Made by a program: the position numbers and the translations under genes. Under the pieces are notes generated by a model, which was not told where the DNA came from, ran no database searches, and saw nothing but the letters and a program-made list of their open reading frames with translations. 35,489 nt of DNA from an uncultured Myxococcales bacterium (GTDB taxonomy: Bacteria > Myxococcota_A > Polyangia > Polyangiales > Polyangiaceae), in contig CALFNG010000500.1 in the NCBI GenBank assembly GCA_937902985.1, forward strand, positions 1 through 35,489. Direction: 5' to 3'. The first letter of the stretch is position 1. The number at the start of each line of letters is the position of its first letter. This document shows, in pieces, positions 1 through 35,489 of this stretch.

Positions 1-51
1 GGGCTCGGTGGCGGCGGCGGGTCCGGTGGTGGTGGCGGCCCCGGCCACTGA
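1..51 (+). CDS. 3' end of a plus-strand gene with a glycine-rich tail (partial)
   Basis: The first 51 bases read in one open frame from base 1 to a TGA at 49-51 and encode 16 residues, almost all glycine with single Leu, Ser, Pro and a final Gly-His. Nothing of the body of the protein is in the window, so no function can be given. The minus-strand gene downstream ends at 85 and its terminator hairpin lies in the gap, which fits a convergent gene pair. A Gly-rich reading can arise by chance from GGC/GGT repeats, so this is a modest call. Confidence 0.35.
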   Translation, partial: GLGGGGGSGGGGGPGH

Positions 52-53
52 TA

Positions 54-76
54 GAGAAAAATCGGGCGGCGCCCGA
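54..76 (-). terminator. Rho-independent terminator of the thioredoxin-like lipoprotein gene
   Basis: Read on the minus strand, a 6-bp stem TCGGGC/GCCCGA with loop GCC (76 to 62) is followed directly by TTTTTCTC (61 to 54). It lies 8 bases after the TAA stop of the gene that ends at 85. A GC stem plus a U run is the classic intrinsic terminator form, and this is the clearest one in the window. Confidence 0.8.
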
Positions 77-84
77 GTCGCGCT

Positions 85-837
85 TTACAGAGGCTGACCC
101 AGCGCGGCATCGATCTCGGCCGGGTTGAAGCCGATCATGACTTTGCCGCGCACGTCGATGACGGGGATGGACCCCTCGTGCAGGCCGTTTTTGGCGAGCT
201 TCTGCTGCATCTCGGCAGCGGCGCCCGGGTCCTTCTCGACATCTTTGTCGACGTAGGGGATTCCCTTGCTCCGGAGGTACTTCGCGGCCTCGTGGCAGGC
301 GCCACACCACTCTGCCCCGTAGATCACGACGACCGAGCGGGCGTTTGCTTTCGAAGGACCGGCGCCGGCAGCCCCCGCGGTCGGGCTGCCCGGAGGAGGC
401 GCGGCCGCAGGCCCCACGCTCGCCAGGGTCGGGCCCGCCTTCTCCCTCCGCGCGACGGCCATCGCCTCGAAGTCCACACGAGACATCGCCCGCACGGGGT
501 AATTTCCATCGGCCCCCGTCTGGCGGAGATCGACGACGGCGACGGTGTCCGGGGGCGCGCTGTCGTCGTGGTTAGGGTCGACCACGCGGACCGCGTCGCG
601 GCCCATCATCGGCACGTCGCCCACGCCCGTCTCGACGTGGAAGTCTCCCTTGTCGTCGATCCACGTCAGGAGAAGACCCACGCTCTCGGGCCGCACGAAC
701 ATACTCGCCGCAGGATCCGGCGCCGGCGACGCCGGGCTGCGGTGGCATCCGCTCGCGCCCGCCACCACGAACACCGCGGCAAAGGCAACCCCCAGGGCCA
801 CTGGAAAGCGACCGAGCGCCCGGAGGACGGCCGTCAC
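85..837 (-). CDS. Lipoprotein with C-terminal thioredoxin/glutaredoxin-like domain
   Basis: The protein has about 250 residues. A hydrophobic signal segment ends in a lipobox-like AGASGC near residue 31, so it is probably lipidated and faces the periplasm. A Pro/Ala-rich linker leads to a glutaredoxin/thioredoxin-like fold (about residue 165 to the end) with the redox motif WCGAC and a downstream SIPV segment containing the usual cis-proline. The middle (about 40-150) is unrecognised. I choose the GTG at 837: it overlaps the ABC-F stop as GTGA and has AGGAG five bases upstream, whereas an upstream GTG at 864 would lie deeper in that gene. Coupled translation with the ABC-F gene is likely. A role as a thiol-disulfide oxidoreductase is inferred from the motif; the substrate is unknown. 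Confidence 0.8.
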   Translation of the reverse strand: MTAVLRALGRFPVALGVAFAAVFVVAGASGCHRSPASPAPDPAASMFVRPESVGLLLTWIDDKGDFHVETGVGDVPMMGRDAVRVVDPNHDDSAPPDTVAVVDLRQTGADGNYPVRAMSRVDFEAMAVARREKAGPTLASVGPAAAPPPGSPTAGAAGAGPSKANARSVVVIYGAEWCGACHEAAKYLRSKGIPYVDKDVEKDPGAAAEMQQKLAKNGLHEGSIPVIDVRGKVMIGFNPAEIDAALGQPL

Positions 838-2778
838 TTCGTCTCCTTTGACAGTCGTGCCCACTCGACCAGCATCGTGTCGACCTTCTTCGCAAGCGCC
901 TGCTCTTCGCGCGCCATCGTCGCAAGCTTCTCCCAGTCTTCGCCCGGGCCCTCCCTAAGCTTGCCACGGAGTCGCTCGAGATCCTTCTCGCCCGTGGCGA
1001 TCGTCGCCTCGAGATCCTGGATCCGGCGCTTCCTCTTCTCGAGGGTCCTCGCCGCGTTCCGCTGCTCCTCGTATTTCTGCTTGGAGTCCGCCTCGGGTAG
1101 CGCAACGCTTTTCGCCTTCGATTCCTTCCGGGTGGCCGGCGCGGCTTTCTGCGGCGGTCGGGACGAGGGCTGCGACAGACCCCGCGACGCCTTCTCGTAG
1201 TCCTTGAAGCCGCCGGGATAGACCTCGGCGCGCCCGTCACGCACGTGCACGATCCGGGTGGTCACGTTCTCGAGGAAACGCCGGTCGTGCGAGACCAGAA
1301 GAACGGTACCTTCGAAGCCGATGAGCGCCTCTTCAAGGATCTCGGAGGCCGGGATGTCGAGGTGGTTGGTCGGCTCGTCGAGGAACAGGAGGTTCTTCGG
1401 CTCGAGGAGCAGCTTCGCGAGAGCCAACCGGGAGCGCTCGCCACCCGAGAACCCGCTCACGACGCGTAGCGGGTCGTCGCCCCAGAAGCGAAACCGCGCG
1501 AGGTACTGGCGCGCGGCCTCGACGGTGAAGTCGCCGCGCACGCGCCGCACGTTGTCGACAGCCGTGAGGCGCGGGTCGACGTCGCCGAGGTGCTGATCGA
1601 AGTACCCCTCTTGCAGATTGGTGCCTCGCTTGACCGTCCCGCGGTCTTCGGGCCCCCCCCGCCCCGCCAGGATCTTGATGAGCGTGCTCTTGCCGGCTCC
1701 ATTCGGGCCGACGATGCCGATGCGCTCGCCGCGACGCACGAGGAGGTCGACATCGGCGAAGAGCCCGCGACCCCCGCGATCGGCTCCGAGCCCTCTCGCG
1801 TCGAGCACGATGTCGCCCGTCCGCGCCGAGGGCGCGAATCGGAAGGCGATTCGCTCGGCGGTGGCCCAGACGTCTTCGGGCCGCTCGATGCGCTCGAGCT
1901 TGTCGAGCATCTTCCGGCGGCTCTGCGCCTGCTTCGAATTCTGTCCGGCGCCGTTCTTCCGGATGAAGTCCTCGGTCTTCGAGACGAGATCTTGCTGGCG
2001 CTCCACCAGCGCGCGCTCGCGCACGAGGTCGTCCTCCCGCGCGAGCACGTATTCCGAGTAGCGCATCGGATAGATGCGCAGGCTCCGGCGCCCGAGCTCC
2101 ATCGTCGACCGGCACACGTTGTCGAGGAACGCTCGGTCGTGACTGACGACGAGGACGGCGCCGCGAAAGTCTTCGAGCCACTCTTCGAGCCACCCGATCG
2201 AGTCGAGGTCGAGGTGGTTGGTGGGCTCGTCGAGGAGAAGGACGTCCGGCTGCTGAGCGAGGACCACGCCGAGCCGGAGCCTTCCCCGCTCGCCCCCCGA
2301 GAGCGAGGCGACCGGTCGCGCCAGATCTCTCCCCGAGAAACCGAGATGGCTCGCGAGCGCGGCGACCTTGTGTTCGAGCTCGTCGCCGCGAGCGAGATGG
2401 TAGCGGTCGGTCACGTCAGCGAGACGATCCAGCGCCGCGGCCTCGCCGCTGGCCGCCTCGTATTGCACCCGTTGCAGCTCGGCGCGCAGCGCGACCACTT
2501 CGCCGAAAGCCTGCCATGAACGCGCCGAGGACGTCGCCCTCGGCGGCGATCTCGTGGGACTGCCGGTAGAAGCCGAGGGTCGCGTCGCGTCGAAGAACCG
2601 ACGACCCACGATCGGCGTCGATCTCGCCGGCGAGGATGCGAAGCAGGGTCGTCTTGCCGGAACCGTTGGGAGCCACCAGCGCGACCCGGTCGCCGATCGA
2701 GAGCGAGAACGTGACGCCCTCGAAGAGCGTGTCGCCGGCGTACCCGAACCGCAGATCGGCCACTTGAAGGACGGTCAT
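834..2778 (-). pseudogene. ABC-F family ATPase (translation factor type), split by a one-base frameshift
   Basis: Two tandem ABC ATPase domains without membrane segments define an ABC-F protein, a family that acts on ribosomes. The first Walker A (APNGSGKTTLL) is read from 2778 in one frame. From about 2510 the protein continues in another frame with LSGGERGRLRLG, LLLDEPTNHLD, a linker rich in charged residues, then GPNGAGKSTLI, FSGGERSRLALA, FLDEPTNHLD and a C-terminal coiled coil of Lys/Arg/Glu. Removing one base of the AAA run at 2506-2508 (plus strand) joins the frames smoothly into a normal full-length protein of about 650 residues. So this is either a real inactivating frameshift, programmed frameshifting, or a sequencing error in a short A run. 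Start chosen at ATG 2778, just before the first beta strand; a GTG at 2799 is also possible. The 3' end overlaps the lipoprotein gene by 4 bases. Confidence 0.75.
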
Positions 2779-2858
2779 CGAACGCGCAGGACCTAGCACG
2801 TCGCGCCAACGGCGATCGGCCGAGCCGTCAAGAGCGCGCGAAACGGGCGACGCCCGTC

Positions 2859-2898
2859 CGACCTGCGCGGCGGACTTCGTCTCGACCTGCGCGGCGGA
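2859..2898. repeat. 16-bp direct repeat in the divergent intergenic region
   Basis: CGACCTGCGCGGCGGA occurs at 2859-2874 and again at 2883-2898, exactly, with a 24-bp period. The repeat lies between the divergent ABC-F and dehydrogenase genes, about 40 bp before the latter's start. It could be an operator pair or a small duplication; the sequence alone does not decide. Confidence 0.6.
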
Positions 2899-2936
2899 GC
2901 CGGCGGAGTATCGTGTTCATCCTCGGAGGTACGCAC

Positions 2937-3788
2937 ATGATCGCATTTTTCGGAATGGGACTCCTGGGCTCCAACTTCGTTCGTTCGATGCGCCAGCGCG
3001 GCATCGACGTGAACGTCTGGAACCGCACGCCGGCCAAGGCACACGCCCTTGCGGCCGCCGGCGCCCGCGCCTTCGACGACCCGGCCGAGGCCGTGAAGGG
3101 GGCGACCCGGCTTCACACCACGCTGTCGGACGACGCGGCGGTCGACGACGTGCTCGAGCGCGCGAGGCCGGGTTTCGGCAAAGACCTCGTGATCGTCGAC
3201 CACACCACCACCTCGCCCGCCGGAGCCGCGGCCCGGGTCGCTCGCTGGGCCGAGCGAGGCCTCGGGTTCCAGCACGCGCCGGTGTTCATGGGCCCCCAGA
3301 ACGCGCTCGAAGCGTCGGGGATCATGCTGGCGTCCGGCGACCGCGCGCGCTTCGATGGCCTCGCGCCAGAGCTGTCGAAGATGACCGGCAAGCTCGTCTA
3401 CGTCGGTCCCCAGCCCGATCGCGCTGCGGCCTTCAAGCTCCTCGGCAATCTGTTCCTGATGGCGATGACCGCCGGCATCGCCGACGTCCTCGGCCTGGCG
3501 AAGGCGATGGGCGTCGGGTCCAAAGAGGCGGCCACGCTCTTCGACACCTTCAATCCGGCGGCCACGATGGGCGCGCGCGTGAAGCGCATCGTGACTGGCG
3601 ACTACGGCAATCCGTCCTGGGAGCTCTCGATGGCGCGCAAGGACGCCCGGCTGATGCTCGAGGCCGCAGAGAGCGGCCAGGTGCAGCTCGCGCTCGTTCC
3701 CGCGATCGCGCGGGAGATGGACCGATGGATCGAGCGAGGCCACTCGCATGACGACTGGACGGTCATCGCCAAAGACTCGCTCGGATGA
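2937..3788 (+). CDS. NAD(P)-dependent beta-hydroxyacid dehydrogenase family protein (6PGDH/3-hydroxyisobutyrate type)
   Basis: The protein has 283 residues, the usual size of the 3-hydroxyisobutyrate/tartronate-semialdehyde reductase family, which oxidise or reduce beta-hydroxyacids or imines. The N-terminus is a Rossmann nucleotide-binding segment with GMGLLG (residues 6-11), followed by NRT near residue 30, typical of NADP(H) preference. The family's catalytic lysine region is present as FKLLGN (Lys167, Asn171), and the all-helical C-terminal domain follows. The substrate-binding DxST/DAPVSGG segments are altered to DHTTTSP and HAPVFMG, so the substrate cannot be named. The ATG at 2937 has CGGAGGT seven bases upstream; an upstream GTG at 2913 lacks this. 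It is divergent from the ABC-F gene and converges, 4 bp apart, with the secretion-ATPase gene. Confidence 0.88.
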   Translation: MIAFFGMGLLGSNFVRSMRQRGIDVNVWNRTPAKAHALAAAGARAFDDPAEAVKGATRLHTTLSDDAAVDDVLERARPGFGKDLVIVDHTTTSPAGAAARVARWAERGLGFQHAPVFMGPQNALEASGIMLASGDRARFDGLAPELSKMTGKLVYVGPQPDRAAAFKLLGNLFLMAMTAGIADVLGLAKAMGVGSKEAATLFDTFNPAATMGARVKRIVTGDYGNPSWELSMARKDARLMLEAAESGQVQLALVPAIAREMDRWIERGHSHDDWTVIAKDSLG

Positions 3789-3792
3789 GGCG

Positions 3793-5094
3793 TCAGCGGA
3801 TCGCGTCGGTCAATGCCTTGAGCGTGGCCGCCAGCGGAGACACCTCGGCGACGTCCTGGCGGAGGAACGCCTCGATGGCGGGCAATCGCGCGAGGGCCTC
3901 ATCGAGCGCCTTGTCGCTGTTCTTCGTGTACGCTCCGAGCGACACGAGGTCGCGCTTCGCCTCGTATGTCGCGATCAGCGCGCGCAGCCGGCGCGCGGCG
4001 TCTCGATGGTCGGGCGCGACGATCGAGTCCATGACCCGCGACAGCGAGACGGTCACGTCGACGGCGGGATACCGCCCTCGCGCGGCCACGGTGCGGTCGA
4101 GCACGACGTGGCCGTCGAGGATGCCGCGCACCTCGTCGGCGATGGGCTCGTCCATGTCACCACCCTCGACGAGCACCGTGTAGATCGCGGTGATGCTCCC
4201 GCGCGCGGACTGCCCGGAGCGCTCGAGCAGGCGAGGCAGGGCAGCGAAGACGCTCGGTGGATAGCCGCGGCGGACGGGCGGCTCCCCTGCCGCCAGGCCG
4301 ACCTCGCGCTGCGCGCGCGCGAAGCGCGTGATCGAATCCACGAGCAGCAGCACGCGTGCCCCTTCGTCGCGAAAGTGCTCGGCGTAGGCCGTCGCCACCT
4401 GCGCGGCGCGAATGCGCTCGAGAGCGGCGACGTCGCTCGTGGCCACGACGACGACGCTCTTCTTGCGGGCCTCGGCGGCGAGCGATCGCTCGAGGAACTC
4501 GCCGACCTCCCGACCGCGCTCGCCGACCAGCGCGACCACGACCACGTCGGCGTCGGCGCCGCGGGCGATGGCACCAAGGAGCGTGCTCTTGCCGACGCCG
4601 GACCCGGCGAAGAGGCCTATGCGCTGCCCTTCGCCGAGCGTCAGGAGGCCGTCGATCACGCGAAGCCCGGTCGTCATGGGCTTCGCAACGGCTCGGCGCT
4701 CGAGCGCGCGCGGCGGATCGCGGTCGACCGGCACCGCGCGCCCCTCGATCGCGGGGCCTCCGTCGAACGCGCGCCCCAGTCCGTCAACCACCCGCCCGAG
4801 CAGCTGGCTGCTCGCCACGACGACGAACGGCCCGCCCGTGGACTCAACGTCGTCGTGCGGACCGACCCCCGTCAGGGGGCCGAGGGGCATCGCGATCGCG
4901 TGACCCCCTTCGAAGCCGACGACCTCGCACGCCAGGGGCTCGCCGCGGCGCGTGACGCGAACGACATCGCCGATACGCGCGCCCGGCATCGCAAAGCGCA
5001 AGCGGAGCCCCGTGACTTCGGTGACCCTTCCCGTCGCCCGCACCGTGCTCGCCTGGGCGAGCTGGCTCTTGAGCGCGTCGACGTCGACGGGCAT
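3793..5094 (-). CDS. sctN: FliI/SctN-family type III export ATPase, orphan
   Basis: The protein has 433 residues. An N-terminal beta-barrel domain is followed by a RecA-type ATPase core with Walker A AGSGVGKST (163-171), the family hallmark VALVGERGREVGEF with Glu192 as the likely catalytic base, and Walker B LLLVDSITR (about 249-257). The C-terminus has the Y..nsD.alDeA pattern of the FliI/YscN group rather than F1 beta or Rho. Such ATPases unfold and deliver substrates to a flagellar or type III export gate. No export-apparatus, stalk, needle or flagellar gene lies in the window. The gene follows the dnaJ-like gene by 6 bp, so both are probably one transcript and a chaperone link is possible. 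Whether it works with FliHJ or SctLO partners encoded elsewhere, or has another role, is open. The choice between flagellar and injectisome type cannot be made from sequence alone. Confidence 0.85.
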   Translation of the reverse strand: MPVDVDALKSQLAQASTVRATGRVTEVTGLRLRFAMPGARIGDVVRVTRRGEPLACEVVGFEGGHAIAMPLGPLTGVGPHDDVESTGGPFVVVASSQLLGRVVDGLGRAFDGGPAIEGRAVPVDRDPPRALERRAVAKPMTTGLRVIDGLLTLGEGQRIGLFAGSGVGKSTLLGAIARGADADVVVVALVGERGREVGEFLERSLAAEARKKSVVVVATSDVAALERIRAAQVATAYAEHFRDEGARVLLLVDSITRFARAQREVGLAAGEPPVRRGYPPSVFAALPRLLERSGQSARGSITAIYTVLVEGGDMDEPIADEVRGILDGHVVLDRTVAARGRYPAVDVTVSLSRVMDSIVAPDHRDAARRLRALIATYEAKRDLVSLGAYTKNSDKALDEALARLPAIEAFLRQDVAEVSPLAATLKALTDAIR

Positions 5095-5100
5095 CGCTCG

Positions 5101-6219
5101 CTACTTGCCGCCCGCCGCCCGCTTTCCTTCGGACTCGGCGTCGGTCGACGCACGAAGCTCGGCCCGAAGCTGCTCGAGCAGCTCGCGCGCGCGCGTCGTG
5201 AGGACGGTCGGCACTTCCACCTGCACGATGACCACGAGCGACCCGCGACCGCGCCCATCGAGGCGGGGGATGCCGCGGCCCTTCACCGTAAACATCGCGC
5301 TCGACTGCGTACCCGCCGGGATGACGAGCGGAATCGCGGCTTCTTCGTCGTCGGCCTCGAGGGCAGGCACGCGCAGCTCCGCGCCCAGCGCAGCATCCGT
5401 CAGCGAGACGTGGACGCGCGTGACGAGGTCGGCGCCGTCCCTCTCGAACCGCGGGTCGTCTTCGACGTCGATCTCGACGTAGAGATCGCCAGGGGGCGCG
5501 TTGCTCGGCCCGGGCATCCCCTGCCCGGGCACCCGAAGCCTCTGACCCGCGTCGATGCCGGCGGGGAACGTGACGTTGACCTTGCGCGCCCGCTCGACCG
5601 CGCCGTGTCCGGAGCACGTCGGGCAGGGCTGCTTGATGACGCGACCCGCGCCGCGGCATCGCGGGCACGTCGACGTGAACATGACGAAGCCGCGAGCGTT
5701 CGACACCTGCCCGGTGCCTCGGCATTGCGCGCACGCCTCGGGCTTGCTTCCGGTCTTCGCTCCGCTGCCAGCGCAATCGGTGCAAGCGGCAGGCACGCGG
5801 AGCTGCACCTCGCGCTTGCAACCGAAGGCCGCCTCGCGAAGGGTCAGCCGAGTCTGTACGCGCATGTCGCTCCCGCGACGCGGGCGCGTGTTCCCACCGA
5901 AGCCCATGCCGCCGGAGAACATCTCGGCGAACAGGTCCTGCATGTGGGAGAAGACGTCACCCATCCCTTCTCCGCCGCCACCCATCGACCCGTCGAGCCC
6001 GGCGTGCCCGAACTGGTCGTAGATACGGCGCTTCTGCTCATCGGACAGGATCTGATAGGCCTCGTTCACGTCTTTGAACTTGGCCTCGGCCGCGGGATCT
6101 CCCGGATTTCGGTCCGGGTGATGCTTCAGGGCTTCGCGCCGATACGCCTTCCGCAACTCTTCACTCGACACATCCCGCGTGACGCAGAGGACTTCGTAGT
6201 ATTCGCGCTTGGAGGGCAT
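5101..6219 (-). CDS. dnaJ: DnaJ-type Hsp40 co-chaperone
   Basis: The protein has 372 residues, typical for type I DnaJ. The J domain covers residues 6-72 with the HPD motif at 34-36, which stimulates DnaK ATPase. A short Gly/Phe/Met-rich stretch (about 77-110) follows. The zinc domain has all four CxxCxGxG repeats (C146/C149, C163/C166, C185/C188, C199/C202). The C-terminal substrate domain contains the usual GDL segment and VKGRGIPR. One small oddity is Cys12 where most DnaJ proteins have Gly in the LGV turn. dnaK and grpE are not adjacent, so it may be a second, specialised copy; the secretion ATPase 6 bp downstream supports a dedicated role but does not prove it. A TTGACA-containing candidate promoter lies upstream. 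Confidence 0.93.
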   Translation of the reverse strand: MPSKREYYEVLCVTRDVSSEELRKAYRREALKHHPDRNPGDPAAEAKFKDVNEAYQILSDEQKRRIYDQFGHAGLDGSMGGGGEGMGDVFSHMQDLFAEMFSGGMGFGGNTRPRRGSDMRVQTRLTLREAAFGCKREVQLRVPAACTDCAGSGAKTGSKPEACAQCRGTGQVSNARGFVMFTSTCPRCRGAGRVIKQPCPTCSGHGAVERARKVNVTFPAGIDAGQRLRVPGQGMPGPSNAPPGDLYVEIDVEDDPRFERDGADLVTRVHVSLTDAALGAELRVPALEADDEEAAIPLVIPAGTQSSAMFTVKGRGIPRLDGRGRGSLVVIVQVEVPTVLTTRARELLEQLRAELRASTDAESEGKRAAGGK

Positions 6220-6297
6220 CGGGAATCAGGTCTCGCAGCGTACTCGGACGCGCGCGATACGCGCAGTCGCCCTAGAAGGCGGCGCCTGCTCGGACAG

Positions 6298-6309
6298 AGC
6301 GCCGGCGCT
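6298..6309. repeat. Perfect 12-bp palindrome upstream of dnaJ
   Basis: AGCGCCGGCGCT is its own reverse complement and lies about 80 bp upstream of the dnaJ-like start, just after the candidate promoter on the minus strand. It could be a repressor site, the stem of a short hairpin ending the upstream gene, or chance in GC-rich DNA. It does not match the CIRCE heat-shock element. Confidence 0.4.
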
Positions 6310-6315
6310 GAGCGC

Positions 6316-6343
6316 AAATTAAGCCTCGACCGCTTGGTGTCAA
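6316..6343 (-). promoter_or_regulatory. Candidate sigma70-type promoter of the dnaJ-sctN pair
   Basis: On the minus strand a perfect -35 box TTGACA (6343-6338) is followed, 16 bp later, by TAATTT (6321-6316), a weak -10 box in the only AT-rich patch of this gap. The -35 box overlaps the stop codon of the upstream coiled-coil gene. The leader to the dnaJ-like ATG would be about 90 bases. The exact -35 match is the main support. Confidence 0.45.
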
Positions 6344-8016
6344 CGCGAATCCTCGTGCGACCCGGAAGGGACACCGGCGGCGACGGAGAACTCACCCGAC
6401 CCGGCGAGATGCCGCGAGGCTGACTCGCGCGCGAGCTGCTCGAGCAAGACCGCTTGCCGTTCGATTTCCGCGCGGGCGCGCGAGAGCTCTTCGCCTGATT
6501 CGGCGCGCGCCCGCGCCTCGTGCTCTTGCGACAGGGCGGCGCGGAGGGCGCTCAGTTCGTCGAGGGCCTGGGCGAGCTGGCGATTGGTTTGGGGGGAAAA
6601 CGCCTCGGCGGGCGTCTTGGCTTCGTTTCGCACTCCCTGCTCGAGCCGGCGCTCGAGCTCCACGATCTGCCACGTGCTCGCCTGCGCCTCTCCCTCGCGT
6701 CGAGCGAGATCGAGGGCGAGCGCGTCGAGTTGAACCCGGAGGTGCGCGTTGTCGTCTTCGACGGCACGTATCCGTTCGAGCGTGCCGGGCACGTCGCCCG
6801 TGACGACGGCCTCGACCTTTGGCTCCGGCGACATCGGCATCCCCTCGATGTGCACCTCCTCGAGGCTGCCAACGAGATCGCGGACGATCTGTTCGCGACG
6901 CGCCAGCTCTCCCTCGAGAAGGCGCAACGCCTGTGCGCGTTCACGGAGGCCCTCTTCGACGCGGGCGAGCTCGACCGAGTGGACGTCCCCGCTCCGCGCC
7001 ACTTCTTGCGAGAGCGAGTTCACGGCGCTCTCGAGCGACGCGACGCGTCGTTCCGCGCGATCGGCGCGCAAGGCGACCTCTTCGACCTGAGCGGCCGCGA
7101 TGCGCCCGGCTTCAGCGGCCGCTCGCATCTCTTCGACCTCGCTCGAGAGGTCCGCGAGGTCACGACCTCGCGCCGCGAGCGCCTTCTCGAGCTCGGCCAC
7201 GCGGGCGGAGCGAACGCGAAGCGTCTCTTCGAGAATCGACGTCTCGTCGGCGGCGCGCTCACCTTCGGCCATCCGGGCGCGAAGGTCGTCGAGCTGGCTC
7301 GCGAGGAGTTCGGCCCGGAGCTCGGCCCTCGCGAGCGCCTCGAGATCCGCGGCGTCGTTTACGACGTGCCCGCGCGTGTCGGACGGAAGCTGCACGATCG
7401 AGTACGGCTCGAGGCGCGCGCCCCGCTGGCTCGCGACCACGACGAACGCCTCGGGCACCCGTCCGCTCTCGGCGAGCTGCGTGTCGACGTTGACGGCGGG
7501 GGATTCGTCTTCCTCACCCAGCTCGACGAGCGCGATCCCGTGGAACGGAAGTTGCGCGACCATGCGCACACTCTCGAACTCGGGCGCGACGAGATCGAAG
7601 AGATCGTAGTAGTCGAAGGCGCGGCTCCCCTCGGGCTGAGCGACCTCTGCGCTCCTGGCGGCGATCATGGCCACGCCGTCGATGCCGACCACTCGGCGAA
7701 CGCGCCGCAACACCGCGGCGGGGTCCGCGAACTGGCCGAGATCGATCACGAGGGCGAGGTCGAAGCCTCGCGTGTCCGATTCCGATTCCGCGTACGGGTG
7801 GACGCTCACGCCACGCGGCGATTGATCGGCCTCGGTGCGAGCACGCGACGGTTCGGGATCCCACACTTGAACCGAGCGCGCGCCCAGCTCGACGAGGCGC
7901 GAGCCGAGGCCGAGCGAGGCGTCGCCGAAGACCGCAACGCGCGCCCCCGCGACCAACGACTCGGCATAGACGGCCAGGGCCTGCTGCGGATGGACGCTGG
8001 GAGCGTTCGAGTCCAT
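6340..8016 (-). CDS. Methyltransferase-like N-terminal domain fused to a long coiled coil, function unknown
   Basis: The protein has 558 residues from the ATG at 8016; the open frame runs further upstream, but only with low-quality Arg/Pro-rich sequence that is antisense to the neighbouring gene. Residues about 10-190 resemble a Rossmann SAM-dependent methyltransferase: VAVFGDASLGLGSRL gives the glycine-rich loop, VQVWDPEP an acidic residue at the end of strand 2, and FDLALVID a strand-4 like segment. No known catalytic motif was identified. Residues about 230-530 are a long Ala/Glu/Arg/Leu heptad-like region, predicted as coiled coil, and the tail is Ser/Gly-rich. There is no signal peptide. 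It lies 17 bp after the membrane-protein gene on the same strand, so the two may be co-transcribed. I do not recognise a named family. Confidence 0.72.
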   Translation of the reverse strand: MDSNAPSVHPQQALAVYAESLVAGARVAVFGDASLGLGSRLVELGARSVQVWDPEPSRARTEADQSPRGVSVHPYAESESDTRGFDLALVIDLGQFADPAAVLRRVRRVVGIDGVAMIAARSAEVAQPEGSRAFDYYDLFDLVAPEFESVRMVAQLPFHGIALVELGEEDESPAVNVDTQLAESGRVPEAFVVVASQRGARLEPYSIVQLPSDTRGHVVNDAADLEALARAELRAELLASQLDDLRARMAEGERAADETSILEETLRVRSARVAELEKALAARGRDLADLSSEVEEMRAAAEAGRIAAAQVEEVALRADRAERRVASLESAVNSLSQEVARSGDVHSVELARVEEGLRERAQALRLLEGELARREQIVRDLVGSLEEVHIEGMPMSPEPKVEAVVTGDVPGTLERIRAVEDDNAHLRVQLDALALDLARREGEAQASTWQIVELERRLEQGVRNEAKTPAEAFSPQTNRQLAQALDELSALRAALSQEHEARARAESGEELSRARAEIERQAVLLEQLARESASRHLAGSGEFSVAAGVPSGSHEDSR

Positions 8017-8033
8017 GCGTGAGGGCGGGGGTT

Positions 8034-9845
8034 CTAGCACGCCTTGGACGCCGCCATGGCCGGCGAGCGCGCCGGACGCGGCGGCGAAGGCGCAGCGCCG
8101 GGATCGGCGACGCGGGGCGCCGGGCAGGCCTGCGGGACCCGCCGCTCGACCGGGCCTTGCCAGAGCGGGGCGGTTGACGCGGCCCGGCGGTCGGTCAGCG
8201 CCTCGACGAGCCATCGGGTCAGGGCGACCGTGCTCGCCCGGGTGCTCGCGCGGGGCCGCAAGCGGACGACGCGCTCGTCCGGGCGGCGCCCCGGCAGGGC
8301 ACGCGCGTTCGGCAGGACGAGGGCCAGCTTGGCAGCCGCGGAGCTTCCGTCGAGGACCCGCACCAGCACTTCCGGGGTCGCGGCCCACCCGACCGGCGTC
8401 GTGCTCCACGCGCACCCGACCTCGACTCCGACGACGCCGGGCATGACGACACGCGGGAGGACCAGCAGCCGGAGTTCGTCTGCGGCCGTGCCCCCAGAGA
8501 GAAATCGTGCCCACGGCGCGACCCGCACCGACGTCATGGCGCGGAGCTGAGCGTAAACGGGCGCGAGCCACGGGGCGGCTCCGCGCGCGCCATCGGGGGC
8601 GGTGTCGCATGCCCGTCCGGTGGCGAAGATCGGGACCAGGACCGCCGCGTCAAGCGCGACGAGCCACGGCGCGTGGCAGTCGATCCGGCGCAAGGCGAAG
8701 GCGACTCCGACGGTGGCGAGGCAGGCGATCGCCGCCGAGACGCAGCCCGTCCGGGTGCTCCCGTCGAGCCAGTGCCCGGTCCGGGACGGGCGCTCGAACG
8801 CCTCGTCGGGTCGAAGGGCGAGCCAGCGACCCGGACCGCGCGCGGCGTGCTGTGCCGCCGGGGGTCGCAACGCCGCGACGACGATCGCCGCGGCCACGAG
8901 GGCGGTGCCCGCCGCCAGCACACCGGAGCTTTGAAGACCGACGCCGCCCGCGAACGCGACGCCTGCAGCCGTCGCGCGCAGCCCGTCGGATAGCGGAACC
9001 GGGGCGCGCGGCCGCACACCTCGACCCGCGCAGAGCGCCGCGAAGGCCCGCGCCTTGTGCGCTACGAGGATGCCGAAGGCGAGCGCGAGCGCGAGGAGCG
9101 ACGCCGCGAACGACGCCTCGCGGACGCGATTGGGCTCGGGAGCCGCGCGCGGCGCGGGCACCGGCCGCACGCGGGGATCGACCACGGCGGCCAGGGCGTT
9201 CGGGTCGAGCCGGACCGTCCAGGCGACGGACTCGCCGCGCGCGACGTGCGGCCGGACGAGTTCGAGGACGTCGGTCGCAGGTTCGCGGTGCAAAGTGGAG
9301 AGCGCCCCGGGGTCGACGGCGCCGGTGTCCGCGAAGATGGCCAGCGGTGCGTCGCGCGCGGCCGGGACGTCGAACGTCGTCCGTGCCATCTCGAAGCCGT
9401 CCGTCGCGAGGGGCGAGGACCACGCGAGGCGCCAGGCCGCGCCGTCGCGAACGATGGCCCCCGACTTCAACGCGTCGAAGCGCCAGCGCACGTCGAAGGC
9501 AAACGTGCCACGCGCAAACGACCGGGCGTCGTCGACTTCGACGCGGACCACGTTGCCCTCGCGCCGGACGGCTCGCGCGGAGAGCGTGCGCCCGTCCTCG
9601 GCGGCGACGGTCACGGAGGGGTCGACGACCGCGGTCGCCTCGACGTTGGCCAGGTCGATCCAGTGGAGCGGCCCGCGGACGACGTGCCAGCGAATGACGT
9701 CCCGGACGGACACGATTCCGGTCGGGTCGGCGTGGACTTCGACGTCCCCGCCCGTCTGATGCGCCTCCTGCCACGCGCTCGCACGCGCCGTGGCCGCGAG
9801 CGCGCAGAGCGCTACGGCCAGGGCGATCGCCCTTCGTGGGTACAT
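8034..9845 (-). CDS. Predicted signal-peptide-bearing membrane protein, unknown function
   Basis: The protein has about 603 residues from the ATG at 9845. An N-terminal signal segment ending in ARASA near residue 23 is followed by a beta-rich extracytoplasmic domain of some 220 residues, with an Asp-Pro-Thr-Gly then VRDVIRW start that recalls the N-terminal domain of DUF2207-type membrane proteins, a weak resemblance only. A first membrane helix lies near 245-265, another pair near 290-330, and two more near 365-420. The C-terminal 170 residues are soluble, with many Arg, Pro and Ala. The frame continues to a TTG at 9884, but the signal peptide starts best at 9845. No ribosome-binding site is obvious there. 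It sits between two other unrecognised minus-strand genes with gaps of 17 and 67 bp. Confidence 0.68.
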   Translation of the reverse strand: MYPRRAIALAVALCALAATARASAWQEAHQTGGDVEVHADPTGIVSVRDVIRWHVVRGPLHWIDLANVEATAVVDPSVTVAAEDGRTLSARAVRREGNVVRVEVDDARSFARGTFAFDVRWRFDALKSGAIVRDGAAWRLAWSSPLATDGFEMARTTFDVPAARDAPLAIFADTGAVDPGALSTLHREPATDVLELVRPHVARGESVAWTVRLDPNALAAVVDPRVRPVPAPRAAPEPNRVREASFAASLLALALAFGILVAHKARAFAALCAGRGVRPRAPVPLSDGLRATAAGVAFAGGVGLQSSGVLAAGTALVAAAIVVAALRPPAAQHAARGPGRWLALRPDEAFERPSRTGHWLDGSTRTGCVSAAIACLATVGVAFALRRIDCHAPWLVALDAAVLVPIFATGRACDTAPDGARGAAPWLAPVYAQLRAMTSVRVAPWARFLSGGTAADELRLLVLPRVVMPGVVGVEVGCAWSTTPVGWAATPEVLVRVLDGSSAAAKLALVLPNARALPGRRPDERVVRLRPRASTRASTVALTRWLVEALTDRRAASTAPLWQGPVERRVPQACPAPRVADPGAAPSPPRPARSPAMAASKAC

Positions 9846-9912
9846 GTAGGACAATGAATACGCGGACTGTCCAACCGCGGCCAATTTCCGGCGAGGGCGT
9901 TCGGCTCGCTCG

Positions 9913-11991
9913 TCAAAGGCCGTGCTTGAGCGCGACCACGAGGAGGTCGTCGACGGTCGCGCGAGGCATCTGCAACGTGGCGACGACGCTCGCCTGAGTG
10001 CCCTGGACAGCGGCCGGCGCCGTCAGCGAAAACGGGATCGCCGTCGTTCCCTGGTGCGGGACTTGCGCGGCGGACTCGAAGATGTCGGTCCCGTTGGCAA
10101 AGCCGCCCGCGTCGCCCCCCGTGAAAGCCGACATTCGCTCGCCCGTCTCGGCGACGCCACGGGCCGTGAGGAAACCACCGGCCCCGACAATGGCATCCTT
10201 GAACGCCGCCAGCTCCGGGCGCGCGCGAAGGCCGCCGCCCGTGCTGGCGAGCGCAGCGGACAGCTTCTGCGTCACCAGCCCGGGATCGCCGCCGATGCCG
10301 ATCCACGACCGGGCGCCGTCCGGCACGACGAACACGTGGATCACGAGGGGCCTGGGCGGACCCGCCGGCTTCTTCGACGGTGCCCGATCCCCCGCGACGG
10401 GCTCGACGACGGGCACGTCGATGGTGAAATGCTGCGCGTCTTTCGCCAACGTCGTGTTCTTCGGCAACGGTACGCTGTGGAATTGGAGAAAGCGGTCGGG
10501 CGCCTTCTTGTAGGCGGCCGTGACGCTCGGGCGACCCCAGGCCGCCACGAGGCCCTTCATGGCGTCGAGGCGCGCTGCGGCGGACTCGTCGGCCTCGATG
10601 ACATGCCAGCCGACGAGGGCCTGCGTGGCGATGCGGGTCGCCTCCCGCGCCTGCGTCTTGTCGGCCGTGTCCGGCAGGGCCTTCACCGCGGCTAGCGCCT
10701 TGCGCACGGCGTCGGGATCGACGCCACTCGCATAGACCGTGGGCGCGGGCGAAAGGAGCTTGCCGAGCGCGTCGACGAACGCGTGGCGATCGGCGTCTTT
10801 GACTCCGTCTTCGGCTAGCCCGTCGCTCACGACCTTGAGCGCCAGGTCGCGCCCACGAGCGAGCACGTTCGGATCGATCCCGCGATCGAACACGGCAAAG
10901 TCGGCGTCGCTCGGCATCTGCCAGAACGCGGCGGGCGGCGGCCCGTTGCGATCGGCGTTCGCGGTCGCGAGCCGTGCCAGCGCCGAAGTCTCTCCCGACA
11001 GCTTGAGGGTGAGCGTCGCTGCGACGCCCGGATCGCTCAACGCCACGTCGAGCGACGCGCTGTCGAGATCGATGCCGAAGTCCGCGAGGTCGCTGGCGAC
11101 CGCCGTGACGAGGTCGCGCGCGCCGGCGATTCCGGCGCCAGGGCGCCCGCCCAGGGCGGTGCCGATCAGGAGCGAGAGGAGCTTTCGTTCCTCGGTGATG
11201 GTCGGCTTGAGAGGGTCCATTCGCAGCTCGACGTGTGCGTCGGCGGCTGGCGGTCGATCGCGCGTCGCGCCTCGCGTCAGCCACGGACCGAGCGCGGCGA
11301 GCGATTTCGCGTCCCAACCACACACGAGGCGCATCGCGGGAGCGCCGTACGAAGGCGCAATTTCGCACGCGCGCGGGTCTTCGTCGTCCGAGCCTCGGTC
11401 GTCGTCCGGCGCGTCGGAGGCGCGAGGAGGATGCCCGAGCGACTGGATGACGAGCGCCCCGTTGTCGCCGGGGGTGAGCTTGTAGCGAGCGGCGAGAGCG
11501 GCCTTGGCCGCGTCGACGTCGCGAATGCCGGCGGAGATGGCGATGAGAGGCGTCAGACGAACGCCCGCGCCGGCAACCGATACGGCGACGTGGATCGGCT
11601 GGTCGAGGTCGATGATCGCGCCGAGGGGCTGACCCGAGACGATCTCGGTCACCTGATCGGACTGCGGCATCGGCAGCTGAATCCAGCCGTGCACGGTGGC
11701 CAGCGACCCGCCGAGCTTGGTGAGGGTGCCCGTCACGATGAGGCCGGGGGGCGCAGGAACGGGACCGAGGTCGGGCGACGCGGGGATGACCGCGCCGGCG
11801 ACCGGCGCCGACGACGACGCGGGCGCCTGCGGCGCGGCAGGTGCTCCACCACAGCTCACGCCGCTCATGCAAGCGGCTGCGACGGCCGCGGCCATCGGTG
11901 CGCGCCCGGTGAAGCGCGCGAGGCGCGAACGATGGCCAAGTACGTCAAGGCCGGTGGGGCGCGGCGTCATGATCTTGTTGCGGCCGAGCAT
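9913..11991 (-). CDS. Large exported, probably lipidated protein of unknown function
   Basis: The protein has about 692 residues. The N-terminus has several arginines, then a hydrophobic run MAAAVAAACMSGVSC, which may end in a lipobox cysteine, followed by a Pro/Ala/Ser-rich spacer as often found after lipidated cysteines. The remaining 600 residues are globular, with repeated LxALA..A..LP type helices and alternating beta strands, and end in LVVALKHGL. I recognise no family. Possible starts are ATG 11991 and ATG 11970; neither has a clear ribosome-binding site. The frame extends upstream to 12951 only as antisense of the helicase gene. It is divergent from the helicase with 120 bp between the starts. 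Confidence 0.7.
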   Translation of the reverse strand: MLGRNKIMTPRPTGLDVLGHRSRLARFTGRAPMAAAVAAACMSGVSCGGAPAAPQAPASSSAPVAGAVIPASPDLGPVPAPPGLIVTGTLTKLGGSLATVHGWIQLPMPQSDQVTEIVSGQPLGAIIDLDQPIHVAVSVAGAGVRLTPLIAISAGIRDVDAAKAALAARYKLTPGDNGALVIQSLGHPPRASDAPDDDRGSDDEDPRACEIAPSYGAPAMRLVCGWDAKSLAALGPWLTRGATRDRPPAADAHVELRMDPLKPTITEERKLLSLLIGTALGGRPGAGIAGARDLVTAVASDLADFGIDLDSASLDVALSDPGVAATLTLKLSGETSALARLATANADRNGPPPAAFWQMPSDADFAVFDRGIDPNVLARGRDLALKVVSDGLAEDGVKDADRHAFVDALGKLLSPAPTVYASGVDPDAVRKALAAVKALPDTADKTQAREATRIATQALVGWHVIEADESAAARLDAMKGLVAAWGRPSVTAAYKKAPDRFLQFHSVPLPKNTTLAKDAQHFTIDVPVVEPVAGDRAPSKKPAGPPRPLVIHVFVVPDGARSWIGIGGDPGLVTQKLSAALASTGGGLRARPELAAFKDAIVGAGGFLTARGVAETGERMSAFTGGDAGGFANGTDIFESAAQVPHQGTTAIPFSLTAPAAVQGTQASVVATLQMPRATVDDLLVVALKHGL

Positions 11992-12111
11992 ACGCCAGCA
12001 ATTCGAGACCGCGGGAGCGGTTTTGGGATGCCGCTCGGCCCGGGGCCCGGTAGATACGGCTCCTCGGCTTTTGCCGGCGCTTGCTGGAGTCGTCAACCGG
12101 ATGTCGAGCCG

Positions 12112-14247
<2,136 letters not shown>

Positions 14248-14253
14248 CGAGAA

Positions 14254-14281
14254 GGAGATGGCCGCAGAGGCGCCAATCTCC
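14254..14281. terminator. Hairpin between convergent helicase and PLP-enzyme genes
   Basis: GGAGAT (14254-14259) pairs with ATCTCC (14276-14281), and the stem extends by GGC/GCC with one bulged base, enclosing a short loop. It occupies the 50-bp gap between two genes that end toward each other, where a bidirectional terminator is expected. There is no U run on either side, so it may only be an RNA 3'-end-protecting stem. Confidence 0.4.
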
Positions 14282-14297
14282 AATCGCGCGCCCGCGA

Positions 14298-15488
14298 TCA
14301 GGCGGAGAGGGCCTGCGCGAGGTCGGCGACCAGGTCGGCGGCGTCTTCGATGCCCACCGCGAGCCGGATGAGGCCGTCGGCGATGCCGATGGCTTCGCGC
14401 TGCTCGGTGGTCATCTCGTAATAGCTCATGACGGCGGGTTGCTCGATGAGCGTTTCGACGCCGCCGAAGCTCGGGCCGATCCGCGCGAGCTTGCATGCGT
14501 CGACCATGCGGCTGGCTCCCGACAGGCCTCCCTTGACGATGAAGCTGACGACGCCGCCGAACCCTCGCATCTGCGCGCGCGCCACAGCGTGGCTCGGGTG
14601 CGACGAGAGACCCGGGTAGAAGACGCGCTCGACCCGCGGGTGCGTTTCGAGCCACTCGGCCACGGCGAGCGCGGTCGCGTTCTGGCGTTCGACGCGGAGG
14701 CTCAGCGTCTTCATGCCCCGGCCGACGAGGAACGCGGCGTGCGGGTCGCAAACCGCCCCGAGCACCCCGCGAAGGTCGCGGATCATCGAGAGCAGCCCGC
14801 TCGGTCCGCAGACGACGCCCGCGAGCACGTCGTTGTGGCCGGCCAGGTACTTCGTGGCGCTGTGCACGACAAGATCGATGCCGAACGACGCGGGCCTGCA
14901 GTTGACCGGGGTGGCGAACGTCGCGTCGATCATCGATTTCACCGTGCGCCGCGTCTTGCAGGCCGCCGCGATGCGCTCGAGGTCGACGCAGGACAGGTAC
15001 GGGTTCGTCGGCGACTCGCTCATGACGAGGCGCGTCTCCGGGCGCAGCGCATCGGCGAGGCCCGCCACGTCGCCGGCCTTGAGCAGGGTGTGGTTCACGC
15101 CGAAGCGCGCGAGCACGTCGGTGACGAATTCCAGCGTTCGCCGGTAGCAATCCTGGAAGAGAACGATGTGCTGCCCGCTCTTGGTGAGCGCGAGCGTGCT
15201 CGTGGTCACCGCGGCCATTCCGCTCGAGAAGAGGACGGCGTCGTCGGTTCCCTCGAGTGCGGCGAGGCGGCGCTCGACCGCGCGCACGGTCGGATTGCCG
15301 TAGCGGCCGTACTCGCCTCGCTCGCCATCCGCGTGGCGGCCCTCGGTGTACGCGACGATCTCGGCGGTGTCGGCGAACGAGTACGTGGACGTCGGCACGA
15401 TCGACATCGGCACGGCGTCGTACGGCTTTCGCTTGTCGTCCCCGGCGTGGACCGCGTCAGTGGATGTGATCGTTTTGCGCTCGCTCAT
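14298..15488 (-). CDS. Cys/Met-metabolism PLP-dependent enzyme (cystathionine gamma-synthase/lyase family)
   Basis: The protein has 396 residues, the usual family size. Hallmarks are YGRYGNPT near 60-67, the phosphate-binding SSGMAA (88-93), Tyr115 near the cofactor, Asp188 that pairs with the pyridine nitrogen, and the PLP lysine Lys213 in SATKYLAGHND. The family includes cystathionine gamma-synthase, cystathionine gamma-lyase, methionine gamma-lyase and O-acetylhomoserine sulfhydrylase; fold-type I enzymes in this group cannot be separated safely by eye. An uncommon feature is the RHADGERGEYGRYG stretch, a slightly longer loop before the GNPT motif. Its ATG overlaps the TGA of the upstream hydrolase as ATGA, so the two are translated together; a GAGGT lies about eight bases upstream. 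Confidence 0.9.
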   Translation of the reverse strand: MSERKTITSTDAVHAGDDKRKPYDAVPMSIVPTSTYSFADTAEIVAYTEGRHADGERGEYGRYGNPTVRAVERRLAALEGTDDAVLFSSGMAAVTTSTLALTKSGQHIVLFQDCYRRTLEFVTDVLARFGVNHTLLKAGDVAGLADALRPETRLVMSESPTNPYLSCVDLERIAAACKTRRTVKSMIDATFATPVNCRPASFGIDLVVHSATKYLAGHNDVLAGVVCGPSGLLSMIRDLRGVLGAVCDPHAAFLVGRGMKTLSLRVERQNATALAVAEWLETHPRVERVFYPGLSSHPSHAVARAQMRGFGGVVSFIVKGGLSGASRMVDACKLARIGPSFGGVETLIEQPAVMSYYEMTTEQREAIGIADGLIRLAVGIEDAADLVADLAQALSA

Positions 15489-16195
15489 GGGGAGACGACC
15501 TCGGGAACGATAACGGGCAACGCCGCCTCTGCCATGGCGCGCCGCGATTTCAAGAAGTGATGATCGAAGCCCTCGAAGACTCGCAGATCGGAGCCCAGCT
15601 CGTCAGCTAGCGCGCGCGCCTCTTCGACGTCACAGAATTCGTCGCGATCGCCTACGAAGATCGTCGATCGCGGCGGCCGGGGGAGGGAGCCGCCGTCCCG
15701 CGAGGCGAACCTCACGCTCGGCGCCAGCAGCAGGACGCGATCGACGTCGAGCGCGCGCCCCGAGGCCAGGAGCGCGACCCAGGATCCGAACGAGTGCCCG
15801 CAAAGGGTGAGCCGCGCGCCCGGCGCGGCGCGGCGGAGCTCGGCGAGGACGGCCAGGACGTCGTCGACCTCGCCGCGGCCCTGGTCATACGTGCCTTCGC
15901 TCGGGCTCACGCCGCGGAAGTCGAAGCGCGCCCACGCCACGCGATCGGCCACCGTGTCGGAGAGGATGCGGGCGAGCGAGAGCGGCACCGGGCTGTGCAT
16001 GCTGCCGCCGTAGAGAGGATGGGGGTGGCAGAGGATGACCGCTCGGACGGCGCCCGCGGGGGCGTGCATGCGGGCGGCGAGCGCCGGCCCCCCTAGGAGG
16101 CCTGGTACGCGGAGCTCGACCTCGCCGGCCACGTCCACGGCGGGCGAGCGTACCGGCGCGGCCGGCGGCGGGGGCAGACGATCGATGCGGAACAA
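15485..16195 (-). CDS. Alpha/beta hydrolase (COG2945-like)
   Basis: The protein has 236 residues. The serine-hydrolase elbow is GHSFG with Ser135; the acid is probably Asp185 or Asp183 in VGDRDEF, and the base His212 or His213 in FDHHF. HPHPLYGG near residues 57-64 and the FDFRGVSPSEG segment are typical of the small bacterial COG2945 alpha/beta hydrolases. There is no signal peptide, so it is cytoplasmic. The start is a TTG at 16195 with AAAGG five bases upstream; the first in-frame ATG comes only at residue 43, inside the fold. It overlaps the PLP-enzyme gene by 4 bases. The substrate is unknown; an ester or thioester linked to sulfur amino-acid metabolism is only a guess from context. Confidence 0.82.
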   Translation of the reverse strand: MFRIDRLPPPPAAPVRSPAVDVAGEVELRVPGLLGGPALAARMHAPAGAVRAVILCHPHPLYGGSMHSPVPLSLARILSDTVADRVAWARFDFRGVSPSEGTYDQGRGEVDDVLAVLAELRRAAPGARLTLCGHSFGSWVALLASGRALDVDRVLLLAPSVRFASRDGGSLPRPPRSTIFVGDRDEFCDVEEARALADELGSDLRVFEGFDHHFLKSRRAMAEAALPVIVPEVVSP

Positions 16196-16321
16196 CGGAG
16201 CCTTTCAGCTTGCTAGCACGCGTTCGAAGCGCGCGGGACCGGCCCGCCGGCTAGGAGGCCTTCGCGCATAGCGCGACCGCCTCCGTCGTGACTTCCCAGG
16301 ACGCGGACGGCTGCGCCGCCG

Positions 16322-18082
16322 CTAGACGGACGGCCGCGCGAGGGCTGCCGGCACGGCCATCGCGGCGCGGACGCGCGCGGCGATGACGTCGGCGGCGGAC
16401 GCGAGGGGAATGAGCTCGGCCTTCTTCGGGTCGGGCTCCGTGCGCGGCTTGAGCTCGACCTGTCCCGCTGCCAGGCCCTTGGCGCCGAGCGTGATCCGGA
16501 GGGGGATCCCGATGAGGTCCGCGTCTTTGAACTTCACTCCGGGTCGCTCGTCGCGGTCGTCCCAGAGAACCTCGACGCCGGCGGCCTCGAGGGCGTCGTA
16601 GAGCGTTCGCGCCGCGGCGACGAGCGCGTCGTCTTTGCCCAGCGTGACCAGGTGCACGTGGTACGGCGCCACGCTCATGGGCCAGCGCATACCGTTGTCG
16701 TCGTGGTGCTGTTCGATGGTCGTCGCGACGAGCCGCGACACGCCGATGCCGTAGCACCCCATGACGAGCGTGCGCGTCTGCTGCTTCTCGTCGATGAAGG
16801 TCGCGCCCATCGGCTGCGAATACTTCGTGCCGAGGATGAAGATGTGCCCGGCCTCGATGCCCTTGTAGCTCTCGAGCTTCCCCCCGGAGCGAGGGCAGCG
16901 GTCGCCGGCCACGACCTGCCGCACGCTCAGCACCTCGCCGCCGAAGTCGCGCGCATACCAGACGTCTTTGAGGTGAAACCCGGTCTCGTTGGCGCCGGCC
17001 ACGCCGCCTTCGACGGCGGCCGCGTCGCGATCCACGAAGAGCCGAGCGGCGTCGAAGCCGACCGGCCCCGCGAACCCGGGCTTCGCCTTCGTCTCGCGCT
17101 CGACGTCTGCGTCGGTCGCCGGCAAGACTTCGCTCGTTTTCAGCGCGCGCGCGAGGGCGAACTCGTTGAGCGCGTGGTCTCCGCGGACCACCGCCATGAC
17201 GACCTCCTTCGCCCGGGGCCCGTCTTTGGCAACGTAGAGGAGCGCCTTGAGTGTGCGAGCCTTGTCGATCGCCAGGAACGCCGCCACTTCGTCGATCGTT
17301 CGCTGCGTCGGCGTCGCCACGCGCTCGGGCTTGCCCGCGGGCTGCGTCGTCGGGGGCGCGGCGCTGGCCGGCTCGGCGGCCTCGACGTTCGCCGCGTAGT
17401 CGCAGTCGTCGCACGCCACAATCGCGTCTTCGCCCGATCCGACCAGGACCTGGAACTCCGCGCTGGTCGACCCGCCGATCGCGCCCGAGTCGGCTTGCAC
17501 CATGCGGTACGTGAGCCCGAGGCGATCGAAGATGCGAACGTACGCCTGTCGCATACGCTCGTAGCTCTCCGCCGCGCCCTTCTCGTCGGCGTCGAACGAG
17601 TAGGCGTCCTTCATGACGAACTCGCGACCGCGAAGGAGCCCTCCGCGAGGCCTCGGCTCGTCGCGGAACTTCACCTGCACCTGGTAGAGCGTCTTCGGAA
17701 GGTCGCGCCAGCTCTTGATCTCGCGCCGCGCGATGTCGGTCACGATCTCTTCGTGCGTCGGGCCGAGGTGGTAGTCGCCACCCTTTCGGTCACGCAGGCG
17801 CAAGAGAACGTCGCCGTAGAGGTCCCACCGGCCCGTCTCCTTGAAGTACTCGGCGGGCAGGAGCGCCGGCATCAGAACTTCGAGCGCGCCGGCGCGGTCC
17901 ATCTCCTCGCGAACGATGGTCTGGACCTTGCGGAGAACGCGATAGCCGAGGGGCAGGAAGTCGTAGATGCCGGCGCCGACCCGCCGGATGAACCCCGCGC
18001 GCGAGAGGAGGACGTGGCTCGCGTTGGTCGCGTCGGCCGGGGCCTCTTTCGACGTGGGAATGAGGGCGTGAGAGAAGAGCAT
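16322..18082 (-). CDS. proS: Prolyl-tRNA synthetase, bacterial type with editing domain
   Basis: The protein has 586 residues, as expected for bacterial-type ProRS, which charges tRNA-Pro. Class II motif 1 lies near RAGFIRRVGAGIYDFLPLG, motif 2 includes FRDEPRPRGGLLRGREF, and motif 3 is GCYGIGVSRL. Between motifs 2 and 3, residues about 225-400 form the INS domain that removes mischarged alanine; the stretch LKALLYVAKDG and the VVRGDHALNE segment are typical of it. The C-terminal anticodon-binding domain follows (VTLGKDDALVAAA to IPLASAADV). The ATG at 18082 starts the usual MLFSHALIPTSKEAPADA N-terminus. Neighbours are unrelated; gaps are 81 bp upstream and 126 bp downstream. Confidence 0.97.
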   Translation of the reverse strand: MLFSHALIPTSKEAPADATNASHVLLSRAGFIRRVGAGIYDFLPLGYRVLRKVQTIVREEMDRAGALEVLMPALLPAEYFKETGRWDLYGDVLLRLRDRKGGDYHLGPTHEEIVTDIARREIKSWRDLPKTLYQVQVKFRDEPRPRGGLLRGREFVMKDAYSFDADEKGAAESYERMRQAYVRIFDRLGLTYRMVQADSGAIGGSTSAEFQVLVGSGEDAIVACDDCDYAANVEAAEPASAAPPTTQPAGKPERVATPTQRTIDEVAAFLAIDKARTLKALLYVAKDGPRAKEVVMAVVRGDHALNEFALARALKTSEVLPATDADVERETKAKPGFAGPVGFDAARLFVDRDAAAVEGGVAGANETGFHLKDVWYARDFGGEVLSVRQVVAGDRCPRSGGKLESYKGIEAGHIFILGTKYSQPMGATFIDEKQQTRTLVMGCYGIGVSRLVATTIEQHHDDNGMRWPMSVAPYHVHLVTLGKDDALVAAARTLYDALEAAGVEVLWDDRDERPGVKFKDADLIGIPLRITLGAKGLAAGQVELKPRTEPDPKKAELIPLASAADVIAARVRAAMAVPAALARPSV

Positions 18083-18106
18083 TCCGCCGCGCGTTTAGCA
18101 CACGAA

Positions 18107-18131
18107 GGGGCCGGCTTCGACGGCCGGCCCC
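18107..18131. terminator. Strong GC hairpin between crotonase and proS
   Basis: GGGGCCGGC (18107-18115) pairs perfectly with GCCGGCCCC (18123-18131) around the loop TTCGACG. It lies after the crotonase stop and before the proS start, both on the minus strand. Read in that direction it is followed by TTCGTGTG, a poor U tract, so termination is plausible but not certain; it could also sit in the proS leader. Confidence 0.5.
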
Positions 18132-18163
18132 GGGCGGCGGCACGGATGCCGGCGCGTTTCGGC

Positions 18164-18931
18164 TCAAACCAGCTTCGAGAAGTCGGGCGCGCGCCGTTCG
18201 AGGAACGCCGCGAACGCCTCTTTGGCCTCGGCCGACGTGAGGCTCTTGGCGAAGGCGAGCGCTTCCTCGGCGATGCGCGCGCGGACGGCGCTCGGATCGC
18301 CCTTGAGGAGCGCGCGCGTCGCCCGGAGCGCCTGCACGGGGCTGGCCGCCAGGTCGCTCGCGCGGGCGCGCGCGAACGCGATGAGCTCGGTCGCCGAGGG
18401 GAAGACGCTGTTGACGAGCCGGAGCTCCAGTGCCCGCCCGGCGTCGACCCAGGCCCCGAGGAGCAAGATCTCGGCGGCAACGGCGTCGCCCACCCGACGC
18501 GGCAGGAGCAGACTGGACCCGGCCTCGGGAACGAGGCCCAGGCTCACGAACGGCATCCTCAGGCGTGCGGTCGTCGAGGCGTAGACGAGATCGCAGTGCA
18601 AGAGCATCGTCGCGCCGATGCCGACCGCCGGGCCGTGGACGGCCGCGATGAGCGGCTTGTCGAACGCGACCAGCGCCTCGATGAAGCGAGACGGCGGCGC
18701 GGCCCCGAAGTCGGATCGAGGCGTCATGAAGTCGGCGATGTCGTTGCCCGCGCAGAAGGTCTCGCCGTTCCCGCTGATGAGCGCGACTCGAACGCCCGCG
18801 TCGGACCGCGCCTGCAGGAGCGCCGAGGTGAGCGCCTCGTACATGGCGAAGGTGAGGGCGTTCTTCTTGGCCGCGCGGTCGAGCCGGAGCTCGAGAATCG
18901 GCCCGCTTCGGGAGACGACGACTTCGGTCAT
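18164..18931 (-). CDS. Enoyl-CoA hydratase/isomerase (crotonase) family protein
   Basis: The protein has 255 residues, normal for the family. The oxyanion-hole segments are FCAGNDI (59-65) and HGPAVGIG (about 99-106). The region where hydratases carry the first catalytic Glu (PEI.LG) reads MPFVSLGL, so that Glu is absent; instead Glu136 in VPEAGSS matches the catalytic Glu of delta3,delta2-enoyl-CoA isomerases. I therefore favour an isomerase-like activity on unsaturated acyl-CoA in fatty-acid oxidation, as an inference from alignment by eye. Its ATG overlaps the TGA of the upstream astB-like gene (ATGA), so the two are translated together, an odd pairing of arginine and fatty-acid catabolism. 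Confidence 0.9.
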   Translation of the reverse strand: MTEVVVSRSGPILELRLDRAAKKNALTFAMYEALTSALLQARSDAGVRVALISGNGETFCAGNDIADFMTPRSDFGAAPPSRFIEALVAFDKPLIAAVHGPAVGIGATMLLHCDLVYASTTARLRMPFVSLGLVPEAGSSLLLPRRVGDAVAAEILLLGAWVDAGRALELRLVNSVFPSATELIAFARARASDLAASPVQALRATRALLKGDPSAVRARIAEEALAFAKSLTSAEAKEAFAAFLERRAPDFSKLV

Positions 18932-20274
18932 GAGGTCTGTCTAGTCGGAGGGGCAGTTCGCTGAAAGTCGTACACCGAGCCGAGCTCGAGGAGCTGTGTG
19001 AGCTCGTCGAGCGCGCGCATGCCCTCTCGCGCCAGCGCGGGGTCGGCGAGATCGGGCGGGCTCAGTCGATCTCGGTAGTGTCGCTCGACCCACGCGCCAA
19101 GGGCCGCATCGAGGCGTTCGTCGAAGACGACGCGCGCTCCGAGCGCCCGGAGCTCGTCGGTCGTGAGGGGGACGCGAAGCCGGAGGCACGCCGGACCGCC
19201 GCCGTTGCGCATGGATTGCCGGACGTCGATGTAGTGGACCGCACGAACGGGGCCGCCCTCGGCGGCGACCCGCTCGAGGAAGGCGCGCGACGCCGGGTCT
19301 TCGCGCGCGTCGAGCGGCGCCACGATGGCCATCGACCCGTCGGGTAGGGTCAGCATCTGCGAGTTGAAGGGATACGCGGTCACCGCGCGCTCGACCGGCA
19401 GCTCGTTGTTCGACGCTCGAAGGACCACGAGATCGGCCCCGAGCGCCTGCTTCAATGACGCGACGAGCCGATCACTCTCGGCGAACGCGAGCTCGTGGAG
19501 CATGAGGATGCGACCGTTGCCCACGGCGAGGACATCGGTGTGGAAGGCGCCCGCGTCGATCCCGCCGGGATGCTGCTGCGGAAAGAACGTGAGAGCCGGC
19601 TTTAGAAGGTGGAGGCGTGCGAGGGCGACGGACGCTTCGTGGGTCTGGCGAGCCGGGTGCAGCCGCGGTCCGTCGAATTCACCCCACTCGCGACGGCCCC
19701 AGGCGAACACGTGCGCGGCGCCGCGTCCCGTCTCGAGGCGCAGGTGGTTGGCGGCGCCCTCGTCGGAGAGCTGCCCTCCCCCGGGGAGCGGCTCGTGAAC
19801 CGCGAACCGCGACGCGTCGCCAAAGATGACGCGGAGAACGCGCGTCGTCGTCGGCGCCTCGATGCTTCTGTGGAACATGCGCTGCAGGTTCGCGGGCGTC
19901 AGGTGGACGCGCCCGTCGGCGGTGTCCGTCGATGGCGCGATCGTCGCGGTGTTGGCCGCCCACATGGCCGACGCGCTCGAACACGCCCGAAGAGCCCATC
20001 CGTCGCCGGCGGCAGCGGCCGCGAGGACCTCTTCGTCGCTCCCGTGGAAGCCGAGCCGGCGCAACGTGACGAGGCTCGGACGGTCCTGCGGCGGCAACAC
20101 CGCCTGGGCCGCGCCGAGGCCGCGCACGAAGCGCATCTTCGCCAGCCCCTCGCGGGCGGCCGCGCGCGGATCCGACACCCTCCCCGCGTGCGCGGCGCTG
20201 GCGACGTTGCCCGGGCTGAGCCCCGCGTAGTTGTGGGTCGGCCCGACCAGGCCATCGAACTGCATCTCGGGCAT
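18928..20274 (-). CDS. astB: N-succinylarginine dihydrolase
   Basis: The protein has 448 residues, the expected length for AstB, which converts N2-succinylarginine to N2-succinylornithine, CO2 and ammonia in the AST arginine-degradation route. The N-terminus EMQFDGLVGPTHNYAGLS is very typical. The catalytic triad of the family is visible as Glu172 (SDEGAANH), His245 (AFHTD) and Cys363 (GGPACLRLRVPL), and the C-terminus ends near the conserved VYDFQR. No astA, astC, astD or astE lies in the window, so the pathway, if complete, is dispersed. The gene overlaps the crotonase gene by 4 bases. Start ATG 20274; a GTG-like alternative a few codons up would add nothing conserved. Confidence 0.95.
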   Translation of the reverse strand: MPEMQFDGLVGPTHNYAGLSPGNVASAAHAGRVSDPRAAAREGLAKMRFVRGLGAAQAVLPPQDRPSLVTLRRLGFHGSDEEVLAAAAAGDGWALRACSSASAMWAANTATIAPSTDTADGRVHLTPANLQRMFHRSIEAPTTTRVLRVIFGDASRFAVHEPLPGGGQLSDEGAANHLRLETGRGAAHVFAWGRREWGEFDGPRLHPARQTHEASVALARLHLLKPALTFFPQQHPGGIDAGAFHTDVLAVGNGRILMLHELAFAESDRLVASLKQALGADLVVLRASNNELPVERAVTAYPFNSQMLTLPDGSMAIVAPLDAREDPASRAFLERVAAEGGPVRAVHYIDVRQSMRNGGGPACLRLRVPLTTDELRALGARVVFDERLDAALGAWVERHYRDRLSPPDLADPALAREGMRALDELTQLLELGSVYDFQRTAPPTRQTS

Positions 20275-20386
20275 CGCGTCACACTTTCGCCGACTCTAGA
20301 GCGACGAGCAACGGGGCGACGCCGTCGGCGCGACCAGCCCTGCGGATAGGCGAGTCCCTCGCGCTCGTGGGCGCTCCCCGTGAAAA

Positions 20387-20517
20387 CTAGAGCCGGCGGC
20401 GGCTAAGTGGAACGGGCCCGGCTCGGCGGTCGCGGCGCGCAGGCGTACTTCCTGTACGTCGAGCACCGCGAGCGTCGAGACGGGCTCGTTCCACGACGCC
20501 GGCGCCGGCTCTACTAG
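20387..20517. repeat. 131-bp imperfect inverted repeat (long hairpin element)
   Basis: A left arm from CTAGAGCCGGCGGCGGC (20387) to GGCGTAC pairs with a right arm GTACGTCGAGCACCGC to GCCGGCTCTACTAG (20517) around a TTCCT loop. The best-paired blocks are AGAGCCGGC/GCCGGCTCT, GTGGAACGGGCCCG/CGGGCTCGTTCCAC (one G-T mismatch) and GCGTAC/GTACGT. The right arm reaches the TAG stop of the lipoprotein gene. The paired stem spans about 60 bp with several mismatches and small bulges. It is much longer than an intrinsic terminator and has no U run. It could end transcription of the respiratory operon, or be a dispersed palindromic (REP/MITE-like) element. The other part of the 239-bp gap (20275-20386) shows no gene. 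Confidence 0.75.
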
Positions 20518-21365
20518 GGCGTGTGCGCCGGGTCGGGTCCGCCGAACGTGGGGAGCGGCGCCGGTTCGGGCGGCGGGAGCGAGTCGCTCGGGCGCATGCC
20601 GGCCAGGTCGCCGATGACGACGTCGTCGTCGTCGGCGAACACCGTCTCTTCTCCGTAGAAGGTGTAGACGCGGACGTTCTTGCCCAATGACGGCTCGAAG
20701 CGGTCTTCGTTTCGCTCGAGCGCGGCGATCTCGACGCCTTCGATCATGTTGCGAAAGTCGAGGACCAGCTCGTCGGTCTTGTCCCTGACGCGGAGCTTCG
20801 CGCGCTTGAGCCAGACCGTCAGGACGCCGCGGCCTGGACCCACGACGGCGCCCACGCGTGAGCCTTCGGGGACCGTCATCCGGCCGCCGGGCAAGAGGTG
20901 CTCGAGCGTCACCGTGGCTGCGGCGTCGCGTTTCTTGATGAACACAGCGCCCGTCCGGAGCTCGTATCGTCGCGTGTCAGCGTTCCCGTCCGGCCGCTGC
21001 GAGGCGGCTGTGGTCATTCGCTTCCACGCCCAGAGCGGCGTCAAATTGCCGTCGTACCGAACCTCGACGTCGCTGATGTCGAGCGGCCACTCTTGCCGGC
21101 TGCGGAACGTGTACCCGCACGACGTTCTACGGAGCTCGAACCGCTCCGAGACGTTCTTGTCGTTCGACAGCGGGCCGGCGCGAACATGCCCCTCGGCGAC
21201 GAGCGCCCCCGCTTCGCCGGCGCCGCCATCGGCGCAGACTGGGTACCCGAGTTCGGGCACGGAGTCGACGACGACGTGCTTGTGCTTGCAGCCTGCGAGA
21301 CCGGCGACGCCGACGACCGCGAGCGTCGCGACGAGGGCTGCTCGTCGCGTGCCTCGCCCGGCCAT
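20514..21365 (-). CDS. Lipoprotein of unknown function, last gene of the respiratory operon
   Basis: The protein has 283 residues from the ATG at 21365, 8 bp after the coxD stop. The signal peptide ends in the clear lipobox LAGC (Cys near residue 26), so it should be anchored in a membrane facing the periplasm. The next residues KHKHVVV add two histidines. The body is beta-rich, with two cysteines (about residues 44 and 83), and no haem or copper motif. The C-terminus is acidic (DDDDVVIGDL) and then Pro-rich. I recognise no family. Its position after coxD suggests a role with the oxidase, such as assembly or stability, but it could be a read-through passenger. The frame continues into coxD upstream only as an out-of-frame shadow. 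Confidence 0.75.
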   Translation of the reverse strand: MAGRGTRRAALVATLAVVGVAGLAGCKHKHVVVDSVPELGYPVCADGGAGEAGALVAEGHVRAGPLSNDKNVSERFELRRTSCGYTFRSRQEWPLDISDVEVRYDGNLTPLWAWKRMTTAASQRPDGNADTRRYELRTGAVFIKKRDAAATVTLEHLLPGGRMTVPEGSRVGAVVGPGRGVLTVWLKRAKLRVRDKTDELVLDFRNMIEGVEIAALERNEDRFEPSLGKNVRVYTFYGEETVFADDDDVVIGDLAGMRPSDSLPPPEPAPLPTFGGPDPAHTP

Positions 21366-21373
21366 CGGGTGAG

Positions 21374-21913
21374 CTATTCCTTCTTCTCGCCGCCGGCTGG
21401 CGTGGTGGCCGGCCCCGCCGGCGGCTCGCCCTCGACGTCGTTGATTGTCGCAGTGGTGGCAGGCAGCCCGCCCGGGGCCGCGAGGCCCGTCTTCGGGTCG
21501 ATCGTTCCGCCGTAGTCGTTGTCGATCTGACCGCGCCGGCCGAGGTCGTCGTACGTGAACACGATGAAGATCGCGAGGAACAGGAACGCCGCCAGGAACG
21601 TCAGCGTGTTGAACAGCTTGTCGTGCCGGAGGTGCATGAAGAACGTCGCGACGAGCCCCGCCTTCGTCGTGGCGATGAGCAGCGCGACGATCACGTTGGC
21701 TGGGCCGAAGTCGTAGTACGAGACCTTCACGGTCATGATCGTGAGACATACGAGCGCGACGAAGATCCCGACGTAGAACTGAGTGCTCGCGATGTGAACG
21801 TGCACCGCGCCGTCGTCGTCACCGTGGTCGTGACCGGCGTCGTGACCGGTGTCGTGACCGGTGTGCGCATCCACGGCGCTCGCGGAGGGCGGCTGATGGG
21901 ATTCGGTGGCCAT
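21374..21913 (-). CDS. coxD: Cytochrome c oxidase subunit IV (prokaryotic, caa3 type)
   Basis: The protein has 179 residues. Three membrane helices are predicted (about 46-64, 72-92, 99-118) with the family segment TKAGLVATFFMHLRHDKLFN in the middle, typical of the small subunit IV of caa3 oxidases. The N-terminus before the first helix is a His/Asp-rich stretch with the repeat TGHD-TGHD-AGHD, coded by a 12-bp tandem repeat; it might bind metal or be disordered. The C-terminal 60 residues are soluble, Gly/Pro/Thr-rich and longer than usual. It follows coxC by 3 bp and precedes the lipoprotein gene by 8 bp. Confidence 0.88.
   Translation of the reverse strand: MATESHQPPSASAVDAHTGHDTGHDAGHDHGDDDGAVHVHIASTQFYVGIFVALVCLTIMTVKVSYYDFGPANVIVALLIATTKAGLVATFFMHLRHDKLFNTLTFLAAFLFLAIFIVFTYDDLGRRGQIDNDYGGTIDPKTGLAAPGGLPATTATINDVEGEPPAGPATTPAGGEKKE
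21827..21862 (-). repeat. 12-bp tandem repeat, three copies, inside coxD
   Basis: GTCGTGACCGGY is repeated three times at 21827-21838, 21839-21850 and 21851-21862, with one changed base in the first copy. Being 12 bp long it keeps frame and codes for TGHD-type units in the His-rich N-terminus of CoxD. Copy-number change would alter only the length of that tail. Confidence 0.8.
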
Positions 21914-21916
21914 GGG

Positions 21917-22732
21917 TCAGTCCGGCTTTCCGACGAGATAGAGGAGTGGGAAGAGATAGATCCACACGAGGTCGACGAGGTGCCAGTAGAGGGCGCCGAG
22001 ATCGACCGGGGTGAAGTACTCCTTCGAGAAGCGGCCCCGGGTGTTCTTCACGAGAACCCAGGTGAGGATGCTCATTCCGATCACGACGTGAACCGCGTGC
22101 AGACCGGTCATCACGAAGTAAATCGCGAAGAACATGTTGGCCCGCGGCGGCAAGAGCTGCTCGTGCCCCGACTCGTCGATCGCGCGCACCCAGAGCGGGC
22201 TGCCGGGCATCTCGTCGGAGTGGATGCGCAGGCACGTGCCGACCTCGTGGCCGTTCTGGATCGCCGCGCTGAAGTACGGGTGGCCGAAGCAGTGCCCGGG
22301 CAAGAGGCCCAGGTGGAACTTGTGCGCGTACTCGAAGTACTTCACGACGAGGAAGACGACCGCGCAGAGGATGGTGATGACGAGATAGATCGACGTCTGA
22401 TCGCGCTTGCCGAGCTGCGACGAGCGAACCGCGAGGGCCGCAGTCAAGCTGCTGAACAGGAGGACGACGGTGTTCGTCGCGCCCATGATCTTGTTCAGGA
22501 AGTGGTGCGACTGGTCGAAGATGTCAGGCTCGAGGCCGCGCCATATCGCGTAGGCGCAGAAGAGACCGCCGAACATCAGGATCTCGGTGGCGATGAAGAT
22601 CCACATGCCCAGCTTCGACGCGTTGAACTGCTGCGCCGGCGTGTCGAAGTGATGCTGCAGGAACGAGGGGTGCGCGTGCGCGTGCTCCCCGTGACCCGCC
22701 TTCTCGGGCAAGCTTTCGCTTACGTTAGCCAT
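21917..22732 (-). CDS. coxC: Cytochrome c oxidase subunit III
   Basis: The protein has 271 residues. Five membrane helices are seen (about 41-61, 84-103, 112-131, 199-220, 243-262), as in subunits III that lack the first two helices of the seven-helix form. Family segments include LGMWIFIATEILMFGGLF, FEYAHKFH and GLHAVHVVIGM near the end, with the final WHLVDLVWIYLFPLLYL. Subunit III supports stability and proton uptake of the oxidase. The N-terminus is His-rich (GHGEHAHAH). The loop between helices 3 and 4 (about 140-198) is long and contains Cys148 and Cys167 plus several histidines, which I do not recall from standard subunits. The gap to coxA is 9 bp. Confidence 0.93.
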   Translation of the reverse strand: MANVSESLPEKAGHGEHAHAHPSFLQHHFDTPAQQFNASKLGMWIFIATEILMFGGLFCAYAIWRGLEPDIFDQSHHFLNKIMGATNTVVLLFSSLTAALAVRSSQLGKRDQTSIYLVITILCAVVFLVVKYFEYAHKFHLGLLPGHCFGHPYFSAAIQNGHEVGTCLRIHSDEMPGSPLWVRAIDESGHEQLLPPRANMFFAIYFVMTGLHAVHVVIGMSILTWVLVKNTRGRFSKEYFTPVDLGALYWHLVDLVWIYLFPLLYLVGKPD

Positions 22733-22741
22733 GAGCTTCTC

Positions 22742-24460
<1,719 letters not shown>

Positions 24461-24483
24461 GACGATAGCTCCTGTCCGTTCCC

Positions 24484-25536
24484 TTACTTCAGCGACTCGA
24501 TGTACGCGATGACCTCGTTCAGCTCCTGATCGGAGATCTGACCGCGGAAGGTCGGCATCACGGGCCCGAAGCCCGTCACGATCTTCGCCTGCGGATCGAG
24601 GATCGACTCGCGAATGTAGTTCTCGTCGATCTTGACCTTACCGACGTTGGTGGCTTCTTCCTTGCCCCAGATGCCCTTCCACGAGGGGCCGACGCCCGGA
24701 ACCCCGGTCGTCGTGTGGCAGGCCAGGCAGCCCTTGTTCGAATAGATCTTCTGCCCCTGCTCGGCCGCGATGTCGGCGGGGCACGGCTTGCCGGTGGTGG
24801 CGAACTGATCGCACTTGTCGCCGATGCTCTTCAGGAACTTGGCGTAGTCCTCTTCGGTCTCCGAGAACATCATCCCGTGCATGGCCCAGTGGCCGGTCGC
24901 CTGACCTGCCGGGTACGGATTGCGCGGGTCGTCGGACGGCTCGTACGGGAGCTCGCCGTTCGCGCCGGTGCTACGGCCGCCGCAGTACTCGGCGCAGGCG
25001 ATGTCGTCGTGACCGACGTGGGTCGTCTGGAACCAGACCGTCGTGAACATGCCCGGCACCACGTCGCGCTTCACGCGCAAGGCCGGCACGAAGAAGGAGT
25101 GGAGCACGTCGGCCGAGGTGAGAACGAGCTTCACCGGCTTGCCCTCCGGGACGTGCAGCTCCGGGCTGCTGCCGCCGTTCGGATAGACGAATTCCCAGCT
25201 CCACTGCTTGGCGTTGACCCGGATCTCGATCGAGTTCGCCGGGGCGACCGCGAGGTCCATGTAGCCCTGGAAGCCCTTGTGGAAGAGGAACACGAGGATG
25301 AAGATCGGCGCGACGGTCCACGCGATCTCGAGGGGCATGTTGTGCCCGGTCGGCGTCGGCTTGTGGCCGGGTCGCTCGCGGTACTTGATCGCCCAGTAGA
25401 TCATCGCCCCGACGATCGCGACGAAGAGAACGACGCTCGTCCAGTAGATGAAATAGTAGAGCCAGTCGATGTCTCCAGAGACAGTCGACATCTGCTCCGG
25501 GAGCTGGTAGGTGGCGGGTGCGTTCGACTCGTTCAT
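24484..25536 (-). CDS. coxB: Cytochrome c oxidase subunit II with fused cytochrome c domain; CuA motif interrupted
   Basis: The protein has 350 residues. Two membrane helices (about 24-48 and 70-90) are followed by the cupredoxin CuA domain with QWSWEF near 111 and His146. The CuA loop normally reads CxExCGxxHxxM; here Cys181, Glu183 and Cys185 are followed by 29 residues instead of two before His216 and Met219, so about 27 residues are inserted. The C-terminal monohaem domain has CLACH (270-274) and Met327 as likely sixth ligand, which makes the enzyme caa3 type. Two extra cysteines (242 and 252) precede the haem motif. No cleavable signal is obvious; helix 1 may serve. The insertion keeps frame and all ligands, so it looks functional. 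It lies 6 bp after the SCO gene. Confidence 0.94.
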
Positions 25537-25542
25537 GGCGAC

Positions 25543-26544
25543 TCAGGAGGTGGGGGTGTTCCGCGGAGTGGGCCCGAGAACGGAGACCGTTGGAGCGCGA
25601 GTCTCGTCGGCCCCGGCCGCGAGCGAGGGCGGGGAGGAGGCGTCGCCGCTCGCGGTCGAGGGGGCGGGGGACGCGGCGGTGCGGCCCTTCTTGTGCCGCT
25701 CGCGCATCCACATGATCCCGAGGAAGGTCGCGAAGAAGGCGAGCGTGACCGCGCCTCCGAGGCGCATCACGTTCATGGCGACGATCGAGTAGTGCTTTCC
25801 CTGCGGGTCGTAGTGGTAGCAAAAGAGCATGATCCGCTCGGTCGTCGAGATCGACCGGCCCTCGGTGGCCTCGAGGAGCCCGAGACGAACGTCTTTCGGG
25901 TCGTACGAGATGCCGTAGAGGTAACGGGCCATGTGCCCGTCGGGCGTCAGCAGGTAGATCGCTGCGGGGTGCGCGTACTGCTTTTGCCGCGCGTCGTACC
26001 GGTACTCGAAGCCGACGGACTCGGTCACCTTGCGGATGTTGATCTCGTCGCCGACGAGGAAGTGCCAGCCGGTCGTGTCGCCTCGAGCTCGCGTGTACGA
26101 CTGGACGACCTGGCCTCGCTTGCGCGTCGCCGTCTCGGGGGTGTCGTTCGGGTCGATACTGATGGAGACGACGTCGAACTCGCGGCCGACCGTCCACTGC
26201 ACGTCGTTGAGCGACCGCACCGTCGCGTCGAGCACGAGGCTGCAGAGCATCGGACAGGTGTGGTACGCGAACACCAGCAGCGTCGGCCGCTTGTGGTCGA
26301 AGTAGTCGCCCAGGTGAACCGCCTTGCCCTCCGCGTCGCGAAAGGCGGCGTCGGCCGGGAGCGGCCCCTTCAGGTGCTCGACGATGTCGACGCCCGTCAG
26401 CTCCGGCGCCGGTGTGTTCGGCATCCCCTCGCTCGTGTCCCGCCACGCTTGAGCGCGCGCGTTGCCGGCGACGACGACGAGGCAGATAGCCAACGCCGTG
26501 GCGGCCAGCAGCCGGGGGACGTGTCGAGCGGGGATCAACGTCAC
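25543..26544 (-). CDS. SCO1/SenC-family copper chaperone for the CuA site
   Basis: The protein has 333 residues. A signal peptide ends near residue 31 (NARAQA). The thioredoxin-like domain holds the copper ligands CPMLC (Cys97 and Cys101) and His192 (YAHPAAIYLL). SCO proteins deliver copper to, or reduce, the CuA cysteines of oxidase subunit II, and coxB is the next gene. A C-terminal membrane helix (about 255-275, AVTLAFFATFLGIMW) anchors it, unlike the N-terminal anchor of many SCO proteins, and a Ser/Pro/Ala-rich tail follows. The start is a GTG at 26544 overlapping the upstream stop as GTGA. Confidence 0.92.
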   Translation of the reverse strand: MTLIPARHVPRLLAATALAICLVVVAGNARAQAWRDTSEGMPNTPAPELTGVDIVEHLKGPLPADAAFRDAEGKAVHLGDYFDHKRPTLLVFAYHTCPMLCSLVLDATVRSLNDVQWTVGREFDVVSISIDPNDTPETATRKRGQVVQSYTRARGDTTGWHFLVGDEINIRKVTESVGFEYRYDARQKQYAHPAAIYLLTPDGHMARYLYGISYDPKDVRLGLLEATEGRSISTTERIMLFCYHYDPQGKHYSIVAMNVMRLGGAVTLAFFATFLGIMWMRERHKKGRTAASPAPSTASGDASSPPSLAAGADETRAPTVSVLGPTPRNTPTS

Positions 26545-27077
26545 TTCGTTGCCGGCTTCTTGGGCGGGCTCGGGGTGATGGGGCCGTTCACGGGGCGAAC
26601 ACCAGGGCTAACACCAGGGCTAACACCAGGGAGCGTGCCGTGGAGAGCAGCGGGAGCGCCGGCGTCGACGCTCGTGGAGGCTGCCGGTGCCGCGGGTGCG
26701 CCCCCGTCATCTAGCGCCGCCGCCATCATCGGCGAAGGGACCTCGTTCGGCATCTTCATCCAGCCCTGCATCGGGCCGATGTCCTTCGAGGCCGAGGGCA
26801 TGATGTCCGGGCTCGCGCCCATGCGCCCGCGGGCGACGATGGCCTCCATGGCCTTGTCGACCGGCATCGGGCCGCTCTTCAGGCGCTGGTCTTCGTCGGC
26901 TCGCAGGTTCAATAGCGCCGCGGGGACGACCATCCCGATCTTCCGGTGCTGTTCGCCGCTGGTGATGCTGTCGAAGTACGGGATGAGTACGCCTCGTATC
27001 CCGACGAGGCAGACGACCGCGAAGAGTCCGATCTGAAAGATCAGGCCGGACCGGGGCTCCGATTTATCAAAGGCCAT
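26541..27077 (-). CDS. Membrane-anchored Ala/Pro-rich protein of the ACIII operon, unknown function
   Basis: The protein has 178 residues. One membrane helix (about 13-32, LIFQIGLFAVVCLVGIRGVL) near the N-terminus leaves the rest in the periplasm. Residues 35-115 are a small, probably folded part with many Met residues (GMVV, GPMP, GRMG, DIMP, PMQGWMKMP), and 115-178 are Ala/Pro/Gly-rich with a PGVS repeat. There is no haem motif or cysteine after the helix. Its position between actF and the SCO gene, with a GTGA overlap to SCO, suggests a part in ACIII or oxidase assembly, perhaps metal handling by the Met-rich part; this is inference only. I recognise no family name. Confidence 0.78.
   Translation of the reverse strand: MAFDKSEPRSGLIFQIGLFAVVCLVGIRGVLIPYFDSITSGEQHRKIGMVVPAALLNLRADEDQRLKSGPMPVDKAMEAIVARGRMGASPDIMPSASKDIGPMQGWMKMPNEVPSPMMAAALDDGGAPAAPAASTSVDAGAPAALHGTLPGVSPGVSPGVRPVNGPITPSPPKKPATK
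26598..26631 (-). repeat. 12-bp tandem repeat, 2.8 copies, inside the ACIII-operon membrane protein
   Basis: AACACCAGGGCT (plus strand) is repeated from 26598 to 26631 without a mismatch. On the coding strand it gives the Pro-Gly-Val-Ser units near the C-terminus. The 12-bp unit preserves frame. Exact identity between copies suggests a recent slippage event. Confidence 0.85.
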
Positions 27078-27130
27078 GTTGCGTTCCGTCCTCTAGCGGC
27101 TCTGGCGGCAAGGCCGTTCGCGCGGGAAAG

Positions 27131-28474
27131 TCATGCGTTCTCGAAGTCGAGCGCGCGCCCCAAGCGCGGGTCGCCGATCGGAACGAGCGAGTAGTCCTCC
27201 ATGCCTCGGAGGACGGCAGCCAGGTACACGCCGAAGACGCCCAGGAGGCACCCGAGGTCGACGATGCTCGGCTCGAACGGCCCCAGGTTCGGCATGATGA
27301 TCCAGTAGACCTCGATGACGTGCATGAAGACCATGCACCCGGCCCCGATCGCGAGGAGAGGCAGCTTCCTCTTGATGTTGCGCGACATCAGGAACCAGAA
27401 CGGCACGAAGAAGTGCATCAGCACGAGCGCGATGCTGAAGTTCTTCCAGGTGCCTCCGTTGTCGTGCCAGCGCTTGTGGAACCAGGCGACTTCGTCGGGG
27501 ATGTTCGAGTACCAGGTCAAGAAGAACTGGGCGAATGAGATGTACGACCAGAACACGATCCAGCCGAAGAGGAACTTCCCGAGGTCGTGATAGTGCTCGA
27601 CGGTGACCGCGTTGCCGAGGAGACCGCTCCTTCGCAGGGCCAGCGTCAGCAGGATGAGCGAGGCGATCTGGAAGAGCGCGCACTGCGCGAAGATCTGGAC
27701 GCCGAAGATCGTCGAGTACCAGGTGCCGTCGATCGACAAGAGCCAGTCGAAGGCGAAGTACGTCAGGCTGAAGCCGAAGAGGAGTATACCGGCGGGCGCG
27801 AAGCGCTGACCTGCGGCGGTGTTCTCGAGGGCCTTGGTCTTGTCTTGATCCGTCGACCACCGGAAGTATTTCTGAGCGAGCCAGGTCCAGATCAAGAGGT
27901 ACGCGATGAGCCGGACCAGGAAGAACTGGCGGTTCAGGTAGCTCCGCTTGTGGTTGATGATGTTCTCTTCGGCCCGCTCCTCGGCGTGCTCCATGCGCTT
28001 CGTGCTGGCGACCGGCAGGTCACGGAGGGCCGCCGGCTCGCGGCTCTCGAGGCCGCGCGCCTCGGCGATCGGGCTCTCCGACGACGTGTCGTTCTCGGGG
28101 GGCGCGGCGTGCTTCGCGCCGAGCCACGGGAAGAGGTGACCGATCGTCAGGACGAGCGGAATGACGAGGACCGCGAAGATCGGCATCGGCCGCATCAAGA
28201 GCTCGGCGACGCGCCGGACGGTGACGCTCCACGACGACTTGGTGATGTACTGCACCAGGACGAAGAACAGGCACCCGAGCGGCAGACTGATCGCGACGAA
28301 GAACGCGAACAGGTACGAGAAGGCGAACCGATCAGGGTCCATCTTGTAGCCGTACGCGGCGATCCCCAGGCCCAGCGCACCGACCCCCGCGGGGTACTTC
28401 CATGCGCCGTTCCAGGACGACTTCGCCGTGATGCGGTAGTCGCGCGCCGCGGCAGGCTTGATCGAGGTGCTCAC
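27131..28474 (-). CDS. actF: ActF, integral membrane subunit of alternative complex III
   Basis: The protein has 447 residues and about ten membrane helices, typical of ActF, the NrfD-like second quinol-binding candidate of ACIII. The N-terminus KSSWNGAWKYP is followed by a helix pair, and later segments WLLSIDGTWYSTIFGVQIF and SYISFAQFFLTWYSNIPDE are highly typical of the family. Between the third helix and the next is a hydrophilic loop of about 65 residues rich in Glu, Ala and Arg. The GTG at 28474 overlaps the actE stop as GTGA with GAAGAAG just upstream; the open frame reaches 28762 only as a shadow in actE. It is followed by a 53-bp gap to the unnamed membrane protein. Confidence 0.92.
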   Translation of the reverse strand: MSTSIKPAAARDYRITAKSSWNGAWKYPAGVGALGLGIAAYGYKMDPDRFAFSYLFAFFVAISLPLGCLFFVLVQYITKSSWSVTVRRVAELLMRPMPIFAVLVIPLVLTIGHLFPWLGAKHAAPPENDTSSESPIAEARGLESREPAALRDLPVASTKRMEHAEERAEENIINHKRSYLNRQFFLVRLIAYLLIWTWLAQKYFRWSTDQDKTKALENTAAGQRFAPAGILLFGFSLTYFAFDWLLSIDGTWYSTIFGVQIFAQCALFQIASLILLTLALRRSGLLGNAVTVEHYHDLGKFLFGWIVFWSYISFAQFFLTWYSNIPDEVAWFHKRWHDNGGTWKNFSIALVLMHFFVPFWFLMSRNIKRKLPLLAIGAGCMVFMHVIEVYWIIMPNLGPFEPSIVDLGCLLGVFGVYLAAVLRGMEDYSLVPIGDPRLGRALDFENA

Positions 28475-29163
28475 TTCTTCGGCTCCGTGGGCTGGCTGGA
28501 GTCCGCCATCTGGCTCATCTCGAGCGCGCGGACGTAGCTGACGATGGCCCAGCGATCGGCCACCGGAATCTGAGGGCCGTAGGCGGGCATCGTGCGTACG
28601 CCGTGGGTGATGGTCGCGAAGAGCTGCCCGTCGGGCATGTGCCGGAGACGCGGATCCTCGTACGAGGGCAGCGGCGCGAAGCCGCGCGACTCGCACGGGT
28701 CGGTCACCTTCTGGCGCTTGCAGACGACCATGCCCTTGCCGTCGCCCGTTCGGCCGTGGCACGGGGTGCAGTAGATCGTGTACCGCTCCTGGCCTCGGGC
28801 GAGCAGCTTCTCGATGCCGCCGGCGCGATTGATCGCCGCGGGCGGGACCGTCATCGCGTACCCCGACTTGTCGGGCAGGAGGCCGGTCGCCACCTCGGGA
28901 TCGTCTTCGTAACGGTCGCGCGCGATCGTGCCCTCGACCGGGGCTCGCATCGTGCGGTGGTCGGCGAAGAACTGGGAATACGACTCGGGGTTGTAGCGCT
29001 CGGTATCGTACATGTTGCGCTCGAGGAGGATCGGCGGATCGTCGCTCGTCTGCCCCCGGCAGCCGGCGACCCCGCCCGCGCTCAGCGCCACGCCAAGCGC
29101 GATGAGCGCACCGACCGCGCTCGACGCGCGAACCGTAACTGCAGCCGCGTTCACGCCGCTCAT
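28471..29163 (-). CDS. actE: ActE, monohaem cytochrome c lipoprotein of alternative complex III
   Basis: The protein has 230 residues. A signal peptide ends in the lipobox GVAGC (Cys35), so the protein is lipid-anchored on the periplasmic face. One class I cytochrome c domain follows with CTPCH (132-136) and Met192 (VRTMPAYG) as likely sixth iron ligand. Cys148 and Cys157 are placed to form a disulfide in an insertion after the haem motif. Lys and Ser/Pro fill the end. ActE is thought to pass electrons from ACIII toward the oxidase, here probably to the haem domain fused to CoxB. Both ends overlap neighbours: actD by ATGA and actF by GTGA. Confidence 0.93.
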   Translation of the reverse strand: MSGVNAAAVTVRASSAVGALIALGVALSAGGVAGCRGQTSDDPPILLERNMYDTERYNPESYSQFFADHRTMRAPVEGTIARDRYEDDPEVATGLLPDKSGYAMTVPPAAINRAGGIEKLLARGQERYTIYCTPCHGRTGDGKGMVVCKRQKVTDPCESRGFAPLPSYEDPRLRHMPDGQLFATITHGVRTMPAYGPQIPVADRWAIVSYVRALEMSQMADSSQPTEPKK

Positions 29164-29738
29164 GCCGGCTCCTCTTCGATCACTTCGACGTGCGCCGCGT
29201 GGAAACCTTCGAGCAGCTCGCGGGTCCGGACGACGTCAAACTTCGGGTCCTCGGCCTCGATCGAGATGAAGAACTTGTCGTCGGTCGCCGAGCGGAAGCG
29301 GTCGGACGCGAACACCGGGTGGTGGTGGCGCGGCAGCTTGTTCAGGCCGAACATGCCGAGCACGGCGCCGAACGCCGACAGCAGGATGGTGAGCTCGAAG
29401 AGAATCGGCACCATCGACGGCAAGGTCTGCGGCGCTCCCGGCGGCTTGTCGCCGACGACGGTCACGTAGTCGACGCCGTTCATCCAGTGCATCATCACGA
29501 ACGCGCCCGTCAGGCCGGTGAGCGCGAACGCGAGCACGATCCAGCCGAGGCGCGAGTCCCTGAGGCCCATCACGCGGTCCATGCCGTGCACCGGGAACGG
29601 CGTGTGCGTGTCCCAGTGCCTGTAGCCCGCGGCCTGGACCTTCTCGGCCGCGTGGAGGACGTCGTGCGCGCTCCCGAACTCCGCCAGGATGACGGCGGGG
29701 ACCGCCGCGCCGGACTTGGCAACTTTCGCGTCCATCAC
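29160..29738 (-). CDS. actD: ActD, DUF3341 membrane subunit of alternative complex III
   Basis: The protein has 192 residues. It begins with a short soluble part ([19 protein letters not shown] then [17 protein letters not shown], the best marker of this family), followed by two membrane helices (about 66-86 and 110-133) and a soluble C-terminus with [10 protein letters not shown] and [10 protein letters not shown]. ActD has no known cofactor and stabilises the complex in published ACIII structures. The start may be ATG 29738 or the adjacent ATG 29735; the first overlaps the actC stop as ATGA. The stop overlaps the actE start. Confidence 0.93.
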
Positions 29739-31198
29739 TCCGCTCCTCCCGGAACGAGCCCGCCGGCGACCGCCGCGTCGGGCACGTGGTCCGGACCGTG
29801 TGGCTCCACGTGCTCTTCGCCCGCGTGGGCCAGGTGCGGATCAGCCTGCGGCATCGTGCCTTTGACCTCGGCCACCGCGACCATCGGCAGCCAGCGCATG
29901 AAGAGGAGGAAGAGCGTGAAGAACACGCCGATCGTTCCGGCGAAGATCCCGACGTCGATGATCGTCGGGCGATAGTAGCCCCACGAGCTCGGCAAGAAGT
30001 CTCGGTTCAGCGAGAGCACGATGATGACGAAGCGCTCGAACCACATGCCGATGTTGATGAGGATCGAGGCGACGAACATCACGGGGATGTTCGTGCGCAT
30101 GCTCTTGAACCAGTAGATCTGGGGCACGAGCGTGTTGCAGCTCATCATCCAGACCCACGCCCACCAGAACGGGCCCATCGGCCGGTTGTGGAGGAAGTGC
30201 GCCATCTCGTACTGGTTTCCCGAGTACCAGGCGACGAAGAACTCCATCGAATACGCGTAGCCAACGAGGAGCGACGTCAGGAGCAGGAACTTGTTCATCA
30301 GCTCGAGGTGTCGCATCAAGACCACGCGCTGGAGCTTGAAGACGCTGCGCGCGACGAGGAGCACCGTCTCGACCATCGCGAAGCCGCTGAAGACGGCGCC
30401 GGCGACGAAGTACGGCGGAAAGATCGTCGTATGCCAGCCGGGGATGACCGACGTGGCGAAGTCCATCGAAACGACGCTGTGCACGCTGAGCACCAGCGGC
30501 ATCGAGATGGCGGCGAGGATCAGGTACGCGCGCTCGTAGTTCTGCCAGTGGCGGTTGCTGCCGCGCCAGCCGAGCGCGAGGAAGCCGTAAACGCGCTGCC
30601 GCCACTTCGTCATCGACCGATCGCGCTGCGTCGCGAGGTCGGGGATGAGGCCCGTGTACCAGAAGAGGACCGACACGGTGAAGTACGTGCCGACCGCGAA
30701 CACGTCCCAGAGGAGCGGCGACTTGAAGTTCGGCCACAGCGTCATCTGGTTCGGGAACGGGAAGACGTAATAGAGCAGCCAGGGTCTGCCGACGTGAATG
30801 CCCGGGAAGATGAGCGCGCAGATGACGGCGAAGATCGTCATCGCCTCGGCGAAGCGGTTGATCGCCGTGCGCCACTTCTGCCGGAAGATGAAGAGAATGG
30901 CGCTGATGAGCGTGCCGGCGTGGCCGATGCCGACCCACCACACGAAGTTCGTGATGTCCCACGCCCAGTAGACCGGAGCCGTGTTTCCCCAGACGCCGAC
31001 GCCCCGATAGAAGAGGTAGGCGACGCAGACCGTGAAGAGGCCCGTGAGCGACGACGCGATGCCGAACAAGATCCACCACCCGCGCGGCGCGGCGGTCTCG
31101 GTGACCTTGACGATGTCGTCGGTCACCTCGGCGAGGGTGCTCCCCTCTTGAACGAGGTGAGCTTCGCCGAGCTCAGTAATGGGCTTCCAGTAAGCCAT
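29735..31198 (-). CDS. actC: ActC, NrfD-family quinol-interacting subunit of alternative complex III
   Basis: The protein has 487 residues with ten membrane helices, the fold of the NrfD/PsrC family. Typical segments are [18 protein letters not shown] near 90, the PWLLYY segment, [39 protein letters not shown], and WYSGNQYE before the last helices. Family knowledge places the quinol site near the periplasmic end of the helix bundle and the ActB iron-sulfur domain on top of it. The C-terminal 45 residues are His/Glu/Pro-rich and soluble. The start ATG 31198 shares one base with the actB stop (TGATG). Confidence 0.95.
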
Positions 31199-34100
31199 CA
31201 GACCATCTCCGGATTCGGGTTACGGACCTTGCCCAGGTACGTCGTCCGGGGACGCGTTCCGAGCTCCTGCAGCAGGCCGAACCGGCGGTCGGTTCGCGTC
31301 CACCGGGTCACGATGCTGTTCGGGTCGTTGATGTCGCCGAACACGATCGCGTCGGCGGGGCACGTCTGCTGGCAGGCGCTGCGGATCTCTTGATCCTTGA
31401 GCTCGCGGTACTCGCGCTTCGCGCGGATCTTCGCGGCCTGGATGCGCTGCACGCAGTAGGTGCACTTCTCCATGACGCCGCGGAAGCGCACGGTGACGTT
31501 CGGGTTCTGCTGCATCTGCAGCGATTCGGGCAGACCGCCCGTCTCTTTCCACACCGAGTCGTTGTGCCAGTTCAGGTAGTTGAAATGGCGCACCTTGTAC
31601 GGGCAGTTGTTCGCGCAGTAGCGCGTGCCGATGCAGCGGTTGTAGGCCATCTCGTTGAGGCCTTCGGGACCGTGCGTCGTGGCGTTGACCGGGCAGACGT
31701 TCTCGCACGGCGCTTCTTCGCAGTGCACGCACGCCAGCGGCTCGTTGATCGCCATGGGGTTGTCGGCGGTGGCGCCGAGCTTGGGGTCCTCGACCCAGTA
31801 GCGGTCGATGCGGAGCCAGTGCATCTCGCGGCCGCGCCACACTTCGAGCTTCCCGACGACGGGGACGTTGTTCTCGGACATGCAGGCGATGACGCACGCG
31901 CCGCACCCGGTGCAGGCGTTCAAGTCGACGGACATGCCCCACTGATGGCCCTGGCTGTAGTCTTGCTGGGTCCACATCGGGAGAGCGCGCTGGGGGGCGT
32001 TGTCGAGCTCCGCGAAGTTCGGCTTCAGCTTGTAGTCCGCGAGGGTCGCCTCGTGGGCGATGGGGCGGCCTTCGGTCGAGTCGTGCTCCTGCGTCTGCGC
32101 GAAGAAGTACGGCTCGCCGCCGGCCTTCGCGATCTGCGCGCCGACTGCGAAGCCGAGCGCCTGCGTCGTGCGGAGCGGGTACACGTCGAAGCCGCGGCCG
32201 TTGCCGATACGACCGGCCCTCTTTCGGCCCCACCCGAGCGTCAGCGCGATGCTGTTGTCGGCCTGGCCGGCGAGCACCCACGCGCCCACCGAGACCGACT
32301 GACCGTTGACGGTGAGCTTGATCAGGTCCTTGCTCTCGATGCCGAGAGCCTTGGCCGTGGCCGGCGAGACGATCGCCGCGTTGTCCCACACCAGCTTGGT
32401 GACGGGATCGGGCATCTCTTGCAGCCAGGTGTTGTTCGCGTGCGCCCCGTCGACCATCTTCGGACAGGGCGCGAACGTGACTTCGAGCGACTGCGGCCCG
32501 ACGCTCGCGGCGACGACGCGCTTGTCGATCGCGGCGGCCACGTCGACGCCGCGTAGGACCGGCGGGGGCGGCGGCTGCTGCGGGCGCGACGAGACGCCGA
32601 GGGCCAACGCGCGGTTCCACTCGCGCTCGAGGTCGGTCGCGTGGACGGGCACGGCGTTGCCGGCCGCGTCGTGGCATTCGACCTTGCCGTCGGTCAGGGG
32701 ACCACAGCCGTTGAGGCCGTGGGCGCCGAGGACCGCGGTCCGGACCGTGCCCCGAACGGCCTCGTGCGCCGACTTCTCGGGGGCGTTGGCCATGAAGGCG
32801 AGCAGTTCGATGTCCCCGCGCCCGTCGTAAAGGGGCGCGATGAGCGGCTGCCGGACGCTGGTGCTGCCGTCGAGCGCGCGCTCGTCGCCCCACGACTCGT
32901 AGGCGTGCGCGCGGGGGACGTGCCAGGTGCAGTTCTCGCTCGTCTCGTCGACGAAGAGCGAGGCGTGGACGCTGAACGGGACCTTGGCGAGCTTGTCGGC
33001 GAAGCCGACGTCGGCGGGCGCGTCGTAGACGGGGTTGCCGCCGAGGATGACGAGCGCCTCGACCTGGTTGGCCGCGATGGCGTTGGTCAGCGCCTTGATG
33101 TCGGTGACGGCGTCGAGCTCGTCGGGATCCGCGGCCGGAGCGCGCGAGAGCGAGGCGCCGACCGCGCCGAGCGCCGCGTTGAGCGCGTGCCCGAGGGCGT
33201 GGAGCGACGCCGGCTGGCGAGAGCCGACGACGACGACCGCTCGGCCTCGGTTGGCCGCGAGGTCCTTGGCGAGCGCCCCGAGCCACTGCGGCGGAATGCC
33301 GTCGCCCGTGGCCTTCGACACGCTGCGCTGAACGTCGTCACCCAGGGTGACGCCGTTCTTGGTGAGCTCGGTGGCGAGCGCGTGGGCGAAGCGCTCGACG
33401 TCGCTGGCCGCCAGGCGCAGGCGATGGTCGGCGTTCATGCCCGTCACCGTGCGCCCGGGCTCGACCACGTAGAGCCGGCTCATCGTGTCTTTCGAGGAAC
33501 GCAGGCGGCGCCCGGAGGCGAACATCTTCGTCGAGCGAACGCTGCCCGACTCGGTCTGCAAGAAGTCGCTGTCGAGCGACACGATGACCCGCGCCCGGTC
33601 GAACGAGTAGAGGGTGGTCAGCGGCTCGCCGAACGCGATGCGCGCGCCTTCGCGCGCGTTGCTGTCGCTGACGGCCGACCACGTGTGAACGCGCGCCTTC
33701 GGGAAGCGCTGCGCGAGCGCGGCGCGCATACGGATGACCGTGGGCGACAGGGTCGGCGGCATGAGGAGACGAAGGCGCGTGCCCTGGTCCGTGTCGAACT
33801 CGCCCAGCTTGGACGCGAGCGCCGCTTCGAAGTCGGCCCAGCTCGCGGGCGCGCCGCCCTTGCGGGGACCGGTTGACCGCTCCGGATCGTAGAGGTCGAG
33901 GATCGTGGCCTGGGTGACCGCGTCGGTCGCGCCGAGGCTCGATTGCTGCGACTCGTTGCCCTCGATCTTGGTGGGCCGGCCCTCGTGCGATTCGACGATG
34001 AGCCCGATCGCGTCGCCGCGGCGCTGGATGACCGTCGCGTAGTGCGACGGGACGCCCGGGATCACGTCTTCCGGCATCTTGGTGTACGGGACGATCTTCT

Positions 34101-34350
34101 CGAGCGGGCGGCGGCACCCCTCGGCGCCGACGAGCGCCATGGTCGCCGTCATCGCGCCCAGCAGGCCGCGCCGGCTGACGAGCAGCGCCTCTTCGGCCGG
34201 CGGCGTGGTGAAGTGCCCCTTGTTGGGGAACTCGGCGGCGTTCTGCTCGGCGACGGTCTCGTCGGAGCGGCCGCGGTCTTCGAGGTTACGCCAGTACTGC
34301 GGGGACCCGGGGTAGGGCTCGTGAACCGGATGCGGGGCTCGCTTGCTCAT
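31198..34350 (-). CDS. actB: ActB, large iron-sulfur subunit of alternative complex III
   Basis: The protein has 1050 residues from the ATG at 34350, which overlaps the actA stop as ATGA; the longer open frame upstream is a shadow of actA. A twin-arginine signal SRRGLLGAM begins at Ser59, well inside the protein, and is followed by a lipobox-like cysteine at 79, so export by Tat and lipid anchoring are likely. Residues about 85-790 form a molybdopterin-oxidoreductase-like domain that lacks its cofactor in known ACIII. The last 260 residues are a ferredoxin-like domain with [37 protein letters not shown] and CTYCVQR..CQQTCP for three 4Fe-4S and one 3Fe-4S cluster by family knowledge. It passes electrons from the ActC site to the ActA haems. 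Confidence 0.96.
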
Positions 34351-34988
34351 CGGTGGCACCCCGCGCAGTTCTCGGGCGGATTGAGCTTGCGCGGCGGCTC
34401 GACGTGCGCGTCGTGCGTGTACGCCATGTTCGTGATCTGGCTGACGGGACGAATGAACTCGCTGTCCCCCTGCTTCACTTTCACGTCGCGGTGGCACTCG
34501 AGGCACCACCCCATGCTGAGGGGCTTTTCCATCCGCACTTGTTCCATCTGGTCGATGCGGCCGTGACAGGCCGCGCAGCCGACGCCCGCGGTCACGTGGA
34601 CGCTGTGGTCGAAGTAGACGTAGTCAGGAAGCTTGTGGATCCGGTTCCACTCCATGGGCGTGCCCGTCTGCCAGCTGACGCGGATCGGCTCGAGGAGCTT
34701 CGAGTCGGTCTTCACGACCTGGTGGCAATTCATGCAAGTTTCCGTGGGCGGCACCATCGCCAGCGGGGCTCGCTCGACGTTCACGTGGCAGTACCGGCAG
34801 TCGAGACCGAGTTGGCCGACGTGCAGCCGGTGCGAGTAAGGCACCGGTTGCTTGGGCGAGTACCCAACCTGCGTGAAATACGGCGAAAAATAGTACCAGA
34901 TGAAGAACACCACGCCGACGAGTCCGGCGGTGGCGCCTGCGCCCACGACCAGCGGGAGCTTGTTGAGTGAGCGAGGGAAGATTTGCAT
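34347..34988 (-). CDS. actA: ActA, pentahaem cytochrome c of alternative complex III
   Basis: The protein has 213 residues. An N-terminal membrane helix (about 11-33) is uncleaved and is followed by a periplasmic domain with five CxxCH motifs at 64-68, 85-89, 138-142, 162-166 and 208-212; the last one is only one residue from the end. His residues at 53, 56, 128 and 131 are candidate sixth ligands. This matches the pentahaem ActA of Rhodothermus marinus, the first gene of the ACIII operon, which collects electrons from ActB. The start ATG 34988 has no strong ribosome-binding site, though the N-terminal helix fits it well. A sigma70-like promoter lies about 110 bp upstream. Confidence 0.96.
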   Translation of the reverse strand: MQIFPRSLNKLPLVVGAGATAGLVGVVFFIWYYFSPYFTQVGYSPKQPVPYSHRLHVGQLGLDCRYCHVNVERAPLAMVPPTETCMNCHQVVKTDSKLLEPIRVSWQTGTPMEWNRIHKLPDYVYFDHSVHVTAGVGCAACHGRIDQMEQVRMEKPLSMGWCLECHRDVKVKQGDSEFIRPVSQITNMAYTHDAHVEPPRKLNPPENCAGCHR

Positions 34989-35095
34989 GGGGTCGGGAGC
35001 CTGCGCGGCCAGTCGCGGAAAGCGCGACGCTACCCAACGCGGGCGGGCTCGAGGGTCACTTGTGCGAGGAGACGAACAGGCCTGAGCCGCGCGCG

Positions 35096-35124
35096 CTTAT
35101 ACGAAATCAGGCTGGCTGAGACAA
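35096..35124 (-). promoter_or_regulatory. Sigma70-like promoter of the ACIII-caa3 operon
   Basis: On the minus strand TTGTCT (35124-35119) and TATAAG (35101-35096) are separated by exactly 17 bp, in the most AT-rich patch upstream of actA. Transcription would start near 35089, giving a leader of about 100 bases. No other good box pair is seen before actA, and the operon has no further internal gap large enough for an obvious promoter. Confidence 0.65.
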
Positions 35125-35434
35125 CCGGTGTTTTGCGAAAGATCTGCGCGACTTGTCACGAGCGGGAGGCGTGGGGCACGGTTATGGGCACGCGCACGGG
35201 GCGCCGCGCGGCGCGGACGTGGGCACAGGTTCGGGATCGGGATCGGGAGGAGCGAGCGCGGTCGACGCCTTCTATAGGCTGGTCTTGACGGAGTTGCTGG
35301 ACTTTCCGGTGGGGCGGCCCCGTGAGTAGGGCCAGTTCGATTTCAAGGCCAACACTTTCGTAGAGGCGTGGAGCTGCCTACCGCTGCGCCCGAAGCTGAA
35401 CGCTGAATCAGACCTGAAGCCGTCATGCGCCCCG
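35125..35434. other. Region without a recognisable gene
   Basis: No open frame here has a start, length and composition that convince me. A short TCGGGA-type repeat (TCGGGATCGGGATCGGGA) lies around 35231-35248. From 35333 a plus-strand frame reads without stop to the window end and includes FDFKANTFVEAW, but it has no start codon and soon runs into the hexamer repeat; it could be a decayed gene remnant or chance. Confidence 0.4.
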
Positions 35435-35489
35435 CCTCGCCCTCGCCCTCGCCCTCGCCCTCGCCCTCGCCCTCGCCCTCGCCCTCGCC
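35435..35489. repeat. Hexanucleotide tandem repeat CCTCGC, at least nine copies
   Basis: From 35435 to the last base the sequence is a perfect CCTCGC repeat (9 full copies plus one base), continuing beyond the window. A six-base unit keeps reading frame: on the plus strand it would read as alternating Pro-Arg, Leu-Ala or Ser-Pro, so it could be part of a gene beyond the edge or an intergenic microsatellite. Confidence 0.95.

Follow-up and report, generated by a model that had tools for sequence, protein, structure and literature searches.

CoxB, the caa3-type cytochrome c oxidase subunit II encoded in a 35,489-nucleotide stretch of an uncultured Myxococcales genome (contig CALFNG010000500.1; hereafter ‘the window’), has a copper-binding CuA loop that is longer than the canonical loop by 27 residues. 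The CuA loop holds most of the ligands of the site and is usually treated as fixed in length. In CoxB, the extra residues fall between the second Cys and the second His ligand. The reading that we favor, and to which we give about an even chance of being correct, is that they form a flexible flap that varies between lineages and lies on the donor rim of a CuA site that is normal in other respects; there, the flap would shield the site or tune the access of electron donors.

CoxB, its CuA ligands, and its operon

The coxB gene (24484-25536, minus strand) is open from ATG to stop and encodes 350 amino acids, as expected from the original prediction that its frame is intact. Several features identify the product as a caa3-type subunit II of the A-family heme-copper oxidases: the COX2 transmembrane and periplasmic CuA domains (Pfam COX2_TM, 29.7 bits, cut-off 22.8; COX2, 44.8 bits, cut-off 22), six CuA ligand residues (two Cys, two His, one Met, and one Glu), a fused cytochrome c domain with a CxxCH motif and a distal Met, and the company of genes for subunits I, III, and IV (Table 1). 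The score of CoxB against the NCBIfam equivalog TIGR02866 (144.4 bits) falls below the curated cut-off of 147.7 bits, and that alignment stops at residue 186, just short of the insert. The host genome encodes a single CoxB of the inserted type.

Table 1. Positions of CoxB, its functional residues, and neighboring genes in the window.
Feature	Position	Strand	Evidence and remarks
CoxB, caa3-type cytochrome c oxidase subunit II: two TM helices, CuA cupredoxin domain, fused cytochrome c domain	24484..25536	-	Pfam COX2_TM, COX2, and Cytochrom_C above cut-off
First CuA histidine H146	25099..25101	-	Invariant in aligned relatives
CuA ligand segment C181-A-E183-Y-C185	24982..24996	-	C181, Y184, and C185 invariant (60 aligned relatives); E183 at least 90%
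27 extra residues, e.g., 188-214, between second Cys and second His ligand	24895..24975	-	Sequence and alignment; predicted flexible, pLDDT about 55-67
CuA ligand segment H216-W-A-M219	24880..24891	-	Both H216 and M219 invariant (60 aligned relatives)
Linker cysteine pair C242/C252, between CuA and cytochrome c domains	24781..24813	-	Conserved in genus
Heme c motif CLACH (residues 270-274), fused cytochrome c domain	24715..24729	-	Read from sequence and alignment of relatives
M327, likely sixth heme ligand of fused cytochrome c domain	24556-24558	-	Sequence and alignment
CoxA, subunit I	22742..24460	-	Pfam COX1; lineages with the expanded loop show no corresponding insertion
Cox3, subunit III	21917..22732	-	Pfam COX3
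Cox4, prokaryotic subunit IV	21374..21913	-	Pfam COX4_pro
SCO1/SenC-like CuA assembly protein	25543..26544	-	Pfam SCO1-SenC
ACIII genes ActB, ActC, ActD, ActE, and ActF-like membrane subunit, upstream in operon	27131..34509	-	Pfam ActD, NrfD, Fer4, cytochrome

All of the CuA ligands (H146, C181, E183, C185, H216, and M219) are present, as had been proposed. The canonical loop pattern CxxxCxxxHxxM, with three residues from the second Cys to the second His, is not found in CoxB, where 30 residues (186-215) separate C185 from H216. The original prediction of about 27 extra residues splitting the loop is thereby borne out, with its count of 29 residues between these two ligands being one too few. 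The insert contains five Pro, three Gly, and two Asp residues and neither Cys nor His, matching the composition first described for it (rich in Pro, Asp, and Gly). Alternative ligands directly after C185, which had been named at the outset as a possible objection, were looked for and rejected, as the residues between C185 and H216 include no His or Met. Residues H220 and M223 also spell HxxM; this register was rejected because only H216 and M219 are invariant in relatives. An assembly or frame error was likewise rejected, since the insert is conserved and is common to three genomes of the genus, with the two further genomes (overall identity 77-78% and 71%) having a spacing of 31 residues. The invariant ligands, together with the modeled core fold, suggest that a binuclear CuA site is most likely retained in CoxB.

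In an AlphaFold model of the CoxB monomer, computed without subunit I or ACIII, the core has a pLDDT above 90 and the blocks of the insert have values of 55-67 and no secondary structure. The model matched the fold of a solved oxidase subunit II (7au6_B; Z 18.9, 206 aligned residues, 2.3 Å) and that of the Rhodothermus marinus caa3 cytochrome c domain (1w2l; Z 16.6, 95 aligned residues, 1.4 Å). The insert is located where the bovine enzyme has Asn203, which directly precedes the second His ligand. In the crystal structure of the cytochrome c-oxidase complex, Asn203 lies in the cytochrome c contact region, and no other oxidase side chain in that region differs on cytochrome c binding (PMC5286356). 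From this position the insert should emerge on the donor rim and, by analogy with the bovine enzyme, we infer that it lies on the donor-side rim of the CuA site. This position also supports the initial view that the CuA loop faces the electron donor.

A second loop, the hairpin just before the first CuA cysteine (immediately ahead of CxExC), is also expanded in a number of CoxBs (L148, L149, L150, L153, L157, L172-L174, L201, L156, L162, and L165), in which the His-Cys spacing increases from 34 to 36-105 residues. The expanded hairpin often has a cysteine-rich CxxDxDCP...CG...C segment and was confined to CoxBs with the Cys-His insert; a phylogenetically corrected association between the two expansions was not supported, with too few independent pairs available. 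In the model of the Sandaracinus homolog (L148), the Cys-His insert is weakly predicted (63-78) and the upstream cysteine-rich hairpin is confidently predicted (93-96). Both loops are also expanded in additional CoxB paralogs (L070, L074, and L080, as well as L095 and L107), and the examined flanks of L070, L074, and L080 yielded neither coxA nor ACIII genes.

Among loci of the window’s order with enough flanking sequence, inserted and canonical CoxBs share a common operon comprising ActB, ActC, ActD, ActE, ActF-like, SCO, CoxB, CoxA, Cox3, and Cox4, in which the ActF-like gene is assigned by position and conserved order. ActD was present in 129 of 144 genomes of the order. We looked in CoxA for an insertion that separates the inserted from the canonical group and found none. 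A 178-amino acid protein with no Pfam match is encoded between the ActF-like and SCO genes (window 26541-27077), a position that is kept in most relatives, and a second, diverged ActD homolog is encoded elsewhere in the same genome (G000:C98:14786-15223).

Distribution and history of the expanded loop

For 133 distinct CoxB proteins collected from the genus, the order, the phylum, and named genomes, we determined how many residues separate the second Cys from the second His. This spacing was 3 residues in 73 proteins, 10-31 residues in 60, and 4-9 residues in none. With no spacing between 3 and 10, these lengths are not loose variation of a variable loop. We scanned 377 genomes of the phylum with two nucleotide patterns, one for loops of about 7-17 residues and one for loops of about 18-27 residues; these matched 17 and 13 genomes, respectively, with every match in the window’s order. 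Together with the window’s genome and one congener, whose loops are too long for the patterns, this makes about 32 insert-bearing genomes among the 71 sampled from the order, a total that is a count of listed rows and that misses any CoxB whose residues differ at the codons in the patterns. The same two patterns detected an inserted loop in 0 of about 306 other phylum genomes outside of the order.

The insertion is restricted to one order and to rare, apparently independent cases elsewhere. Named relatives that bear it include Sandaracinus, Polyangiaceae, and metagenome-assembled genomes (MAGs) labeled as Nannocystis and Kofleriaceae; the labels of these and the following MAGs may be wrong. 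Other phyla were sampled only through a contig scan of named genomes that was seeded with inserted sequences and used two patterns of its own, one of which favors such sequences, and insertions were identified elsewhere in the tree in a Chlorobiales MAG (L196) and in one deltaproteobacterial MAG (L192). The apparently independent insert of the Chlorobiales MAG (L196, 5998-7008) comprises 24 residues and likewise occurs in an ACIII-caa3 operon. The objection that such a loop length might be common in ordinary caa3 oxidases, raised along with the original prediction, falls for those oxidases, where it is not common, and stands for the window’s order, where it is.

A phylogenetic reconstruction of CoxB that was built without the loop columns has at least 10 changes of loop state, 6 of which are forced by well-supported branches; a smaller tree of 106 rows has 8 such changes, 5 of them forced. 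The insert has thus been gained and lost repeatedly, with gain and loss indistinguishable case by case. The canonical loop is probably ancestral, because lineages outside of the order are canonical almost throughout. Sister CoxBs with and without the insert are 58-64% identical outside of the loop (L111/L077, L075/L078, and L028/L098).

The insert evolves under purifying selection within the genus. Among the three genomes, its dN/dS is about 0.14 and 0.22 in the pairs that include the window and 0.66, which is not low, in the third pair, all from small samples with only about 22 synonymous sites. For comparison, in the genus the CuA core has values of 0.26-0.43 and the linker values of 0.57-1.0, such that the values of the insert are near those of the core and mostly below those of the linker. 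Between genera, the length, sequence, and net charge of the insert (-4 to +2, mostly 0 to -2) are not conserved. Across all lineages, cysteine is absent from the 907 insert residues and methionine is almost absent.

A putative donor-side flap and its alternatives

We propose that CoxB is an otherwise ordinary caa3-type subunit II whose CuA loop has been expanded by an extruded, predictedly flexible segment that separates the second Cys from the second His. The six ligands stay in register around this segment and most likely form a normal binuclear CuA site. The segment, which should emerge from the rim of the donor surface where bovine Asn203 lies, would act as a lineage-specific flap that may shield CuA or limit which electron donor can approach. 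Engineered ligand loops on a Thermus CuA scaffold exhibit a reorganization energy that rises with loop length and solvent exposure (PMC7480511), and this trend makes a cost or tuning effect of the longer CuA loop plausible by analogy. Shielding or tuning, as inferred here, is the most likely role of the insert, with neutrality its main rival and docking of ACIII unlikely. Three observations count against a flap: canonical sister CoxBs have no visible change in operon content, the dN/dS of the insert is not low in one of the three genus pairs (0.66), and the lack of conservation between genera is what is expected of a tolerated, non-functional segment.

This last point suits an effectively neutral expansion, in which extra residues are harmless at this site and their lengths drift, an explanation that we consider possible at appreciably less than an even chance. 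The recurrence of gain and loss on the tree, the predicted disorder of the insert, the variability of its sequence and charge between genera, and the unchanged operon with or without it would all be consistent with neutrality. Three results are at odds with it, namely that conservation of the insert equals that of the CuA core and exceeds that of the linker in both pairs that include the window, that none of the 907 insert residues is a cysteine, and that spacings of 4-9 are absent.

An unlikely alternative is that the insert guides intramolecular electron transfer to CuA by making contact with the cytochrome c domain fused to the same protein or by holding that domain in position. According to the part of PMC5286356 that cites Lyons 2012, the heme c domain of caa3 faces CuA, and a fused domain occurs in almost all CoxBs of our set; however, it is equally present in those that lack the insert. 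Two or more linker cysteines were identified in 29 of 60 inserted CoxBs versus 11 of 73 canonical CoxBs, but this association was lost on phylogenetic pairing, where too few independent pairs were available.

The original prediction named a docking surface for ACIII as one possible role of the insert, and this role now appears quite improbable. CoxB is encoded directly downstream of the ACIII genes, and an ACIII-caa3 supercomplex exists in Rhodothermus (PMC5928083). Yet canonical CoxBs, some of them 58-64% identical to inserted relatives, occupy the same operon, and the insert varies between genera in length, sequence, and charge. Since the operon is identical with and without the insert, the presence of ACIII does not explain it. 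Moreover, contacts in the Flavobacterium johnsoniae supercomplex run via subunit III (PMC8361435). Finally, it is very improbable that the insert is the sign of an altered or missing CuA site, or that it serves as a dedicated platform for SCO-type copper loading: the insertion is inside of the ligand loop and an SCO gene adjoins coxB, but all ligands are conserved and SCO is present with and without the insert.

Relation to known oxidases and significance

The caa3 subunits II of Thermus thermophilus (PDB 2yev) and R. marinus (1w2l) are similar to CoxB in having two transmembrane helices, the same CuA ligands, and a fused C-terminal cytochrome c domain, and differ from it in lacking the 27 extra residues between the second Cys and the second His. 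Canonical CoxBs of other Myxococcota, Acidobacteriota, Planctomycetota, and Bdellovibrionota have the same domains and, within the order, the same ACIII operon, whereas their loop reads CxExCGxxHxxM with exactly 3 residues from Cys to His. We know of no Cys-His loop expansion in actinobacterial CtaC, the subunit II of bcc-aa3. CtaC belongs to a stable supercomplex with its electron donor (PMC8795186). CoxB and ACIII are linked here by the adjacency of their genes. The length of a copper ligand loop was also varied in the engineered chimeras on the Thermus CuA scaffold (PMC7480511); those are mononuclear type 1 sites with far shorter loops, in contrast to the natural loop described here, for which a binuclear CuA is predicted. 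The enzyme itself is a known one, and its expanded loop is a variant. No description of natural CuA-loop insertions of this kind was found in the open-access papers that were searched, which is not proof of novelty.

A more far-reaching reading, which we put forward tentatively and consider rather unlikely, is that the CuA loop is an evolvable module, one that selection in Polyangiales-type myxobacteria has repeatedly extended, between two of the CuA ligands, with flexible segments of 7-28 residues that are free of cysteine, thereby setting donor choice or reorganization energy. If true, this would overturn the view of the CuA loop as fixed in length. The inserted and canonical CoxBs also comprise a natural series of loops with 0, 7-8, 11-12, 15-17, 23, and 27-28 extra residues, all with the copper ligands in place. 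As this series includes sister pairs that share an operon layout and differ in the presence of the insert, it makes the relationship between loop length and reorganization energy testable on native enzymes, and it likewise allows the role of the donor rim in donor choice to be tested.

Follow-up and report, generated by a model that had tools for sequence, protein, structure and literature searches.

What is the role of the small gene that lies between actF and an SCO gene in the alternative complex III (ACIII) operon of this uncultured Myxococcales bacterium? The stretch of DNA analysed, here called the window, is 35,489 nucleotides long. A preliminary description of it proposed a real gene in this position, coding for a Met-rich, membrane-anchored protein that would act in copper delivery or as an extra ACIII subunit. 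The gene and its surroundings are as follows.

27131..28762, minus strand: open reading frame (ORF) holding actF, the gene before actG (match to 6f0k_F, E 6.9e-60)
26541..27077, minus strand: actG-like gene, 178 aa; putative divergent ActG accessory subunit of ACIII (ORF listing, family link and slot)
25543..26544, minus strand: SCO1/SenC gene with a GTG start (PF02630, E 1.6e-10), in 4-base overlap with actG
24484..25536, minus strand: oxidase subunit II with a C-terminal cytochrome c domain, caa3 type (PF00116, PF00034)

The proposed gene is real: the minus-strand ORF 26541-27077 has an ATG start 53 bases after the actF stop and shares the four bases GTGA with the SCO gene. The likely start of actF itself lies about 96 codons inside its listed ORF (27131-28762), and a start near 28474 (VSTSIK) fits; the first 96 or so residues of the listed ORF are actE read out of frame. 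The untrimmed actF query gave a false actF match in another locus, L026, where the trimmed query gives none. The SCO family model PF02630 matches SCO1/SenC and does not match the product of the small gene (the window protein), for which Pfam and NCBIfam return no family up to E 1.

Four parts of the window protein can be distinguished.

26982..27038, minus strand: transmembrane helix core, residues 14-32, C-terminal side probably outside (hydropathy; AlphaFold2 helix 10-42; orientation from cytochrome c fusions of relatives)
26823..26924, minus strand: conserved, presumably periplasmic core, residues 52-85, PAALLNLRADEDQRLKSGPMPVDKAMEAIVARGR (alignments; periplasmic-only profile comparison; model helices 53-67 and 73-86)
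26748..26798, minus strand: second conserved stretch of the order-level subfamily, residues 94-110, P..S.D....GW..LP (P94, G105 and W106 nearly invariant)
26544..26747, minus strand: Pro/Ala-rich C-terminal tail, residues 111-178 (14 Pro and 13 Ala of 68 residues; pLDDT block means 48-76)

There is one hydrophobic stretch, with residues 14-32 as the best 19-residue window, and the only Cys (residue 23) is inside this helix; hydropathy, AlphaFold2 and composition thus agree with the single N-terminal helix and Cys-free periplasmic part described earlier. The AlphaFold2 model has helices at residues 10-42, 53-67 and 73-86 with a pLDDT of 69 and a poor tail, and the model of a relative from locus L144 has helices at 18-55, 59-75 and 90-100 with a pLDDT of 80. 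The two predicted structures agree in this layout. A Foldseek search of the PDB with the L144 model gave no match.

After residue 42 the window protein contains 10 Met, 2 His and no Cys in 136 residues. The Met excess has P = 0.02 against the 3.5% Met of nine neighbouring proteins and P = 0.003 against the 2.6% of the neighbours' soluble parts; both values are uncorrected and the gene was chosen for its Met-rich look. Of the earlier view that the periplasmic part is Met-rich, the excess itself stands, but it is mild and is shared in part by two congeners, which have 7 Met in 109 and 6 in 120 periplasmic residues.

One possible reading of this composition is a Met-rich copper-binding protein that would pass Cu(I) on, either to SCO or to the oxidase's CuA site. 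The ten Met residues and the overlap with the SCO gene favour it, as does one MxM (107-109), found beside one MM (117-118) and one MxxxM (103-107); the protein has no MxxM. Against it, the 22 other members of the order have only 0-6.2% Met after residue 42. If Met residues bound copper, a Met pattern would be expected to be conserved among orthologues, and only M77 is widely kept. M77 is found in 12 of 24 other rows from the order and is the last residue of the IPI(D/E)RAM motif, where the wider family has Met in 32/32 rows. The other seven periplasmic Met of the aligned core are kept in 0-6 of the 24 order rows, five of the eight aligned-core Met are not shared by both congeners, and nine of the ten periplasmic Met are without an equivalent in the wider family. 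Neither the two His nor the checkable Cys positions are kept. Conserved Met (or His/Cys) ligands, as expected of Met-rich periplasmic copper carriers, are therefore lacking in the window protein.

Other features are conserved in the order, where identity between orthologues is low. In the alignments an N-terminal helix is followed by LxxLRAxExxxL, (M/I)P(I/V)DxAM....GR and P..S.D....GW..LP; L24, L66, R85, P94, G105 and W106 are nearly invariant, W106 being among the positions at 90% or more. Two order-level profiles, A1 and A2, were used, both built without L002, L026, L027, L029, L030 and L031, and A1 also without L020. A third profile for the window subfamily (A7, 15 rows) omits ten rows of A2, including L025.

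Family membership can be traced through the proteins that follow actF elsewhere. In many other loci this slot holds a small one-helix protein of a longer form (LRAREEHLLGSYGWVDREKQIVRIPIERAMQLIVE in L096), and forms that bridge the window type and the longer form are found in L025, L094, L098 and L110. Searched against the PDB, the L096 protein finds its best match in chain G of 8k9e, the ActG of Chloroflexus aurantiacus (E 0.05). A profile of 22 slot proteins that includes no Chloroflexus sequence (A3) reaches the same chain at E 5e-5, with the next PDB match at 0.26; the order-level profile A1 alone does not find ActG in the PDB. A profile of 32 relatives (A6) reaches it at E 1.2e-11 (next match 0.13), these rows having been hand-chosen for spread, some from Myxococcota, out of 80 relatives gathered with a pattern from an alignment that contained the Chloroflexus ActG fragment.

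Compared with each other, profiles A7 and A6 score 97.8% (E 8.5e-13, 87 columns). With the helix removed, the periplasmic parts alone still score 96.7% (E 3.6e-10); 20 column-shuffled controls score 0.1-18.5% and the reversed control 2.0%. A chance likeness of two membrane helices is ruled out by the helix-free comparison and these controls. When the A6 HMM is run over 4182 six-frame ORFs, the window gene ranks 34th at E 0.06, and all 33 ORFs above it belong to the final family list. In the next round, which took in 22 matches below 1e-3, one congener among them and the window gene left out, the window gene scores 1.7e-11; in the final round it scores about 3e-26. At the last pass 69 ORFs score below 1e-3; a single false match, an oxidase subunit at 8e-4, is among them.

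Compared directly, A7 and the ActG fragment from Chloroflexus show a weak match (63.5% over 16 columns); consequently, membership rests on the chain of intermediates together with the slot. Through these intermediates, the window protein is most likely a divergent relative of ActG. It shows the traits of ActG as far as prediction goes: one transmembrane helix, a small periplasmic part and no haem motif. Against the wider family it has a gap of about 10 columns, where the SYGWVD segment (YGWVDREKxIVR) is lost; as the SYGWVDxxxGIVR segment is missing, it is classed on sequence as an ActG outside the SYGWVD subfamily. Pfam and NCBIfam hold no family that matches more than one of the 32 relatives at E 0.01, and a contig scan of genomes with the window protein alone as query found no relative.

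The window gene lies directly after actF in an act operon, which is the slot of ActG. A protein search of 58 genomes, including the window's own, was positive at E ≤ 0.1 in 39; many of the matches are weak. Among loci L001-L031, 26 hold actF by the trimmed query and 25 of these have a family match in the slot; the one left over, L001, holds the window gene itself, which entered the scoring as 'window'. A search for orthologues at the same place in other ACIII operons, suggested by the preliminary description, thus finds them in 25 of 26 loci, with the window gene itself as the remaining one. In a sample of 282 genomes of the phylum, 236 have ActD (PF11821) and 37 match the window-type profile A2; by comparison of the two lists, all 37 are also positive for ActD.

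The family extends well beyond the phylum. A scan for the motif [RH][IV]P[IV][DE][RQ]AM[DQK], which is blind to neighbouring genes and used one genome per species, gave 408 stretches and 280 relatives, of which 80 loci were kept. The records come from Acidobacteria, Verrucomicrobia, Planctomycetota, Chloroflexi, Proteobacteria, Myxococcota and others; Microbulbifer halophilus (Proteobacteria) is among the cultured carriers. In 78 of the 80 kept loci, the end of actF lies 254-668 bases upstream of the motif. The remaining two are L157, which begins at the end of a contig, and L172, whose best actF match is farther upstream. An SCO start lies within 1500 bases behind the motif in 73 of the 80; five of the other seven have fewer than 1200 bases remaining.

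Within Myxococcota the gene is found in part of the ACIII loci. Of 50 stretches, 44 contain actF and extend more than 400 bases past it; a family member lies there in 38 of these 44, some of which had been picked for an A2 match. The six loci without one include a second ACIII-like cluster in the window's own genome. In 31 loci hand-picked from the ActD list in genomes lacking an A2 match, a sample that leaned to strong ActD matches, 26 have a member. Twenty further loci from families with weaker ActD matches (divergent ACIII types) all contain actF, and none contains a member (0/20); hence the gene belongs to one type of ACIII locus within Myxococcota. It marks this locus type, and members too divergent for the model could escape it elsewhere. 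The proposal of an extra ACIII subunit is supported by family and slot, which reach a structurally resolved ActG; the gene is not in every ACIII operon, no member being detected in the 20 divergent-type loci.

Several unusual arrangements were seen in the course of the survey. In genome G050 (L103/L031; L103 is G050:C3:1500-9500) an ActG-like gene has no actF within 8 kb and heads a cluster of one-haem and two-haem cytochromes c and oxidase genes, with a subunit II that lacks CxxCH. In G043 (L026) an ActG-like gene follows actE and precedes a cytochrome c, and the stretch contains no actF. The second cluster in the window's genome (L100, G000:C98:8000-22000) has an ActD match at E 1.1e-25; its order is a five-haem ActA-like protein, ActB, ActC, a second ActD match and an actE/actF-like stretch, and it adjoins a gene whose start resembles, by eye, a radical SAM protein. 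No SCO, coxB, coxA or ActG-like match is found in the L100 stretch. In L106, L129, L130 and L131 a single ORF of about 414-431 aa with one haem motif spans the ActD and ActE matches; the two seem to be fused.

The company of the gene also bears on the copper reading. SCO and coxA were sought with the window's own proteins, so that a remote SCO could be missed, and counts cover loci with at least about 1.4 kb behind actF or with an SCO match (L098, L118 and L224 are too short). On this basis 27 of the 28 Myxococcota loci that have SCO behind actF carry the gene, against 9 of 33 without an SCO match. So close an association speaks for a copper link, yet it is also expected from a shared operon type. 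The exception, L237, has SCO directly behind actF and yet lacks the gene. The nine SCO-less carriers are L101, L102, L113, L119, L127, L128, L129, L131 and L138, each with 4.5-5.5 kb behind actF; L113, L119, L127 and L129 have no coxA match either. It follows that the gene does not need SCO. The Cp operon of C. aurantiacus, actABCDEFG without SCO in excerpts of PMC3150298, also speaks against copper transfer.

The role in copper delivery proposed earlier is judged against since conserved ligands are lacking, Met being unconserved outside the genus except at M77; company alone would leave the question open, and the gene persists in nine loci without an SCO match. A copper carrier is accordingly very improbable. 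It is harder still to credit a functionless, fast-evolving filler, kept by translational coupling from actF to SCO. Low identity between orthologues and a disordered-looking tail are what such a filler would show, but the P, A and M of the motif are invariant in 32/32 A6 rows and the gene persists where no SCO match is found.

Oxidase genes are also found next to ACIII where the small gene is missing. Five memberless loci (L121, L234, L235, L236 and L238, family f26) have oxidase genes downstream and no SCO; an ACIII-oxidase pair can thus do without the gene. The ACIII and oxidase genes of L121 are separated by the gene of a three-haem protein (477 aa). In L101, L102, L128 and L131, which have no SCO match, two-haem cytochromes c lie between the ActG-like gene and the oxidase; the subunit II ORF lacks CxxCH in these loci, where another oxidase type apparently stands beside ACIII.

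The position of the protein in the complex is suggested by gene fusions. In six Myxococcota ORFs of the family the core is followed by a cytochrome c domain with CxxCH: L141 (G060), L115 (G169), L119 (G065), L113 (G160), L101 (G039) and L029 (G048). They come from six genomes; G039 and G048 belong to one genus, and G060 and G160 to one family. Among the 80 kept relatives L162 is also fused to a cytochrome c; in L209 CxxCH occurs only in front of the likely start. The six fused domains were compared with the window's three cytochromes and match that of CoxB at E 1.6e-17 to 6e-34, against 0.001 or worse for ActA and 0.01 or worse for ActE. The oxidase subunit II of the window (24484..25536) carries a cytochrome c domain of the type that is fused to ActG-like proteins elsewhere.

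Haem c is attached outside the membrane; given the fusions, the C-terminal side of the family should be periplasmic. Repeated joining to an oxidase-type cytochrome suggests that the protein sits beside the place where this domain takes up electrons from ACIII, and the C-terminal part may lie near the electron exit of the complex.

The preferred reading is that the gene encodes a divergent ActG, predicted to be an accessory ACIII subunit with a stabilising or docking function in this organism; its probability is put at roughly 0.7 (0.72). The gene, its slot, the family link, the non-conserved Met residues and the relatives' fusions to oxidase-type cytochrome c were computed directly. From here we infer a stable subunit in this organism, with its location and role. 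A single transmembrane helix would anchor ActG, leaving the C-terminal part of the protein in the periplasm, with the conserved core on two short helices there. The protein would pack against the ACIII core and stabilise the complex, at a site that may be near the electron-leaving side, toward the cytochrome c domain carried by the caa3 oxidase of the neighbouring genes.

The same family and slot could instead belong to an assembly factor of this ACIII type or of the ACIII-oxidase pair, bound only during biogenesis. A small one-helix protein that adjoins the assembly gene SCO would suit this role, and many ACIII loci lack the gene. Excerpts of PMC5928083 report the ActG of R. marinus from peptide mass fingerprinting, without density in the map, which is also consistent with transient binding. 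However, the solved C. aurantiacus complex includes ActG as a chain (8k9e, 8k9f, 8x2j and 9ilt), and the cytochrome c fusions speak for a lasting place in the electron path. An assembly factor is consequently considered unlikely.

Known ActG proteins resemble the window protein to different degrees. C. aurantiacus ActG (8k9e_G, 112 aa) is likewise a small membrane protein, encoded in the slot after actF according to excerpts of PMC3150298. Its core ends LLNSYG...HIPIDRAMDLIVERGLP, as in the wider family; in contrast, the window protein lacks the SYGxx segment, has MPVDKAM for IPIDRAM, and has a GW stretch and a Pro/Ala tail in addition. The SYGWVD-type proteins found behind actF in several phyla share slot and core with the window protein, but they keep SYGWVDxxxGIVRIPI(D/E)RAM, the first part of which the window protein has lost. 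R. marinus ActG, likened here by description only, is the seventh subunit of the act cluster with a predicted single helix in excerpts of PMC5928083, where, alone among the subunit genes, its gene is missing from some clusters.

For M. roseus, PMC3534657 reports no homologue of R. marinus actG, and Nitrospirales clusters lack both actF and actG (PMC12342949). Besides its Cp operon, C. aurantiacus has a Cr cluster in which A, G, SCO and oxidase genes follow one another (PMC3150298). A 2022 proteomics study describes ActG as specific for C. aurantiacus ACIII and absent from that of R. marinus (PMC9316378, in part). This conflicts with the account of R. marinus ActG in PMC5928083, as far as the two excerpts go; the claim of specificity also conflicts with the spread of Chloroflexus-type ActG found here. 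The open-licence literature, as represented by excerpts, yielded no description of an ActG-like family in Myxococcota or Acidobacteriota.

The window protein is ordinary in kind and useful in detail: it is read as a divergent ActG, and the copper idea is unlikely. A 2024 study by Xin et al. reportedly found that ActG contributes to the stability of the complex. In the present data ActG is a companion of actF across several phyla with a recognisable motif, for which no Pfam or NCBIfam model was found, and the fusions with an oxidase-type cytochrome domain hint at where it is located. Because of this spread and these fusions, the joining of ACIII to its electron acceptor becomes testable in organisms that can be grown. 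A more tentative extension, possible but far from assured, is that ActG is a docking subunit between one ACIII type and its electron acceptor; its periplasmic core would hold the cytochrome c domain of the oxidase near ActE, an association repeatedly welded into one chain. If this is true, ActG would decide which oxidase or carrier such an ACIII feeds.
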